Shown here: positions 1 to 64,000 of the stretch, one piece after another | Layout: every line of letters begins with the position of its first letter | How positions within the stretch are numbered: position 1 is the first letter of the stretch | Source of the DNA: Xanthocytophaga agilis | GTDB taxonomy: Bacteria; Bacteroidota; Bacteroidia; Cytophagales; 172606-1 | Length of the DNA: 64,000 bases | Direction: 5' to 3' | NCBI RefSeq assembly: GCF_030068605.1 | Contig: NZ_JASJOU010000004.1 | Coordinates: 124,001-188,000 of the forward strand | The notes under the pieces: model-generated | The model's input: the letters and a program-made list of their open reading frames with translations, nothing else | What the model was told of the DNA's origin: nothing | Database searches by the model: none | Made by a program: the position numbers and the translations under genes

Positions 1-77
1 CTTTTATTTTTGTGTAATACGTTGTTTTCAGAAATTAAGCTTCTTTTCTTCCCGTCATTGGTATTCATCCCTCCCCT

Positions 78-206
78 CGTTAGTGTTATCATCAACGAGC
101 TGTTTCCTATCATTTCGGTTAAAGATTACACAAAATCTGGGGAAGAAAAATCCTTGGTACACCAACATGAACTGAGGGAAAGTGGTCGTTGGTGATAACA
201 CCAACG
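78..206. repeat. Two related 20-bp dyads ahead of the first gene
   Basis: Two hairpin-forming palindromes lie about 90 bases apart, at 78-97 and 187-206. The second is perfect (CGTTGGTG, four-base loop, CACCAACG). The first is the same sequence with a few changes in the arms. Because each is self-complementary, the pair could also form a long cruciform. No coding sequence can be supported between positions 1 and 805; the rest of this stretch holds only the inverted-repeat element at 237-418. The dyads may be operators or part of the repeat's flank. Confidence 0.5.
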
Positions 207-236
207 ATGGAAATAAAACCACTCAAACTACCTCAC

Positions 237-418
237 CTGTCTTTCTGAAAGAATCTTCCCGCCGTTGTCGGGACAGGCGTGGCAAGACCGGCGGCCTTTC
301 CGACTGGAGTGTAGTAGTTTTATCAGAAACCAAACATGGCACTATTTGTCACACATGTCCCGCTCACGCCCACGCTGATGCGTGGCAGGCAGGGCGGGAA
401 GATTCTTTCAGAAGGACA
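237..418 (+). repeat. Dispersed inverted-repeat element, copy 1
   Basis: About 182 bases bounded by near-perfect inverted repeats: the left end at 237-263 (CTGTCTTTCTGAAAGAATCT then TCCCGCC) matches the reverse complement of 393-418 (GGCGGGAAGATTCTTTCAGA). Inside are a GC-rich block (CAAGACCGGCGGCCTTT) and the block CACTATTTGTCACA. Related copies occur at 21451, 32188 (reversed), 36010 (reversed, decayed) and 41017. It encodes no transposase and appears non-coding, so it may be a MITE-like or REP-like element. Confidence 0.75.
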
Positions 419-805
419 ATAAAGAAAGAAGAGACAGACTCCCTTAAGTTAATAGCATGGAGCGGACGTTTGCATCAGAGAATTTCTGTATTTCTAGAGA
501 AATTATGTAATGCTAGATAGGGTGTGGTGATACTATTTTTACGCAATAGATTACATTTTTTGCCTCTGTGCTTACCAATAGTCAGAATCTTCTGCTAACG
601 ATCTGCTTACCGATGCTCTGCACAATCCTCTGGATTGGTGAAACAGGATTTACAGGCTGATTAAACTGGTTCCTGTTTGCGTTACTCATACACAATCACT
701 TACACAATCCCTGATTTCATTCACTTGTACTGCCTGTCATTTCTGATCAGGCCTGGCCTCTTTTTGTTTTCATCTATTCACCACTTACTTAACCCATTTA
801 CAGCT

Positions 806-2530
806 ATGGTTGATTATTATGCCCATATGGCGGCATTAAAATCTATAACGGACGCATTTGGTGCGCAGGTAGCCGATCCAAAGTCCAAACAGACGTTTAT
901 TACTATTCAGGATAACCCTTCCTATGCAGCTCTGGGAACGTTGATAGATCATCTGTTGTATCATTCGGGAACTTCCCGGATCGAACTAAGACGTTTGACG
1001 CGTGCTTCGCAACTTTGGCGTGATATACGGGAGTATATTGATGCGGTTGCTCAGGTACGGAGTGAACTGGAGTCTATGGTACAAGATTCTTCACAGCCAG
1101 ATATCGTGGTCCGTTACAATGCAATCCACGATACGCTCAAAAACTATCTTCAGCCAAAGTTTACGTCTCTTGTAGGAAGATTGCAGTCCTTGTTTACCCA
1201 ACTGAGGGATCTTACACATATAGTACCTCACGGACAAGGGGCAGACCTTTCTGTCAACCAGTGGAACTGGAGGGATCTGTATCTGTCACGGGCTAGTGGA
1301 TTGTTTGCAGAAACACTCTACAAAAAAGCGATGGACAACGGATCAGAAGAAGCAATGGCCTTTGCCTATGGGGTGTCTGCCAATTATGTGTCCAATGCCG
1401 TAGGGAGTAATTTCCAGAACCGGGCCACCGGAGGAGCACGACGTTCACATCCGCACAGAGACCGGGTAGCTGGTTATAGCATAGGAGCCTGGATACGAAA
1501 AAATATGGCAGGAATGCAACTTTCTACTACCCAGCTAAAAAGTCTTCTGACTATAGGATCACCTGTCAATCCGCTGTTACCTCCAGATATAAAAACTATC
1601 CTGGAGAAATCATTGACAGAGGTGTATGGTGTACATGGTCTGACCAACCTGCCGGATCTGGACAAAGGATATCGGAATATGCTAAAACACCTGGAGTTAC
1701 TGGATTCGTTTAAGCCATTACTGGTGCCCCAGATGATCGATAACACTGTCTATATAAAAATACTTTCTTCAGGAACTACCTTTCTGGATGCTCCTCCGGG
1801 AACACCCCCGCCACAAGATCCTGCGCCTAGCAGTGGAGGTGGAAGCTGGACGGATGATATCCCCTGGTGGGCGTGGGTATTATTTGCAGTATGTATTGCA
1901 CTAGTAGCTATATGCTATCTGATTGGCATTTGTGCTCCAGCTCAGAAAGATCCCTATCCGGGGCCATTTCAACATGATGAGGATGGCACATCCGCTGTAA
2001 GAAGCTACCTGACTTCAGATGAATCCCTACAGAGCGTAAAGTTTATGTTTAACCTCCATATGCAGCTCTATGATATGGCCAACACATCCCTTCGGGTGAT
2101 GAAGTTTCTGGGGTTGGTTTATCCGGAAGATGGCGACCTGCCGGCTGTTGAATTTAAGCAGTTTACACAAATTCCGTTTAAAGAAGTACCAGACTTCAAA
2201 AAGCCTATCATAGACAAGGATATGTTTCTGGGTTTTCCGGCTTCGGCAGAAGAAATGCCTCGTATAGACCATCGTCCTTTCTTTCCTGGCGATTTTCCGG
2301 ATCGGATTTTTACCAATCCCAACCAGTCGGATGTATCTACATTCGGTAGCAAACTATGGATGGCTCAGTTGCAGGGAACAGATGCCGACAAACCTTTTAA
2401 CTTATCAGGCTCTAATCTTAACCTGGATTCAGACCGTGAGTTTCTTCAATTGTGCTGGGAGCTTGCAACAGGTGGGTCTACCTTAGACAATTCGTTGAAT
2501 TTTAATATCTTAGGTTATACTAAAATCTAA
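806..2530 (+). CDS. Membrane-anchored protein with degenerate zinc-phospholipase C-like region
   Basis: 574 residues. The ATG at 806 is preferred to upstream alternatives because the preceding frame reads like non-coding sequence. Residues ~150-240 carry a pattern resembling the zinc-dependent phospholipase C superfamily: an AFAYGVSANYVSNAVG stretch, then ATGGARRSHPHRDR and a GAW motif. Several metal-ligand His/Asp positions seem replaced, so catalysis is doubtful. A Pro/Gly/Ser-rich linker (PPGTPPPQDPAPSSGGGS) precedes one transmembrane helix near residues 352-372 (WWAWVLFAVCIALVAICYLI); the remaining ~200 residues match nothing I recognise. The next gene follows after 13 bases and is probably co-translated. 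The family assignment is inference from a motif and needs profile searching. Confidence 0.6.
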   Translation: MVDYYAHMAALKSITDAFGAQVADPKSKQTFITIQDNPSYAALGTLIDHLLYHSGTSRIELRRLTRASQLWRDIREYIDAVAQVRSELESMVQDSSQPDIVVRYNAIHDTLKNYLQPKFTSLVGRLQSLFTQLRDLTHIVPHGQGADLSVNQWNWRDLYLSRASGLFAETLYKKAMDNGSEEAMAFAYGVSANYVSNAVGSNFQNRATGGARRSHPHRDRVAGYSIGAWIRKNMAGMQLSTTQLKSLLTIGSPVNPLLPPDIKTILEKSLTEVYGVHGLTNLPDLDKGYRNMLKHLELLDSFKPLLVPQMIDNTVYIKILSSGTTFLDAPPGTPPPQDPAPSSGGGSWTDDIPWWAWVLFAVCIALVAICYLIGICAPAQKDPYPGPFQHDEDGTSAVRSYLTSDESLQSVKFMFNLHMQLYDMANTSLRVMKFLGLVYPEDGDLPAVEFKQFTQIPFKEVPDFKKPIIDKDMFLGFPASAEEMPRIDHRPFFPGDFPDRIFTNPNQSDVSTFGSKLWMAQLQGTDADKPFNLSGSNLNLDSDREFLQLCWELATGGSTLDNSLNFNILGYTKI

Positions 2531-2543
2531 TCCACTACATGCT

Positions 2544-3500
2544 ATGGCTACAGAAAATATAAAAGCCTCTGATCCGCATTCTGAGAAAGATGCCAATCAC
2601 GATAGAAGAGGAGATGACAGAGATCCGAATATTGACCCTTATCTGGTCATTCCTTATTATGCTGCTGATATAGGTGTGCGTCCTCTGCCTTCTACAGTGG
2701 TTGCCTGGTTTTGTGAAAGTATTTTTATTGATGGAGTACCCCATACGGGAGCTCCGCTGATAGCAGGATCTACTGTCCTGATTTCAGCAATAGTTAAAAA
2801 TGCAGGCGTTAAACCGGCTGCTGCCTACATCCGTTTTTACTGGCTGGACCCTACTACTGTGTTTACTCAGGCTGATCTGGCTGATGGATTTATTGGACAG
2901 GGTGTTTTTCCGGCATCCATTCCGGGAAGTTCGGGTGGTGTGATGTCTGTTGTGGAGAGTCCGGCTATTGCATGGGAAATTCCGGATGATATCCCTCCAC
3001 ATATCTGTCTGTTTGCAGAGGTGGGCTGTCCGGGTGATTTGGAGACGTGGAGTTTCAATCCAGTGACAGACAGACATTACGCACAACACAATGTAAACAT
3101 TGTGCATGCAATGCCTTTTGAAACAACTTCGTTTTTCTTTTCTGCCTCTAATCCGCTAAAAGAAACAGCCTTGTATGAATTTCAGATTCGTCCTGTGAGC
3201 AGGGAGGCATTGCGTTTTCTGGAAAAGCAGTACCGGGCTAAGGCTATACCTGTTAAGGAGGATACTATTTCGTTGTATCCGGTAAAGGCAGGTTCTGAGA
3301 AAAACGGACAAAAGCTCCATGCTTCTTTACGACCTAATGAAAAGCAGTTATTCCGGATTACTATAGACATGCCAGAGTTGCGGAATAATGAATTTCTGGC
3401 TGTTGAGGTAGAACAAACACTTACGTCTACTCGTGAAGAACAACCCAGCACAGGATCTATCGGGGTTCTGTTCTTTACAGAATCAGAGAGAGAAGAATAG
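2544..3500 (+). CDS. Ig-like/CARDB-like domain protein
   Basis: 318 residues, no signal peptide, charged N-terminus (DRRGDDRDPNIDP). Residues ~50-110 carry GAPLIAGSTVLISAIVKNAG followed by AAAYIRFYWLDPTT, the look of a CARDB/Ig-like beta-sandwich in which aligned beta strands frame a DP turn. The C-terminal half (LYEFQIRPVSREA, RPNEKQLFRITIDMPE) is probably a second beta-sandwich. It sits 13 bases after the membrane protein at 806-2530 and ends before a hairpin terminator, so the two form an operon. A role as accessory or binding partner of the upstream protein is inference. No enzymatic motif is seen. Confidence 0.6.
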   Translation: MATENIKASDPHSEKDANHDRRGDDRDPNIDPYLVIPYYAADIGVRPLPSTVVAWFCESIFIDGVPHTGAPLIAGSTVLISAIVKNAGVKPAAAYIRFYWLDPTTVFTQADLADGFIGQGVFPASIPGSSGGVMSVVESPAIAWEIPDDIPPHICLFAEVGCPGDLETWSFNPVTDRHYAQHNVNIVHAMPFETTSFFFSASNPLKETALYEFQIRPVSREALRFLEKQYRAKAIPVKEDTISLYPVKAGSEKNGQKLHASLRPNEKQLFRITIDMPELRNNEFLAVEVEQTLTSTREEQPSTGSIGVLFFTESEREE

Positions 3501-3558
3501 GTGCTGTCGTTAGTCAGTTGGTTTATACAAATGGCAGGTGTAGCCTGTCCATTAGTGC

Positions 3559-3593
3559 AAAGTCAGGCCATGGAGTCTGACTTTTGCGTTTGT
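3559..3593 (+). terminator. Hairpin terminator of the 806-3500 operon
   Basis: AAAGTCAG (3559-3566) pairs with CTGACTTT (3577-3584) around a 10-base loop, followed by TTGCGTTTGT. The 19 bases at 3575-3593 recur exactly at 15399-15417, where no matching left arm exists. Confidence 0.6.
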
Positions 3594-3684
3594 CTGGTTT
3601 AGGACGGGCTTATTTAACTCGTTGTTTTGAAGGAGAGACTATCGGGAGTGAATTATATAGCAGATCGTTATAGTATGATCTAAG

Positions 3685-3720
3685 CAAAAAAAGCGCTTAA
3701 GCAAACTTTGCTTAAGCGCT
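3685..3720 (-). terminator. Rho-independent terminator of the 4688-3769 operon
   Basis: A perfect 14-bp stem (AGCGCTTAAGCAAA at 3692-3705, complementary arm at 3707-3720) is followed, reading on the minus strand, by a run of seven T. This is the classic form of an intrinsic terminator for the minus-strand genes upstream. Confidence 0.85.
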
Positions 3721-3768
3721 GCGTATAGTATATGGATTATTGGTGTAGAAGGATCAACTTTCTGAACA

Positions 3769-4050
3769 TTATTTTTTAAGAGCTTCTTCAATAATGACAT
3801 CTGTTTGATGCAGGAAGTCAAAATCAACAGAATCTGCATTTTCTGTGGGGGGCAATAGAGTCTTCTTCCTGTAATTGGAAAAAGCTTCAGGATGACTAAA
3901 ATTTAGCCCGGATTGATTGAAATATGCCTCATTGTTTAAAAATCGTTGATTATTTTTATATAACATGTATATATTAACCAGAGTCGCAAACAGAAGTAAA
4001 ATGAATACAACCAGAATACTTCCAAATAAGATAGTACAGGTTCTACACAT
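3769..4050 (-). CDS. Small single-pass membrane protein, unknown
   Basis: 93 residues. Residues ~7-27 (ILFGSILVVFILLLFATLVNI) are one hydrophobic helix near the N-terminus, after a short Cys-containing start (MCRTC). The rest is polar, with Asn- and Phe-rich stretches and a charged tail ending EEALKK. I do not recognise a family. It lies 50 bases downstream of the exported protein at 4101-4688 and shares its terminator, so the two are probably co-transcribed and act at the envelope. Confidence 0.5.
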   Translation of the reverse strand: MCRTCTILFGSILVVFILLLFATLVNIYMLYKNNQRFLNNEAYFNQSGLNFSHPEAFSNYRKKTLLPPTENADSVDFDFLHQTDVIIEEALKK

Positions 4051-4100
4051 GATCGTTTTCAGTTAGTTCGTTGTGTGTATAATGTATCCAGTTGAAATTC

Positions 4101-4688
4101 TTATTTCTTCTTTATAACTGTATTGGCTATAACCTGATTCGTTGCATCCTGACTTACATCTTCTAACCAATGCTGAACCTGTGGGATTTGAAGAGTATAC
4201 TGTTTCAGTAATTCAGAGTTATCCTGTACTGTTTGATTCATGATGATAGGTACCCATCCGATTATTCCTGTGCGTGAACACTGAGCTCTTGCACGATAAT
4301 ACCCATTGGGTAAGTCAGGAATAATAATAAGTATATCTTCTTTTCCCTCATTGTAGTTTACACAGACTTGATAGGATTTAAAAAGAGTCCATTGTTTGGT
4401 CAAAAAATCCTTCTGTTCCAGTATAAATTCATATCCACTATAGTATTTAAGATCCTGATCGAGAACATGTATCATGATATTGCCTGTCAGACAAGAATCT
4501 GATGGGATAAAGGGAATTTCTAATTCCTGAAAAGGTACAGTAATAACCTCTTTTTCCTGGAAAGGTACAGTAGTAGCTTCCTTTGGACCAGCGGATGGCA
4601 TAGTAGATGGACACTGTGCATTGAGTAGACATACGTCCATTACTAACAACAATGATAAGATCCAGGTAATTACACGGTGATTTTTCAT
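4101..4688 (-). CDS. Exported hypothetical protein
   Basis: 195 residues. The N-terminus is a signal peptide (basic MKNHR, hydrophobic ITWILSLLLVMDVCLL, cleavage plausible after NAQ). The mature start contains an imperfect repeat of VPFQE (at about residues 41-53), then a beta-rich region with two Cys-containing segments (SYQVCVNYNEG, RARAQCSRTG) resembling an Ig-like or fibronectin-like fold. No named family is recognised. It is first in a two-gene minus-strand operon with the small membrane protein at 3769-4050. Confidence 0.55.
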   Translation of the reverse strand: MKNHRVITWILSLLLVMDVCLLNAQCPSTMPSAGPKEATTVPFQEKEVITVPFQELEIPFIPSDSCLTGNIMIHVLDQDLKYYSGYEFILEQKDFLTKQWTLFKSYQVCVNYNEGKEDILIIIPDLPNGYYRARAQCSRTGIIGWVPIIMNQTVQDNSELLKQYTLQIPQVQHWLEDVSQDATNQVIANTVIKKK

Positions 4689-5484
4689 AACTCAGCTTTT
4701 TTAATGGGGTGATTGAATACGAGAGAATACAACTATTCTTAATCCTGGCTGGCTAAAGAAACTTTAAACTGATGATCAGCGGCTTTGATCTATCTCAAGT
4801 GTGCATTTACATTACTTTATCCTGTCTATTAAATATAGGTAAGAGGCTACAGGTAATTCCTTGTGAGTGGTATATGTAATTATTATTTTATACTCTATAA
4901 AAACAGAAAGCAGACCTTACAGAAAATTATTACTTAGAAAATTGAAATAAACTTATATTTCCAGTCTTCCTTAAATTGATATATTGTATTATTTTAATTA
5001 GTTGTTGGGTTATAGTATTTTATCTTTTAATCTGTGTTCAGCAAAGAAAATAGAAGTTTTATGTGGTAATAATTATATAATAAGAAGACGTTTAAGATAT
5101 TTGTATATATTATTATATCTTAAATGCTGAGTCCTAGGGCTAAAAAGCGATAGTTTTTATGATTTTTATTGCTTTCTAGCATCTGTGTAAGTTGTGGTTG
5201 GGTGTTTAAGTATAAAATAGGCATATATGCTTATTTATTATCTAGGTAATGTAAGTTTTAGTTGCTAATTGCTCTTCTATTATCATATACTTAATAGTAA
5301 GCTTATGACCATAAAAAGAGTGAATCCATTCTTCATCTGTTGCTTGTCTGGCACTTACTAGCTATTGAAAATAGATAATAAGGTTTCTTAATCCCATCCT
5401 GGTAATGCAATAGTATAAATAGCACCGGACTTGCCTATGTAGAATAGAAGTATTTTTACATAGTGTATTTGTCCAACTATATAC
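4689..5484. other. Long AT-rich gap, one hairpin
   Basis: About 800 bases of AT-rich DNA with no supportable gene on either strand. A 10-bp inverted repeat (TTTAAGATAT at 5091-5100, complement at 5115-5124) is the only structure noticed. It may hold the promoter of the minus-strand operon at 4688, but no clear -7 box was found. Confidence 0.4.
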
Positions 5485-5910
5485 TTAGTTTCTACTTTTA
5501 TTTGGTAAGGTTACCACAGTAGTCCAGAACCTATACAGTTGAGCACTTATATCCATTAGGGAATCAAAGGAATCCGGCTTTACAATATAGCAGTTTGCTC
5601 CAAGTTTGTAACATTCCCTGATTTGGCTGATTGATTGAGATGTAGACAAGATTACGATTGGGATACTTCGCAATAGTATATCTTCCTTCATATGTTTCAA
5701 TACTTGTAATCCATTTAATCGGGGCATATTTAAATCCAGCAGGATGAATGCAGGTAATTTATTGTGTTCAAGTTTTAGTGGATCTATATAATTTATTAAC
5801 TCCATGCCATCATTAAAAAATTTCAACTGATTGGGAATTCTATTCTCTTTAAAGGCAGTGGCAAGCAAAAGCTGATCGTCTTTATCATCATCGACAATAA
5901 GTATTGGAAG
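5485..5910 (-). CDS. Single-domain response regulator (CheY-like)
   Basis: About 141 residues starting at ATG 5910, where the receiver fold begins (MLPILIVDDDKDD); an upstream in-frame start would add 15 residues unrelated to the fold. All receiver hallmarks are present: the acidic cluster VDDDKDD, the phospho-acceptor Asp in FILLDLNMPRLNG, the Thr/Ser position in VILSTSQ, and the Lys in YIVKPDS. No output domain follows, so it must act by protein contact or in a phosphorelay. It is the outermost gene of the sensory cluster and may be a partner of the hybrid kinases at 7013 and 9055. Confidence 0.85.
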   Translation of the reverse strand, partial: LPILIVDDDKDDQLLLATAFKENRIPNQLKFFNDGMELINYIDPLKLEHNKLPAFILLDLNMPRLNGLQVLKHMKEDILLRSIPIVILSTSQSISQIRECYKLGANCYIVKPDSFDSLMDISAQLYRFWTTVVTLPNKSRN

Positions 5911-6190
5911 CATAAGCAGGTTGATTAATTCAGATAACAGATATCTGGAAGTCAATTGCTTACATTTGATCTGTTATATTGTAGGTGGCTGTTAGTTTCA
6001 AAACGAAAATAAAAGAATAGCCTTCCCTGATACATTGATTTATAACATCTTTTTTACTGATGAATATCATTGTTTGTACAAAATATTTTTGCAACAAAGT
6101 GAAAGAATTAGTATAGTATTACAAGTGGTAGTGATCTAGGTGAAGTGGTTTGCCGCGACAGCCATACTTGAGAAAACAGTTTAAAAAATG

Positions 6191-6487
6191 TTATTTTATT
6201 CGTGACACAACAACCAGATCCGGATTGCTATGATTCTCGAAGTTCCAGTGGTAATCGCCTAATGTTTGAGCAATCTCACAGGCGAGGGTAATACATTGTT
6301 CATTTAATTTGCCAATAAATACATACCGAAATCCCTCCAGTGGAGGCAATACATCTTCAACATGGCCATAGTTGGAGAGATCAGTTCCAATAACCATAAG
6401 TTGAGTATCCCTTTTAAAGAGAAACTGACAGTAGGGGACATGAATAACCGTATTGCCAATATAAGTAGAAACAGGTAATAGATTCAT
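6191..6487 (-). CDS. Small hypothetical protein, paralogue of the gene at 14232
   Basis: 98 residues, no signal peptide or membrane segment. It is clearly related to the 101-residue product of 14232-14537. Shared positions include a YCxFxxKR-type segment (PYCQFLFKRD here), an IG...YG spacing, LPPLEGFRYVFIGKL, EIAQTL, and NPDLVVVS near the end. The alternation of hydrophobic strands suggests a compact alpha/beta fold. No known family recognised. The two copies bracket the sensory kinase cluster in opposite orientations, which hints at a shared regulatory role; that is inference. Confidence 0.65.
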   Translation of the reverse strand: MNLLPVSTYIGNTVIHVPYCQFLFKRDTQLMVIGTDLSNYGHVEDVLPPLEGFRYVFIGKLNEQCITLACEIAQTLGDYHWNFENHSNPDLVVVSRIK

Positions 6488-7012
6488 GAATTCATTTTGT
6501 TTTAATGCAGTAGTAAAACTATTCAGGGTTACTGTTTAAAATATTGATTATTGTCATTAATTTTTATGATATTTCTTATTTTAATGTTCTTGAATTGTTT
6601 TATATTGATTGGAAATATATTTTATTTTCAGAAATGGTATTGTTGATAATCAGTGTGGTTAAAAATATTTATATAGGATTTTATCTAAATAGTAGAAAAG
6701 TGTTTTCTTTTGATGTACCTGATTTTAATAAAATTCTATACAAATGGGAGTTTCTGTATTGCTCATTTCGCATCTGTTGATAAACGAGAAAAAGACCTTC
6801 TTTGGATGATTTTTTGATATACGTTCATTACAAACCTATCACTTGCATCTGCACAGGATTAAACGAAGTGTAACGCTAAAAACCGGGCATAGCCTCAGGT
6901 ATAGTATTCGGATTTACTAAAAGTATAAAGAATGGATGACTGAAATGATCCATATTTCAGTATTGAGCAGATCAAAAAAATCAAGCAATCATCAGAGTAT
7001 ACTCACTCACGT
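6488..7012. other. AT-rich intergenic gap
   Basis: 525 bases between the small paralogue and the hybrid kinase. A 78-codon open frame (6544-6780) is a run of AT-rich hydrophobic codons with no recognisable protein character and is not called. No clear promoter or hairpin was found. Confidence 0.35.
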
Positions 7013-9025
7013 ATGAACACCGACACGCAAAAACCATCGTATCAGGAACTGGAAGAAAAAGTAAACCTCCTTACTGCTAAGTTAACCAATCTGGTTGCTT
7101 ACCAGCAGGATCTTAAATCCAGAGAAAATATTTTTCAGGAGGTATTGGATACTGTGCCTTCCTTTATTTTCTGGAAAGACAGCAACAACAATATGCTGGG
7201 ATTTAACAAAGCCTATCAGCAGGCTGTTAATATTTCAAGGGAAGAACTTCTATCCAAAACAGGCTTTGAGTTGTTTCCTGAAGCTGAAAAATACTGGGTA
7301 GACGACAAGAAGGTAATTGACTCAGGCGAACCTATGCTGGATATTGAAGAAGAGGTAATTATTCCTCCTGGTAAAACCATCTGGTTTAAAACGGACAAAG
7401 TGCCTTTGAAGGATAAGACAGGAAATACATTTGGTGTGATTGGTGTTTCGATTGACATCACGCAAATCAAGGAGTATCAGGCTAGGCTGGAAAGAGCTAA
7501 TAAGGAGCTGGCGGAGGCAAGAGAGTTGGCAGAACAGGCTAATCTGGCTAAAAGTGAGTTTCTGGCCAATATGAGTCATGAACTTCGTACACCTATGAAT
7601 GCGATTCTGGGATTTTCGGAAACACTGCTGGAAACAAGCCAGGAAGAAACGGCTATCAGTTATCTGCGTACCATTCATAGTAGTGGAAAAAATCTGTTAT
7701 CACTGATCAATGACTTGCTGGATCTTTCTAAAATTGAAGCAGGTCACCTGCAAATGGTCAAGGAGCCAACAAACATCAGATATGTGCTGGAAGAGATTAG
7801 ATCTTTATTTGTTCCGGCTTTGTCTGAAAAGTCTGTTCATCTGCATATCAACCTGCAAAAAGATTTACCCGACACCATTGTATTGGACGCCTTACGACTG
7901 AAGCAGATTCTCATTAATCTGATTGGAAATGCGGTAAAGTTTACTGCTTCCGGAAGTATTGATGTATATATTCAGATGCCTGATAAGAATGCAGACACAC
8001 ATCACATGGATCTGAGTGTTACGGTAACAGATACAGGCATTGGGATGCACGAAGAAGATGTAAAAATTATTTTTGAAAAATTTACTCAGGCACGTTCACT
8101 GGATTCAAAACAGTATGGAGGAAGTGGTTTGGGACTTACCATTACCAAACGGTTGGTAGAGCTTATGGGTGGAACTATCTCCGTAGAGAGTGTTTTAGGA
8201 GAGGGAAGCAGTTTTACATTTGTTCTTCCTGATGTCAGCTATGTTGAGAAAGAGGTAGAGGAAGGAATGAGTATAGATTGGAAAACAACTAATATTGTTT
8301 TCCATAATGCCGTTGTATTGGTAGTGGATGACTCAGAAACCAATCTGGAACTGGTGAAAGTATATCTTTCCGGATATGATCTGAAACTTCTGACAGCAGG
8401 TAGTGGACAGGAAGCATTACACGTAATACAGGAAAGTTCTCCGGATCTGATTTTACTGGATTTGCGTATGCCCGGAATGGATGGCTACCAGGCTAACCGG
8501 GAGATCAAACAGATACTGGCTCTTCAAACGCCGGTAATTGCGTTTACAGCTTCATTGATGAGCACTGATGAGAGCATGGTTCGTGAGATGTTTGATGGAA
8601 TACTCAGAAAACCTGTTGCTAAACAACAACTTCTCAAGGTACTGATGGATTATCTGCCTTATCAAGCTGAACATATAGGTGAAAGCCCTGCTGAATTGGT
8701 TACTGATATCAGTATAGGTGATTCCTTAGAGTATACATCCCTTTCCTGGACAGAGCAAAAAGAGCTGCTAACCCAATCTGCCGCTGTTCTGGAATATCTC
8801 AATAGGGAAGCGATGAAGATAGCCGATATAGTGGATTTTGATGCTATAGCCGATCTGATTAATGAGATTGAACTCACTATGGAGAAAGGACAACTTCAGT
8901 TTCTATTGGCTGATTATGTGAATCAACTACGCATTGCGTACAATGGATTTGAGATCGAAAAGCTAAAATTCTTACTACACGATTTTCCAGTTGATCTTCC
9001 ATCCGATGCTGAGACAAACAACTAA
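7013..9025 (+). CDS. Hybrid sensor histidine kinase (PAS-HisKA-HATPase-receiver)
   Basis: 670 residues, no transmembrane segment, so cytoplasmic. Order: coiled coil (~8-40), PAS (~40-155, [15 protein letters not shown]), a helical linker, HisKA with the phospho-accepting His189 ([16 protein letters not shown]), HATPase (~290-420, [13 protein letters not shown]), and a receiver (~435-550) with VVDDSE and Asp483 in [13 protein letters not shown]. The ~115-residue C-terminal tail resembles no domain I can name; it lacks an obvious Hpt histidine motif. It autophosphorylates and passes phosphate to its own receiver by family rule. The next kinase starts 29 bases later, so both belong to one operon. 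Confidence 0.9.
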
Positions 9026-9054
9026 GAGATTATTTACCTGATCAAAAGGATATT

Positions 9055-10545
9055 ATGCACAAATATACTGTATTGGCTGTAGATGATGGTCCTCACAATC
9101 TCCAGTTGGTGGCTTCGATTTTAAGTCCTTTCTACCGCCTATTACTTGCCGGCAATGGGGAAAAGGTTATGGAGGTTTGTATAGAAAAACAACCGGATTT
9201 GATTCTGCTTGATATTGTTTTACCTGGTATATCTGGATACGAACTGGCTGAACAAATAAAAGCAGAACCACAAACCCGTCATATTCCTATTATCTTTTTA
9301 ACAGTACATACCGATGAGGAAGCTATTGACAGAGCATTTCAGGCAGGAGGAGTAGATTATATTACCAAACCCTTTAAGGCAAAAGAGTTACTGGCCAGGG
9401 TCAAAACACAGCTGGATCTACACACCGCAGAAAAACGGCTACGGGAAGCCATTGACCTGGTACCTTACCGTCTTTTTGCTAAAGACCGGGAAGGTAAATT
9501 TATTCTGGCAAATCAGGCTACTGCTGATTTCTATGGCAAAAAGGTTGAAGAACTACTAAATCAGATAGAACCGCCATTGCCGAAGGGGTGGAAGTATCAG
9601 GTAACCCGCAATCTGAAAGACCCCATGCATCAGATTCCCGGCACGGTACATACCTATGAAGAACGGCTGACTATGCCAGACTGTCAAATGTGGTATTTTC
9701 AGACCAGTAAGGTGGCGTTTACGTTTTCAGGATCGCATCTTCCAGCTATGCTTGAAATTGCCATTGATGTGACAGAGCAGAAAAAAAGAGAGGAAGAAAT
9801 ACAGGAACTGAATGATCAAATATTAGCTCATAGCCAATACAAAGACAAGCTTCTTTCGTTGGTAGCTCATGATTTGATCACCTACGTATTCAATACGGAC
9901 ATGACCTTACAACTGTTACTCCGGAAAATCGATAATTTGTCAAAAGACGAAATAACAAAACGGTTAGTCAAGGTTCAGAAAAATACAGACGCAACCCAGA
10001 AGCTACTCTCGGACCTTATTGCCTGGTCTAAAACGCAGTTTAAGTCTATGACCTATACGCCTGTCATTGTGTATATAAGAGATGAATTTCAGAATTTGTC
10101 ACAACAGACAGACCTGTTGTGTCAGACGAAGGGAGTTTGCCTCATCAGTAAAGCCCCTTCTGATCTGCAGGTAGTAGCAGATATAGCTATGTTGCGGACT
10201 ATTTTAAGAAACCTTTTATCCAATGCACTCAAGTTTTCCAAAGAAGGAGATACAATTGTGCTTCAGGCGCGGGAAAAGGAAGGGAAAATTCTTATCTCGG
10301 TTACAGATCAGGGTACAGGAATTAGCGGAGAGCTGCTGGAGCTATTACGAAAGGGAAATAAGGAGCATATGACCACCTTTGGCACTCAGGGCGAAAAAGG
10401 TTCTGGTTTAGGGTTGAGCCTTATCAAAGCCTTCATTGAAATGCATGGAGGTGGTCTGGAAATCGAAAGTGAGCAGGGAAAAGGAAGTGTCTTTACGTTT
10501 TCATTGTCTGCTGTTACCCAAAATCAGTTTGCACATAAGGCATAG
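9055..10545 (+). CDS. Response regulator-PAS-histidine kinase fusion
   Basis: 496 residues, cytoplasmic. The receiver comes first (VDDGPHN acidic pocket, Asp53 in LILLDIVLPG, Lys in YITKPFK), then a PAS domain (~130-250, YRLFAKDREGKFILANQ), a short coiled coil, a HisKA-type dimerisation region with His272 in LVAHDL, and a HATPase with GSGLGLSLIKAF near the end. The His motif is the HDL type rather than HELRTP. The receiver-first order is typical of kinases that receive a signal from an upstream kinase; the 29-base gap after the hybrid kinase at 7013-9025 makes a relay between them plausible. Confidence 0.9.
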   Translation: MHKYTVLAVDDGPHNLQLVASILSPFYRLLLAGNGEKVMEVCIEKQPDLILLDIVLPGISGYELAEQIKAEPQTRHIPIIFLTVHTDEEAIDRAFQAGGVDYITKPFKAKELLARVKTQLDLHTAEKRLREAIDLVPYRLFAKDREGKFILANQATADFYGKKVEELLNQIEPPLPKGWKYQVTRNLKDPMHQIPGTVHTYEERLTMPDCQMWYFQTSKVAFTFSGSHLPAMLEIAIDVTEQKKREEEIQELNDQILAHSQYKDKLLSLVAHDLITYVFNTDMTLQLLLRKIDNLSKDEITKRLVKVQKNTDATQKLLSDLIAWSKTQFKSMTYTPVIVYIRDEFQNLSQQTDLLCQTKGVCLISKAPSDLQVVADIAMLRTILRNLLSNALKFSKEGDTIVLQAREKEGKILISVTDQGTGISGELLELLRKGNKEHMTTFGTQGEKGSGLGLSLIKAFIEMHGGGLEIESEQGKGSVFTFSLSAVTQNQFAHKA

Positions 10546-10596
10546 TATAGACAGATAACGCCTATCTCTATCTTCTCAAACTGATACATTTTGAAA

Positions 10597-10640
10597 ACTG
10601 CCAGCAGAAGAAGCCTTGGGCTTTCTTCTGTTCTGGCAGT
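10597..10640. terminator. Bidirectional hairpin between convergent genes
   Basis: ACTGCCAG-CAGAAGAA-GCC pairs with its complement ending at 10640, with two small bulges and a tight loop. It lies between the plus-strand kinase (ends 10545) and the minus-strand sensor (ends 10676) and can serve both. Confidence 0.65.
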
Positions 10641-10675
10641 ATCAGCGGTGGTTAACAGGTGTTTCTTGTTTCTTT

Positions 10676-12640
10676 TTAAAAGGAATATGGATTGGTAGTT
10701 TGAATAGACGAAAGCGAAATTCGCTGTATGGAATTATGTATAGAAGGAACTTCTATCAGGATGTATTTCAGAATATCTCCCTGATTGTTCCGGATAGGAG
10801 AGAGGCTGCTTTCGGCCCAATAGCCTTTGCCATCACTGGTCCGGTTTCTAATAATAGCCTGGAATGGTTCGCCAGCCTGCAGATTCTCCTGATAACTGGT
10901 ACCCAACTGGTCAATCGTTTCCTTGCTCCACAAGTACACATAGGGTTTGCCAACCAGTTCCTCTTTTGTAAATTTAGTTGTTTCCACTAACATTTGATTG
11001 CAGTCAGTGATCACACCCTGCGGATCAAGTTCGGCCCAGATACCTGTAGTCCCCAATACGTCTTTGTATGTTTTGATTTCCCAATCCAGGTATTTCCTTT
11101 GTTCTTTCTCTTCTTTCATAAGTAGTAGTGCCTGTTCCTGAGTAGCCTGCAACTCTTCCATATTCTGTCGGATTTCTTCTTCCTGGGCTTTCAGTTCTTC
11201 TGCCTGTTGCTGAGATTGCTGCAAGAGTTCCAGTGTTCTGGCTGTGGTACGAAAAGTTGAGATCGATAGTGCCAGAGACTCTGCCAGCTTTTCAATAAAT
11301 TGAACCTTGTATGGCTCTATTTCTTTAAACGCAGCAATCTCCAATACTCCCAGTACCATCTCGTCCAGCTTTAGCGGCACAATGAGAATACAGTTGGGCG
11401 TAGCATGTCCAAGTCCGGAACCAATCTCTATATAGTCATCCGGTACTTCTGTGAGATAGTATGTGCATTTTTCTCTGAGTACCTGTCCGGTCAGGCCTTC
11501 ATCTATCTGAATGTGCTTCTGGTGATGTTTTTTCCGTCCCCAGGCAAAACATGATGCCAAGGTCAGATACATCTCTTCCTCATTGGATTCATTCTGTGTT
11601 ACAAACAACGCACTTTGGTTTGCCTCCAGATAATGTGTAAGAAATACCAGTAGTTTGTCTCCCAGTTGCTGAAAATTCTCTCTGTATGTCTGTATGATTT
11701 CTGTCGCCTGTGTTATACCTTCATTCGCCCATTTCCGTTTTTTTTCTTCTTCTGCTACTGTGTGCAACTGATCCCTCATGGTAAGCAAAGATTGACCCAG
11801 TTGATCTTTATCGCTCGCCATCGTAAAGGACGAATCAAACTCTCCGTGTCCAATCTTTACTGCGAAAAGTGAGGCGGTCTTCATAAAGTCAGACAATCTG
11901 TGCAGATTTTGTGCGGTGAGTCCAACCTCGTCTTTACCAGGCAAACTTACCAGGTGGGAGAGGTCACCGGAAGAGAGGCGCTCTACATCGCTTTGCAGGG
12001 TTAGAATGGGTTTTCGTATATACTTTTCTGTGACCAGAAAGGCACATCCTACCAGAATAAGATTTGCTGTAAAAAGCAAGACCAGAAAGTGCTCAAATGA
12101 CTCCTGTTTTTCCTGGCTCTGAGTTACATAGATCTTGACCAATGCTATGTATTTGCGAACTAGTTCACCCGCATTGGCTTCGATAAAAGTAAGTGACGTT
12201 TCAGATGTTTCGTTGTGAGTTTCCAGTATATGAGACGCATGTTCCTTGTATTTTTTCCACAAGTCCTCTACCTCCAGAAGCAGAGGTGTAATGATTGCGG
12301 GTGCAGGCGGCAATGGGATCTCTGAGTTTACCTCAGGAGCTAGTCCTCCATGTTTAATCGCATAAAAAGAAGTATTAGCCTGTTCTATGGTTTTCTGAAG
12401 CTCAGTGGCGATGTTTTCTTTGTATTGCTTTTGTAAAATCTCAGATAAAAATGCAATACGTACAGTAAGCATGCGCTGCCGACCTACCACATCAATGGCG
12501 GTAGCATCACTTTTTTGCTTTTTGAGGTAGTAGGAAACGCTGAAAAGATTAAACAAGGCTATTATTACAAAGAAGATAAGGACAATACCAAGTTTTAATC
12601 GGATTGAGTAATCTTTGAAAGAAACTAAAGGCAAACCCAT
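10676..12640 (-). CDS. PilJ-type/HAMP/GAF/PAS membrane sensor without kinase domain
   Basis: 654 residues. TM1 (~16-36), then a four-helix periplasmic sensor of the PilJ/NarX type (signature DVVGRQRMLTVR), TM2 (~183-203), HAMP (~205-255), a GAF domain (~310-460), a strong Gln/Glu-rich coiled coil (~465-515), and a PAS domain (~520-640, GIWAELDPQGVITDCNQ). No HisKA, HATPase, GGDEF or methyl-accepting signalling domain is present, and the frame ends shortly after the PAS. It may signal by contact with the kinases encoded convergently at 7013-10545 or with the two receivers just upstream on its own strand. Domain calls are by motif; the signal is unknown. Confidence 0.85.
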   Translation of the reverse strand: MGLPLVSFKDYSIRLKLGIVLIFFVIIALFNLFSVSYYLKKQKSDATAIDVVGRQRMLTVRIAFLSEILQKQYKENIATELQKTIEQANTSFYAIKHGGLAPEVNSEIPLPPAPAIITPLLLEVEDLWKKYKEHASHILETHNETSETSLTFIEANAGELVRKYIALVKIYVTQSQEKQESFEHFLVLLFTANLILVGCAFLVTEKYIRKPILTLQSDVERLSSGDLSHLVSLPGKDEVGLTAQNLHRLSDFMKTASLFAVKIGHGEFDSSFTMASDKDQLGQSLLTMRDQLHTVAEEEKKRKWANEGITQATEIIQTYRENFQQLGDKLLVFLTHYLEANQSALFVTQNESNEEEMYLTLASCFAWGRKKHHQKHIQIDEGLTGQVLREKCTYYLTEVPDDYIEIGSGLGHATPNCILIVPLKLDEMVLGVLEIAAFKEIEPYKVQFIEKLAESLALSISTFRTTARTLELLQQSQQQAEELKAQEEEIRQNMEELQATQEQALLLMKEEKEQRKYLDWEIKTYKDVLGTTGIWAELDPQGVITDCNQMLVETTKFTKEELVGKPYVYLWSKETIDQLGTSYQENLQAGEPFQAIIRNRTSDGKGYWAESSLSPIRNNQGDILKYILIEVPSIHNSIQRISLSSIQTTNPYSF

Positions 12641-12876
12641 AACAATTTGTGTATAAATAAAAACAGATGTATTTTTTAAATTTTATTTATAGGTTGTCTT
12701 TGTTGGTGTGGTTTAGTATGCAGATTTGGTAGTAACGTATCTATATCAGATATACATGTGGTATTCCGGAAAGAAGTTACCACAGATACCTGTGTTTAAT
12801 ATAATTTGTCTGACGATCAGCAGGTATGGTAGTCTGTGAAAGCCATTTTGGTACTAGTCATCTTATCCTACACAAG

Positions 12877-13317
12877 CTATATCCTATCTGTCTTAACAGA
12901 AGAAAATGTAGGTATAGGTACTTCCTTATTTATTATCAATGATGGTAGGGTTCGGAATGCAAAAATAAATTGTTCGTAGTTAAGAGATTTTTCAAAAAAA
13001 TAATTGCCACCACTTGTTAGAAAAGCCTCTACAGTAGTTGCACTGGCTGAAGAGGAGTAGCCTGCTACGGGAATATGCCTGTATTCTTTCGTTTCCCGTA
13101 TCTCTGAAAGGAGCATCAGCCCATCTTTTCCAGGTAAGTGCATATCCAGTAGGATTACGGATATGGCAGGATGTTCAGATAGAAAAGCCATCAGTTCCTT
13201 TCCATCATTTACAATCCTATACTTCCAATCTGCAAAATAGGTGCTTAACATTCGTTTCAGGAGAAGTACCTCCTCTTTAGTATCTTCTGCTATTAACAAA
13301 TAAAAAGGAACTGATTT
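12877..13317 (-). CDS. Single-domain response regulator
   Basis: About 146 residues from ATG 13317 (MKSVPFYLLIAEDTKEE); a longer in-frame start adds 25 residues that do not belong to a receiver. Asp in ILLDMHLPGKDG, acidic AED, and a terminal Lys in NYFFEKSLNYEQF are present. The switch strand reads VAGYSSSASA, so Ser replaces the common Thr-Ala. It is a close paralogue of the receiver at 13433-13867: the two share AGYSS, a GG(D/N)YFFEK segment and similar loop spacing. The pair and the PilJ-type sensor run in the same direction, suggesting one signalling unit. Confidence 0.85.
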   Translation of the reverse strand, partial: KSVPFYLLIAEDTKEEVLLLKRMLSTYFADWKYRIVNDGKELMAFLSEHPAISVILLDMHLPGKDGLMLLSEIRETKEYRHIPVAGYSSSASATTVEAFLTSGGNYFFEKSLNYEQFIFAFRTLPSLIINKEVPIPTFSSVKTDRI

Positions 13318-13432
13318 CATTGGGTAAGCGATTAATATTTCTGCAAAATCTCCTACTGGTATAATTGGGAGTTTCCTGTTGATAAAAACCAATTAGGATA
13401 AAGAATATGTGTTGACAGTGAAATACTCGTAT

Positions 13433-13867
13433 TTAACTCCTGAAAGACTGTAAATATGTATGTGTTTTGATTGTCCTATTCGTATTTGGTTGTAAATAAG
13501 GAAGTTCTTTTAATTGTGCTACAATTTCATCGAGAGAATAGGGCTTTTCAAAGAAATAATCGCCTCCATTTTCCAGAAAGTTAGCAACAGCAGACGGACT
13601 ACAGGCTGATGAGTATCCCGCTATAGGTATCTGAGTGTACCAATGTAACTGACGTATTTCTGAAACGATCATTGTCCCATTGTTTACAACCAAATGCATA
13701 TCCAGTAAAATGAATGAGACAATTGATCCATTTGTGAGAAAGTCCATCAATTCATCATACTCACTGAGAAATAGAAATTTCCAGGAAGGGAAGTACTTTC
13801 TGAATATAATGGATAGAAGAGCCATCTCATCAGGATCATCTTCTACAATTAATAATGAAAACGCCAT
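13433..13867 (-). CDS. Single-domain response regulator, tandem paralogue
   Basis: About 144 residues from ATG 13867 (MAFSLLIVEDDPDEM). Hallmarks: acidic VEDD, the acceptor Asp in FILLDMHL, IAGYSSACSPSAV in place of the usual Thr-Ala strand, and Lys in YFFEKPYS. The loop after the acceptor Asp lacks the usual Pro-Gly (VVNNGTM). It lies upstream of the paralogue at 12877-13317 with a gap of about 115 bases. A tandem duplication is the simplest reading. No output domain. Confidence 0.85.
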   Translation of the reverse strand: MAFSLLIVEDDPDEMALLSIIFRKYFPSWKFLFLSEYDELMDFLTNGSIVSFILLDMHLVVNNGTMIVSEIRQLHWYTQIPIAGYSSACSPSAVANFLENGGDYFFEKPYSLDEIVAQLKELPYLQPNTNRTIKTHTYLQSFRS

Positions 13868-14186
13868 TGACTTGAATGTAAAGTGAACAAAGCATTGAAC
13901 CAAACAGATGAATAGGTGGGCATTTGTACAAATTTAGGTGAAGCTAAAAGCTGAAAAAGTGAGAAATCCTATTAGAATTAATGATAAAAATCATTGATAA
14001 GTTATCTGTTTTTTCTGATTGATGTTACCATGAAAGAACAGCATATTTGCTTTTATACTTTCAGCACTCCGATTTGTATAGTAAAAAATTTAGCGAAAGA
14101 TTGAGGAGAGATATGGAGGCTTTATGGTAGAGTGATAAGAATAGTGACAATGTAAATAATCAGTAAAAAATATGACATTTATCAAC

Positions 14187-14215
14187 TTTCTGCCTTTGTA
14201 GGGCTTCTATATTTG
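14187..14215 (+). promoter_or_regulatory. Possible Bacteroidota-type promoter
   Basis: TATATTTG at 14208-14215 matches the TAnnTTTG -7 box; TTTC at 14187-14190, 17 bases upstream, is one change from the TTTG -33 box. Transcription would begin near 14222, leaving a leader of about 10 bases for the gene at 14232. Confidence 0.4.
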
Positions 14216-14231
14216 ATATACATAAAAAGTA

Positions 14232-14537
14232 TTGGTTATGAGGTATTTATCTATTCCCGTTTTTGCTAAAAACAGTTCTGTAGAAGTAACTTATTGTCAT
14301 TTCTTTTTGAAAAAAAGACTGATGTGCATGGCGATTGGAGATAATATTATGAAATATGGCTTTGCAGATGAGATGTTACCGCAAGTAGAAGGCGTACGAT
14401 ACTATTGTATTGGTACTTTAGATGAAATGGGACCTAGCCTGCAAACAGAAATAATTCAAATACTAAAACTGGAGGACTGGGACTTTAGTATATGTGATAA
14501 CCCTTCCATTGTCATTCTTTCATCAACTGCATCATAA
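14232..14537 (+). CDS. Small hypothetical protein, paralogue of the gene at 6191
   Basis: 101 residues, soluble. Compared with the product at 6191-6487 it keeps TYCHFFLKKR, MAIG...KYG, LPQVEGVRYYCIGTLDE, EIIQIL, DWDF and NPSIVIL, at roughly one third identity along the whole length. The family is not one I can name. Its position just outside the receiver pair, with the other copy outside the kinase pair, frames the sensory cluster. A likely promoter precedes it. Confidence 0.65.
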   Translation: MVMRYLSIPVFAKNSSVEVTYCHFFLKKRLMCMAIGDNIMKYGFADEMLPQVEGVRYYCIGTLDEMGPSLQTEIIQILKLEDWDFSICDNPSIVILSSTAS

Positions 14538-14983
14538 GGTGGCTCTATCTGATTACGGTTATAAGATGAGTCGTATTATAAGTAATAGGACTGAATAGGT
14601 GACTACTCTGCTAGCTGCTGTATTGGCTAACTATTGATAATTTGGATTTGTTTTGATGTTTACACAAAAATTATAATAGGCATAAAAAAATTATCTTCAA
14701 CCGTATATTTCTGGTTACTTATTTGAGAAATAGCAGTATTCATGGTAACACTGTCTTTCTTTGATTCAGAACCATAGAAATAGCCATTTTTCCATACTAC
14801 TATTCCACCAAACAACCTTCTTCAAGGAATATATTGACCTTCTTTGTCTCTATGAAGTTAGGTTAGTAAATCTGGTAGCAAATTAGTGTTTGATTCGATA
14901 GATCCATACTATTCAGATCTATGTCTGATTTATCAGCGAAAAGCATTTTGTATATACAATCCTGAAGATATACTAATAATACA
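14538..14983. other. Intergenic gap, nothing recognised
   Basis: 446 bases of AT-rich DNA between two small genes. No gene, repeat or clear promoter box was seen on either strand. Confidence 0.35.
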
Positions 14984-15277
14984 ATGGAATCCGAATCTTA
15001 TATACGGATAAGTATTTTTCGCTCCCCTCTACAAGGAGATAAGATTTTTTATGAGAAAAAAGAACTGATCTGGCAGATAGATATCCCCCGATGGCTTTAT
15101 GAACGAAGATACCGGACAATTAACTGGATCTATGCCCGTTTTGAGTATTTTAACCCTGACTTTTATGTAAGCTTATATTATCTTAACCATGAACTGGAAA
15201 CTCGTATTTCGAGGAATACAGGTTTAAACGCAGATCCAAATACACTGTCTGCAAAAGATAATGGTATTAGACAATAG
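14984..15277 (+). CDS. Small hypothetical protein
   Basis: 97 residues rich in Tyr, Arg and Glu, with a basic/aromatic centre (PRWLYERRYRTINWIYARFEYF). No signal peptide, membrane segment or known motif. The amino-acid composition is protein-like and unlike the AT-rich translations of nearby non-coding frames, which is the main support. It stands alone between two gaps, about 450 bases after the small paralogue. Confidence 0.4.
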   Translation: MESESYIRISIFRSPLQGDKIFYEKKELIWQIDIPRWLYERRYRTINWIYARFEYFNPDFYVSLYYLNHELETRISRNTGLNADPNTLSAKDNGIRQ

Positions 15278-15595
15278 TATTTTTATCTCCTTGCCTCACT
15301 CTTCACTAGTCGAAAAGAGTTACATTACTCCGCTATAAAGAAGGTAAGAATTCCATTTATCTTGAATTGTTTGTGTAGGATTGGCCGTGGATGGAAGGGT
15401 CTGACTTTTGCGTTTGTATCCCTTTACCCTAGCTAAGGAATGAGTGTTTTGTATATAGGAAGAGTGGTTTTTATAAGTATCTGGCTGTTAGTCGATTAAA
15501 AGGAATAAGTCTTGCCTCTTGATAAAGATTTGCCTTTTTGTAACTTTAGTCCCTATAGATATAAAACAGGCATTTTTACGAGTTACCGACAATTC
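15278..15595. other. Gap carrying a 19-base repeat of the 3575 terminator region
   Basis: GTCTGACTTTTGCGTTTGT at 15399-15417 is identical to 3575-3593. The preceding bases (GGCCGTGGA here, GGCCATGGA there) also resemble each other, with different spacing. No gene is supported here. Confidence 0.4.
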
Positions 15596-16274
15596 ATGAA
15601 ACAAACTTTCTACCTACTGATTTCCAGTCTGATTTTCCTGACCTCATGTTCGGGATGCCAATCCGGCTTTGACCATTTTTCGCCCATTCCAGTTTTTAAT
15701 CCAGGCGATTTCTGGCTGGACAACTTTGATGAGAGAGTTACAAAATGCCATTATATATGATGACAAGATATACTGCAATACAATCGATGTTAGGGGTAAT
15801 AAAAACTTTCTGTATTGTCTGAACCCAGTTAATGGACTGGTAGTCTGGCGAGCGCCTGTTACAGAGTATGCTACTCAACCCGTATTTCTTTGTGATGATG
15901 TTATAATCTATTGTTCCTTTATGGGAAATATCTCTGCATTTAACAAACAGGGGAAAGTGATCTGGCAAGCTAAGTTCAACTCCTCATATGGAGGTCATTG
16001 GGTTGATACAACTCATTCAACGTTGCTTGTAAAGACTGTTTACTGGAAAGATGTTGTCACGTATGCTATTAAGTCCGGGAAAGTGCTTTCAGAAGTTAAG
16101 AGTGATTCGTTGCAAAAGGTGATAGCAGAGAATAGTAAAAATGCATATCCGATGCCAAAAAAGCAATACCGGTTTGAAAGAATGGGACGGAAATATGTGC
16201 TTACCTGCGAACCGGAGGAAAGAAGGGGATATAAGAAAGAATATAAGATTGATATACAAAAACATCGCTTATGA
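15596..16274 (+). pseudogene. Frameshifted lipoprotein with PQQ-like propeller repeats
   Basis: The ATG at 15596 opens a lipoprotein signal peptide (LISSLIFLTSCSGC) continuing to about 15745, where the frame reaches a stop at 15760. The protein resumes in the next frame as AIIYDDKIYCNT and runs to 16274. Removing one T in AAATGCC near 15748 joins the halves as DERVTKAIIYDDKI. The second part has PQQ-like repeat signatures (LYCLNPVNGLVVWRAP, ISAFNKQGKVIWQAKF), typical of outer-envelope beta-propeller lipoproteins. It is either a real frameshift mutation or a sequencing error; the flanking frames are otherwise intact. Confidence 0.65.
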
Positions 16275-16417
16275 GTTTTTGTCGAATGCACAGGTAGATG
16301 CAATAGAAATGAACCCAGCGAGGTAATTCTCTATGGGTTATTCTATTGAAGAGTTTAAAGAAGATTTCTAGTATTGGTAATACCATAGATAATAGAAACC
16401 GTTTCAAACAGACAACT

Positions 16418-17554
16418 ATGCTAAAACGACTTACCCTATTCGGAATTATTTGTGTGTTGATCAGCCTCAGCTGTTCCACAGCTAAAAGGCCAGCAAAAAA
16501 CGAGAGCAGTGCCTTTGGTGAAATTGAAACATTTCTTCAGTCATTGATTGACACAGGAGGCATTCCGGGTATCACCATAGCCATCACAAACGGATCGGAT
16601 ATTGTGTATAGTAAGGCTTTTGGGGTGACCAATATAGAGACTAAAGAAAAGTTAGAGCCCAAACACATTTTTCATATTGCGTCTGTCTCCAAAACATTTG
16701 TAGCTACTGCTGTCATGCAGCTCTATGAGAAGGGGAAGCTTGATGTCAACCAACCGCTGATTACTTATCTGCCTTATTTCAAGCTAAACGATGAACGCTA
16801 TAAAAACATTACCATCCGGCAAATGCTCAATCATACTTCTGGGCTGCCGGATGTGGAAGATTATGAGTGGGAAAAAGCTACCTCTGATGAAGGTGCTGCA
16901 GAGCGCTACACCCGAAGCTTGACTGACAGTAAATTGATCAGTGCTCCGGGAGCGGAGTTCCATTATAGCAACATGGCCTTTGATATCATGGCTGATCTGA
17001 TTGCGAAGGTGTCTGGTATGTCATTTGAAAAATATGTAAAGGAGAATATCCTTTTACCCCTTGAAATGAACGAGAGTAGCTTCTATGCGCCTGAAATACA
17101 GAAGGACTTGCGTACAAGCCCACATATAGGCCATCCTCCGAAAGTGAGTTCTGTATACCCCTACAACCGAATGCATGCACCCAGCTCGACATTAAACACA
17201 AACGTGCTGGAAATGTCACATTGGGCTATTGCCAATATGAATAATGGAAGATATAAGTCTACTCAGATTCTTTCTCCTGCCACACATGCTATGATGCTGA
17301 CCCCCACTTTTGTGTCCAACAAAGAACGTAAAGTATCCATAGGCTTAAGCTGGTTTATGTATTCATATCAGGGACTGATGAATTATGAACATGGAGGCGG
17401 TGATCTGGGGTATAGAAGCATGCTAACATTGATTCCGGAAAAGAAAATCGGAATTATCATACTCTGCAATTCTGAAGAAATCCATATGTATGATACCCGG
17501 AATAAGGTGAGAGATATCTTGCTTGCAAGCTCTGGTAAGACGACTTCGCACTAA
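16418..17554 (+). CDS. Serine hydrolase of the beta-lactamase/penicillin-binding class C family, lipoprotein
   Basis: About 378 residues from ATG 16418, where a lipoprotein signal begins (LTLFGIICVLISLSCS); an earlier in-frame start would bury the signal peptide. The catalytic SxxK is in HIASVSKTF, the second motif YxN is FHYSNMAFD, and the third is YEHGGGDLGYRS. These are the marks of class C-like serine hydrolases that cleave D-Ala peptides, esters or lactams; the substrate cannot be told from sequence. It follows the broken propeller lipoprotein and stands alone. A 7-bp hairpin (17658-17664 with 17679-17685) lies downstream. Confidence 0.85.
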   Translation: MLKRLTLFGIICVLISLSCSTAKRPAKNESSAFGEIETFLQSLIDTGGIPGITIAITNGSDIVYSKAFGVTNIETKEKLEPKHIFHIASVSKTFVATAVMQLYEKGKLDVNQPLITYLPYFKLNDERYKNITIRQMLNHTSGLPDVEDYEWEKATSDEGAAERYTRSLTDSKLISAPGAEFHYSNMAFDIMADLIAKVSGMSFEKYVKENILLPLEMNESSFYAPEIQKDLRTSPHIGHPPKVSSVYPYNRMHAPSSTLNTNVLEMSHWAIANMNNGRYKSTQILSPATHAMMLTPTFVSNKERKVSIGLSWFMYSYQGLMNYEHGGGDLGYRSMLTLIPEKKIGIIILCNSEEIHMYDTRNKVRDILLASSGKTTSH

Positions 17555-17833
17555 ATACCCGGAGGTTACTACCATACATCAGAAGGAAATACAAAAAGCT
17601 GTATATAAAAATACAAAGCCTGATACAGGTATGCAGTGTATTATAGCAATCGTTAGTGGTCATTGTACAATGTTCACGAATGACCAATAATGTATAACAG
17701 CTAAAAATAGCTACGGGAATGATAATTGCAGCCTTTTTGGTGAGTAGCCTAATTGAGGCTTGTAAAAAATCTGCTCGTTGAGCTCCTTTACGAATAGTTT
17801 AGATATCCTTTTAGACAATCGCTATTTTTGTAA

Positions 17834-18724
17834 ATGATCGAATCACAACCGATACATGTTTTCGCACCTCAGGCACTGGAGGTCAAAGATCCAGCTGCGG
17901 GTTATTTTGCTGCCGTTCGTCTGGATGATTTTTCGGCTGAAAGTGTAGCAGCAACAACTGTTTACAGTCGCAAGGACTTTTATAAGATATCACTAGTGAC
18001 TGGAAATAGCTCCTATTATTATCAGGATAATGAATACAAGATACATACTGGCGAATGGGTTCTGGTTTTTACCAATTGTGAAACCCCTTACCGGTGGGAA
18101 ATACATGAAGGTAGTTGTAGTGGGTACAGCTGTATGTTCACCGAAGATTTCCTTCCGTTACATACCTATATTCGTCCCACAGACTGGGCTGTTTTCAATG
18201 GGAGTGCCCAATCGGTGTTTAAACTGACTGACAAAGAAAGAGCATTTTTTGCGGATCTTTTTCAGAAAATGATTACCGAGCAAGCTTCAGCCTATGCCTA
18301 TAAATATGACCTGTTGTTTATATATGTACTAGAATGCATCCATGGTGCATTAAAACTACAACCTGACTCCATGCCACGCAGTCAGACGGCTGCAAGCCGG
18401 CTCACAGAAGCCTTCAAAAACCTGCTGTCAGGTCAGTTTCCGCTACTATACCCACATCAGCAACTCACCCTACGGACGGCACAACACTATGCAGACAAGC
18501 TATCTGTACATACCAATTATCTGAATAGAGCACTGAAGGAGGTGACAGGTAAAACCACCACCCAACTGATTAATGAACGACTGATGCAGGAAGCGCGTGC
18601 CTTACTTATTCATTCCAACTGGAGTATCAGCCAGATTAGTACTAGTCTGGGTTTTGAGGAACCTACACATTTTGCCAGAGCCTTTCGCACACATACAGGT
18701 CAATCTCCGTCTTCCTTTCGCTGA
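17834..18724 (+). CDS. AraC family transcriptional regulator
   Basis: 296 residues. The N-terminal ~150 residues form a cupin-like sensor half (SYYYQDNEYKIHTGEWVLVF). The C-terminal ~100 residues are the two helix-turn-helix units: YADKLSVHTNYLNRALKEV and ISTSLGFEEPTHFARAFRTH, ending with the SPSSFR signature. The next gene, a short-chain dehydrogenase at 18826, is co-directional and a likely target. A TATTTTTG box at 17823-17830 lies so close to the start that either the transcript has almost no leader or the start is elsewhere. Confidence 0.9.
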   Translation: MIESQPIHVFAPQALEVKDPAAGYFAAVRLDDFSAESVAATTVYSRKDFYKISLVTGNSSYYYQDNEYKIHTGEWVLVFTNCETPYRWEIHEGSCSGYSCMFTEDFLPLHTYIRPTDWAVFNGSAQSVFKLTDKERAFFADLFQKMITEQASAYAYKYDLLFIYVLECIHGALKLQPDSMPRSQTAASRLTEAFKNLLSGQFPLLYPHQQLTLRTAQHYADKLSVHTNYLNRALKEVTGKTTTQLINERLMQEARALLIHSNWSISQISTSLGFEEPTHFARAFRTHTGQSPSSFR

Positions 18725-18825
18725 TAGTTTGATTTGGGTCCGTATTGGTTTGAATCAGGTTAGCATCTACCACGAGGTGCACCCTAATTTTGTATGGTAA
18801 TACATTCATTAAAAGACGATACAAA

Positions 18826-19653
18826 ATGAAAACATGGTTTATAACCGGTACCTCCACTGGGTTTGGCAGAGTACTGACCGAAAAATTATTGGAGAAAGGC
18901 GACCGGGTAGTGGCTACTGTACGCAAAGCAGATGCGTTGGACAAACTCAAAGCACAGTATCCGGACAATTTATGGATTTCTGTGTTGGATGTAACCGACA
19001 ATAAGGCAATAAAAAGAGCGGTGGATCAGGCCTTTGCAGATGTGGGTCAAATTGACGTAGTGGTTAATAATGCAGGTTATGCCCTGTTTTGTGCTGTTGA
19101 GGAAGCGAGCGACGAACAAATTAGTCAACAAATTGAGACGAATATCATCGGTTCAATACAGGTCATTCGGGCTGCCTTGCCACATTTGAGAAAACAAGGC
19201 CATGGGCGGATTCTTCAGGTGTCTTCTGCAGGAGGGCAAACTACCTACCCTAATTTTGGCTACTACCATACCTCCAAATGGGGCATTGAAGGGTTTTGTG
19301 ATACTATCTCCAAAGAACTGGCACCTCTGAATATTGGAGTTACGATTGTAGAGCCTGGGGCACATGCGACCTCGTTTGGAGCAGGTCTGGCAACAGCACC
19401 TGTGATGGAAGCCTATGAAAATACACCTGCAGGCGATGTAAGGCGTGCTATCGCAGCTGGCACATTTCCGATCTGTAATGATGTAGATAGATCAGTACAG
19501 GCTATTATAAACAGTATAGACATTTCGCCAGCTCCACTGCGAGTGGCTCTTGGAGGTGATGCCTATCGTGATATGCGTGCAGCACTAGTAGCAAGGCTGG
19601 AAGCATTGGATGCACAGAAAGAACTGGCTCTATCTATTGAGAACAATGACTAA
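18826..19653 (+). CDS. Short-chain dehydrogenase/reductase
   Basis: 275 residues from ATG 18826 (MKTWFITGTSTGFGR). The Rossmann nucleotide motif is TGTSTGFG, NNAGYALF marks the central strand, and the catalytic Tyr-x-x-x-Lys is in YYHTSKWGIEG. The length fits classical SDRs that oxidise or reduce alcohols or ketones with NAD(P). It lies 101 bases after the AraC regulator in the same direction; a TAATTTTG box at 18785-18792 suggests its own promoter in the gap. Substrate unknown. Confidence 0.9.
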   Translation: MKTWFITGTSTGFGRVLTEKLLEKGDRVVATVRKADALDKLKAQYPDNLWISVLDVTDNKAIKRAVDQAFADVGQIDVVVNNAGYALFCAVEEASDEQISQQIETNIIGSIQVIRAALPHLRKQGHGRILQVSSAGGQTTYPNFGYYHTSKWGIEGFCDTISKELAPLNIGVTIVEPGAHATSFGAGLATAPVMEAYENTPAGDVRRAIAAGTFPICNDVDRSVQAIINSIDISPAPLRVALGGDAYRDMRAALVARLEALDAQKELALSIENND

Positions 19654-19665
19654 CATCTATCCATG

Positions 19666-19696
19666 TCGGTTCCTCTATTTCAAACAGGGGAACCGA
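19666..19696 (+). terminator. Hairpin after the dehydrogenase
   Basis: TCGGTTCC (19666-19673) pairs with GGAACCGA (19689-19696), with further partial pairing inside (CCTC/GGGG). It stands just after the stop at 19653, before the convergent HxlR gene; no long T run follows. Confidence 0.55.
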
Positions 19697-19815
19697 TACT
19701 CTGTTATTATATCTGGACTGAGCCATCGGTCTGATTGCTTCTATTCTGTCTGGCAGAAAGAGTTTAACGTGTGGTAAAAAGCTTGAGATGGCATGATAAG
19801 AGACTAAGCTTCCTA

Positions 19816-20193
19816 TTATTTACGGAATACGTATTGGCGGTGTAAAGTGCCCCAGCTCCGCAGCTCTCTAATTACATTCACTAAACTTTCACCATGTGGG
19901 GTAAGTTCATATTCTACCGTTATCGGCTTTGTCTGCATCACTTTGCGCTGGATCAGTTCGTTTAGCTCCAGTTCTTTTAATTCCTTAGAAAGCATTTTGG
20001 CTGCGATACCGTCTACCCGTCTTCGTAAGTCCAGAAAGCGCATGGAGCCATATATCATCAGGCATCCGATGATTTGGATCTTCCATTTTCCTGAAAGCAG
20101 GATCATTGTATCCTTAATGGCTAACAGACCCTCTTTCCCGCATTTAATAGATTCAATGCGTTGTTCGCTGATATATTCTTCGTGTATTTCCAT
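19816..20193 (-). CDS. HxlR family transcriptional regulator
   Basis: 125 residues from ATG 20193 (MEIHEEYISEQ); nine extra codons upstream are hydrophobic and overlap the control region. The winged helix is typical of HxlR/DUF24: LLSGKWKIQIIGCLMIYGSMRFLDLRR, then KMLSKELKELELNELIQRKV, and a PITVEYELTPHGESLV wing. Divergent from the NAD(P)-binding oxidoreductase at 20402. Two abutting 18-base palindromes lie between them (20224-20259) and are the likely operator. The arrangement matches the known QorR/QorB-style pairing of redox-sensing HxlR proteins with quinone reductases. Confidence 0.85.
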   Translation of the reverse strand: MEIHEEYISEQRIESIKCGKEGLLAIKDTMILLSGKWKIQIIGCLMIYGSMRFLDLRRRVDGIAAKMLSKELKELELNELIQRKVMQTKPITVEYELTPHGESLVNVIRELRSWGTLHRQYVFRK

Positions 20194-20223
20194 AACGAAT
20201 ATAAAGATAAAGAATGTCAATGA

Positions 20224-20259
20224 GGTTTCATCAACGAAACCGGTTTCCTCCAGGAAACC
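20224..20259. promoter_or_regulatory. Tandem palindromic operator for the HxlR regulator
   Basis: GGTTTC-N6-GAAACC occurs twice, back to back: 20224-20241 and 20242-20259, with perfect arms and different six-base centres (ATCAAC, CTCCAG). It sits between the divergent hxlR (starts 20193) and the oxidoreductase (starts 20402), where binding could control both. Assigned to the adjacent HxlR protein by position. Confidence 0.7.
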
Positions 20260-20401
20260 AATAGTGAATGTTAGCGATTGCCCCTCTTATTTTGCCTCAT
20301 CCCTACAATGAAGGCATTGGCGTACGGCGATACTATCTTTTTTCAGATCGTCGTTGTGGCCAAGCCGCTCAATGTAATTTAATTGTTTTCACTTACTAAA
20401 A

Positions 20402-21277
20402 ATGAAACGCATGATTCTAGTAACAGGGGCTACCGGTCACTTAGGCGGCTCAATCGTAAAACACCTGCTAACGAAAATATCGGCAGACCAGATTGTTGTA
20501 TTGGTCCGTGATGAAAACAAGGCCGCTGACCTGAAAGCAGCTGGGGTTCATATTCGGATCGGTGATTATCACGATTCGGCTTCGCTTACGGATGCATTTG
20601 TCAATATAGAGAAGACAGTACTAGTAAGTTCAAATGACTTTAACGACCGTCTGGGGCAGCATAAAAACGTGATCAATGCAGCTAAGCTGGCAGGTGTCAG
20701 GCATTTTGTGTATACAGGTGTAAGTATAAAGGATATACATACCTCAGTATTACGGGATTTTATGATTGATCATTTTCAAACCGAAGAGTATGTGAAAGAC
20801 AGCGGTATGAAGTATACGTTTATGCGTCATAATCTGTATGCTGAAATGATTCCCTTTTACATAGGGCATCAGGTACTGGAAAAGGGTGTTGTATTTCCGG
20901 CTGGCGAAGGACGTATTCCGTTTGCTCTTCGGGACGAAATGGGAGAGGCCAACGCCAATGTGCTTACCACCGAAGGCCATGAAGACCGTATCTATTCTAT
21001 TGCCAGTGAGGTTGATTATTCTTTTCAGGATATCGCCGACATTCTTTCTGAGTTGTCAGGAAAGAGAATTACATACACCAATCCTGATAACACCCGCTTT
21101 ACCGAATCGCTGAAAGCTGCAGGACTGCCGAATCATATTGTACAGATTGCAATCGGGTTCTCTACTGCTATGCGCAATGGGGATTTTGATGTACCTGGCA
21201 CGGACCTGAAAAACCTGCTGGGTCGTAAGCCTGCTGGTTTAAAGGAATACTTGCAACAGACCTACCTGGGTGTCTGA
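20402..21277 (+). CDS. NmrA/QorB-like NAD(P)-binding oxidoreductase
   Basis: 291 residues. The N-terminal Rossmann motif is GATGHLGGSIV; LVSSNDFNDR and the FVYTGVS strand follow; the remainder (MKYTFMRHNLYAEMIPFY) matches the atypical SDR family of QorB/NmrA, which reduces quinones or senses the NADP redox state. Divergent from the HxlR gene at 19816-20193 with shared palindromic operators. A detoxification role under electrophile stress is family knowledge, not shown here. Confidence 0.85.
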   Translation: MKRMILVTGATGHLGGSIVKHLLTKISADQIVVLVRDENKAADLKAAGVHIRIGDYHDSASLTDAFVNIEKTVLVSSNDFNDRLGQHKNVINAAKLAGVRHFVYTGVSIKDIHTSVLRDFMIDHFQTEEYVKDSGMKYTFMRHNLYAEMIPFYIGHQVLEKGVVFPAGEGRIPFALRDEMGEANANVLTTEGHEDRIYSIASEVDYSFQDIADILSELSGKRITYTNPDNTRFTESLKAAGLPNHIVQIAIGFSTAMRNGDFDVPGTDLKNLLGRKPAGLKEYLQQTYLGV

Positions 21278-21450
21278 AATTGGTATCTGACCTGTCTGAA
21301 GATATACGTTCTACTAAAATTCTTATCCAGTCTGCTGAACGTATCTGCGAACGGTTAAACCAGATTTCAACCAACAAGCTGGAACGGGACAGACACCTTA
21401 TCGTCTCCCATAATTTTTTCAATTTTGAAGGTTTTACCTTTCACCCTTTT

Positions 21451-21645
21451 TTGTCCTCCTGAAACGACCTTCCCGCCACGGCGGGACAAGCGTGACAAGA
21501 CCGGCGGCCTTTGTATTCTTGAATGTATTTTTTCTCTCACAATACAAACATAGCTCTATTTGTCACAGGATTCTTTCAGAAGGACAGATAAAGGGGGATT
21601 CTTTCAGAAGGAAAAAAGGAGGGTTTTTCCTTTCTGAAGGATAGG
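21451..21645 (+). repeat. Dispersed inverted-repeat element, copy 2
   Basis: Left end at ~21451 (TTGTCCTCCTGAAACGACCT), GC-rich block with CAAGACCGGCGGCCTTTGTA (21497 on), central CTCTATTTGTCACAGGATT, right end ATTCTTTCAGAAGGACAG (~21569-21586). Two further copies of the end motif follow, forming a hairpin at 21601-21639 (CTTTCAGAAGGAAAAA against TTTTTCCTTTCTGAAG). It lies in the 514-base gap between the oxidoreductase and the LRR gene and shows no coding content. Confidence 0.7.
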
Positions 21646-21691
21646 AGAGAATGGATTCTCTAACCTTGACCCCCTATGTAGTGATTTTATC

Positions 21692-21733
21692 GTATGCGTC
21701 CAATTGAGTACAGGTAGGTAATTGGACGCATAC
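21692..21733. terminator. Strong hairpin, 14-bp perfect stem
   Basis: GTATGCGTCCAATT (21692-21705) pairs exactly with 21720-21733 around a 14-base loop, followed on the plus strand by ATTTTTT. It follows the minus-strand LRR gene (stop at 21792) on that strand, but the T run favours the plus strand, so it probably acts both ways. Confidence 0.6.
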
Positions 21734-21791
21734 ATTTTTTCAATTAAATTGGTAGATACTTACCAATACTGCCTGAGACTATAACAAGAAT

Positions 21792-22859
21792 TTACTTTTT
21801 GTATATACTACAGTTCTTCAAATTTGATAGTGATGGAAAACAAGCAGACAGAGAACGTAGCTGCGTCTTATCACAATCAATGTATTGCAGGCTCTTCATT
21901 TGGCAAATCACTTCGGGAATGATTGGGAAGGGATTAAAGTGTATAGACAAATGAGTCAGATTCTTCAGATTTTCTAAACCTGTTGGTAGTTGAGAAAGAT
22001 TGTTGTGGTTTATTCTTAATACTTCCAACTGCTCCATATTTTCCAGGTGCCTTGGCAAATGTGTTAATTTGTTGTGTGAACAGTTTAGTGCAGTTAGCGT
22101 TTTGGCTCCCGTTATACTCTCAGGTAAGGATGCGAGTTGATTATAACTGCAAATAATAGATTCCAGACTTGGTAGATAAGATACCTCATCTGGCAGAATG
22201 GATAACTGATTCTCATAGCAATAAAGAGATCTCAATCTAGGCAATGCCGAAATCCACCTAGGAAGATGTGTGAAAAAATTGCCTCCAAAGTCAAGTTTTT
22301 TCAGATTTTTCAGATTTTGAATCGTATCTGGCAAGTTGGTAAGCCGGTTACCAACCACTTCTAACCTCTCCAGATTATGTAAATCTCCAAGCTGCTCAGG
22401 CAATTTTTGTATCTGATTATTGGGAAGATCTAATAAAACCAGTTTGGAAAGCTTCCCTATACTTTGGGGTAATTTGCTTAACTGATTTTTTCTAAGACAT
22501 AGTTGCTCCAGATTTTGTAAAGATTCTATTTTGTCGGAAAGAAAGGAAAGCGATGATTGTTCAATTACAAGTTTCTGAAGATTGACCAGATCAAAAATGA
22601 TTTCAGGCAGAGTGTTGCCTGCCGGTTGGTAATGGTATAAATGTGGGGACTGAAAAAGTTGATGGCAACTAGCCGCATTGATGGCAACTCGTTTACTTTT
22701 AAACTGTTGCTGATAAACAGGCAACAGTTGATTGATGTACTTGTTAAATGCAGAGGCAAACTCAGAATTTCTTGCCAGAATAAAGGCCTTTTTTACCAGT
22801 TCAATATCTGGCGATTTGATCATTTCCAGGAGCGAGTCCAACGTACGGATAACTGGCAT
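21792..22859 (-). CDS. Leucine-rich-repeat protein
   Basis: 355 residues. From about residue 85 to 340 there are roughly ten 23-residue repeats of the LxxLxxLxLxxNxLxxLP type (for example LVLLDLPNNQIQKLPEQLGD). They form a solenoid used for protein binding. The first ~80 residues are helical, with no signal peptide, so the protein is probably cytoplasmic. No catalytic domain. Several repeats match the plant-type/Roco-associated consensus common in bacteria with large LRR sets. A tRNA-like stretch and remnants follow upstream at 23 kb. Confidence 0.85.
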   Translation of the reverse strand: MPVIRTLDSLLEMIKSPDIELVKKAFILARNSEFASAFNKYINQLLPVYQQQFKSKRVAINAASCHQLFQSPHLYHYQPAGNTLPEIIFDLVNLQKLVIEQSSLSFLSDKIESLQNLEQLCLRKNQLSKLPQSIGKLSKLVLLDLPNNQIQKLPEQLGDLHNLERLEVVGNRLTNLPDTIQNLKNLKKLDFGGNFFTHLPRWISALPRLRSLYCYENQLSILPDEVSYLPSLESIICSYNQLASLPESITGAKTLTALNCSHNKLTHLPRHLENMEQLEVLRINHNNLSQLPTGLENLKNLTHLSIHFNPFPIIPEVICQMKSLQYIDCDKTQLRSLSACFPSLSNLKNCSIYKK

Positions 22860-23048
22860 AATTAAAATGAATTATAAACGTTTTCTGTCATGTGGTATAT
22901 GTTTTCATTTTATTTCAAAATAGATAGTGGATAAATTATGCATCAAAGATAAAATTCAAAAGCAACATATTGCATTCTCACCTGTTACTGCTGTAAAGTT
23001 AATTTTACGATTGTACAAATCAACCCTACTAAATACTTATATTTACAT

Positions 23049-23157
23049 AGCTCAGAAGTGGAATGGTATCCATAAGAACGTTGCTGTAAACTGTACTGCC
23101 ATACAAACGGGATATAAATTCGGGGTAATACTGCAGGTTCGAATCCTGCCTGAGTCT
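23049..23157 (+). other. Degenerate tRNA-like sequence (tyrosine-like loop)
   Basis: A perfect T-arm (GCAGG TTCGAAT CCTGC at 23133-23149) is followed by CTGAGTC, which pairs with AGCTCAG at 23049-23055 except for one mismatch and one wobble. A D-arm-like TGGA-ATGGTA-TCCA follows at 23059-23072, and a CTGTAAA loop at 23084-23090 carries a GUA anticodon. The anticodon stem is poor and the region between loop and T-arm is too long, giving ~108 bases against ~85 for bacterial tRNA-Tyr. No CCA is encoded and the discriminator is T rather than A. Most likely a decayed or rearranged tRNA; an attachment-site remnant is possible. Confidence 0.45.
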
Positions 23158-23255
23158 ACTGATCATTGCTGTAGTATAGGCTGAGCATAAAGAATAGTAG
23201 ATGTGAAGTTGATAAGGCAACAAGTATAAATGCTATAAAAGGTTAAATCAACTGT

Positions 23256-23671
23256 ATGCATTACATTGGAAGAGAAAGAGCATCAAAAAGAATGTCTGCC
23301 AGAAGAGTACAATTATAGATAGATGAGAAAACTCATAATAAGGTAGATATTGAACATCTATTGGATCGAATTAACTTATCACCAGATGAGTTCCTGATAT
23401 ACTACTTCACAACAATCAATAATGAATTTATCCTTTTATCTTCCAAGCATATTATCTTTTTTGATAACAAACAAAATATTCGTTTTATAGCAATAGAATA
23501 TGTAAAGGAATAAAATTCAATCCTGAGTTTAAATCAGATCTGGATGCATCTCATCCAATAATTGTAGATCTGTATAATCAATCACCTTTGAATATATTTA
23601 TATCCAATGGACTGGAAGGAATCTCGTTTGTAAATGCAATTTCTTCTATAAGGAGAATTATGTACGAATAA
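23256..23671 (+). pseudogene. Frameshifted small gene remnant
   Basis: Conceptual translation reads well but is broken: after an ATG at 23256 there is an in-frame TAG near 23316, then DEKTHNKVDIEHLLDRINLS and continuing sequence to a stop near 23513. The following frame continues as GIKFNPEFKSDLDASHP to a TAA at 23671. Adding one A in GTAAAGG (near 23505) would join them. The family is not recognised. It is the first of several remnants after the tRNA-like element. Confidence 0.4.
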
Positions 23672-23758
23672 GTCTATATAGCATCACATATGTGGGATTA
23701 GCCTTTAAGCATTAAAGGCTATCCAGGGTCAAAGAAAACAAAACTTGATACAAGCTTT

Positions 23759-24199
23759 ATGATAAATACAAAGATTGTTTTTGTTCCTTTTCTTTACGTA
23801 ATCTTCTAGCTATACTCATTCTCTGTACACTCATCAAAGAGGATATATGGTACATATGGAAAATGTAAGGATATCTTTCACTGCTACCAACTTACCCTTA
23901 ACAAAGATCATACATTTAAATATTACATAAATGAATATGTGGCAGGTAAAGGAATTGTCAATGGCACCTGGAAGACTATTGAAGATACATTGATTATGAA
24001 TATAAACTTTCCTAAAAAGGAGAAACTAATTATTAAACAAGAAAACAGCAATTCGTTTACTAAAAAGCAGATCATTTTAAAGACAACTGAGAAAGACTCT
24101 ATACCCATAAGTAATGCAAAAGTAATAATTAATGATACTATTATGACGCAAAGCAACTATGATGGTGCTATATATGGTGCTCATCTATTGGGCCGATAG
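23759..24199 (+). pseudogene. Lipoprotein-like gene remnant with internal stop
   Basis: An ATG at 23759 opens a hydrophobic leader (INTKIVFVPFLYVIF) interrupted by TAG near 23807; beyond it the frame continues as GTYGKCKDIFHCYQLTLNKD and GIVNGTWKTIEDTLIMN. That pattern (G-x-Y-x-C opening, then a GTW turn and an L-x-M-N strand) resembles the small lipoprotein at 29461-29892. It ends in another frame from the following fragment. Calling it a pseudogene rests on the internal stop in the leader. Confidence 0.5.
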
Positions 24200-24416
24200 C
24201 AACAGAGGGGTAATGGACCCGCCTATGGTAGGTTCCTTTGAAGGAGATATCGGTATGTTTTATTGCAAAGATGTGTTTAAAGGAAAACCTATTATCGTGA
24301 TGTTTCACTGGGATAAAACCGATAAGAACAATCCTGTATGGAGTCAGGCTTTTTCTCCGGATAATGGCGTAAGCTGGGAGTGGAACGCTACGAATACATC
24401 CCATCGGATGAAGTAA
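24170..24416 (+). pseudogene. C-terminal fragment of a hypothetical protein
   Basis: About 80 codons, overlapping the preceding remnant in another frame. The piece IGMFYCKDVFKGKPIIVMFH and, near the end, FSPDNGVSWEWNAT resemble the C-terminus of the small DUF1579-like proteins that close with a 'SxDxGxTWExNW' pattern. The N-terminal portion is missing, so it is a remnant rather than a gene. Family identification is tentative. Confidence 0.45.
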
Positions 24417-24494
24417 TCAAACCCCAAAGATTGACAGTTAGAAATATAGACTACTATTGTGTACATTTATTCTGACACCAAACCCGTTTACATC

Positions 24495-24857
24495 ATGGAT
24501 TTTAGCAAATTAGTACCCAATGTATTTTACCAGGATATTACGGATGGGCTAAAGCTCTTCGTAGATTGCCTGGAATTTGAAGTTTCATACAACGAGCTAC
24601 ATGCCCCACAACGATTCTGTGTGCTGGCAAAAGGTGATTTACGAATCAACCTGTTTGAGGATGCCAACCTGGCCAAAGAACACAATCCGGAATTCAGGTT
24701 AGTAACCAATGACATTGAAGGAGTGTACAGCAAAGTATCTTCTTCACATCCCGAATTCTTGCACCCTAATCTTAACACGGTAACCCTTAGACCCTGGGGT
24801 GCCAGAGAATTCGCACTGACGGACAAACAACTCGGTATTGTCATTCAACAATGGTAG
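24495..24857 (+). CDS. VOC family (glyoxalase/bleomycin-resistance-like) protein
   Basis: 120 residues from ATG 24495 (MDFSKLVPNVFYQD); an upstream start would add 12 poorly conserved residues. One vicinal-oxygen-chelate domain: the pattern DITDGLKLFVDCLEFEV at the start and EFALTDKQLGIVIQQW at the end matches small VOC proteins in which a beta-alpha-beta-beta-beta pair is assembled as a dimer. Possible metal ligands are not clearly conserved, so it may bind rather than react. It stands alone after the remnant cluster. Confidence 0.75.
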   Translation: MDFSKLVPNVFYQDITDGLKLFVDCLEFEVSYNELHAPQRFCVLAKGDLRINLFEDANLAKEHNPEFRLVTNDIEGVYSKVSSSHPEFLHPNLNTVTLRPWGAREFALTDKQLGIVIQQW

Positions 24858-24900
24858 CCAGACTGACAGAATAACTATCAGGTCTACTATTCTTATACAC

Positions 24901-25071
24901 AGGCAGGTCGCTTTTTTTCGTTTTTTTCTGTTTTATTATTCTCCTACCTGCCTTGACCTCTCATCCTCAAATTGATTTGTCTTTTCAATGTGCTGGCCAT
25001 TAATTAGTAATCCAAGAGTAGACGGAACGATAGTTTTTTACATTGATATGGCTAATTGTATTAGCCATATC
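24901..25071. other. Two hairpins in a 458-base gap
   Basis: AGGCAGGT (24901-24908) and ACCTGCCT (24946-24953) frame a T-rich loop after the VOC gene. GATATGGCTAA (25045-25055) pairs exactly with TTAGCCATATC (25061-25071) around five bases. Neither is followed by a clean T run, so their role as terminators or operators is open. The remainder of 24858-25315 is AT-rich and ends with the promoter at 25260. Confidence 0.45.
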
Positions 25072-25259
25072 TTATTGGGAATCAAATCTTTTCGTCTATA
25101 ACCCAACTATTTAAAAGTAACATATTGAGGATAGTTATACGAGATATACAGATCTCTTAAACCAAATGTATTCTGAGACAATTTCTTTTGCTAAAGTTAG
25201 TGCTTGAACATTGTCTAAAAGAATAAGGTTTCGCGTAAGAATTTAGCCAAATCTGAATA

Positions 25260-25288
25260 TTTGTTAAAAAGAAATTTATATAATTTTG
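25260..25288 (+). promoter_or_regulatory. Bacteroidota-type promoter
   Basis: TTTG at 25260-25263 and TAATTTTG at 25281-25288, spaced by 17 bases, match both boxes of the Bacteroidota sigma-AB-type promoter. Transcription would start about 25295, 20 bases before the ATG of the large secreted propeller. Confidence 0.5.
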
Positions 25289-25315
25289 TAATGGGTAATT
25301 TGCTTACTATCTTTT

Positions 25316-28300
25316 ATGAGAAAAATTCTATACTTATTTGTTGGATTATTACTATTGTCTGGATCATCTGTAATTGGACAGGATTATTATATTAAGGGAG
25401 GAATGGGTACTAATTCAATTCCACGTCCATTAGGAATTGCTTTTGATGAAAATGGTTATTTATATGCTATTAGCGGATCAAGAATACTCATAAAAACTGA
25501 TCCTACAGGAAAAATACTTTTTCTAAGTGGTAAGGAGGGACTAGGTAACGGACAATTTAGTATTCCAGCCGATATTGCGATCAATAAACAGGGAAACATT
25601 TTTGTAACAGATAATGGATTTTCTTATGTACAAAAATTTGATTCTAAGGGTAACTTTTTACTCAAATTTGGAGATAGAGATAGCACAGATGGTAATAAAC
25701 CCTCCCTTCAAGGTGTAAAAGTTGATCAACAAGGCAATATATGGGTAACAGATATAAGTAACCACTGCGTACGAAAATTTGATCCAAGTGGAAAACTATT
25801 ACTTAAATTTGGATCATTTGGTTCAGGAGATGGGCAGTTTAATTATCCTAAAGGAATCGCGGTTGATGCAGAAAATAATATCTGGATAGCAGATAGAAGA
25901 AACTATCGTATTCAGAAGTTTGACTCTAATGGGAGGTTTTTGTTCAAGTTTGGTAGGGAAGGAACTGTTGATGGAACGCTTTCTGCCCCTGACTACATTA
26001 TGATTGATAAACAGAATAATATTTGGATAACTCAACAAGGAAATAGTATTCAAAAATTTGATCCTACAGGGAAATTCTTGCTTCGCATTGGTTCATACGG
26101 GAATGAAGATGGACAATTTCGCACTCCAACTGGTATTGCTGTTGATGCCCAGGGTGTAATCTGGATTGCAGACTGGGACAATAGTCGTATCCAAAAGTTT
26201 GATTCAGGGGGCAAGTTATTAGGTATGATTGGATGGACCTCTGTTAACAAACTTAGAACACTTGTACACATGAGTTTAGACGATAAAGGAAATATATGGA
26301 ACTATGGAATAAGTGGAATGACAAAATACGATTCTGATGGTAATTATATAACTAAGTTTGGATCTGACCTTTATGTTAAGAATGTTGTGCGGGATAAACA
26401 AGATGTTCTATGGGTTGTTGATTATGGATATAGTCGTATTTTAAAATTTGATACAACAGGTATGTTCTTAAATGTATTTATTGACAAAGGTATTACAGAC
26501 GGGCAGGTTGCCAACCCAACCGATCTTGCTTTTGATAAAGAAGGGAATATCTGGGTTGTTAATTCCTATACACAATGTTTACAAAAATTTGATCGGACAG
26601 GGAAGTTCTTGCAGAAGTTTGGTAGTAAAGGAGATGGAAATGGTCAATTTGGCTCTCCCGAATGTTTAACTATTGATCATCTTGGAAACCTTTGGGTCGG
26701 AGATTACAAAAATAGGAATATCCAGAAGTTTGATTCCAATGGAAGGTTTTTGTTAAAGATAGCATTGAGATATCTGGAGAAAGATACATATAGCACTCCT
26801 TTGGATATTCTTGAAGACCAGCAGGGCAATATTTGGGTGCTTGATCAATATGGTATTCAAAAGTTTGATTCCAATGGCGAATTAATTACAAAAATAAATA
26901 GCATTCCCAGTCCCAGAAATATTCAGCTGAATAAGAATGGAGAGCTTTGTTGTCTTTGTGAACTGGGAGTATTAATTTTTTCGACAGATAGTAAACAAAC
27001 CTTACTTACTGGGCGCATTTTTTCAGATGAAAATCAGAATTGTCGGTTTGATGATACGGAACAGTCATTACCAGGCATAATAGTAGTAGCACAACCTGGT
27101 AATTATTATGGATTTACTAGTCCTGCTGGAGGTTACCAGATCGCGGTAAATCCAGGAACTTATACAGTTAGTCAAGTCCTTGTGCAGACAAATGGAAAGC
27201 AATTACAGCCTGTCTGTCCTGCAAACAATGTTTCTCCAGAAATTACGCTAAAAAGTGGTGATATTGAAAATGTAGACTTTGCTAACAAAGTCACTACTTA
27301 TCCTTTTCTAGTAAGCAGCGTGACCTCTGATCGTCGACGCAGATGTATGAATGGAACAACGGCTATTTCTTATCACAACACAGGTTATACAACAGCTGAA
27401 AACGTAAAAGTATATGTTAAATGTCCACCACATATCATCTTCAAATCTGCAGATAAGCCATATATTATTGACAAAGATTCTAATTATGTATTTTCTATTG
27501 GGGTATTGATGCCTAATCAGGCAGGTAGTATCTGGATTTCAGATTCCGTAGCCTGTGTTGCCAGTGTAAGAGGCCTTACAGCTTGTACAAAAGTCTGGAT
27601 TATGCCTGCCAATGACTATGCCTTACCAGAAGAGTCTCAATGGGATAACTCTAATATTATACTTAATGGTAAATGTGTGGAAAATGGTAAAGTGCATATG
27701 GTAATCAAAAATATTGGACAGTTTATGGCTGATAGCGCCGAGTTCAGAATATTGTTCGATGCCCAACTCGCTTTGAACAGCAAATATAAGCTGGAATCAG
27801 GGGACAGTTTAGTGTTAAAAATCCCTGCCAATGGAAAAACTATTCGTTTAGAAGCTGATCAGAGACCAGGTCATCCCCATAAAATGCAAACTAACCTTAC
27901 GATTGAGGGTTGTGTGTCTTCTGTTAATGATATAATTAGTAAAGGCTATGTGGATATGTTACCTCAAGATGATGCAGAACCTGAAGTAGCTATTCAGTGT
28001 TTACCAATCGTTGATTCGTTTGATCCCAATGACAAGCTAGTAAGTCCTCGCGGAACTACGACAAATCATTATACTCCAACAAGTTCTGAGTTAAAGTATA
28101 CTATTCGCTTTCAAAATACAGGGACTGACTATGCTTATAAAGTTGTGGTTATAGATACATTATCAGAAAACCTGGATATTGCTACATTACAGATTGGAGC
28201 AGCATCACATAGTTATTCATTAAAAATGAGTGGCAAAGGAAAACCTGTATTAACCTGGACTTTTAGTGATATTAATCTTCCTGACAGCACACATGACCAG

Positions 28301-29020
28301 AAAGGTAGTAATGGCTTTATTCAGTTCTCGATCAAGCCAAAAGCAGAGTTACCAGAGAAGACACAAATAGAAAACTTTGCCGATATTATTTTCGATTATA
28401 ATGATCCTGTACGGACCAATACTACAACCAATGTACTCTATGATGTACCTCCGGTTATTGCTCCAGAAAATCAGCTATCTAAAAAAGGAGTAATATTTCT
28501 ACCACCTACTATCAGCAGCTTTACTCCTGAGACAGCTAAGGTTGGTGAACAAATCACTATAATTGGGACTAACTACCAAGAAGTATCATCAGATAATCTT
28601 GTTAAAATTAATGGTATGATTGCTACTGTAGTTACGGCTACGGAAACTCAATTAGTTGTAACAGTTCCTACAGGAGTAACGATTGGTAAAGTAAGTGTCA
28701 CTACTCTTGGTGGGACTGCCATTAGTGAAGTTGAATTTACTCCTTCACCTACTGCTACAGAGCAACCTGTCTGGAGCCGATCAATTGTAGTCTCTCCCAA
28801 TCCAACAGATGGAAAGGTGACTGTTGATATCTCAAAAGCATCTGTTCAGATCCAGGAAATAGAGATTTATAACCATTTAGGACAAAGAATCAACTCACAA
28901 ATCATATCAAGATCAACCATCAGAAAGGAAATAAACTTGTCTGATAATGGTGCAGGTATCTATTTGATTGTTTTTAAAACGGACAAGGGGAATGCAAGTC
29001 AAAAAGTAATTCTCAAATAA
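25316..29020 (+). CDS. Large secreted NHL beta-propeller with type IX secretion signal
   Basis: 1234 residues. Signal peptide (residues 1-21, LFVGLLLLSGSSVIGQ). Residues ~35-560 hold about ten NHL repeats of the form 'G-I-A-V-D-x-x-x-N-I-W-V-A-D ... I-Q-K-F-D', probably folding as two propellers. Next come a Cna-B/SdrD-like carboxypeptidase-regulatory domain (~565-650, GRIFSDENQNCRFDDTEQS), a Cys-containing Ig-like segment (~650-860), and a DUF11-like repeat (~900-1040). An IPT/TIG domain (~1058-1130) and a T9SS type A sorting domain (VVSPNPTDGKVTVDIS) close the protein. It would be exported and probably attached to or released from the cell surface. Its binding target is unknown. Confidence 0.9.
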   Translation: MRKILYLFVGLLLLSGSSVIGQDYYIKGGMGTNSIPRPLGIAFDENGYLYAISGSRILIKTDPTGKILFLSGKEGLGNGQFSIPADIAINKQGNIFVTDNGFSYVQKFDSKGNFLLKFGDRDSTDGNKPSLQGVKVDQQGNIWVTDISNHCVRKFDPSGKLLLKFGSFGSGDGQFNYPKGIAVDAENNIWIADRRNYRIQKFDSNGRFLFKFGREGTVDGTLSAPDYIMIDKQNNIWITQQGNSIQKFDPTGKFLLRIGSYGNEDGQFRTPTGIAVDAQGVIWIADWDNSRIQKFDSGGKLLGMIGWTSVNKLRTLVHMSLDDKGNIWNYGISGMTKYDSDGNYITKFGSDLYVKNVVRDKQDVLWVVDYGYSRILKFDTTGMFLNVFIDKGITDGQVANPTDLAFDKEGNIWVVNSYTQCLQKFDRTGKFLQKFGSKGDGNGQFGSPECLTIDHLGNLWVGDYKNRNIQKFDSNGRFLLKIALRYLEKDTYSTPLDILEDQQGNIWVLDQYGIQKFDSNGELITKINSIPSPRNIQLNKNGELCCLCELGVLIFSTDSKQTLLTGRIFSDENQNCRFDDTEQSLPGIIVVAQPGNYYGFTSPAGGYQIAVNPGTYTVSQVLVQTNGKQLQPVCPANNVSPEITLKSGDIENVDFANKVTTYPFLVSSVTSDRRRRCMNGTTAISYHNTGYTTAENVKVYVKCPPHIIFKSADKPYIIDKDSNYVFSIGVLMPNQAGSIWISDSVACVASVRGLTACTKVWIMPANDYALPEESQWDNSNIILNGKCVENGKVHMVIKNIGQFMADSAEFRILFDAQLALNSKYKLESGDSLVLKIPANGKTIRLEADQRPGHPHKMQTNLTIEGCVSSVNDIISKGYVDMLPQDDAEPEVAIQCLPIVDSFDPNDKLVSPRGTTTNHYTPTSSELKYTIRFQNTGTDYAYKVVVIDTLSENLDIATLQIGAASHSYSLKMSGKGKPVLTWTFSDINLPDSTHDQKGSNGFIQFSIKPKAELPEKTQIENFADIIFDYNDPVRTNTTTNVLYDVPPVIAPENQLSKKGVIFLPPTISSFTPETAKVGEQITIIGTNYQEVSSDNLVKINGMIATVVTATETQLVVTVPTGVTIGKVSVTTLGGTAISEVEFTPSPTATEQPVWSRSIVVSPNPTDGKVTVDISKASVQIQEIEIYNHLGQRINSQIISRSTIRKEINLSDNGAGIYLIVFKTDKGNASQKVILK

Positions 29021-29039
29021 AGAAGCTCTTTCACTACCT

Positions 29040-29092
29040 ATAAATGCAATGTTAATTTTTATAGAAGTTGATGTTGCATTTATTATTTTTCT
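29040..29092 (+). terminator. Terminator of the propeller gene
   Basis: ATAAATGCAA (29040-29049) pairs with TTGCATTTAT (29074-29083) with a long loop that itself can pair partly, followed by TATTTTTCT. Confidence 0.55.
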
Positions 29093-29460
29093 AAGTGCCT
29101 TTCCCTCTTTTTCTAAAAATGGCTCATGTTTGAGAGGATGAGTGAAAAATAGTTTGTATCAGCAAGGATACTTTCAACTGTTGGCAAAACTTGCCATACT
29201 GTTTACCTATGAATAGTGTGTAGTTCATAAGTGAAGACTTCAACCCTTTAGAATACAGAGATATATAGTGTTATGAGAAGCTCATATGGCGTGGAGCTGA
29301 CAATACCATCACTTGGCGGAGACATACAAAAATATGATTGCCTGTTTTTTTTAAATTCTTGAGAGAAGTTTAACAGGCTACTAACTTTAGGTTGTCAAAT
29401 TTTATATCTTACTCCTAATCCAATAGGAGTAATTAACTATAAAAATAACCTATTTCTCTG

Positions 29461-29892
29461 ATGCTTACAAAATACCCTGGAAATCAATTGATTGTGTGTG
29501 GATTCGTTGTGCTTTCCTTCTTAGCCTGTAAGCCGGTAAAGCTTCAGGGAAGTTATTGTAGCGATAATTCCAAAGAAACTCTCTATACAAATTTAATATT
29601 GAAGGATAATGGGGAATATGTCATGCAGGGTGTGGTATCCTACTTTAATCGTTCTACCGTTGTTGAAACAGGAAAGTGTTTTCTGGATGGGGAAAAGATC
29701 CGTTTTGTTGGCTTAAAATTAGAATATAGCCCTCATACGCTGCATGTAATTGCAAAACCGGATACGTCAATAGGGTATGCCTTGTTCAAAAGAAAAAAAA
29801 TATTCATTTATAAGAACGATTCAGAACAATGGATTTTGAAAAAGTCTAAAAAATGTGAACAGGTTATTTTGACGTATAAGCCAGGATTTTAG
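29461..29892 (+). CDS. Small lipoprotein, unknown
   Basis: 143 residues. The leader GFVVLSFLACKPVKLQG carries a lipobox ending in Cys. The mature part opens with GSYCSDN and contains LILKDNGEYVM and ETGKCFLDG, a beta-rich layout resembling the remnant at 23759-24199. It would sit in the inner leaflet of the outer membrane. No function can be assigned. The preceding 440-base gap holds only the terminator near 29060. Confidence 0.6.
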   Translation: MLTKYPGNQLIVCGFVVLSFLACKPVKLQGSYCSDNSKETLYTNLILKDNGEYVMQGVVSYFNRSTVVETGKCFLDGEKIRFVGLKLEYSPHTLHVIAKPDTSIGYALFKRKKIFIYKNDSEQWILKKSKKCEQVILTYKPGF

Positions 29893-29973
29893 GCTCAGGT
29901 TATTAATATTGCTGACATGGTAGTATGCTTATATAGTCATTGGGTGCTACGGTCTGACTATGAATGAGTAGTA

Positions 29974-30096
29974 GGATTTGAACAGCCTCAATCCTTCCAT
30001 AAACTTTTCAAAAGCCAAACCCGCATGTCTGCTCTGGAATTTCGCCAGTACTTTACTTATAAGCAACTCACTGACAAAACCAATTATAGTTTCTAA
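29974..30096 (+). pseudogene. C-terminal remnant of an AraC family regulator
   Basis: About 40 codons reading GFEQPQSFHKLFKSQTRMSA then LEFRQYFTYKQL, ending at TAA 30094-30096. This is the second helix-turn-helix and the end of an AraC-type domain; the complete regulator at 34937-35860 has the matching segment (FEHMQSFSKLFKTKTNLSPL). The N-terminal portion is absent upstream. It lies between the small lipoprotein and the DinB gene and shows that an AraC gene once occupied this locus. Confidence 0.6.
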
Positions 30097-30105
30097 ACCT
30101 GGTAT

Positions 30106-30654
30106 CTACACCATTACATCAGCAGTAGAACCATATACACTGGGCAAGGGTATATTTTGCAAACGTAAATACACTCCTAATTGTCCGCGGTGATGCACAG
30201 TATGATTTTGTGCCATGTTGCGTATCGCTGCTATACGCGGGAGTGAGAAAAATACCTTCTTCCCATCCCGCATAGTCCATGTCTGCATAAGGTCTTCATT
30301 GGTAGTAGCCTCTACATCTGCAAGGGCTTGTTGGGTGTTGGCATCAAACAGAGCCAGAAGCTGTGACGTGTTTTGCAAGTTTACCGTCTGTACGGTTTGT
30401 CCAGAGGCAGACTCCTGCTCGTCACTAGTCAGAAAGTTCGTTTCTGTGGTAGTAGCCAGGTTCAGCTCCTGAGTAGTGATGATACGACTTACCCAAGTAG
30501 GTATAGTGGCTATGTGTAGTGCCAGTTCCTGCAATTTCATGCTTTTTTCGTGGGGCTTCCAGTTTGCTTTATCAAAAGGGATAAGCTCCAGCATTCTGCG
30601 TGTGAGAAATGCTTCGTAGGTAAATTCAGTTAACAGTGAGGTTTTTAGATCCAT
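30106..30654 (-). CDS. DinB superfamily protein
   Basis: 182 residues of four-helix bundle type. Metal-ligand histidines expected of DinB/YfiT proteins appear in LALHIATIPTWVS and in NHTVHHRGQLGVYLR near the C-terminus, where the HHRGQ pattern is highly characteristic. The family includes metal-dependent thiol transferases and damage-inducible proteins; the substrate cannot be inferred. It is divergent from the HxlR gene at 30849, which may control it through the dyads at 30788-30819. Confidence 0.85.
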   Translation of the reverse strand: MDLKTSLLTEFTYEAFLTRRMLELIPFDKANWKPHEKSMKLQELALHIATIPTWVSRIITTQELNLATTTETNFLTSDEQESASGQTVQTVNLQNTSQLLALFDANTQQALADVEATTNEDLMQTWTMRDGKKVFFSLPRIAAIRNMAQNHTVHHRGQLGVYLRLQNIPLPSVYGSTADVMV

Positions 30655-30787
30655 GATTCGTTCTGTTTGGAGGCAGGGTGATTCACATAGAGGGAGTCAT
30701 TGCCTGTAAGGATACTTTCCGATTTTCGCTTTTAAATTGTTCCGGATGAGGTAAAAGTAGCTACATTTACTGTTCAGTTTACGGTTG

Positions 30788-30819
30788 TTACCTTGGGGTA
30801 AGTAGTTACCTGTAGGTAA
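30788..30819. promoter_or_regulatory. Paired dyads upstream of the second HxlR gene
   Basis: TTACCTTGGGGTAA (30788-30801) and TTACCTGTAGGTAA (30806-30819) are two copies of one imperfect palindrome, centres 18 bases apart. They lie in the region between the divergent DinB and HxlR genes, 30-60 bases before the HxlR start, as expected for an operator of that regulator. Confidence 0.6.
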
Positions 30820-30848
30820 GCAAGTATTGTTGGACATGTGAAAAATAT

Positions 30849-31217
30849 ATGGAACAAGAAGAGACAAAAGACGTATGTCAGTACAAGACAAGTGTCGCCT
30901 GCGTGTCTAATTTAAGGGCTGCCAAAGATGTTATGGATGTGATTCAGGGCAAATGGCGCATCCCTATCATTGTGGCACTGACATATGGCAACAAACGATT
31001 TGGGGAGATACTAAGAGATCTTGGTGATATTTCGCCCAAAGTGCTATCCAAGGAATTAAAGTCGCTGGAGGAAAGTAAACTCGTTATCCGTACCACCTAT
31101 GACACGATTCCTGTAACAGTGGAATATTCACTCACACCGCTTGGACTTTCTCTGGAAAAAGTGCTGGATCCATTAATTGGTTGGGGAATACATTTCAGAA
31201 AGGAAATTATAAACTAA
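30849..31217 (+). CDS. HxlR family transcriptional regulator
   Basis: 122 residues. The HxlR winged helix is complete: VIQGKWRIPIIVALTYGNKR, then ISPKVLSKELKSLEESKLV and TVEYSLTPLGLSL. Cys10 and Cys18 near the N-terminus (DVCQYKTSVACVSN) could sense electrophiles or oxidants, as known for related members. Divergent from DinB, with paired dyads between them. A HAD phosphatase follows 95 bases after its stop in the same direction. Confidence 0.85.
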   Translation: MEQEETKDVCQYKTSVACVSNLRAAKDVMDVIQGKWRIPIIVALTYGNKRFGEILRDLGDISPKVLSKELKSLEESKLVIRTTYDTIPVTVEYSLTPLGLSLEKVLDPLIGWGIHFRKEIIN

Positions 31218-31312
31218 ACGTTTTTATCTACTATTCCTAAAAGGAATATTTGCTTACCTCAGGCTAGAAGATACAAAAAGCCCAGCTTTGGTAGCGAACT
31301 AATCACATATAT

Positions 31313-32131
31313 ATGCAAACTTTTCAATCCAATTCTATGCCGGAGAAATCACCTTCGGTTAAGGCTGTTTTTTTTGACATTGATGGCACTCTTGTCAGTT
31401 TCACTACCCATGCAGTACCCGATTCAACACAAAAGGCTATCAAAGCACTTCAGGAAAAAGGAATCAAGGTAATCATTGCCACAGGACGTTCAATTACAGC
31501 TATCGATCATATCCGGTACCTGAATTTTGATGGATTCATCACATTTAATGGGGGATGCTGTGTTGGACCAGACGGAAGTGTATTATTTCGTAAAGCCATT
31601 GACCCAAATGACATACAAACATTGCTTGACTACACAGAGCACAATCCCCTGAGCTTTTCATTAATGTATGAGAACAGTGTATCTATCAACGATGTCACAC
31701 CTGAAGTTGCCGGTATGTATGCACACCTGAACCTGCCCGTTCCTCCTTTGGTACATAGAGAGCATACGGATATCACAGGCGTTCTACAAGCCAACATCTT
31801 TCTAAGTCCTGAAGATGAAGTGGCGTTTATGCCAAAGGTGATGCCCAACTGTGTAGCCTCCCGATGGACTCCGCTGTTTGCTGATGTGAATCCCATAGGA
31901 CAAAGCAAACAGGTAGGTATTGATGTTTTCTGCCAGTATTTCGGAATTGATGTCTCTGAGACCATGTCATTTGGCGATGGGGGGAATGATATTACCATGT
32001 TGAAATATACCGGAATAGGGGTAGCAATGGGCAATGCCAACGAGAATGTAAAAGAAATCGCAGATTACATCACAGAGGATGTGGACAATGACGGTATATT
32101 CAAGGCATTGGTACATTTTAAGGTGATTTAG
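31313..32131 (+). CDS. HAD superfamily phosphatase, Cof type
   Basis: 272 residues; a second start at 31337 (MPEKSPSVKAVFFDIDG) may be the true one. HAD motif I is VFFDIDGTL, motif II is IATGRS, the conserved Lys lies in PIGQSKQVGIDV, and motif IV is MSFGDGGNDITM. Between motifs II and III is the C2 cap typical of class IIB (Cof/YidA) enzymes, which dephosphorylate sugar phosphates or cofactors such as FMN and PLP. Substrate not determinable here. Confidence 0.85.
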   Translation: MQTFQSNSMPEKSPSVKAVFFDIDGTLVSFTTHAVPDSTQKAIKALQEKGIKVIIATGRSITAIDHIRYLNFDGFITFNGGCCVGPDGSVLFRKAIDPNDIQTLLDYTEHNPLSFSLMYENSVSINDVTPEVAGMYAHLNLPVPPLVHREHTDITGVLQANIFLSPEDEVAFMPKVMPNCVASRWTPLFADVNPIGQSKQVGIDVFCQYFGIDVSETMSFGDGGNDITMLKYTGIGVAMGNANENVKEIADYITEDVDNDGIFKALVHFKVI

Positions 32132-32187
32132 ATAAGTCCATACCTTTTTAATGCATGAAATCTCCTTTTTTCTAAAAAATATTCTCT

Positions 32188-32334
32188 CTGTCTTTCTGGA
32201 AAGAACTCTCCCTGTTTGTCCTTCTGAAAGAAACTTGTGACAAATAGAGTTGCGTTCGGTTTCTGTGAGAAAAAAATATTCTCCAAGCCCAAATACCACT
32301 AACCTTGTCACAGGTTCCTTCCTGATGGATAGAG
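32188..32334 (-). repeat. Dispersed inverted-repeat element, copy 4 (reversed)
   Basis: GTCTTTCTGGAAAGAACTCT and a second TGTCCTTCTGAAAGAAAC are followed by GTGACAAATAGAGTTGC and a TTTCTGTGAGAAAAA block. This matches the reverse complement of the right half of the copy at 21451 (CTCTATTTGTCACA...CAGAAGGAC). The GC-rich block of copies 1-3 is missing. It lies between the HAD gene and the TetR gene. Confidence 0.6.
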
Positions 32335-32453
32335 TATTTTTTGTAAGAAGATATTATTTAGTGGAAATTCAGTTGGTAATTATCTTATTGCTTGTCAGGA
32401 TGTTGTAGATAAGTATTTGCCTTGAATCAGAGCACAGGAAAAAATATTTTCCA

Positions 32454-32490
32454 TTTTGAAACATATGTTTCAAAAATATCTATACATTTG
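32454..32490 (+). promoter_or_regulatory. TetR self-operator overlapping its promoter
   Basis: TTTTGAAACAT-ATGTTTCAAAA (32454-32475) is a perfect 22-base palindrome. TACATTTG at 32483-32490 matches the -7 box, so the palindrome covers the -33 region and repressor binding would block transcription. Core TGAAACATATGTTTCA recurs in variant form twice ahead of the dehydrogenase at 33205. Confidence 0.75.
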
Positions 32491-32512
32491 TAGAGTAATA
32501 TAGAGTAAGCAA

Positions 32513-33091
32513 ATGGCACGGAATGTTGAATTTGATGAAGAGGTAGCAATCCAAAAGGCTATGGAAGTCTTTTCGGAGAAGGGCTATAACGGCACTTCTC
32601 TTCGTGACCTGACCGATGCCATGAAGATAAACAGCAGCAGCCTCTATAATACTATCGGTGATAAACAAGAGTTGTTTGTCCGATGTGTGAAGCACTATAC
32701 AGAGATCCGGAAAAGAGATCTTCAAAGGCGGGCTACAAGTGCAGAATCACCCTTTACCATATTGGTAAACTACATTCATGATGCTGTGGCAGAGATTGTC
32801 AGTGGCACTGAGAGTTGTATGACTGTCAAGGCAGCTTTTGAAGTGGCAACCAATGATCAGCGAATAAAGGATATCCTAAAGGAAGATAGCGAATACTCCT
32901 ATCAGTTTATATGCTCTCATATCTCAAAAGCAATGGAAAAGGGTGAAATCTCCAGCGAAGAAGATCCTCAGCTTCTGGCAGATTACTTTATCAGTACCTG
33001 GACTGGATGGAATGAATCGTATATTCTGTACAAAGATCCTGTCAAAATCCAGCGAATGGCCAACTATTTCATTAAACAACTTTCCAAATAA
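32513..33091 (+). CDS. TetR/AcrR family repressor
   Basis: 192 residues. The N-terminal helix-turn-helix is clear: AMEVFSEKGYNGTSLRDLTD, then INSSSLYNTIGDKQELF. The all-helical ligand domain follows (residues ~60-190). A perfect palindrome lies at its own promoter and two related sites (33109-33124, 33165-33180) precede the dehydrogenase at 33205. So the gene probably represses itself and that enzyme until an unknown ligand binds. This is supported by site similarity, not experiment. Confidence 0.9.
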   Translation: MARNVEFDEEVAIQKAMEVFSEKGYNGTSLRDLTDAMKINSSSLYNTIGDKQELFVRCVKHYTEIRKRDLQRRATSAESPFTILVNYIHDAVAEIVSGTESCMTVKAAFEVATNDQRIKDILKEDSEYSYQFICSHISKAMEKGEISSEEDPQLLADYFISTWTGWNESYILYKDPVKIQRMANYFIKQLSK

Positions 33092-33105
33092 ATTTTTTTA
33101 CCCAT

Positions 33106-33180
33106 TTCTGAAACAAGCATTTCAGAATTTAGAACTAATCTATCAACTCTTGTACGCCTTATTTTGAAACATTCATTTCA
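33106..33180 (+). promoter_or_regulatory. Two TetR operator sites before the dehydrogenase
   Basis: TGAAACAAGCATTTCA (33109-33124, with arms extending to TTCTGAAA/TTTCAGAA) and TGAAACATTCATTTCA (33165-33180) share the half-sites TGAAAC and TTTCA, and their spacing, with the perfect palindrome at 32457-32472 next to the TetR gene. The second overlaps a TTATTTTG box (33159-33166). They lie 30-100 bases before the ATG at 33205. Confidence 0.7.
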
Positions 33181-33204
33181 TAATTAATCACAACATCAAT
33201 TACC

Positions 33205-34002
33205 ATGAAAAACCAACAAAATCACAGTACAGAACTTAACGGAAAAACAGCACTTGTAACCGGAGGAACTAAAGGAATCGGAAAAGCTATCGCAGATCGT
33301 TTGGCAGAAGCAGGTGCTCAGGTTATCGTAACAGCCCGAAATCATCCTGGCGATGCGAACTTAGATCATTATTTTATTGCAGCTGATTTAACTCAACCGG
33401 AAGATGTCACAAAAATGGCAGAGGAGATAGATGAAAAGTTTGGAACAGTAGATATTCTAATTGATAACATAGGTGGCTTAACCACTCCTGGAGGAGGGTA
33501 TAGCACCCTAACGGATGAACACTGGGAAAATGAGCTGCAACTGAATCTACTGGCTGCTATCCGACTAGACAGAACCTTATTGCCTAAAATGGTTGATCAG
33601 CAAAGTGGTGTGATTATTCATATCTCCTCTGTAGCAGGCAAACAGCCTCTGTGGAATCTCAATATGGCGTATGCAGTTTCCAAAGCAGCATTGAATAGTT
33701 ATAGCAAAACATTAGCGACCGAACTTGCCTCCAAAGGTGTACGTGTTCTGACTGTCTCTCCGGGGGCTACTAAAACACCGCCTATGGTAAAAGTTATTGA
33801 AGATTTTGCTACTGCTTCGGGCCTATCATTTGAAGAGGGACAAACTCAATTGATGAATCAGGTAGGGGGTATCCCGATGGGACGGATGGCTGAACCGGAA
33901 GAGGTAGCATCGCTGGTTCATTTTCTGGTATCACCAGCAGCTGCGTATCTCACCGGAACAAACTATGCTATCGATGGCGGATCGCTGCCTGTTGTAGTGT
34001 AA
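33205..34002 (+). CDS. Short-chain dehydrogenase/reductase
   Basis: 265 residues. Nucleotide motif GGTKGIGKAIADRL, a NIGGL strand in place of the usual NNAG, and the catalytic Tyr-x-x-x-Lys in AYAVSKAALN; the end (LTGTNYAIDGGSLPVVV) is standard for classical SDRs. The enzyme transfers hydride between NAD(P)H and a carbonyl substrate that cannot be identified. Two TetR-type operators lie directly upstream, and the TetR gene precedes it. A strong terminator follows at 34063. Confidence 0.9.
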   Translation: MKNQQNHSTELNGKTALVTGGTKGIGKAIADRLAEAGAQVIVTARNHPGDANLDHYFIAADLTQPEDVTKMAEEIDEKFGTVDILIDNIGGLTTPGGGYSTLTDEHWENELQLNLLAAIRLDRTLLPKMVDQQSGVIIHISSVAGKQPLWNLNMAYAVSKAALNSYSKTLATELASKGVRVLTVSPGATKTPPMVKVIEDFATASGLSFEEGQTQLMNQVGGIPMGRMAEPEEVASLVHFLVSPAAAYLTGTNYAIDGGSLPVVV

Positions 34003-34062
34003 GTAGATTCGTTACATTACAGCATTAAGCGAATAGTCAAACCTATTTCTATAATTCATTCC

Positions 34063-34098
34063 ACGCCTTTCGTTTTGCCTACAACGAAAGGCGTTTTG
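34063..34098 (+). terminator. Rho-independent terminator
   Basis: ACGCCTTTCGTT (34063-34074) pairs perfectly with 34083-34094 around an eight-base loop, followed by TTTT. It separates the TetR-controlled dehydrogenase from the next SDR/AraC pair. Confidence 0.8.
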
Positions 34099-34153
34099 AC
34101 TAAATCTGACTTAGAGAAACTGCTGACATTTGTATTGTTAAAACGACAAGACA

Positions 34154-34927
34154 ATGGAACTAAAAAACAGCACAATCCTGATTACAGGCGGAACCAGTGG
34201 TATCGGTTTGGAATTCGTAAAACAACTGACACAGCAAGGAGCAAACATAATCATCACAGGACGTAACCTGGATAAACTGAACGAAACCAAAAAACAATTT
34301 CCACAAGTTGCCATCTTTCAAAGCGATGTCAGTAATCCCAAAGACATTGAAGAGCTTTTCCAAAAGGTTACCCGGCAGTTTCCCGATCTGAACATTATTA
34401 TCAATAATGCGGGTATTATGCGTAATCTGAGCTTACACGATACCAGTATGAGTCTGGAGAACATTACAGCAGAACTGGATATAGATCTGTCAGGCGTGAT
34501 TCAGATGAATCATCAGTTTCTGCCTCACTTGAAAACAAAAGAATCGGCTGCTATTGTAAATATCTCGTCGGGGCTGGCTTTTATTCCGTTTCCGGTATCT
34601 CCCATTTATAGTGCAGCCAAAGCAGGTTTACATGCTTACACCCGTGTACTGCGATTGCAGCTTAGGAATACTCCTGTAAAGGTATTCGAAATAGCTCCTC
34701 CAGCTACTGATACGTCACTGGGAGATGCATTTACAGGATTAGTAGATCCCAGTATGAATATGAAAGTGGATAAGATGGTAAGCCAGTCTATTCAGGGGCT
34801 TTTGAAAGACAACCTGGAAATTAAGCCTGGTATGTCAAAGATGATGAAGACATTAGGTCGCTTTGCTCCGGACTTTGCACTTAATTTCATGCATTCATCT
34901 ATCGAAAAGGCAAGACGAAATAAGTAA
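34154..34927 (+). CDS. Short-chain dehydrogenase, DltE-like
   Basis: 257 residues. GGTSGIGLEFVKQL nucleotide motif, NNAGIMRNLSL, and Tyr-x-x-x-Lys in IYSAAKAGLHAY. The form with VFEIAPPATDTSLGD and a C-terminal helical end lacking the usual DGG is typical of DltE-like SDRs. The AraC regulator begins nine bases after its stop, so the two are co-transcribed and the regulator probably controls this enzyme. Confidence 0.88.
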   Translation: MELKNSTILITGGTSGIGLEFVKQLTQQGANIIITGRNLDKLNETKKQFPQVAIFQSDVSNPKDIEELFQKVTRQFPDLNIIINNAGIMRNLSLHDTSMSLENITAELDIDLSGVIQMNHQFLPHLKTKESAAIVNISSGLAFIPFPVSPIYSAAKAGLHAYTRVLRLQLRNTPVKVFEIAPPATDTSLGDAFTGLVDPSMNMKVDKMVSQSIQGLLKDNLEIKPGMSKMMKTLGRFAPDFALNFMHSSIEKARRNK

Positions 34928-34936
34928 CTTTGAGAT

Positions 34937-35860
34937 ATGGAAAATACAAAACCTATTCGGATAAAAACGATAAGTGAATTTCATAAACTGAGAGCTTTGC
35001 TTAAGCCTGCACACCCGCTTATCAGCATCGTGGATTATTCAGACATTCATTTTTTCCCGGAAGAAGGGAAGGAGGTTGTTGCCATATTTGACTTTTACTC
35101 CATTTCTATCAAGTCAGGAGTAACTGGAAAACTGAAATATGGTCAGCAACAATACGATTTTGATGAAGGCATTATGTTCTTTATCGGGCCTAATCAGGTA
35201 TTTGGCGTAGAGATAGATCAGGAGGAATTACAAAAAGCGACAGGTTGGATTATGCTCATTCATCCGGATTTTCTTTGGAATACATCTTTGGGGAAAAATA
35301 TGAAGAAGTACGAATTCTTTCACTATGCAGTAAACGAAGCCTTATTTCTTTCTGAAAAAGAAGAAATAATTATTAATGGCATTGTGCAGAATATTCAGAA
35401 TGAGTACCGCTCAAACATTGATAAATTCAGCCAGGATATTATTATCTCACAACTTGAAACGTTGCTCAACTACAGCGAACGCTTTTACAGTCGTCAGTTT
35501 CTTACCCGAAAAATAAGCAGCCATCAAATTCTTGACCGACTGGAGAAGGTATTGACTGACTATTTCAACAGTGAAGAGTTACTCACAAAAGGAGTGCCTA
35601 CAGTGCAGTACATTTCAGATCAACTGAATGTTTCACCCACCTATCTCCGTAGTTTACTCAAAGTGCTCACAGGGCAAAATACCCAGCAGCATATACACAA
35701 CAAACTGATTGAAAAAGCCAAAGAAAAACTATCTACAACCGAATTGACCGTAAGTGAAATAGCCTACGAACTGGGCTTTGAGCATATGCAATCGTTTAGC
35801 AAGTTATTCAAAACAAAGACCAACCTTTCTCCGCTGGAATTCCGACAATCGTTTAGCTAA
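34937..35860 (+). CDS. AraC family transcriptional regulator
   Basis: 307 residues. N-terminal cupin-type sensor (residues ~20-150, YDFDEGIMFFIGPNQVFGV), then two helix-turn-helix units: ISDQLNVSPTYLRSLLKVL and IAYELGFEHMQSFSKLFKT, ending with LSPLEFRQSF. It starts nine bases after the dehydrogenase stop, in one operon. Its C-terminus is the best match in the window to the AraC remnant at 29974-30096, suggesting the two derive from related copies. Confidence 0.9.
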   Translation: MENTKPIRIKTISEFHKLRALLKPAHPLISIVDYSDIHFFPEEGKEVVAIFDFYSISIKSGVTGKLKYGQQQYDFDEGIMFFIGPNQVFGVEIDQEELQKATGWIMLIHPDFLWNTSLGKNMKKYEFFHYAVNEALFLSEKEEIIINGIVQNIQNEYRSNIDKFSQDIIISQLETLLNYSERFYSRQFLTRKISSHQILDRLEKVLTDYFNSEELLTKGVPTVQYISDQLNVSPTYLRSLLKVLTGQNTQQHIHNKLIEKAKEKLSTTELTVSEIAYELGFEHMQSFSKLFKTKTNLSPLEFRQSFS

Positions 35861-36009
35861 ACATATCAGCTTTGTTATAAAATTCTTTCAGGATGGCATG
35901 GTAAGGTATCATATACTCATGTTAGCAGCATTAAGCGGATACTTGTAGTATAGTCTTACTAGACAGACGTTCACTGCTGTTAACACACAGAAATCCTATA
36001 TAACTACAT

Positions 36010-36095
36010 ACCTTCTGATTTCTTTTCTATCCCTCTGTAAAGTCTGGTGACAAATAAAGTTGCTTTTAGTCTAGTTTATGAGAGAATATATTTCA
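36010..36095 (-). repeat. Dispersed inverted-repeat element, decayed copy 5 (reversed)
   Basis: CCTTCTGATTTCTTT, then GTGACAAATAAAGTTGC and TTATGAGAGAATATATTTCA align with copy 4 at 32188 in the same orientation. Only one end and the GTGACAAATA core survive. It lies in the 335-base gap after the AraC gene. Confidence 0.5.
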
Positions 36096-36125
36096 AATTG
36101 AGGAAGATCTGCTTGCCTCCATTAT

Positions 36126-36163
36126 AAAACAAAATGTCAGCATACATAGTCTACTGACATTTT
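36126..36163 (-). terminator. Terminator of the GH63-like gene
   Basis: AAAATGTCAG (36131-36140) pairs with CTGACATTTT (36154-36163); on the minus strand the stem is followed by TTTTGTTTTAT. It lies 33 bases after the stop of the gene at 36196-38904. Confidence 0.75.
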
Positions 36164-36195
36164 GGGTTTATATCGATGAATCAGAAAGACTGTTG

Positions 36196-38904
36196 CTATT
36201 GTCCTACCACTTCTTTTTTCTCTGTTTTACTCTCAGCAGCTTTACCTTCTCTGGCTATGCGGGCAGTTTCCAGACGGTCGATGAGGTCGGTAATTAAACC
36301 TGTCCATCCTGTCTGATGGGAAGCACCTAAGCCTCGGCCTGTATCTGCATGGAAATATTCATAGAACATCATATGGTTCTTGAAATACGGATCATGGTTA
36401 AATTTGGCATCTCCACCATAGAATGGTCGTTCGCCTTTTTCATTCAACTGAAAGATTCGTAATAAGCGAGCCATCAGTTCTTCGGCTACCTGTTTCAGAT
36501 TCAGGAATGTACCAGAACCGGTTGGGTATTCTACGGTCATTTCATCTCCATAGTATTCATAATATTTCACTAACGATTCTATAATCAGGTAGTTAACCGG
36601 AAACCAAACCGGACCACGCCAGTTTGAATTTCCACCAAACATTCCCGATTCGGATTCACCAGGCAGATATTGAACCGAATATGTAATGCCATCCATTTGC
36701 ATCACATATGGGTGATCTTTGTGGTATTTAGACAAAGATCTTACACCATAGTCTGACAAGAACTCTGTTTCGTCCAGCATACGACGTAAGGTACGTTTTA
36801 ATCGGTGAATACGCATCAATGCCAGCATCCGGCTCTCTCCACGTCCCGGTTCGTGCCAACGTGACACCATACGAGCCAGATCGGGTCTGTTTTTCAATAC
36901 CCATTCCAGCCGACGTGTAAAGTCTGGCAACTGTCCGATCATTTCAGGTGTCAGAATCTCCACTGCAAACATAGGAATCAAGCCTACCAGTGACCTTACT
37001 TTTAGTAATATGCTCTGATTATCAGCAGGTAAATGAAGAATATCATAGTAAAACTCATCTTCCGAATCCCAAAGATCAATTTCATCTTCGGTGATATTAC
37101 GCATAGCTTTGGATATAAACAGAAAATGCTCAAAAAACTTAGAAGCCATTTCCTGATAGCTTTCCTCATACGTTGCAAGCTCAATAGCAATCCGCAACAT
37201 GTTAAGGCTATACATCGCCATCCAGCTACTCCCATCGGCTTGTTCGATATAGGCCCCATTTGGTAGTGGATGACTTCGGTCGAATACTCCTATGTTATCT
37301 AATCCAAGGAAGCCACCTTCAAACAGGTTATTTCCTTCTCTGTCTTTCTGGTTTACCCACCAGGTAAAGTTCATCAACAGCTTATGAAATACAGAAGCCA
37401 GAAACTGTTTATCACCTTTACCACCATTCATCTCCTTATCAATAGAGTAGACCTTCCAGGCTCCCCAGGCGTGTACAGGTGGGTTCACATCCGAAAAATT
37501 CCATTCATAGGCAGGAATCTGTCCATTAGGATGCATATAGTATTCCCTTAGGAATATCACCAACTGACGTTTGGCAAAGGACGGGTCTAACTTAGCTAAT
37601 GGCACACAGTGAAACGCCAAATCCCATGCAGCATACCAGGGATACTCCCACTTGTCGGGCATAGAAATGATGTTGCCATTGTGCAAATGCCGCCAGCTTT
37701 GATTCCGGATATTCAAACGGGATTCAGGAGGAGCTGCAGACGCAGGATCTCCAGTAAGCCACTGATCTACGTTAAAGTTATAAAACTGCTTGTTCCATAA
37801 CATTCCGGCATAAGCTTGTCGCTGAATTTTTCGGAGATCCGGATCTTTTATATTTTTCTGCAGATCGGCATAGTATGCATCTGCTTCCATTTTTCTCTCT
37901 GTAAACTTCTCATCAAAATTAATAAATGGAGTTTCTAGGTATCGGTGGCTTAATCTGAATCGCAGGGTCACCTCTCCCAGAGGCTTTACCTGCACTGTAT
38001 TCCGGATAGCCCCTTTGGTACCTGTTTTCTGAGGGTTCAGGTATTTGATTTCGCCTCCGGAAATGATATAATCATTAATGCTGTCTTTTGGATAAGGACG
38101 CAGATTGGGTTGTCCGAAAATCTTTAACCGATTGGTCTCATTCTCACAAAACAATTCTTCAGGTTCTCCCTCAAAATACAGATAGTATTTTCCTACATCC
38201 TCATGTTCGGCCACTATATAGTTACGACCTGAAGCAGCGACATTGGGTACATAGGTCTGATCTTCGTATCCCCAATACCAGGTATTCCGAAACCATAAAG
38301 TAGGCAGAATATCCAGACGGGCCTTTTTTACAGAACGGTTACAGGCAGTAACTTTGATTAAAATATCTTCTTCGGAAGCTTTGGCATATTCAATAAAAAT
38401 GTCAAAATACTCATCCTTTTGGAATACTCCCGTATCTATCAGTTCATATTCAGGTTCATCCCTACCTCGCCTTGCATTCTGCTCCAGTATTTTTCGGTAT
38501 GGGAAAGCATTCTGAGGATATTTGTACAACATTTTCATGTACGAATGAGTCGGAGTACTATCGAGATAATAGTAGAGTTCTTTGACATCTTCTCCGTGAT
38601 TTCCCTCCGGGTTTGCCACTCCAAACAGCCGCTCTTTTATATAAGGATCTTTTCCGTTCCAGAAAGCCCACCCAAAACACATGCGTTGTTTGGTATCCGA
38701 AATAGCCGCTATTCCATCTTCCCCCCATCTATAGGCACGACTAATGGCTTGCTCATAAGGAAAATATGTCCAGGCAGACCCATCTGCACTATAATCTTCA
38801 CGTACAGTTCCCCACTGGCGTTCTGACAAATACGGCCCCCATTTCTTCCAGCCAGAATTTTTAGGTGTTGCGATAATTCTCTCTTTTTCAGGATTACTTT
38901 GCAT
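36196..38904 (-). CDS. GH63-like (MGH1-type) alpha-glucosidase, cytoplasmic
   Basis: 902 residues, no signal peptide. Residues ~25-330 form a beta-rich N-terminal domain. The (alpha/alpha)6 barrel follows, with YPWYAAWDLAFHCVPLAKLD, IPAYEWNFSDVNPPVHAWGA and NWRGPVWFPVNYLIIESLVK as signature stretches of the mannosylglycerate hydrolase/glucosidase MGH1-like group in GH63. Catalytic acids cannot be fixed without alignment. It probably removes alpha-linked glucose from a small glycoside or oligosaccharide; the substrate is not clear. It stands alone between the AraC gene and a minus-strand run of nucleotide-related genes. Confidence 0.85.
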   Translation of the reverse strand: MQSNPEKERIIATPKNSGWKKWGPYLSERQWGTVREDYSADGSAWTYFPYEQAISRAYRWGEDGIAAISDTKQRMCFGWAFWNGKDPYIKERLFGVANPEGNHGEDVKELYYYLDSTPTHSYMKMLYKYPQNAFPYRKILEQNARRGRDEPEYELIDTGVFQKDEYFDIFIEYAKASEEDILIKVTACNRSVKKARLDILPTLWFRNTWYWGYEDQTYVPNVAASGRNYIVAEHEDVGKYYLYFEGEPEELFCENETNRLKIFGQPNLRPYPKDSINDYIISGGEIKYLNPQKTGTKGAIRNTVQVKPLGEVTLRFRLSHRYLETPFINFDEKFTERKMEADAYYADLQKNIKDPDLRKIQRQAYAGMLWNKQFYNFNVDQWLTGDPASAAPPESRLNIRNQSWRHLHNGNIISMPDKWEYPWYAAWDLAFHCVPLAKLDPSFAKRQLVIFLREYYMHPNGQIPAYEWNFSDVNPPVHAWGAWKVYSIDKEMNGGKGDKQFLASVFHKLLMNFTWWVNQKDREGNNLFEGGFLGLDNIGVFDRSHPLPNGAYIEQADGSSWMAMYSLNMLRIAIELATYEESYQEMASKFFEHFLFISKAMRNITEDEIDLWDSEDEFYYDILHLPADNQSILLKVRSLVGLIPMFAVEILTPEMIGQLPDFTRRLEWVLKNRPDLARMVSRWHEPGRGESRMLALMRIHRLKRTLRRMLDETEFLSDYGVRSLSKYHKDHPYVMQMDGITYSVQYLPGESESGMFGGNSNWRGPVWFPVNYLIIESLVKYYEYYGDEMTVEYPTGSGTFLNLKQVAEELMARLLRIFQLNEKGERPFYGGDAKFNHDPYFKNHMMFYEYFHADTGRGLGASHQTGWTGLITDLIDRLETARIAREGKAAESKTEKKEVVGQ

Positions 38905-39020
38905 GGCTATGACAAAATCATTTATAAGTGAATCAGATACAGACAGTTTTCAAAACAATTAAAAAGGCCAGTATAAAAAAATCAAAAACAGGGCGATATC
39001 CTACTTATGAGATTTCTTTC

Positions 39021-39695
39021 CTAACGAGTGTATGTATTTTCCCATAAAGTCACATATTTCTTTATATACTCAGTCATCTCTTTTCGCTTGTATTGCATAA
39101 TAAATCTTGGATGCTCCAATACATGAATCTGCTCAAACAAATCCAATTGCTTATTGAGTAATTGCAGATACTGATAGTTCTTTTGGCCCAGACAGATAAC
39201 CTCTTTTGCTGATCCCAGTGCCACTTGCTGCTTCAGATATTCCAGTATAGAAGTTTCCAGTACCTTATATACTTCTGGCGAATCGTAGTAATTGTAGTTT
39301 TTACCTTCTTTCACCAACGCCAGCGGATAAACGGCTCCTAAATGAAACCTGCTGAAGAAGCGATCCGTACCTCCAAACTGGTTGATACATTTGTAAATAA
39401 ACTGGCTGGAAAGCTCTGTAGTATTCTTGAATGTATGGTTAATGTGACAATATTGCTCCAGATTTACAGGGTCAGTGAAGGAAATCCCTGTAGTACCACC
39501 ACCCAAGCGTCCAGGGTTTATACCCATGATCCATACACGTGGCAACTCATCTGCATAAAACTTCTCATAAAACTGAACTACGATCTGTTTTACATCAGTC
39601 TGCTCATAGGGATTCAGCGTTTTCACTGAATGCGGCAACTCACTTCCAGCAGATAGCTGGTTATAAAAAGAAATGGCTTTCTCTGCAAAAGTCAT
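39021..39695 (-). CDS. SMUG2-type uracil-DNA glycosylase family protein
   Basis: 224 residues, matching the DUF4918/SMUG2 branch of the uracil-DNA glycosylase superfamily. The active-site loop reads WIMGINPGRLGGGTTGISFT, and the second motif with His is VLEHPRFIMQYK. Members remove damaged or mispaired bases such as uracil or 5-hydroxymethyluracil by base flipping; the bacterial members are poorly characterised. Sited 59 bases from the NUDIX gene (39755-40321), which is upstream on the same strand, and perhaps co-transcribed with it. Confidence 0.8.
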   Translation of the reverse strand: MTFAEKAISFYNQLSAGSELPHSVKTLNPYEQTDVKQIVVQFYEKFYADELPRVWIMGINPGRLGGGTTGISFTDPVNLEQYCHINHTFKNTTELSSQFIYKCINQFGGTDRFFSRFHLGAVYPLALVKEGKNYNYYDSPEVYKVLETSILEYLKQQVALGSAKEVICLGQKNYQYLQLLNKQLDLFEQIHVLEHPRFIMQYKRKEMTEYIKKYVTLWENTYTR

Positions 39696-39754
39696 ATGTT
39701 AACTGCGTAAAATGCTGATACAGTATCAGAAGATCGTACTTTCAACTAGCAGTA

Positions 39755-40321
39755 CTACTGTTTCAGTTTATTCTGTTTAATTTTTTCCAGTGCCAGCAGG
39801 ATGATCGCCAGTGAATTGGCTACACAGATCTCTCCCTGCACTGCTTTCTGCATCACTTCCTCCAAAGGTACTTTTTCTACAATAATATCTTCTGTATGAT
39901 CCAGCTTCTGTTCTTTGGTATGATAGGCTCCCTCAGCCAGAAAGAAATGAAACTGATTCGTATTTTTGGTTGGATCATCATAAATCACAGCCAATTTAGT
40001 CCACTGTTCACTAAAATAGCCTGTTTCTTCCAGTAACTCCCGCTTTGCAGCCACCTCTACAGAACTATCGGTAGTATCTACGATTCCTCCCGGCAATTCG
40101 AGCAGTATCTGACCTGCACCATGCTTGTATTGCCTTACCATGATTACTTCATTGTCTGTTGTAATCGGGAATACAAGCACTACTTCCGGACGCACACTTA
40201 CATAATAATCGTCCAGAATACGCCCATTGGGCAATTGTACTTCGTCTTTACGTACTTTATACCAGCGATGATCAAAAACCATCTCTGACCGCAAGGTTTT
40301 CCACTTCTCCAGTTTTTTCAC
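39755..40321 (-). CDS. NUDIX hydrolase (ADP-ribose pyrophosphatase-like)
   Basis: 188 residues. The NUDIX box is LPGGIVDTTDSSVEVAAKRE then LLEETGY, with the REL-x-EE core intact and somewhat longer spacing before it. The N-terminal strand (YYVSVRPEVVLVFPIT) and the YKHGAGQILLELPGG lead match ADP-ribose pyrophosphatases, which cleave ADP-ribose to AMP and ribose phosphate. It is the middle gene of a minus-strand run of three genes for nucleotide and base maintenance, with 54 and 59-base gaps. Confidence 0.88.
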   Translation of the reverse strand: MKKLEKWKTLRSEMVFDHRWYKVRKDEVQLPNGRILDDYYVSVRPEVVLVFPITTDNEVIMVRQYKHGAGQILLELPGGIVDTTDSSVEVAAKRELLEETGYFSEQWTKLAVIYDDPTKNTNQFHFFLAEGAYHTKEQKLDHTEDIIVEKVPLEEVMQKAVQGEICVANSLAIILLALEKIKQNKLKQ

Positions 40322-40375
40322 TCTATTTTATAATGCTAAATTCATTGTAGATTATATTTTTCTCCTGAGGCCAGG

Positions 40376-40798
40376 TTATTTAAGTACTACCAGTTCATGA
40401 TAGGCTTTCAGGTATTTGTTGATCCGGGGAATATCCTTTTCTGTAACAGAAGGCAATCGCCTCATATCCAGATTATCTTCCAGATCATTTAACTTCACAT
40501 TAATCGCCAGACGACTGGTTTTGATGCGTTGTATAAAGTCGTCATACGACTCAGATTCTGGCCGTGTAAGACAATTCACCGCCTCCAGAATGGATTCAGA
40601 AAACCCTTCCTTACGCAAATCTTCTATTGTCATTGGAGAGTCTTCTACCACATCATGCAACAAGCCAACAATCTTTTCATCCTCATTTTTACCTCGTAAC
40701 ATGACCCGCATCACATGTAAAATATAAGGGGCACCATACCGATCTTTCTGATCTTTATGTACTTCTGTAGCTATCTGTAATGCACGTTCAAAATTCAT
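40376..40798 (-). CDS. HD-domain hydrolase, SpoT-like (small)
   Basis: 140 residues forming one HD phosphohydrolase domain. YILHVMRVM and GLLHDVVEDSPMTIEDL carry the metal-binding His and HD pair; VKLNDLEDNLDMRRLP contains the last conserved Asp of the RelA/SpoT hydrolase group. Small proteins of this form are often called (p)ppGpp hydrolases (SAH, Mesh1-like), but some hydrolyse other nucleotides. No synthetase domain is present. Confidence 0.8.
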   Translation of the reverse strand: MNFERALQIATEVHKDQKDRYGAPYILHVMRVMLRGKNEDEKIVGLLHDVVEDSPMTIEDLRKEGFSESILEAVNCLTRPESESYDDFIQRIKTSRLAINVKLNDLEDNLDMRRLPSVTEKDIPRINKYLKAYHELVVLK

Positions 40799-41016
40799 AT
40801 TTTCTCCAGCTGGACTAGTGTCTATATGCGAATGTGCAAATTAATTGTTTGGGATTCAATCAAAATAGATGAAAATAACAGAAAGGCTGCAAAATTTTCA
40901 GTATAGAAAATTCATAAACATCATTCAATGACGATGAGTTTGTACTATAAGAGGAAAATATACTGTTTGTTCTCTTAGAAAGATAAGCTTTCTGGCTTGC
41001 CGAGATATAAGTTCTC

Positions 41017-41252
41017 TGTCCTTCTGAAAGAATCTTCCTGGCCAGGCCAAGTCGTGGGCTTGGCAAGACCAGCGGCTTTTGAGTTTGGAGCATTTCTTCT
41101 CAAAAAACTAACGCCACTTTAGTTGTCATACCTGTCCCGCTCACGCCGATGCGTGGCAGGCAAGTCGTGACAGGCGTGTCGGGAAGTTTCTTTCAGAAGG
41201 ACAGGGAGGAGTAGGAGTGCTCCTTTCAGAAAGAGATCCTTTCAAAAGGACA
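41017..41252 (+). repeat. Dispersed inverted-repeat element, copy 3
   Basis: Left end TGTCCTTCTGAAAGAATCTT (41018 on), GC-rich block with GGGCTTGGCAAGACCAGCGG, central AGTTGTCATACCTGTCCCGC, right end GGGAAGTTTCTTTCAGAAGG (~41180-41203). One further end motif pair (TCCTTTCAGAAAGAGATCCT, 41221 on) follows. It fills most of the 479-base gap between the HD gene and sdaA and carries no coding sequence. Confidence 0.75.
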
Positions 41253-41277
41253 AAAAATGAATTACATACCTCTCACT

Positions 41278-42690
41278 CTAACACTCAGCAACATTGACTG
41301 AAACAGCCAGGCCACCTTCTGAGGTTTCTTTGTATTTACCATTCATATCTAGGGCTGTTTGCCACATAGTTTTTACTACATCGTCCAGAGAAACTTTGGC
41401 TAGAGAAGGATTGCTTTCCAGTGCAATATTGCAAGCAGTAATAGCCTTCATGGCTCCCATTGTATTTCGTTCAATACAGGGGATCTGAACTAGTCCACGA
41501 ATAGGATCGCAGGTAAGGCCCAGATGGTGCTCCATGGCAATTTCAGCAGCCATCAAAGCTTGTCCGGAACTTCCTCCCAGACATTCGGTTAAAGCTGCTG
41601 CCGCCATAGCTGATGAAACGCCAATCTCCGCCTGACAGCCACCCATTGCAGCTGATAAGGTAGCACCTTGCTTAAAAATGCTTCCGATCTGCCCTGCTAC
41701 CATAAGAAACTGAATAATTTTCTCTTCACTCACATCTTTGCAAAAACAGACATAGTAAAGCAAAACTGCCGGAATTACTCCTGCAGCCCCATTGGTAGGA
41801 GCAGTCACAACACGTCCCAGCGAAGCATTTACCTCATTGACAGCCAGTGCAAAACAACTGATCCACTTGGTTACACATTCAAATGACTTGGACGTTCTGC
41901 GAATCGCCTCAATCCATTCACTGGCGTCCTGATAGGTCTGATCGCCCATTAGTTTACGATTAATAGCACCAGCTCTTCGTGCCACTTTTAACCCTCCTGG
42001 TAAGATTCCTTCGGCATGGCATCCCGTATAGGCACAGTTTAACATTACATGGTAAATGTTCAGTAAGCCTGAACGAATGTCTTCACGTGTCCGCCATACT
42101 TTCTCATTTTCCCATACTACAGCAGAAATGCTTTTATGAAATTCCTGGCAATATCGTTCAATGTCTTTGCCTGTCTGCACCGGATAAGGCAATTCTACTT
42201 TATTACCTGTAAACTGTTCGTTCTCTTTTATAATAAATCCTCCACCTACTGAGTAATATGTCTCCCATATTTCCTCTCCATTCGCCAGCCAGAGATGAAA
42301 CTGTATACCATTCGGATGGAAAGGAAGGGATTCATTATGGTAGAAGCAGATATCATCCCTATAGCTGAAAGGAATACTATGCTGTCCCAATAGATTAATC
42401 TGTGAGGTATCTTTAATGGTTTGTACAATATGAGGAATGGCGTCTTCCTTTACCGTAACTGGATCCGCTCCACTTAACCCCATCAAAACAGCTATATCGG
42501 TCCCATGCCCGATGCCTGTCTTCGCTAGTGAACCATAGAGTAAGACCTGAACCTTTACAATTTCTTTTAAAGACATCTTTTGCCCAACTTCCTGCATACA
42601 TCGCTGTGCTGCTCTCCAGGGACCTAATGTATGTGAACTGGACGGACCAATTCCTATTTTTAAAATATCAAATACGCTAATTGCTTCCAT
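41278..42690 (-). CDS. sdaA: L-serine ammonia-lyase (iron-sulfur, single chain)
   Basis: 470 residues from ATG 42690, four bases after the stop of the upstream VOC gene; an upstream TTG would overlap it. The enzyme deaminates L-serine to pyruvate and ammonia using a 4Fe-4S cluster. Family signatures: [17 protein letters not shown] near the start, [38 protein letters not shown], and [18 protein letters not shown], containing cluster Cys residues. The length fits the fused alpha/beta chain form. Very likely translated with the VOC gene before it. Confidence 0.95.
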
Positions 42691-42694
42691 TTTT

Positions 42695-43084
42695 TTATTT
42701 CCAGATTCCAACAGGAACTATTTCCAGCAAATGTCCATCAAAGTCCCGAAAATAAAAAGAGGTCTGTCCATTACTCCAGGTTTCTTCATGAATTATTTCT
42801 ATACCCACGTTGAGAACTTTGGTCTTACAAGCCTCATATTCCTCCGGAGCCGCTTCAAAAGCCAGGTGTAATTGCCCATATCCGTAATGAGGAGGTAAAT
42901 GTGTGTCTGTTTTTGTCTTCTCCGAAATAAAACATAATAACACTGACGTTCCGGCTCTGAAAAATACATGCCGTCCTTCTACTTTACTAATAATGGGAAA
43001 CCCAAGCAGGTCATGATAGAAATGCTTTGTACGGTCTAAATCTGTTACATATAAACACGTCTCTTTGATCTGGATAATATTCAT
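42695..43084 (-). CDS. VOC family protein
   Basis: 129 residues of one vicinal-oxygen-chelate domain. [20 protein letters not shown] and [19 protein letters not shown] show the two halves with metal-ligand-type His and Glu (GHLLEIV). Small VOC proteins include glyoxalases, fosfomycin-resistance-like and binding proteins; none can be chosen here. Its stop is four bases before the sdaA start, so it is in one operon with serine dehydratase. Confidence 0.85.
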
Positions 43085-43378
43085 TGTATAGCTTTCTTTA
43101 TTAATTACTGCTGAGAAATATAGAGCTTAGACAGATTCCAGAAAAATCTATACCCTTACCATTCTTAAGTGTTAGTATCAGATCGGGAATCATAGTAGAC
43201 TATAAACGGGAGTATATACTTGCTTTTTCCTGAAACTTTTGCAAAAAATGAGTATCTAGTGTTTCTTTTTGTCAGATATCTGTACCATAACAGATTATGT
43301 ACCTCATGCAACTAGATTGGTATATGCTATCTTGTCCTAATTTGAATTCAGTAAAGTTTGTCAGTAGCCGATTAGTAT

Positions 43379-44236
43379 CTATACTGCGTTGTTAGTGAGT
43401 TGATTCCGGTACTCGGAAATATTAATACCCCGATAACTTTTGAAGAATTTATGGATATGGCTCATGTCTGTAAATCCCAGCTCATCACTAATCTCTTTGA
43501 TAGAAAAGGAGGAATAGCGGAGTCGATTTTCAATCAGATGCAGCTTGTATTCATTTACATAGTCCCGAAGTGTACGACCAGTCTGTTCTTTAAAGAAAAT
43601 ACCCAGGTAGTGTCTGGAATAGCCGAATTGTTCTGCCAGATGTTTTATCTGTGTGTGATCAATAGAGTAAATATGCTGATGTATGTAATGGATAATCTCC
43701 GTTATTTTGGCACTGTGTTTGGATGCAGGTGGAGCAGGAGGTGTCTGTATGTTTCGTTTAATAATAGATACAAATGCCTGGATTAGAAAGAAAATCGTTT
43801 CATTCAGTTCGTCCTGAGTTGTCTGCCATTCTTTCACAATCAAACGTAACAGGTTTTCCAGCTGTTCGGCATCCTGAATATTTTTGATAACTGGCAACGG
43901 CTGATGACGCACATAAATCAGCAACTGATCCATGTGCTGATTCCATTGGCTTTGCAGTAGTGTGTTCCCCATACCATATAAATATATATTGGTAAATTTC
44001 AGAAAGGTAAATTCTGTTTCTTCCTGTACCTCAAAATGGTGAAAGTCGCACGGTGCCAGTAAAAAAAGACTTCCAGGTTGATAGGTATATTTCATGTTGG
44101 AGAGACAATGAATACCCTTACCCTTATGCACAAATATAATCTCAAAGTGATTGTGGTTATGCACCGGATGTATCCATTCCTTTGTAGTAAAGCTGGATAT
44201 TTTTAAAAGTTCGTGCTGGATGTATCTTTTCATCAA
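43379..44236 (-). CDS. AraC family transcriptional regulator
   Basis: 285 residues. The N-terminal cupin sensor carries a His-rich metal/ligand pocket (WIHPVHNHNHFEIIFVHKGK). The C-terminal half has the two helix-turn-helix units, LAEQFGYSRHYLGIFFKEQT and ISDELGFTDMSHIHKFFKSY, ending NISEYR. Divergent from the PRISE-like reductase at 44366; a TAACTTTG box at 44292-44299 lies between the two, so control of that gene is plausible. Confidence 0.9.
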   Translation of the reverse strand: MMKRYIQHELLKISSFTTKEWIHPVHNHNHFEIIFVHKGKGIHCLSNMKYTYQPGSLFLLAPCDFHHFEVQEETEFTFLKFTNIYLYGMGNTLLQSQWNQHMDQLLIYVRHQPLPVIKNIQDAEQLENLLRLIVKEWQTTQDELNETIFFLIQAFVSIIKRNIQTPPAPPASKHSAKITEIIHYIHQHIYSIDHTQIKHLAEQFGYSRHYLGIFFKEQTGRTLRDYVNEYKLHLIENRLRYSSFSIKEISDELGFTDMSHIHKFFKSYRGINISEYRNQLTNNAV

Positions 44237-44291
44237 GTGTATTTACCAATTACTCATAGAAATATACAAGTAGTAGCCTCTCCCTGCTTTT

Positions 44292-44299
44292 TAACTTTG
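44292..44299 (+). promoter_or_regulatory. Promoter -7 box for the reductase
   Basis: TAACTTTG fits TAnnTTTG exactly; no convincing TTTG is found 17-19 bases upstream. Transcription would begin near 44306, with a leader of about 60 bases before the ATG at 44366. Confidence 0.35.
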
Positions 44300-44365
44300 C
44301 AGCTATACAAAGGGTTCATTTATAGCCGTCGCAATCATTATTTATAAACTAATTTTCTTGTGGAT

Positions 44366-45439
44366 ATGTCAGAAGTACTTGTTGCAAAACAAAAGAAAGT
44401 TGCGTTGGTAGTAGGATCTCAGGGAGTAATCGGTCGCAATCTGATAGATTATCTGGTTACTCTACCTGACTGGGAAATTATAGGTTTGTCACGACGTGGA
44501 GGTGTATCAACAGATCGGATACAGTATATAGCTGTGGATTTGCTGAATGTAGAAGAGTGTAGGCAAAAACTGAGCTCACTTTCTCATACAACGCATATTT
44601 TCTATGCGGCCTATCAGGACAAACCTACCTGGGCAGAACTGGTAACTCCTAACCTGGCAATGCTGATAAATGTGGTTACTGTTGTTGAAGATATAGCACC
44701 ACGATTACAGCATGTTAGTCTTATGCAAGGTTATAAGGTATATGGTGCTCACTTGGGGCCTTTTAAAACTCCTGCCAGGGAAACAGATGCCGGACATATG
44801 CCTCCTGAATTCAACGTGGATCAACAACAGTTTCTTGAAGAACGACAAAAAGGAAAGAGTTGGACATGGTCTGCCATTCGTCCTTCTGTGGTAGGTGGAT
44901 TTGCCTTAGGCAATCCTATGAATCTGGCAATGGTCATTGCAGTATATGCTTCCATCAGCAAAGAATTGAATCTGCCTCTTCGTTTTCCAGGTAAGCAGGG
45001 AGCTTATGATAAACTGCTCGAGATGACTGATGCTGGATTGCTGGCAAAGGCCACTGTATGGGCTGCTACTGAAACCAGATGTGCTAATCAAGCATTTAAT
45101 ATCAATAATGGAGATCTGTTTCGATGGAATGAAATGTGGCCTGAGATCGCCCGCTACTTTGAACTGGAGACTGCCCCGCCTTTGCCGATGTCTTTGTCGG
45201 TCATTATGGCCGATAAAGAACTTCTCTGGAACAGGATGATAGAAAAATACAATCTCGCACTTCATTCCTATCAGGAAGTATCATCGTGGGGTTTTGGCGA
45301 TTTCGTGTTTTCCTGGGACTACGATATGTTTGCAGATGGCTCCAAGGCACGTCGTTTCGGATTTCATGAGTATGTGGAAACCAGAGAGATGTTTCTGTCC
45401 ATTTTTGACGATTTACGCCAGCGTAAAGTTATTCCATAA
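44366..45439 (+). CDS. PRISE-like NAD(P)-dependent reductase
   Basis: 357 residues from ATG 44366 (MSEVLVAKQKK); an in-frame GTG two codons before is less likely. Extended SDR: nucleotide motif VVGSQGVIGRNLIDYL, then MQGYKVYGAHLGPFKTPAR, with the Tyr and Lys of the PRISE (progesterone 5-beta-reductase/iridoid synthase) group in a rearranged active site. Members reduce enones using NADPH. The bacterial substrate is unknown. Divergent from the AraC gene at 43379-44236. Confidence 0.85.
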   Translation: MSEVLVAKQKKVALVVGSQGVIGRNLIDYLVTLPDWEIIGLSRRGGVSTDRIQYIAVDLLNVEECRQKLSSLSHTTHIFYAAYQDKPTWAELVTPNLAMLINVVTVVEDIAPRLQHVSLMQGYKVYGAHLGPFKTPARETDAGHMPPEFNVDQQQFLEERQKGKSWTWSAIRPSVVGGFALGNPMNLAMVIAVYASISKELNLPLRFPGKQGAYDKLLEMTDAGLLAKATVWAATETRCANQAFNINNGDLFRWNEMWPEIARYFELETAPPLPMSLSVIMADKELLWNRMIEKYNLALHSYQEVSSWGFGDFVFSWDYDMFADGSKARRFGFHEYVETREMFLSIFDDLRQRKVIP

Positions 45440-45460
45440 GCCAAGAGCTGTTATAAGGAT

Positions 45461-45498
45461 CTATCCTGACTTGTTTCTTATGGTATCCGTCAGGATAG
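45461..45498. terminator. Bidirectional terminator between convergent genes
   Basis: CTATCCTGAC (45461-45470) pairs perfectly with GTCAGGATAG (45489-45498), between the plus-strand reductase (ends 45439) and the minus-strand aminotransferase (ends 45504). Confidence 0.65.
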
Positions 45499-45503
45499 GT
45501 TAT

Positions 45504-46610
45504 TTAAATCCTGGCAGCATCAATGGCCTTTAGAATATTCTGTAATCCCTTTTCCAGCTTTTCAGATTTGTCCCAACTATAGCCAATACGCATATAGCGG
45601 GCATCCTCTTCGAACCAGTGTCCTCTGCCTATATAAGTAGCATAGGTATTCAGTAAAATATCATGAAAGCGGGTTGTATCTACAGGTATATCTTTTTTAA
45701 TTCTGGGAAAACAGACACAACCTCCTTTCGGCTCTACCCATTCCAAGACTTGCTGATGTTCCATGAAGCGTTTTAATAGGCCAAAGTTCTTTTGTATGGT
45801 GGCCATATTGGGGGCAAATAACTCCTGTTTACGCTTCAGATACTGAAATGCTATTTCTTCATCAATTACCGAATTAGTGATACAAATTTGCTCTTTGGCA
45901 GCCAGAAACGTTTCCATCAGCTGTTGGTTTTTTGATAGTATCCAACCGATGCGGATACCTGGCAGACCAAACGACTTAGACATTGATGATATGCTGATTA
46001 CCCGATCTGATAAGGTAGCTGCTACAGGTAGTTTCTCTACAAAACACATTTCCCGATAGGTTTCATCGTGTAGCAGATAGGTTTGCCTTTCTTCAATAAT
46101 TTGTATAATGGCTTTTAACTTTTCTTCATTAATCATCACTCCGGTTGGATTATGCGGATAGGTCAGGCTCACCAGTTTGGTTTGTGGAGTAATTAATCTT
46201 TCCAGTTCAGCCAGATCCAGATCAAAGTTGTTTTCAAACGTTAGGTTAAGAAAAGATATATTAGCTCCAATGGCTCGTGGTGTTTCTATATTAGTCGCAT
46301 AGTTTGATTTGGCTACTACCAGATGGTCGCCCTTGTCCAGCAGAGATGTGGCAACAATGAATAGGGCTGTTGCTGCTCCTGAAGTAATCAGCACATCCTC
46401 GGTTGTAAAGCCGATATCACTGGCAAGTAACTCTCTCAGTTCTGGTTTTCCTTTGTGATCACCATATAATAATATCAGATTTTCCAATGAGATACCCAGG
46501 TCGCTTAACTTCTGATCTGTGAAAGAACTTTCCGATAAATTACAGTCAATATTTTCATAACCAAAGCCTTCCGGGGCTTCTATTTCAATAGGCATTCTTC
46601 GGTATTGCAT
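45504..46610 (-). CDS. PLP-dependent aminotransferase class I/II
   Basis: 368 residues from ATG 46610 (MQYRRMPIEIEAPEGFGY), with another ATG at 46595 equally possible; more upstream codons are hydrophobic and unlike the family. The PLP lysine is in SISSMSKSFGLPGIRIGW, and YPHNPTGVMINEEKL and LLHDETYREM show the cofactor-binding Asn, Asp and Tyr. Substrate not determinable; the length fits the fold type I family including alliinase/capreomycidine-synthase-like enzymes. Confidence 0.85.
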   Translation of the reverse strand: MQYRRMPIEIEAPEGFGYENIDCNLSESSFTDQKLSDLGISLENLILLYGDHKGKPELRELLASDIGFTTEDVLITSGAATALFIVATSLLDKGDHLVVAKSNYATNIETPRAIGANISFLNLTFENNFDLDLAELERLITPQTKLVSLTYPHNPTGVMINEEKLKAIIQIIEERQTYLLHDETYREMCFVEKLPVAATLSDRVISISSMSKSFGLPGIRIGWILSKNQQLMETFLAAKEQICITNSVIDEEIAFQYLKRKQELFAPNMATIQKNFGLLKRFMEHQQVLEWVEPKGGCVCFPRIKKDIPVDTTRFHDILLNTYATYIGRGHWFEEDARYMRIGYSWDKSEKLEKGLQNILKAIDAARI

Positions 46611-46866
46611 AAGGGAGTAGTACAGAAGTGAGCAATAATTTTTTTCATAAAATAGCATAACTGTTTTATATATCCTGCATTTTTTCTTTACAGAAGTTCT
46701 AACAATAAAACAGTGAATTTCCTACAGGCAGATCTGGTTTCAGGTTTTGTAAGAAAATCTGAAAAAGAGCATTTTTTTTAGAAACAAAATACCTACTTTT
46801 TCGTGTTAGTCTTCTAAAGGACAGCAAGTTTATGCTATCTGCTATGGACAAATTCGTAAACAAACT

Positions 46867-47763
46867 ATGAAGCGCTGGATTAAAAGACTTTCTATTACAT
46901 TAATTATAGCATTGGGCATCACATTTGGATTGGATAAACTTGTACAATTCAGAGAATCTAACGAGGACATCTATGAATATTTCAGTACCAAAAATCTGAA
47001 ACCGAAGATTGGGCATTTCAAAGCAGAAGGACGTGATATTCGCTATATTTCTATTGGGGAAGATACCTCTGCCACTATTCTGTTTATACATGGGGCACCT
47101 AGTTCATTAAGTTATTACAAAGACTATCTTTCTGATAGTACCTTATTGCACAGAGCACATATGTATGCTGTGGATCGTCCGGGTTATGGGTATTCAGGTT
47201 TTGGCGATCCCTTGACTTCCATAGAGAAGCAAGCCAAAATCATGGCTACTATTCTCGATAGCCTGCGTAGACCCAATCATCCGGTTGTGGTAGTAGGTAC
47301 TTCCTATGGTACATCTGTTGCCAGTCGGCTAACAATGGACTACCCGAATCTGGTAGATGGATTGGTATTGGTAGGGCCTTCACTGGCACCAGGAGAAGAG
47401 AAGATCTATGACATTTCTTATCCTATGGAAATACCTCCGTTGAAATGGATGGTGCCTCGCACACTGGTTTCTGCCAATGCTGAAAAGTTGTCACATTATC
47501 AGGAACTAAAGAAAATGTTGCCTTTATGGTCAAACATCAAAATACCAGTAGCTTATATTCAGGGAGCAGACGATGATCTGATTTATACTTCAAATGCAAA
47601 ATTTGCCCGTAAGAAGTTGATCAATGTGCCTTCACTGGATATTACTCTCATTGCAAACCGGGGCCACCTGATTACGTTTACAGAGAAAGAGTTTATTCAG
47701 AAGACCATTGTGAAGATGTTAGATAAGGTACAGCAAAAGCCCTGGGACCTAGCTAAGAACTAA
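46867..47763 (+). CDS. Alpha/beta hydrolase, membrane anchored
   Basis: 298 residues. N-terminal hydrophobic anchor (residues ~7-24, RLSITLIIALGITFGLDKLV). The fold then shows GAPSSLSYYKDYL (oxyanion-hole region), the nucleophile elbow VVGTSYGTSVASRL with catalytic Ser, an acid in IQGADDDLIYTS, and the His in ANRGHLITFT. All three catalytic residues are in place. Substrate unknown. It is followed 78 bases later by a PAP2 phosphatase in the same direction. Confidence 0.88.
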   Translation: MKRWIKRLSITLIIALGITFGLDKLVQFRESNEDIYEYFSTKNLKPKIGHFKAEGRDIRYISIGEDTSATILFIHGAPSSLSYYKDYLSDSTLLHRAHMYAVDRPGYGYSGFGDPLTSIEKQAKIMATILDSLRRPNHPVVVVGTSYGTSVASRLTMDYPNLVDGLVLVGPSLAPGEEKIYDISYPMEIPPLKWMVPRTLVSANAEKLSHYQELKKMLPLWSNIKIPVAYIQGADDDLIYTSNAKFARKKLINVPSLDITLIANRGHLITFTEKEFIQKTIVKMLDKVQQKPWDLAKN

Positions 47764-47841
47764 GAGGTATGACTACAAAAACTTTTATTATAGAGAATTG
47801 AGATATATTTTTCACCTTTCGTTGTATAAAAATCTGTAAAG

Positions 47842-48462
47842 GTGAATCGTTCGCTATCTCTAAAGTTTTATCTGGGAATAGTATTTCTTTGTTTTATAAG
47901 TTATTTCTGGATCGATCCATGGGTTGTCAATCAGATAGGAGAAAGAACTCTCTTTTCAATATGGGAGAAAATATCTCTGTTAGGCAGTTTTGAAATTTCC
48001 TACCTGATTCTAGCTTGTTATTTGGTTATCTTCTTTATTCTTCGTTATTTTTTTACTTTTACAATACCACCTGCTCTTGTTCTAATGATACTATATAGTT
48101 ATCTGGCGACAGTGGCTAGTATCCAGTTTTTGAAGACCAACTTTCCACGGTATAGACCTGCATTGTTACAGGAAGGATTCTATGGATTTGATCTGCATAG
48201 TTCTTTAACTGAAAATACAGACTCATTTCCATCTTTGCATACAGGCATTTTTGTTGCGTTATGCATTCCTCTTGTATTCAAATATAATCGCTTAATGTAT
48301 ATATTTATTCCATTGATACTTCTAGTTGGCCTAAGTCGAATATTACTCAATGTACATTATATGAGTGATGTCGTATTTTCTATAGGATTGTCAACAGGAA
48401 TAAATGCTGTTCTTTATCATTTTATGAAAAAAGATCTTCAGCTAAGAAAGTTAAGTAGTTGA
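47842..48462 (+). CDS. PAP2-type membrane phosphatase
   Basis: 206 residues from GTG 47842; about five or six transmembrane helices. The three PAP2 motifs are KTNFPRYRP, SFPSLHTGIF (Leu for the common Gly before His) and SRILLNVHYMSDV. Family members remove phosphate from lipids such as undecaprenyl pyrophosphate or phosphatidic acid. The 3' end overlaps the convergent DUF1501 gene by 25 bases. Confidence 0.85.
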   Translation: MNRSLSLKFYLGIVFLCFISYFWIDPWVVNQIGERTLFSIWEKISLLGSFEISYLILACYLVIFFILRYFFTFTIPPALVLMILYSYLATVASIQFLKTNFPRYRPALLQEGFYGFDLHSSLTENTDSFPSLHTGIFVALCIPLVFKYNRLMYIFIPLILLVGLSRILLNVHYMSDVVFSIGLSTGINAVLYHFMKKDLQLRKLSS

Positions 48463-49682
48463 GGCTTGATAAATCCGGGAAATATTGTCTGGATAGCTGG
48501 CGTATGTAAGCGTTTGATACATATCTCGCTAAGAATGGTCCGGTAATCGGTTGTCACGGCGAGATCTACGCGATTATCAAGCTGCTCAGTAGCAAGACCC
48601 GGCCATTTTCCATACATAGTTCCTCCTTTTACATTTCCTCCCAGTACCAGCATAGCATTACCATAGCCATGGTCTGTTCCATTGCTTTTATTGGACCTGA
48701 GCCTGCGACCAAATTCACTCATAACAGCAATGGTAACCCGTTTGTGATACAGATGAATATCATTATAAAAAGCTGTGAGTGCCTGGGCAAAACCTTCCAG
48801 AAGTACAGGAAAGAGCCATGTTTGACCTTCATGCATATCCCATCCACCAAAATCAATCGTTGCAACCTGTAGGCCTACATCCATTTTGATGAGCTGTGCC
48901 AATGTTTTAAATGATTGGGTTAGTTCCTGTACCTGCCATTGACTGGGGTAATGTGCTATATTATCCGGAACATAATCAGTGATAGTTCCATTTTTACGGG
49001 GAAGTTTACCTTGTATGTATTGAATGGTTTGCAGTGTTTGTTGCGCGGTTCGGGCCAGAGCCGAATCTCCATGATACAGGTTCTTCAGAATGCCTGTAAA
49101 TCGGGGATCCGAGTTTAAAGTAAAGCCTTTGGGATCATACAGAGAGTTAGCTGTAGTACTTCCTAATAGAGAAACTGGCAATTGAGGTGTAGCACTGATA
49201 GCAGGTAGCTTTCCTGTATGAGGAATGGTTTCGAGCAAACGCGTAAGCCAGCCTGTAGAAGGAGCTGCATTTGTATCTGCTACGCCTTTGTCGATCAGAT
49301 CCATAGCATCAAAGTGACTGCGTGTACCATTGGTAAGGCCACAGGCATGGATAATGGCTAGCTGTTTGCTGTCATAAAGCTCTTTAAATGGTTGCGCTTT
49401 GGGGTGCAGATAGAAATCCTGCCCTGAAAGGGTATTAATCAGAGGCAAGCCTTTCTGTGAACCACTCTCTGTAATTCGTAAGGCTATTTCTCTGGAGTCA
49501 ATATAGTTTTTATCACTAACCGGAGCAATAAGGTGTAGTCCATCCATTCCACCTCTGAGAAAAACGAGGATAAATATTTCCGGATTGTTGTCCGCTGCAG
49601 AAAATGTCATACTATGCAATTGACTACCAGCCATTGCCGCTATTGCTGCACTACATCCTGACAAGAATGTACGTCTGTTCAT
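48438..49682 (-). CDS. DUF1501 family exported protein
   Basis: 414 residues. The N-terminus has a twin-Arg-like signal (NRRTFLSGCSAAIAAMAG). FLRGGMDGLHLIAPVSDKNY and, later, VATIDFGGWDMHEGQTWL and MSEFGRRLRSNKSNGTDHG are signatures of DUF1501 proteins, a sulfatase/alkaline phosphatase-like group typically paired with DUF1800. It is the last gene of the operon of kinase (51343-53511), DUF1800 (49709-51307) and this gene; gaps are 26 and 35 bases. Function of the pair is not known. Confidence 0.9.
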   Translation of the reverse strand: MNRRTFLSGCSAAIAAMAGSQLHSMTFSAADNNPEIFILVFLRGGMDGLHLIAPVSDKNYIDSREIALRITESGSQKGLPLINTLSGQDFYLHPKAQPFKELYDSKQLAIIHACGLTNGTRSHFDAMDLIDKGVADTNAAPSTGWLTRLLETIPHTGKLPAISATPQLPVSLLGSTTANSLYDPKGFTLNSDPRFTGILKNLYHGDSALARTAQQTLQTIQYIQGKLPRKNGTITDYVPDNIAHYPSQWQVQELTQSFKTLAQLIKMDVGLQVATIDFGGWDMHEGQTWLFPVLLEGFAQALTAFYNDIHLYHKRVTIAVMSEFGRRLRSNKSNGTDHGYGNAMLVLGGNVKGGTMYGKWPGLATEQLDNRVDLAVTTDYRTILSEICIKRLHTPAIQTIFPGFIKPQLLNFLS

Positions 49683-49708
49683 GGGTAAATGTATTAGGGG
49701 GTGTAGGA

Positions 49709-51307
49709 CTAGCGAATCTGAAATTCCGGTAGCATTCCTATAAGGCTTATGGTATTCTTTAGCCGGGACTGAATCTCTTCTGTGTTACCTATAGGAGGCT
49801 CGTCTATGCTTCCTCCTACAGCCAGAAAGTTAGCAACTACTTCCTGTGTTTTATCAGATATAGTTCGGCCAGTGATTTGTTTCAAATATTGGTCAGCTAT
49901 TTGTCGGGCAGTAAGGTTCGTTACAGATGGCAGTTGCTGCCAGTTTATTTTACAGGATTTAAACCAGTCCTGAAACATCACTTCCATGATACGCCACCGA
50001 GCCAGCATCATCTGACTATTTAGCCAATAGGTGCCTGTATCCGGATGACCATTGGGCGTAGGCCATTCAAACAGATGATAGCCTATCTGGGAGCTAGCCC
50101 ATAAGAAAGAAGCATCCGGTATAAAGTCTGTTTGTGTAGCACGTAAAAAAGAGGCAACCAGTTCGTTAGGACGTTTGATTTTCCTTCCCCAGCTTTTAGC
50201 AAATTCTTCAGAAAGCAGAATCGTTCGGACTACTCTTCGAATCTGATCCGGTTGTTGCTGGTTCTCGTTCCATACCCTAACAGCTTGCTGAATAGTGTCT
50301 TTGGTGGGCTGATCCGCAATCAGTCGTTGACAGAGCTTGGTACATATGTGTAAGGCTGTGGCGGGATGAAAAGCTACCAGATCCAGCACTTTTTGACCAT
50401 CAGCCAGAGGTGGCTGATTGGGTGGAAGTTCGGTTCCTAGAATGCGTTTCTGGTAATGGTCATGCCATCCCTCATAGTACAGAAAGGTTCCTGTATCCGG
50501 AAAGTGTTCTCCCTTGCCGTTGTCTGAACCATTGGCAACCGTCCAACCTGTAAAGGCTCTGGCCGCTTCATAGACATCTTCATCTATATATCCTACGGGA
50601 CTACCTGTAAGAGCACCTGGCACTTCTTTCCAACGATTATATAGGTGATTGTAATAATAAGAAGCTCCTAGTGTATGTAGTTCAAAAAGCTCACGGGCAT
50701 AGTTTTCATTAGCAGGACTTGCTTTACTACTGACATTGTCCAGATAATATTGCATAGCAGTACTTTTAGCTACATCCTCCAGAAATATCCGAAAGTTTCC
50801 CAGACAATTTTTTCGGATAACCTCTCTGTCGTATACTGGAAAAGTAGCTGCGATTCGTTCTTCTTTGGCTGCGTTTACATTGAAATGGTTATGCCAGAAA
50901 TCTGTGAGGACTTCACGTAGCTGCCATTTGCTGTAAACCGCCCGTAACCAGGTGGCAGCACGAACCTCTTGCAATGGACGGATTTTTTCTTCGTAGGAAA
51001 GTTTGTCTCCACTCTGTATGAGTTTCCAGAGTTGTGGTATGGACGATTGCAGGTATTGTAATGGACGGTCCTCAGCTACCTTGTTTCCTTTATGTGTATA
51101 TCCTATGTGCAAACGGGTAAAAGAAAGCTTCTGAAGCACTACCGTATCCTGATTTTCATTGGGATAGAGCTGTTCCTCAACATAGTTTTTGAAGCCTAGC
51201 TGTCGGACTCTCTCCAGTTCTGACGGGGTATGGCCATAACCCATCCGATTCAGAGCAATAAGCTCTATAGAGGGAGAGGATTCGTTCCAGTAAATACTAT
51301 CTGACAT
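49709..51307 (-). CDS. DUF1800 family protein
   Basis: 532 residues without an evident signal peptide. FWHNHFNVNAAKEERIA, ENYARELFELHTLGASY, EAARAFTGWTVANGSDN and LLSEEFAKSWGRKIKRPNE are the conserved parts of DUF1800 proteins. These almost always occur with a DUF1501 gene, as here 26 bases downstream. A surface or envelope role is usual in annotation, but no activity is established. The kinase gene ends 35 bases upstream, an unusual third member. Confidence 0.9.
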   Translation of the reverse strand: MSDSIYWNESSPSIELIALNRMGYGHTPSELERVRQLGFKNYVEEQLYPNENQDTVVLQKLSFTRLHIGYTHKGNKVAEDRPLQYLQSSIPQLWKLIQSGDKLSYEEKIRPLQEVRAATWLRAVYSKWQLREVLTDFWHNHFNVNAAKEERIAATFPVYDREVIRKNCLGNFRIFLEDVAKSTAMQYYLDNVSSKASPANENYARELFELHTLGASYYYNHLYNRWKEVPGALTGSPVGYIDEDVYEAARAFTGWTVANGSDNGKGEHFPDTGTFLYYEGWHDHYQKRILGTELPPNQPPLADGQKVLDLVAFHPATALHICTKLCQRLIADQPTKDTIQQAVRVWNENQQQPDQIRRVVRTILLSEEFAKSWGRKIKRPNELVASFLRATQTDFIPDASFLWASSQIGYHLFEWPTPNGHPDTGTYWLNSQMMLARWRIMEVMFQDWFKSCKINWQQLPSVTNLTARQIADQYLKQITGRTISDKTQEVVANFLAVGGSIDEPPIGNTEEIQSRLKNTISLIGMLPEFQIR

Positions 51308-51342
51308 GGAGAGATATAGTTAGATTTGAGGACACTATCAGC

Positions 51343-53511
51343 TTATCCTATCCGGATTTTCGCTTTCTCAGTAATCTTCCAGAAATTTCCGTTGCGTTCC
51401 AGTTTACCTGTTTGCAGTGTATATATTTTTTGATTTAAAACAGGTTCTACCTCTGCCAGTACACAGGCTGGATGCAGATAGAAACGCTTATTCTTTAATG
51501 CTGCATCCTGAGCCACTGCATTATCTGCAATCCGAAAAGTTGCAGTAGTAGCACTGATAACGTGAATTTCATATAAAGAGTCTGATTGTAAGGTGGTGGT
51601 TAGCTTATCCGCTTCGAAGGCCTCAAATAGTCCTACTGCTCTGGCATATAAAGTTGTATTGATAAGTGTTGAAAAGCCAGAGTCTGCAGAAGGTGTTGAT
51701 ACACTTTTTTCTTCCGGTTGTGGTATAGGTATAACAACAGGCGGGGATGTACTGACTGGCTGTGACGGTGTTAAAGGTTCACTGGGCAACGTTTTTTGTT
51801 GAGATGTTGCTGTATACACAGGAAATGTACCACTGGTTTTGATCGCATATTTGGTAGATACTGGAATATTTGACAACTCAAATATTCGGTCAATAGTAGA
51901 GGCTGAGATATATACCAGTGAGCCCTGTACCAGCAAACTTCGTTTTTTAAATGCAGTTAGCTCGCCACTGGATTTAATTTCCTCATACAGTTCAATAAAA
52001 TCGTTAAGTTCAGATTCCAGCTTTTCAATATCTACTCCTGCTGCTTCTGCCTGTTTTTGAATAAGTTTAAGTGTCAGTTTGGATAACCGCTGACCTGTAG
52101 GCAATGCTTCTGTTGCCCATTCATTAAGAAATATCTTAAAACTTTCCAATGATGGATTTTGTATACTGCTGACAGATTCTTCAACAGAAGCGTTCTTCAC
52201 TACGACAGGTTCCTGTGGAATAATACGTTTGTTTACTGCATCTATAATTTCCTGTACAGAAGCATATCGTTGTTTGGGATCTGCCTGGGTACATTTTTGG
52301 ATAATGGCTGCATAGACCGGATCGGCAATTTTGGAAAGGTCTATAGTATGAGGCTGTTCCCGGCTAAGCATAGCATACAATACACAACCTATTGCATAGA
52401 TATCTGTCAGCATGGTTACATCCTTCTGATCTCCATGTTGCTCTGGAGCCATATAACCTACTGTACCCATATCAAATACATCAATGTCCGGATAAGAGGG
52501 ATGTTTGGCAAAGCCAAAATCAATAATCTTAGGTAGCCAGATCTGGGTATCTATCAGGATATTCATGGGCTTCAGGTCCCGATGTACCATCCAATGAGCA
52601 TGAATATGTCGTATACCTTCCAGAATGCCCAGAAATATATCTTTCAGTCGTTCGGGAAGCAGTTGATTACTATCAATCAGGTGCTGTAATGAATGCCCAT
52701 TGATCCGTTCCATAACATAGTATGGACCAAATTCATTCTCATCTGAATACAGTATTGTGATGATATTCTTATGGTATGGCAGTACTGTTCCCAAGTTAAT
52801 TTCCCGCATAAAATATTCGCGGGTTTTGGCATCAGCACGCCGTTCAGGCTTGAGCCGTTTTATCACCACATCCCGGCCACTGATAGCTTGTGTAGCAAAA
52901 AACAATTCTCCCATAGCACCCTGCTGAGGCACAGGTCGCATTTTGACAAATTTATCAAACCCTCTGCCATACAAGCTCTGATTCTGTGCTTGTTCAGTGG
53001 TCAGATGTTCTGTTGAAGAGTAAGAATGAGCAACAGGAGAGGATGGCGTTTCATTGGTAGTAAATGATGATCCGCTACTACCTGAACCTGAAAAAGGATC
53101 TTTGGAGGGAGTTGTAGCAATTGGAGAATCGGATGGAGAAGTAGAAAACCCGGATTGTTGAGTGGTTGTATCAGATTCCTCTGGATTTACTTGAGTAAAG
53201 CCAGATTGAAACGAATTTGGTGAAGTAGTGGGGTGATCTGTCTTAGGAGCCAGTGATAGCCACTCTGCAATATTTTCGTTTGGCTCTCCTATAAGTGCTA
53301 GTGGAGCCTCTGGTTGTACTTCCGATCCTGCTTTAGCAAAGATATGTAGTAAAGTCCCAGGTAAATAGGCTTTTACTGGATAATCGGTATTACCTGACCG
53401 TATTTCTACCAAAAGATCTCCAAACAGCACTTCTTGTCCTGTTTCTTTTTCCCACCAGGTAACGATTCCTCCTGTAAAAGGTAATTCAGGTGCTTTTACT
53501 AAAATGGCCAT
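51343..53511 (-). CDS. Ser/Thr protein kinase with N-terminal lipoyl-like domain
   Basis: 722 residues. Residues 1-80 have the biotinyl/lipoyl beta-barrel pattern (LLVEIRSGNTDYPVKAYLPG, then GSEVQPEAPLALIGE), but the lysine at the hairpin tip is replaced (RSGN; Asn41). A Ser/Thr/Pro-rich linker (85-180) leads to the kinase (~195-430): Lys218, Glu237, HRD with Asp312, DFG at 331-333, APEQ. The C-terminal ~290 residues contain a helical region and a Pro/Ser-rich linker, then a small beta-rich end. No transmembrane helix. All catalytic residues are present. First gene of an operon with DUF1800 and DUF1501. Confidence 0.88.
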   Translation of the reverse strand: MAILVKAPELPFTGGIVTWWEKETGQEVLFGDLLVEIRSGNTDYPVKAYLPGTLLHIFAKAGSEVQPEAPLALIGEPNENIAEWLSLAPKTDHPTTSPNSFQSGFTQVNPEESDTTTQQSGFSTSPSDSPIATTPSKDPFSGSGSSGSSFTTNETPSSPVAHSYSSTEHLTTEQAQNQSLYGRGFDKFVKMRPVPQQGAMGELFFATQAISGRDVVIKRLKPERRADAKTREYFMREINLGTVLPYHKNIITILYSDENEFGPYYVMERINGHSLQHLIDSNQLLPERLKDIFLGILEGIRHIHAHWMVHRDLKPMNILIDTQIWLPKIIDFGFAKHPSYPDIDVFDMGTVGYMAPEQHGDQKDVTMLTDIYAIGCVLYAMLSREQPHTIDLSKIADPVYAAIIQKCTQADPKQRYASVQEIIDAVNKRIIPQEPVVVKNASVEESVSSIQNPSLESFKIFLNEWATEALPTGQRLSKLTLKLIQKQAEAAGVDIEKLESELNDFIELYEEIKSSGELTAFKKRSLLVQGSLVYISASTIDRIFELSNIPVSTKYAIKTSGTFPVYTATSQQKTLPSEPLTPSQPVSTSPPVVIPIPQPEEKSVSTPSADSGFSTLINTTLYARAVGLFEAFEADKLTTTLQSDSLYEIHVISATTATFRIADNAVAQDAALKNKRFYLHPACVLAEVEPVLNQKIYTLQTGKLERNGNFWKITEKAKIRIG

Positions 53512-53594
53512 GCTAAGTTGAGTTACTTTCTCACAAAGAATCAGTGCAAATAAATTATAAAGAAGCGAAAAGGTGACTTTTGTAGCGAGCTAAA

Positions 53595-53676
53595 CTTATT
53601 TTGAGGGGCATAGCAAAAGCTATGGGCCGAAAAATAAGTGAAGGCACAGCACAAAATATGCCTTTGCAGCCTTTAC
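53595..53676. repeat. Palindrome cluster between the two kinases
   Basis: CTTATTTTGAGGGGCATAGC (53595-53614) is complementary in 16 of 20 positions to 53619-53638, with an AAAA loop. Next to it, AAGGCA (53641-53646) pairs with TGCCTT (53659-53664), and GTGAAGGC with GCCTTTAC. The 290-base gap has no gene. It may be a decayed palindromic repeat or a regulatory region ahead of the kinase at 53511. Confidence 0.45.
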
Positions 53677-53696
53677 TAATTTGTTTAAACTGATTC

Positions 53697-53736
53697 ATAA
53701 TAAAAAACGAATCTGAAAATAAGTTTCAAATTCGTT
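53697..53736 (-). terminator. Rho-independent terminator of the second kinase gene
   Basis: AACGAATCTGAAA (53706-53718) pairs with TTTCAAATTCGTT (53724-53736) at 12 of 13 positions; reading on the minus strand it is followed by TTTTTTATT. It lies 65 bases after the stop of the gene at 53802-55649. Confidence 0.8.
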
Positions 53737-53801
53737 AAAATAAACGTCAGTATCTAAAAAATATTGACAGCAGTATGATTATTCAGAAAGAAGGTGTGTT
53801 A

Positions 53802-55649
53802 TTAATTACCTGCTATATAAAATATTTTTAAGTCTTTATTGAATTTAATAACTGTTTTAGCTCTTACCATTTTCATGGCAGAAGAGGTGCGTCGGCGAAA
53901 GTGGTAATTCATATAGAAGCTGACTTTGACGTATTCATCATCTGTATTTACTTCATGTTTGAATGTGCTCCAGTCTATTACGTTCATATCTTCAGGTGTT
54001 TTTTCCCAGAAGTTGGTTAGTATAGGTTGAAGCTCTTCTACCTTGACATCGTTTCTGTTAAAATACTTCTCTATAGTAGGAGCAAAGTAGGTTTCAACAG
54101 CTGTAAAGTTATGTTGTTCCAGATCATGGTAGTAATCCTCAATAACACTCTTTAAGTTGCTTTCATTGGTAAGTCGGCTTTCTATCGCATCTTTTTCTTT
54201 TTGTTGTTGCTTATAGTAAAAATAAATACCACCAGCCAAAACACCCAGCAGGATAACTTTCCATCCAATATTAAGTCGTTGCCACCATCGGATTACACCT
54301 ACGAAGAGAAGTATAATGATACCAAAGGAAATCAGTGAAAGGATAACTTTTAGAAAACGATCTTCCTGTTCCTGTGCAGCATAACTTACTCCAGCCAAGG
54401 CTGCCAGACCTACAATCCACCATACCCAGCCATAGTTCGTTTGTTTGGTGGGAACAGAGTTTATATATACAGGTGTGGGTACTTGTTGTGGTTTGCTTTG
54501 TTGTTTTATCTTTTGCTCACGCTGCTGGAGTTCTTGTTCTTTACGGCGTAATTCTTCTTCTTTCTTCTGGAGAGCATTGGGTTCAATAGTTTCCCTTGGA
54601 ACGACTTTCTCTTCAGTTGTTGCTTTAAATAGCTGACTTGTATTGATCTCTATCAGATCCAGAATTTCATCTGCATTATGGTATCGATCGTCTGGTTCCA
54701 GTTGGGTACATTTCTGGATAATTCCTCTCCAAAGAGTATGTTTTACAGTACCTATTCTATCTTTGGATGGATTTCCTGTAAACATTTCCAGTAGTATAAT
54801 GCCAAATGCATAGAGATCTGCTCTTCCATCAACATTGGTAGTGTTTAATGTTTGTTCTGGTGAAGCATAGGTTTTCGTCCCTATGAAGGTTGCATTTTTG
54901 ATGTCATCAAAGGTATCGGCAGCTGCCAGCCCAAAATCGATAATCTTAACATTGTCGCCCCGATTGGTAATGAGAATGTTGTCTGGTTTCAGGTCACGAT
55001 GATAGACTTGTTTTTTATGGGCATAACTCAATGCCTGGAGCATTTCTGTTGCAACTTTACGTACAAACCGTTCATCAGAAATACCACCTTCCGGAATACG
55101 ATGAGATAAAGGTTGTCCATCTACATATTCCATATAGAAGAATGGCCCTTCCTGATCTTCTCCTCGCCCATAAATGTTGACAATATGTTCATGTTGTAAA
55201 TCACGGCCATTGAAATACTCCTTAAAGAATAACTCGATGTATGTAGGATTAGTCCGATGTTCTGGAAGCAATCGTTTCACTACAACCCATCTGCCATCAA
55301 GACGTGCTTTCTGTGTCAGACTCATTGCCCCCTGTTGGGCAAGAGGCATGCTATCTGTGAATGTGGAGGTAAATCGTATACCCGACCAGTTAGTATTTAT
55401 TGTATTTGTACCTGTTGTCTGGGATGTTATACCAGATGGTTCATTGGTTATAAAAGAAGAAGCATTATCATTACCGGATGATGTTGACAGAGTACCTGAA
55501 TCTGGGTCATTGACTGCATCCTTGGATATAATAAACCCTGAACCATCATCTGAGTTTGTTTCAGATGGAGGGATTGAGTTGTTACTGGTAACAAATTGAG
55601 ATTGTTCTTTTGGTGAATCGTCGTTAGTATGTTCGTTGATCCCGGCCAT
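53802..55649 (-). CDS. Membrane-anchored Ser/Thr protein kinase
   Basis: 615 residues. A Ser/Thr/Asn-rich N-terminus (1-100) precedes a kinase domain (~102-335): Lys125, Glu144, HRD with Asp219, DFG 238-240, SPEQ. A charged coiled coil (360-385) leads to three hydrophobic helices (~405-424, 434-455, 463-480) and a C-terminal ~120-residue domain that looks NTF2/SnoaL-like (VIEDYYHDLEQHNFTAVETY), likely on the far side of the membrane. The opening PLAQQGAM matches PVPQQGAM in the other kinase, so the kinase domains are close relatives. Its own terminator and a large palindrome at 55733 flank it. Confidence 0.88.
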   Translation of the reverse strand: MAGINEHTNDDSPKEQSQFVTSNNSIPPSETNSDDGSGFIISKDAVNDPDSGTLSTSSGNDNASSFITNEPSGITSQTTGTNTINTNWSGIRFTSTFTDSMPLAQQGAMSLTQKARLDGRWVVVKRLLPEHRTNPTYIELFFKEYFNGRDLQHEHIVNIYGRGEDQEGPFFYMEYVDGQPLSHRIPEGGISDERFVRKVATEMLQALSYAHKKQVYHRDLKPDNILITNRGDNVKIIDFGLAAADTFDDIKNATFIGTKTYASPEQTLNTTNVDGRADLYAFGIILLEMFTGNPSKDRIGTVKHTLWRGIIQKCTQLEPDDRYHNADEILDLIEINTSQLFKATTEEKVVPRETIEPNALQKKEEELRRKEQELQQREQKIKQQSKPQQVPTPVYINSVPTKQTNYGWVWWIVGLAALAGVSYAAQEQEDRFLKVILSLISFGIIILLFVGVIRWWQRLNIGWKVILLGVLAGGIYFYYKQQQKEKDAIESRLTNESNLKSVIEDYYHDLEQHNFTAVETYFAPTIEKYFNRNDVKVEELQPILTNFWEKTPEDMNVIDWSTFKHEVNTDDEYVKVSFYMNYHFRRRTSSAMKMVRAKTVIKFNKDLKIFYIAGN

Positions 55650-55732
55650 AGTATGTTTTTACCCTAATGAATTGAGGTACAAGTTAAAATAGTATCTCTG
55701 TAAAACCAAGATGAAATACATATTCTCATCTG

Positions 55733-55793
55733 ATTGCTATACATACAAAGAGCCTTGTAGATAACCTACAAGGCTCTTTGTATGTATAGCAAT
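55733..55793. terminator. 28-bp perfect inverted repeat after the GtrA gene
   Basis: Bases 55733-55760 are exactly complementary to 55766-55793 with a five-base loop (ATAAC). It follows the minus-strand stop at 55799 by six bases, the place of a terminator, but no T run follows on that strand. A stem so long and perfect is exceptional and may have another role, such as a cruciform site. Confidence 0.6.
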
Positions 55794-55798
55794 GTATA

Positions 55799-56323
55799 TT
55801 AGACTGCTTTTGCTTTAAAAACGAAGTGTTTACAGAAAAAGTAATTAAACACTGCAGATACGCCCGTACTTACAACCAAGGCTGGTAATTTAGAGAAAAT
55901 TCCCAGGCCCATTTCAGGTGGAAATACATCAATATGTAATCTTTTCATGGTTGTATAGGTAAGAATATTCATTCCCATACCCATAGCATAGGTAGCCAGA
56001 AACTTTACATAACTCTGACCAACAATACCCATTTTTTCTGAGAAAGTAATTTCATCATGAAAGTGATTATGGTATCCGTTTTCTTTAAATACCAATCGGG
56101 AATTCATGAAAAAGGCAGATGTTACACCTACAAACATGGCTATTCCTCTGGCCCAGGTATCAGTTTCGATAAATAAGAATTTATGCACTGGCCCAAATTG
56201 GGATAAAAGCAGGAAAAATATACCCCAGTCAACAACTGAATTAATTGCACCTACAATTCCGAATCGTATTAGGCGAAACCGAAGAAAGAACTGAGCAAAA
56301 GGATGTCTGATAATACGCTTCAT
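55799..56323 (-). CDS. GtrA family membrane protein
   Basis: 174 residues from ATG 56323 (MKRIIRHPFAQF); a longer start at 56353 would overlap the likely promoter box. Four transmembrane helices: IRFGIVGAINSVVDWGIFF, the ARGIAMFVGVTSAFFMNSRL segment, FLATYAMGMGMNILTY, and ALVVSTGVSAVFNYFFCKHF, ending with the FVFK signature. GtrA proteins are thought to flip lipid-linked sugars across the inner membrane. The signalling-kinase neighbours are probably coincidental. Confidence 0.88.
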   Translation of the reverse strand: MKRIIRHPFAQFFLRFRLIRFGIVGAINSVVDWGIFFLLLSQFGPVHKFLFIETDTWARGIAMFVGVTSAFFMNSRLVFKENGYHNHFHDEITFSEKMGIVGQSYVKFLATYAMGMGMNILTYTTMKRLHIDVFPPEMGLGIFSKLPALVVSTGVSAVFNYFFCKHFVFKAKAV

Positions 56324-56350
56324 GGTGTAAGTGATTAACAACTTCAAAAA

Positions 56351-56358
56351 CAAATGTA
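56351..56358 (-). promoter_or_regulatory. Promoter -7 box of the GtrA gene
   Basis: Reading on the minus strand the sequence is TACATTTG, matching TAnnTTTG. Transcription would begin near 56344, 20 bases before the ATG at 56323. No good -33 box was found. The rest of 56354-56703 is AT-rich with no gene. Confidence 0.4.
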
Positions 56359-56703
56359 TAAAATAAATACTAGTTTTTGGTAAGGTTTAACCAATAATAA
56401 TTAGGTTTTCGTGAAAAAAGGATATAAATACTAAGCTGTTGGTTGTTATCAGACAACTATTTTTGTGTTTTATACTAAGTACTTATACTATCTTGTAGTT
56501 TTGATACTCTACTAGGATAGCTATTTACCTACTTCCTTATAACCCTTCCCAACGATAAAAGGTTTTGTTATGATACCAGAGTCACTAATGATTTGTGTAA
56601 GTTTTCTATAACTAATTAATTTTTTATATACTCATTGACAGGATGTACTTGCATCTGGCAATTTATCTACTATTCTGGCAATAATAGTATATATGATAAA
56701 GGA

Positions 56704-58161
56704 TTATACTTTCTTTAAAACATTCAGGGCTCCGCTAGGTGTATAGTCTCCCAATGATTTTCCGCTACGCATTATATTTTTGAAAACTGGTTTTTGTCCA
56801 AATAACAGCGTATCAATGCTAAACTGGTCACCAGTGATGATTTGCGAATTGTAATGTTTTACTACTACGAATAAACTATTACCAAGGTGCAAAGCTCTGA
56901 TCATTCGGTCATTCCATCCTATTTCGAGCTGTTGACCTATGCTTAATTGTGTAGTAACTACAACAGTTTCAAACTGCAGTGAAGGGGGAGGGATATGCGA
57001 TGAAGGTATATTTTGCTCTATTGGCTGTGGAGCAGTCTGTGGTTTTTCCTGGTATTGTTTTCGCAAAAAAACACCATTTAAGATCCCTTTTTCATCGGTC
57101 TCATTACATAGCAGAAGTTTATGGGCACCAAATCGACTAAATTCCAGTTTAAGTTCCTGACTATTACACAAACTTTCTCCAATCAAAATGATTTTGTCAA
57201 TATCTTCTGTTCGATGGTTACTGTTAGTTAAAAACTGATCGAATGTTTGTCCAAGACTGCGTACATGGTAAGTTACCTGCTGTTCAATCTCATCTTTTTT
57301 CAGAACAACCTTGTTTTCGGCCGATTTTTCTATAGCAAAGTTAGACTTTACATCAATAAACGGGCGGACATCTGTATCCATTTGTCGGACCCATTCTTTG
57401 GCCATCCGAAAATGACGCTTGGTTTCTTTTTCGATTTCTTCTTTGCTGGATAAAAGTCTTCTCTGGTTATTGATATAATTTACTGCATAGGCGGCTACTA
57501 CATTGATCCGGCTGTCTACCCCCATCAATGAGTATGTGTGTGTGGCTATACGTTCTACAGCTGATGCATTGTAACATTGTACAAGCGAATAATTCAGATT
57601 TTCATTGAATGCTTCTGCTATCACTATTTTCTTTTGTAGTGGATGACTCAACTTGCCATTCTCAAATAAACTGAGTGCAAGCATTTCTGCCGGGATGAAA
57701 GTCGTTTGATCAACCTCATATCCTATCCGTTGTAGATAATCAGCAAAAACCTTCTGAGAGGCTACGGATACATTGTCTGAAAAAAGCAGGGAAACAGGAA
57801 TGGCTGCTGTAGGATCAAGAGAACTGGTTAGTTCCCCTAAAATACTCAGGTACTGACGACGAAGATCATCCATTATCACTTTTAACAACTCTACTACTGG
57901 CACCATATATTGAAATGCCTGGTAGTGTAGCTTATCATCTAAAATACTTTGAAGAAAATTGCCATATGTATTGGGTTGACTGTCTTCGTATTCCTGACGA
58001 TAACGCTCCCCATAGAATATTTTACTGCTTGAAGGATCAACAAAGAAGAAAAGAGGTATCCGAAAAATGTCCCGGACTACAATAGGAATAAAAGTATCAA
58101 AAGGCTTTACACCAGCCATTAAGAAATCAGTATCTACATAAATTACCAGTCGACGATTCAT
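56704..58161 (-). CDS. Divergent Hsp70/actin-fold ATPase-like protein
   Basis: 485 residues, soluble. The order of segments follows Hsp70: MNRRLVIYVDTDFLMAG (first phosphate strand, altered), IPVSLLFSDNVSVASQKVFA then YLQRIGYEVDQTTFIPAEML (cf. the 'PAYF-D-QR ... EPTAAA' region), VVAAYAVNYI, EEIEKETKRHFRMAKEWVRQ (cf. the 'CE-AK-LS' helix), and DKIILIGESLCNSQELK (cf. 'VLVGGSTRIP'). The glycine-rich phosphate loops are weak, so nucleotide binding is uncertain. No substrate-binding domain of standard form; the last ~130 residues hold a Pro-rich linker and a beta-rich end. It lies between kinases and phosphatases in the signalling island. Confidence 0.65.
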   Translation of the reverse strand: MNRRLVIYVDTDFLMAGVKPFDTFIPIVVRDIFRIPLFFFVDPSSSKIFYGERYRQEYEDSQPNTYGNFLQSILDDKLHYQAFQYMVPVVELLKVIMDDLRRQYLSILGELTSSLDPTAAIPVSLLFSDNVSVASQKVFADYLQRIGYEVDQTTFIPAEMLALSLFENGKLSHPLQKKIVIAEAFNENLNYSLVQCYNASAVERIATHTYSLMGVDSRINVVAAYAVNYINNQRRLLSSKEEIEKETKRHFRMAKEWVRQMDTDVRPFIDVKSNFAIEKSAENKVVLKKDEIEQQVTYHVRSLGQTFDQFLTNSNHRTEDIDKIILIGESLCNSQELKLEFSRFGAHKLLLCNETDEKGILNGVFLRKQYQEKPQTAPQPIEQNIPSSHIPPPSLQFETVVVTTQLSIGQQLEIGWNDRMIRALHLGNSLFVVVKHYNSQIITGDQFSIDTLLFGQKPVFKNIMRSGKSLGDYTPSGALNVLKKV

Positions 58162-58202
58162 TCGTGTATTCTTAGACTCAGAAATTATACAAAGTTGAAG
58201 AG

Positions 58203-58230
58203 CAAAAATAGTATCTTTTTACTAAACAAA
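58203..58230 (-). promoter_or_regulatory. Likely promoter of the Hsp70-like gene
   Basis: On the minus strand: TTTG (58230-58227), 16 bases, TATTTTTG (58210-58203). Both boxes match the Bacteroidota consensus and the start codon at 58161 lies about 35 bases after the expected start point. Confidence 0.45.
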
Positions 58231-58496
58231 CTGTTTTATAATACATTTCAATATTGAATTATTTGGAGATACGATAGGATAGTGAATGTCATCTTTGACT
58301 TTTTTTTGTTCATTGTAATATTTTTGATCGGATCTTATGCCTATATGGCTAATTTCTCTTTTTTATTTGCTGTTTTGAGTTTTTCTATTCCTAAGTTGAA
58401 GTAATATTTCTGGAGAATTTATAGGGGTATATCCCTTTTTATAGGAAAATCTATCCTGTTTTGAAAAGGTGTGAGATAAATTAAGTAAGATAATTG

Positions 58497-58526
58497 TTTG
58501 ATGTTTAGGACTTTTGTTTACGTTTG
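58497..58526 (+). promoter_or_regulatory. Strong Bacteroidota-type promoter for the first barrel gene
   Basis: TTTG at 58497-58500, 18 bases, then TACGTTTG at 58519-58526: both boxes match the consensus. Transcription would begin near 58533, leaving a leader of about 60 bases before the ATG at 58594. Confidence 0.6.
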
Positions 58527-58593
58527 CATCAGGAATTATATAAATGTATAGTTCAAAAGGGTAACATTACAAATTAAACAGATTAAAGAAACT

Positions 58594-59343
58594 ATGAAAA
58601 AAGTTTTCCTATCAATTGCTGCTGTTGCAGCTATGGTTTTTACAGCACAAGCTCAATTTAAAATTACTCCCAAAGTAGGCTATACGGCTTCCACATGGGG
58701 TTTTTCAAAGGATGTTAAAGATGAAATTAAAGATGCTGATGGAAAAATATCTTTAACTTCAGGATTTTCTGCAGGTGCTGCATTTGAATTAGGGGTGAGT
58801 GACCAATTTTCTATACAGCCAGAAATTCTGTATACTCAGAAAGGTTATAAGCTTTCTGGTAAGGAAAGTGATGGTGAAGGTGGAAGTTATGATGCAAAGA
58901 TGGATACCAAATTCAATTATTTGGAAATCCCTGTATTATTTAAAGCTTCTTTTGGTGACGAAGATGCACTTCGTTTCTTTGGCTATGTAGGTCCATATTT
59001 TGGATATGCACTAAATGGAAAATCTAAAAGTAAGCTTAGCAGTGGTGGTGCAAGCATAGATTTTACTACTAAAATAAAATTTGGTGATGAACCAGAGAAT
59101 GCTGCCGATGATGAAGAATACTATTCAAGTGATGACGCAAATCGTTTAGATATCGGAGCGTATGTAGGAGCCGGAGCTAGCTTACCAGTAGGCCCAGGTG
59201 CTATTTCTCTGGAAGCACGTTATGGATATGGTCTTACCAATTTTTACAAAACACCTGATGGTGGAGATAAAAAAGATTATAAATCTCAAACAAGGACAAT
59301 TGGTATATTTGTTGGGTATTCAATTCCTCTTGGTGGAAAATAA
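58594..59343 (+). CDS. Outer-membrane beta-barrel (PorT-like), copy 1
   Basis: 249 residues. The signal peptide (residues 1-20, MKKVFLSIAAVAAMVFTAQA) is followed by an eight-strand barrel of the outer-membrane protein beta-barrel family: FKITPKVGYTASTWGF, then FSIQPEILYTQKGYKL, FFGYVGPYFGYALNG, and the last strand RTIGIFVGYSIPLGGK. Alternating aromatic/hydrophobic strands, Gly-rich turns, and acidic loops (DDEEYYSSDDAN) are clear. It is followed by its own terminator and by a paralogue at 59660, with which it shares the first 77 bases exactly. Confidence 0.88.
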   Translation: MKKVFLSIAAVAAMVFTAQAQFKITPKVGYTASTWGFSKDVKDEIKDADGKISLTSGFSAGAAFELGVSDQFSIQPEILYTQKGYKLSGKESDGEGGSYDAKMDTKFNYLEIPVLFKASFGDEDALRFFGYVGPYFGYALNGKSKSKLSSGGASIDFTTKIKFGDEPENAADDEEYYSSDDANRLDIGAYVGAGASLPVGPGAISLEARYGYGLTNFYKTPDGGDKKDYKSQTRTIGIFVGYSIPLGGK

Positions 59344-59369
59344 TTTAAATCTTTTGATTTAATAGAAAG

Positions 59370-59401
59370 CCCTTTGTCATCAGGCAGAGGGTTTTTCTTT
59401 T
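59370..59401 (+). terminator. Rho-independent terminator of barrel copy 1
   Basis: CCCTTTG (59370-59376) pairs with CAGAGGG (59385-59391), followed by TTTTTCTTTT. Confidence 0.75.
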
Positions 59402-59571
59402 GTAGGAAAGTAAATCTACAAAAATCAGAGAATAGACTCTATATAAATTGGCCCTATTCAAAATTCCCTATTACTGAAAGTGATAGGGAATTTTATTTTT
59501 TGATAGTAATGTGTATAAATCGGTTATTATTTTTATATTTTTCAGAATTGAAGTTTTACCAAACTTGATAT

Positions 59572-59588
59572 TACTTGTTTCACAAGTA
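59572..59588. promoter_or_regulatory. Short palindrome before barrel copy 2
   Basis: TACTTGT-TTC-ACAAGTA, perfect seven-base arms, about 70 bases before the ATG at 59660. It may be an operator; no cognate regulator is adjacent. Confidence 0.35.
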
Positions 59589-59659
59589 GTATGGTCTGAT
59601 TATTGTTGAGTTATTTAAGGGTATTTTTATTTTTTTTACTACTATTCAGCTATCAGATT

Positions 59660-60361
59660 ATGAAAAAAGTTTTCCTATCAATTGCTGCTGTTGCAGCTAT
59701 GGTTTTTACAGCACAAGCTCAATTTAAAATTACTCCTAAAATAGGCTATACTGTGTCCAAAATGAGTATTTCTGATCTTATAAAGGATGACGAGTCTGAT
59801 ATCGCTTTTACATCCGGGTTTTCGGCTGGGGCAGCTTTTGAACTGGGTATAGGAGACATTTTTTCTATACAGCCGGAGATCTTATATACTCAAAAAGGAT
59901 TTAAAGAAAAATACGATGATGGAAATATAGATTATCATATTAATCATTTAGAAGTACCCATCCTTTTAAAAGAGACTTTTGGAGAGGAAGATAATCTGCA
60001 ATTTTTTGGTTATGTAGGCCCTTATTTGGGATATGCTTTAGGTGGTAAGTTGAAGGATAAAGAAAATGGTATGTCTTCTACTTCTAAAATTAAATTTAAA
60101 GATGAACCAGAAAATTATAGTGGTGGTGATATTTATATTTCAAAGAATGAAGTAAATCGGCTTGATATTGGAGCTTATGTTGGTGCTGGCGTAAGTTTAC
60201 CGGTAGGTCCAGGTGCTTTCTCGCTGGAAGCCCGCTATGGGTATGGATTTACTAATTTTAGGAAAGATCCTGATAATAGTGCTTCCAGGAAAGATCTGAA
60301 ATCGCAAAACAGAACGATTGGAGTATTTTTAGGTTATTCTATTTCATTAAGAGGAAACTGA
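59660..60361 (+). CDS. Outer-membrane beta-barrel (PorT-like), copy 2
   Basis: 233 residues from ATG 59660, where the same signal peptide as copy 1 begins; 19 upstream codons in frame are hydrophobic AT-rich sequence and not a gene start. The barrel again ends with RTIGVFLGYSISLRGN, and strands FSIQPEILYTQKGF and FFGYVGPYLGYALGG are shared with copy 1. Away from the first 77 bases the DNA is clearly divergent. The two may be differently regulated envelope proteins; ligands are not known. Confidence 0.88.
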   Translation: MKKVFLSIAAVAAMVFTAQAQFKITPKIGYTVSKMSISDLIKDDESDIAFTSGFSAGAAFELGIGDIFSIQPEILYTQKGFKEKYDDGNIDYHINHLEVPILLKETFGEEDNLQFFGYVGPYLGYALGGKLKDKENGMSSTSKIKFKDEPENYSGGDIYISKNEVNRLDIGAYVGAGVSLPVGPGAFSLEARYGYGFTNFRKDPDNSASRKDLKSQNRTIGVFLGYSISLRGN

Positions 60362-60383
60362 TCTCTATACATTATAAACTAGT

Positions 60384-60416
60384 AAAACCTTGTTGCCTTT
60401 CAGTGACAGGTTTTTT
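60384..60416. terminator. Bidirectional terminator between barrel and phosphatase genes
   Basis: AAAACCT (60384-60390) pairs with AGGTTTT (60408-60414), with TGT/ACA partly extending the stem, followed on the plus strand by T4. It reaches to the stop codon of the minus-strand gene at 60417. Confidence 0.6.
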
Positions 60417-61160
60417 TTAATCTGGTTCTGTATGTATAATCCGAATAATAGCCAGATCATCCAAGGGTTGCAGATGCCATATATTGGCCAGCATATTAAA
60501 TCGGGAAAGTAAGGTCTCCTTTTCCTGGACAGGATTTGTCATCAACCATTCAATTGGATTAATTTTCAGATCTGGTGTGGATGGATGATTGGATACAAAT
60601 GTCTCAATCCCATCTGTAGCAATAGCCAGAGTTTGAAGCTGGGTTGCATGAATCTTCTGGGTTTGTTTACCATACCATGTCTCAAAGTCTTCACTCAGGT
60701 GGTAGGCAAAATAATCTGGTGTATTTTCCTGATCGAAAATATAGATTTCACCATTAATAGTGACAACACCATCACCCAGTACCAGAATCAGAGCTTCCTG
60801 TGAGTTGCGATCTACCAGAGCCAGAATGAGGGTAGTTAGCAAATCATGTGTTTCCAACAACAGAAGGTTTCTGATTTGTTTTATCTCTATAAATAGGTGT
60901 TGAAGCAGGTACTTTGCATCTTCTTCCAAAGATACTGTGGACTTTTTCAGAGTATAGAAGTCTTTGTATGCTTTTTCCCGAAGGAGCTTGTGAAGAAGTT
61001 TGCCTGTTAGGGCTGAAGCAAAATAGCTTTCGTTTCCCATGGTACACCCATCCATGACAGCACAGACAAGTATATCTTTCAGGGATTCATCTACTAACAG
61101 GTAATCTTCACAATGATTGGTATGGGATGCGCCTATATGTAGGACTGACTCTATTTTCAT
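60417..61160 (-). CDS. Divergent PP2C-type phosphatase
   Basis: 247 residues. The PP2C fold is recognisable but altered: NHCEDYLLVDES stands for the usual N-x-D-D/E-S, AVMDGCTMGNES for the DGVGG metal loop, LVLGDGVVTING for GDSR, and IATDGIETFVS for the later SDG. Some metal Asp residues remain (Asp in VMDG, TDG), so activity may be retained but is not certain. It starts 22 bases after the intact PP2C gene at 61183-61941, in one operon. The pair would oppose the Ser/Thr kinases encoded nearby. Confidence 0.75.
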   Translation of the reverse strand: MKIESVLHIGASHTNHCEDYLLVDESLKDILVCAVMDGCTMGNESYFASALTGKLLHKLLREKAYKDFYTLKKSTVSLEEDAKYLLQHLFIEIKQIRNLLLLETHDLLTTLILALVDRNSQEALILVLGDGVVTINGEIYIFDQENTPDYFAYHLSEDFETWYGKQTQKIHATQLQTLAIATDGIETFVSNHPSTPDLKINPIEWLMTNPVQEKETLLSRFNMLANIWHLQPLDDLAIIRIIHTEPD

Positions 61161-61182
61161 ACCTCAATACTAGCATTTTTAT

Positions 61183-61941
61183 CTATTGCTTTAACCAGCA
61201 GGCTGTAATATTATCTGTACTTCCGGCAGCCAAGGCTTGTTCTACCAGTGTTTGTGCTAATGACTTAGCATTGGAAGCGATGATTTGGGAAATTTGTGTA
61301 TCTGTCAGGAAATCGTGGACTCCATCAGAGAAGGATAGAAGTATTTCACCTTCTGCCAACGTATAGGGGCCGGTAATGTCAATTTTAATAGTGTCCATTG
61401 CCTGACCAATGGCCGACGTCATAGTGGTGCGGTAGGGATGATTTGCCGCTTCAGACTCTGTTAATGTACCTGCATCAATCATCTGCTGAACAATCGAGTG
61501 ATCTTTGGTCAGTCTGCGCAACCCTTTAGAAGGATGCCAGGCATAGGTTCGGCTATCACCAATATTAATAACATAATAATGTTTTTCCTGAATCAGAAAC
61601 CCGGTTAGCGTGGTGCCGCAGTTTTTATATGCCGGATCTTCCGTATGTTTCCGAAGCACTTTCTGAGCCACCTTCAATGCATGTTCATGCAGAAACGTTT
61701 TGGGGTCATTGAGGTTTTCTATTTTATGAAACGCCTCCTGAAAATGCTGCACACAGATCTGACTCGCCCAGTCTCCATGTCCATGTCCACCTACTCCGTC
61801 TGCAACTAATAGCAGGCAGGCGTCTTTTTTTACTTCAATCAGATAGCTATCCTCGTTCACAGGCTTTTTGCCTGCTATGGTGTAGCCATCTGTCGTATAA
61901 AGGGGTTTGTTTTGTAAGGCAGAAAACAGTTTCTGAAACAC
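61183..61941 (-). CDS. PP2C family Ser/Thr phosphatase
   Basis: 252 residues, no membrane segment. Hallmarks are intact: PVNEDSYLIEV (motif 1), LVADGVGGHGHGDWAS (metal-binding motif 2), NCGTTLTGFLI, YVINIGDSRTYAW, LLSFSDGVHDFL and STDNITACWLK (last Asp/Asn motif). It would remove phosphate from Ser/Thr, reversing the kinases at 51343 and 53802. First gene of an operon with the divergent PP2C at 60417-61160; promoter near 62010-62038. Confidence 0.92.
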   Translation of the reverse strand: MFQKLFSALQNKPLYTTDGYTIAGKKPVNEDSYLIEVKKDACLLLVADGVGGHGHGDWASQICVQHFQEAFHKIENLNDPKTFLHEHALKVAQKVLRKHTEDPAYKNCGTTLTGFLIQEKHYYVINIGDSRTYAWHPSKGLRRLTKDHSIVQQMIDAGTLTESEAANHPYRTTMTSAIGQAMDTIKIDITGPYTLAEGEILLSFSDGVHDFLTDTQISQIIASNAKSLAQTLVEQALAAGSTDNITACWLKQ

Positions 61942-62009
61942 AGCTGTAAAGATTGATGGGTATTGTTATTCTTTTAACGGCTCTTGAGCTAATCAAGTTT
62001 TAACTATGA

Positions 62010-62038
62010 CAAATGTATTCTTTGTTTCATAGTCCGAA
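62010..62038 (-). promoter_or_regulatory. Likely promoter of the PP2C operon
   Basis: On the minus strand: TTCG (62038-62035, one change from TTTG), 17 bases, TACATTTG (62017-62010). The start codon at 61941 lies about 60 bases after the expected start point. Confidence 0.4.
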
Positions 62039-62300
62039 AAGATAACCAATTCGATTAATTGTACAAAAAAATATTTTCCTGGTTGGGTTACCCTTTGATC
62101 TTTGTTGTATAAAGCAATGAATTTGCAAGTTCCTCCGGTGATTCAGTTCGTAACAGTGCACAGTTGCAACCAATCTACCCAGAGTCTTTTCCTGAGTAAA
62201 ACAGTTATTATACATCTTTATTCTTTTGATGCTTACAGCTGACTCTTGTCAGTTATTGGAATTGTTTTGTCCTGATCTTACTACTTTGTTACTATAACCT

Positions 62301-63875
62301 ATGAAACGTTCTTTTTTCAAAGTTCGCATGGCTACCGCTATGTTGTGTATTACCTTATTGTCCGCTTGTCACTCAGGTCGTCGTGAGTCAACGGAAGCAT
62401 ATGATATGACTACGGATGCACTGGAGGTAGCAGCACCTGAGGCGATGAATACTGAATCATATGCCTATATCAAAGAAAATGGCTTTCAGGATGCTACCCA
62501 CACTCCTTTGTCTACTTTCTCTGTTGATGTAGATGCGGCCAGTTATGCCAATGTGCGTCGCTTTATTACCAGTGGACAAAAACCACCTGTAGATGCTGTT
62601 CGCATCGAAGAACTGGTCAACTATTTTGATTACGAATATCCTCAGCCTACGGCTAATCAGCCATTTTCTGTTACAACAGAGGTAGGTATCTGCCCCTGGA
62701 ACCCCGAACATCATCTGGTACATATAGGCTTGCAGGGGAAAAAGCTGGCAACAGAAGATCTGCCTGCTAGTAACTTGGTGTTCCTGATTGATGTATCAGG
62801 ATCTATGAATGAACCAGATAAGCTACCTCTTCTCCAAAAAGCGTTTGGACTTCTGACTGATAATCTGAGACCTAAAGATAAGGTGGCTATTGTAGTGTAT
62901 GCTGGTGCAGCAGGTCTGGTATTACCAGCCACTTCGGGAACTGATACAGAACAAATTCTGAGTGCTATTGAAAATCTTCAGGCAGGTGGTTCTACAGCTG
63001 GTGGAGAAGGTATTCGGTTAGCCTATCAGGTAGCAGAGGACAACTTTATCAAAGGAGGCAATAACCGGATTATACTGGCTACCGATGGCGATTTCAATGT
63101 AGGGGTTTCCTCTGACTCTGAGATGATCAGACTGGTGGAGGAAAAACGTAAATCAGGTGTGTTTTTAACTGTAATAGGGTTTGGAACTGGAAATATCAAA
63201 GACTCCAAAATGGAAGGGATTGCTGATCATGGCAATGGCAATTACTATTACATTGATTCGGAGATGGAAGCTAGAAAGGTATTGGTAAGTGAAATGGGCG
63301 GTACTTTGTTTACTATTGCCAAAGATGTAAAAATTCAGGTTGAGTTTAATCCTGTAGCTGTGAAATCGTATCGTTTGCTGGGATATGAAAACAGATTGCT
63401 GGAGGACAAAGATTTTACAGACGATACAAAAGATGCAGGAGAAATAGGAGCAGGCCATACTGTAACAGCTTTATATGAGGTAGAGCTGGTAAGCAATAAA
63501 CAAAATGGTGCTCCTGCCTTAAAGTATCAGAATCGGACACCTAATGAAGTAGCTCGTACTTCAGGTGAGTTGGTTACACTAAAGCTTCGCTACAAAAAGC
63601 CTGATGGGGACATAAGTAAAGAGATTGTGCAGGTGGTTACAAAGGACCAGATTCGTATAGAAACATCCGATAACTTCCGTTTCTCTGCGGCTGTAGCAGC
63701 TTATGGTATGCTATTGCGAAATTCTGACTACAAAGCCGACGCTACCTATAATAAGGTAATTATATGGGCCAAAGGTGCGAAAGGTGTTGACTTATCCAGT
63801 TATCGGAGTGATTTTATCAATATGGTAGAATCTACTCAGAATCTGGGTGAGGTGACAGTAGCCAGAGATGAATAA
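62301..63875 (+). CDS. VWA-domain lipoprotein (YfbK-like)
   Basis: 524 residues. Signal peptide with lipobox LLSAC (Cys23). Residues ~60-145 form the N-terminal region of YfbK-like proteins (TFSVDVDAASYANVRRFITS, EELVNYFDYEYPQP). The VWA domain follows (~160-330), MIDAS at FLIDVSGSMNE, with TDGDFNVG at its later metal site. The C-terminal DUF3520-type part (~340-515) ends GEVTVARDE. MIDAS Asp/Ser/Ser are intact, so a divalent metal and protein partner are expected. Inner-leaflet outer-membrane location is likely. It is convergent with an outer-membrane gene cut by the window end. Confidence 0.92.
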   Translation: MKRSFFKVRMATAMLCITLLSACHSGRRESTEAYDMTTDALEVAAPEAMNTESYAYIKENGFQDATHTPLSTFSVDVDAASYANVRRFITSGQKPPVDAVRIEELVNYFDYEYPQPTANQPFSVTTEVGICPWNPEHHLVHIGLQGKKLATEDLPASNLVFLIDVSGSMNEPDKLPLLQKAFGLLTDNLRPKDKVAIVVYAGAAGLVLPATSGTDTEQILSAIENLQAGGSTAGGEGIRLAYQVAEDNFIKGGNNRIILATDGDFNVGVSSDSEMIRLVEEKRKSGVFLTVIGFGTGNIKDSKMEGIADHGNGNYYYIDSEMEARKVLVSEMGGTLFTIAKDVKIQVEFNPVAVKSYRLLGYENRLLEDKDFTDDTKDAGEIGAGHTVTALYEVELVSNKQNGAPALKYQNRTPNEVARTSGELVTLKLRYKKPDGDISKEIVQVVTKDQIRIETSDNFRFSAAVAAYGMLLRNSDYKADATYNKVIIWAKGAKGVDLSSYRSDFINMVESTQNLGEVTVARDE

Positions 63876-63925
63876 TAAAAAGGAAAAGTCCGGTGTAGAT
63901 GACCGGACTTTTCCTTTTTATTATT
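63871..63925. terminator. Bidirectional terminator, 23-bp perfect stem
   Basis: Bases 63871-63893 are exactly complementary to 63903-63925 around a nine-base loop (GC core AAGTCCGG, A/T-rich flanks). The stop codon of the VWA gene lies in the left arm. It separates the VWA gene from the convergent partial gene at 63936. Confidence 0.85.
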
Positions 63926-63935
63926 CATTTTTTAT

Positions 63936-64000
63936 TTACAAAAGTATTCCAAACCCAATATTGGCATTCCATTTATACGTTTTTTGCAAGTGTTGTTTGG
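63936..64000 (-). CDS. Partial outer-membrane protein, C-terminal end only
   Basis: The last 20 codons read KTYKWNANIGFGILL and end at a stop complementary to 63936-63938; the rest lies beyond the window. The alternating aromatic and small residues, ending in a hydrophobic strand, are typical of the last strand of a beta-barrel. It is convergent with the VWA gene, and a strong two-way terminator separates them. The call rests on a very short stretch. Confidence 0.4.
   Translation of the reverse strand, partial: KQHLQKTYKWNANIGFGILL

Follow-up and report, generated by a model that had tools for sequence, protein, structure and literature searches.

The region between positions 51343 and 53511 of the window (the whole stretch of 64,000 nucleotides of Xanthocytophaga agilis DNA that was analysed, from a genome of 9.77 Mb) is a single open reading frame of 722 codons. 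The interval originally predicted stands as regards its coordinates but has to be read on the minus strand, from 53511 to 51343, the plus-strand frame being riddled with stops. The ORF list and Pfam together divide the 722 amino-acid product into a lipoyl-type domain, a linker, a Ser/Thr kinase domain, a helical region and a C-terminal domain.

The Hanks-type kinase domain (residues 181-440; 52192-52971, minus strand) was delimited by Pfam and motif positions. Its score of 136.3 bits with Pfam Pkinase, in the same reading frame as the lipoyl-type domain, bears out the predicted fusion to a Ser/Thr kinase. Since the catalytic Lys (K218, in VVIKRL), HRD (HRDLKPMN, 310-317), DFG (331-333) and APE (355-357) motifs are all in place, the kinase is probably active. 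Solved relatives of this domain include PDB entries named PknB, and the NCBIfam PASTA kinase model matches the kinase part only. PADLOC, with which five proteins of the window were scanned for a possible defence system, returned 34 families for the kinase; the best 25 of these (with names such as PD-T4-6, mad6, MkoA, Stk2 and C3a189) match mainly the kinase domain.

Residues 452-545 (51877-52158, minus strand), helical by eye, bear a weak likeness to the N-terminal heads of related, sister kinases (hhalign probability 75%, E 2.5e-5, 45 columns). These heads are called TerB-like here by eye: Pfam TerB matched neither region 452-545 nor the sister kinase at locus L051. The C-terminal domain of about 110 residues (613-722; 51346-51675, minus strand) gave no significant Pfam match, and in a profile search it resembles the C-ends of membrane proteins in other genomes of the order. 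Of 291 genomes in the order, 58 contain matches to its profile (A2) at E <= 1e-5, among them the six genomes named below in connection with the fusion, and at the nine best other loci (L071-L079) the same C-end is found, by eye, on proteins with signal or membrane segments that are not kinases. At L079/L080 the protein with this C-end adjoins, again by eye, a MotA/TolQ-like protein.

Among relatives with a name, Xanthocytophaga flavus (L050; listed as X. flava; Rhodocytophagaceae, Cytophagales) comes closest, with 98% identity in the N-terminal domain. In the window, as in X. flavus, L051 and L052, a second Ser/Thr kinase (615 amino acids; 53802-55649, minus strand) lies upstream of the first and in the same direction, so that it occupies this place in four of five loci; at the fifth, L049, it is absent from the 1.2 kb of upstream sequence covered. 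Two PP2C genes are situated 7-8.5 kb upstream on the same strand. Downstream of the kinase come DUF1800/DUF1501 genes in the window and in X. flavus, and different genes in L051 and L052. Near the kinases there is also a 485-residue protein (56704-58161, minus strand), actin/Hsp70-like by eye only, for which Pfam, NCBIfam and PADLOC yielded no significant match. Two tandem, similar proteins resembling outer-membrane barrels by eye are encoded at 58594-60361 (plus strand); the piece of X. flavus examined (L050, 4214-4909) contains one gene of this appearance, with a different sequence. A link with vWA-ternary conflict systems (PMC7159879, in which the word 'lipoyl' gave no hits) was considered and dropped: the vWA gene of the window, at 62301 (Pfam YfbK_C, VWA), is on the other strand.

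An E2-type lipoyl domain at the kinase N-terminus

The familiar role of lipoyl domains is to carry a covalent cofactor in central metabolism, the cofactor being held on one lysine. The N-terminal 85 residues of the kinase (53257-53511, minus strand) were assigned to this family by hhalign, a PDB search and a profile search. The Pfam signal lies close to threshold. In the whole protein, Biotin_lipoyl (PF00364) matches residues 15-74 with 17.9 bits, below the gathering cut-off of 22.1; cut out, the window domain reaches 22.3 bits, and its relatives at L051, L052 and L049 score 30.1, 34.5 and 20.4 bits, the last again below the cut-off. A genome scan gave 21.8 bits, and 22.1 with neighbours. Comparison with a profile of 20 E2-type domains yielded an hhalign probability of 99.4 and an E value of 2.5e-21 over 84 columns; these rows were 20 of 24 picked, the four omitted coming from L044 and L046, and all bear the lysine by construction since the row pattern demanded D-K at the tip. 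The PDB sequence search found 35 distinct sequences at E <= 0.01, the best chain being 9y7v, a pyruvate dehydrogenase (PDH) E2, with an E value of 1.5e-16 for its two lipoyl domains jointly and 8e-8 for the better one. In the converse direction, a profile of the five kinase N-termini (A1) was run on 291 genomes of the order and hit 210 of them at E <= 1e-12, the five with the fusion among these, and the 25 matched loci that were examined (L024-L048) all encode E2-type lipoyl domains. The lipoyl-type fold had been proposed for this N-terminus from its sequence pattern; these results support it by homology. Neither the viral contigs scanned for E2 lipoyl domains nor a scan with the kinase itself yielded a relative.

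Which type of E2 is nearest differs by method: PDH E2 according to the PDB search, sucB-type E2 according to NCBIfam, whose best models for the cut-out domain are of that type. In a tree the five kinase domains form one clade (support 100/100), which has no settled place among the E2 types (18 of 25 inner branches are open, the bootstrap not being settled).

Predicted structures were of low confidence, both being built on shallow alignments. When the window sequence headed the alignment of the five domains, AlphaFold gave a pLDDT of 41.0; with L052 first and no templates the pLDDT was 46.9, and this model has strands at 33-39 and 42-47. When the low-confidence L052 model was submitted to Foldseek, the best 30 PDB rows were all, by title, lipoyl or biotinyl proteins, with a best E value of 0.029; there was no PDB match at E <= 0.001.

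The hairpin that should carry the cofactor aligns without gaps in the window sequence (E2, EVETDKATMELESY; window, EIRSGNTDYPVKAY), EIRSGNTDY standing opposite EVETDKATM. Within the hairpin RSGNTDYPV (residues 38-46; 53374-53400, minus strand), located by these alignments, residues 38-41 read RSGN, and because the alignment is ungapped Asn41 (53389-53391) can be taken as the replacement of the acceptor lysine. Across the five kinase domains the residues in this column are N, S, A, A and G, four of them scored by script and the fifth (L049, with G and a one-residue insertion) read by eye from the alignment. Lysine is thus found in none of the five. By comparison, the tip lysine is kept in 43 of 43 E2-type lipoyl domains from 28 loci, namely L024-L048 and the three E2 loci of the source genome (L002, L004 and L057), whose proteins all match Pfam 2-oxoacid_dh, E3_binding and Biotin_lipoyl. 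Loci L024-L048 are those that the kinase-domain profile matched best, and these controls accordingly represent near E2 domains rather than lipoyl domains at large. The 43-domain counts are free of the D-K pattern: one of the two profiles used was built from the E2 rows described above and the other from the kinase domains alone, which have no lysine at the tip, and the count is 43 of 43 with either. The predicted loss of the acceptor lysine is thus supported, with RSGN at the tip in the window sequence and the lysine absent from the homologues too. Since lysine is missing from all five, the barrel is most readily regarded as a non-modified one, and because the five domains form one clade, a single loss before the lineages split is the simplest account. 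Elsewhere in the genome a solitary lipoyl-type domain has retained the lysine (STDK); it lies (L060; contig C3 of G000, 632799-632969) at the end of a 284-residue frame that appears, by eye, to have no acyltransferase part.

The fusion was sought through relatives of this domain or protein, a procedure that unrelated lipoyl-kinase fusions would escape, and within that scope no carrier was found outside Xanthocytophaga and its near relatives. In a family sample of eight genomes it is present in five (G000, G006, G007, G001 and G002), belonging to two genera. A sixth genome (G003) shows the C-terminal part at a contig end, so that its N-terminus is not assessable; the two genomes of a third genus gave no match at E <= 1e-30. 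Among 291 genomes of the order the protein was matched at E <= 1e-34 only in those six, G003 through its other kinase, and when the domain profile was run on 395 genomes of the phylum, the source genome alone matched at E <= 1e-18. A scan of a collection of 84,980 species returned four loci, all titled Xanthocytophaga or Cytophagales and corresponding, by their coordinates, to G006, G002, G001 and G007. In two metagenome assemblies (G007 and G001) the kinase frame is broken close to the end of the kinase domain or beyond it (L049, around 2500-2640; L052, around 11200), either through an assembly error or in reality.

Divergence and constraint of the barrel

The divergence from E2 domains is concentrated in two surface patches. 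This was assessed by counting alignment cells in which a kinase-domain residue is also present in the same column among the controls. With the 43 controls, 261 of 345 cells (76%) are shared outside the two patches, compared with 13 of 35 (37%) in the β1-β2 loop and 13 of 45 (29%) in the tip, or 13 of 40 (33%) in the tip when column 41 is left out. An earlier count against the 20 lysine-bearing E2 rows described above gave 69%, 34% and 29% for the outside, loop and tip, respectively. The β1-β2 loop is also two residues shorter in the kinase domains than in the E2 controls. At the tip, mostly acidic control positions have become basic: column 38, where the controls have E, A or D, is R in the kinase domains, and column 47 holds E in 35, D in five and other residues in three of the 43 controls, and K in all five kinase domains.

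These patches bear upon the first alternative to be weighed, that the domain imitates a genuine E2 lipoyl domain, the kinase docking on a 2-oxo-acid dehydrogenase complex or on lipoylation enzymes and phosphorylating or sensing them, as a bacterial counterpart of mitochondrial PDH kinase. The relatives of the domain are indeed E2 lipoyl domains, with a PDH E2 as best PDB chain and sucB-type models as best NCBIfam matches; the stretch GTLLHI..K.G and the tail G..GEDI..LL resemble, by eye, E2 domains of the order; and the two best Foldseek rows, obtained with the poor model, are L2 domains out of PDH-kinase complexes. However, the β1-β2 loop and the turn bearing the lipoyl-lysine are important, if not sole, determinants of E1 recognition (NMR review PMC6270654), and it is these patches that have diverged most, the mostly acidic tip positions having turned basic. 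Nor is there, by eye, any dehydrogenase gene beside the kinase gene in the window or at L049-L052. Such mimicry therefore seems unlikely.

The invariant Lys47 might instead be thought to have taken over the modification from the lost lysine, this residue being present in five of five kinase domains and in none of 43 controls at that column. It aligns, though, to the strand after the tip, opposite a mostly acidic position and six residues from the lysine column. The residues that carrier domains keep around the tip lysine (TDKA), which ligases probably need, are gone. A shift of the modification to Lys47 or another lysine is accordingly very hard to credit.

At ten positions all five kinase domains share one residue that is absent among the controls at the same place: E9, P11, T18, W19, R38, G40, K47, L50, F58 and E64, where with five sequences function and shared descent are not separable as the cause. 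Only these ten are given because they are common to both counts; on passing from 20 rows to 43 controls, V17 leaves the list and I3 joins it. Rates of change between the window and X. flavus (dN/dS by NG86, one species pair) are 0.026 for the barrel (a value resting on 21 base differences), 0.178 for the linker, 0.012 for the kinase domain, 0.043 for the helical region, 0.267 for the second linker and 0.079 for the C-terminal domain. The barrel keeps 83 of 85 residues and the linker next to it 76 of 95; one of the two barrel differences is at position 41, N to S.

The occupant of the lysine column is not constant (N, S, A, A, G), as though nothing depended on it, which might suggest that a chance fusion left the domain behind as a relic without a function of its own. 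Its low dN/dS, the 83 of 85 residues kept against 76 of 95 in the adjoining linker, and the ten invariant positions absent among controls all argue to the contrary, and we consider a mere relic highly improbable. On this combination of constraint and kinase-specific invariant residues the N-terminal domain looks selected and probably has some role.

Linker motifs and a proposed role for the domain

The Ser/Thr-rich linker that follows the barrel (residues 86-180; 52972-53256, minus strand) was found by pattern scan to carry motifs of SGF/SSF type. Residues 119-124 and 147-152 fit the stricter pattern, residues 101-107 only the looser S[GST]F. Similar SSFxT-like repeats recur in the N-terminal linkers of the two kinases as well as in those of homologous proteins, two to three in each of nine linkers, and among 46 stop-to-stop frames of at least 150 amino acids in the window the fixed pattern is present only in the two kinases. 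The fractions obtained on shuffling, 0 to 0.015 and up to 0.0425 for the looser form, are descriptive and offer a lead only, the pattern having been written after the motif was spotted and the nine linkers being related. It is possible that the motifs are sites of autophosphorylation or docking. The SGF/SSF-x-T-like repeats of the window fall within 53257-51667 and 55649-53802, both on the minus strand, and a third kinase of the genome (L017; contig C24 of G000) has, by eye, the same motifs behind a TerB-like head.

As the cofactor lysine is missing, the domain has probably been turned to a new use in docking or regulation, and our favoured reading, to which we give somewhat better than even chances, is that an unmodified lipoyl-type barrel serves as docking or regulatory module of a Hanks-type kinase. 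An E2-type lipoyl domain would have come to lie at the N-terminus of a kinase and lost its lysine once, before Xanthocytophaga and its near relatives split. Neither lipoylated nor biotinylated, the barrel would act as a protein-interaction module placing or regulating the kinase, to which a flexible linker would tether it, the repeated SSFxT-like motifs offering phosphorylation or docking sites. The second kinase next door might be its working partner and a nearby PP2C phosphatase its opponent, as gene order would suggest. That the barrel is a binding module we infer from sequence.

A more specific variant would make the barrel a cis phosphopeptide reader, in which the basic hairpin (R38, K47) together with W19 and F58 would bind phosphorylated SSFxT-like motifs of the protein's own linker and of the sister kinase, the pair switching by autophosphorylation. 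This is a long shot, but were it true the domain would be a lipoyl-fold counterpart of FHA domains.

Under the favoured reading, that of a docking or regulatory module, a lysine-less and seemingly selected lipoyl domain on a signalling kinase would illustrate how a metabolic carrier may turn into a signalling module. The system is small and testable, consisting of a single domain of 85 residues in which the charge of the hairpin is reversed and ten invariant residues are absent from E2 controls. No description of a lipoyl-kinase fusion was found in the open-licence literature searched, and the words lipoyl, biotin and lipoate are absent from the main text of a survey of prokaryotic kinase architectures (PMC1262709). 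The protein may be described as a lineage-restricted kinase of Hanks type whose accessory domain is unusual and probably repurposed.

Each part may be compared with its better known counterparts. With the lipoyl domains of E2 dihydrolipoamide acyltransferases (PF00364) the window domain shares homology over its whole length and an ungapped hairpin, but it differs from them in having no acceptor lysine, basic tip positions and a β1-β2 loop shorter by two residues, and in being fused to a kinase rather than to an acyltransferase. The catalytic Lys, HRD, DFG and APE motifs are those of Hanks-type kinases of the PknB type, from which the present protein is set apart by its N-terminal lipoyl-type domain and by a C-terminal domain with no significant Pfam match here. 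Mitochondrial PDH kinases, which are not known to be of Hanks type, offer a parallel in that a protein kinase is tied to a lipoyl domain, the L2 domain of E2 (PDB titles PDHK2-L2 and PDK3-L2). They dock on L2 domains, to judge from PDB titles and from the title of a reference in PMC1266030, and the lipoyl domain so bound belongs to another protein, whereas here it is part of the same chain and lysine-less. Lipoyl domains lacking the lysine are also found in periplasmic adaptors, where mutants suggest a role in stabilising the assembly (PMC4446572). No signal peptide is seen by eye on the window kinase. With the adaptors of AcrA/MexA type the lipoyl-type domain of the kinase would share a lipoyl fold without a modified lysine (PMC4446572); in these adaptors the lysine loop is replaced by a helical hairpin, whereas the domain in the window is uninterrupted, belongs to the E2 type and forms part of a kinase.
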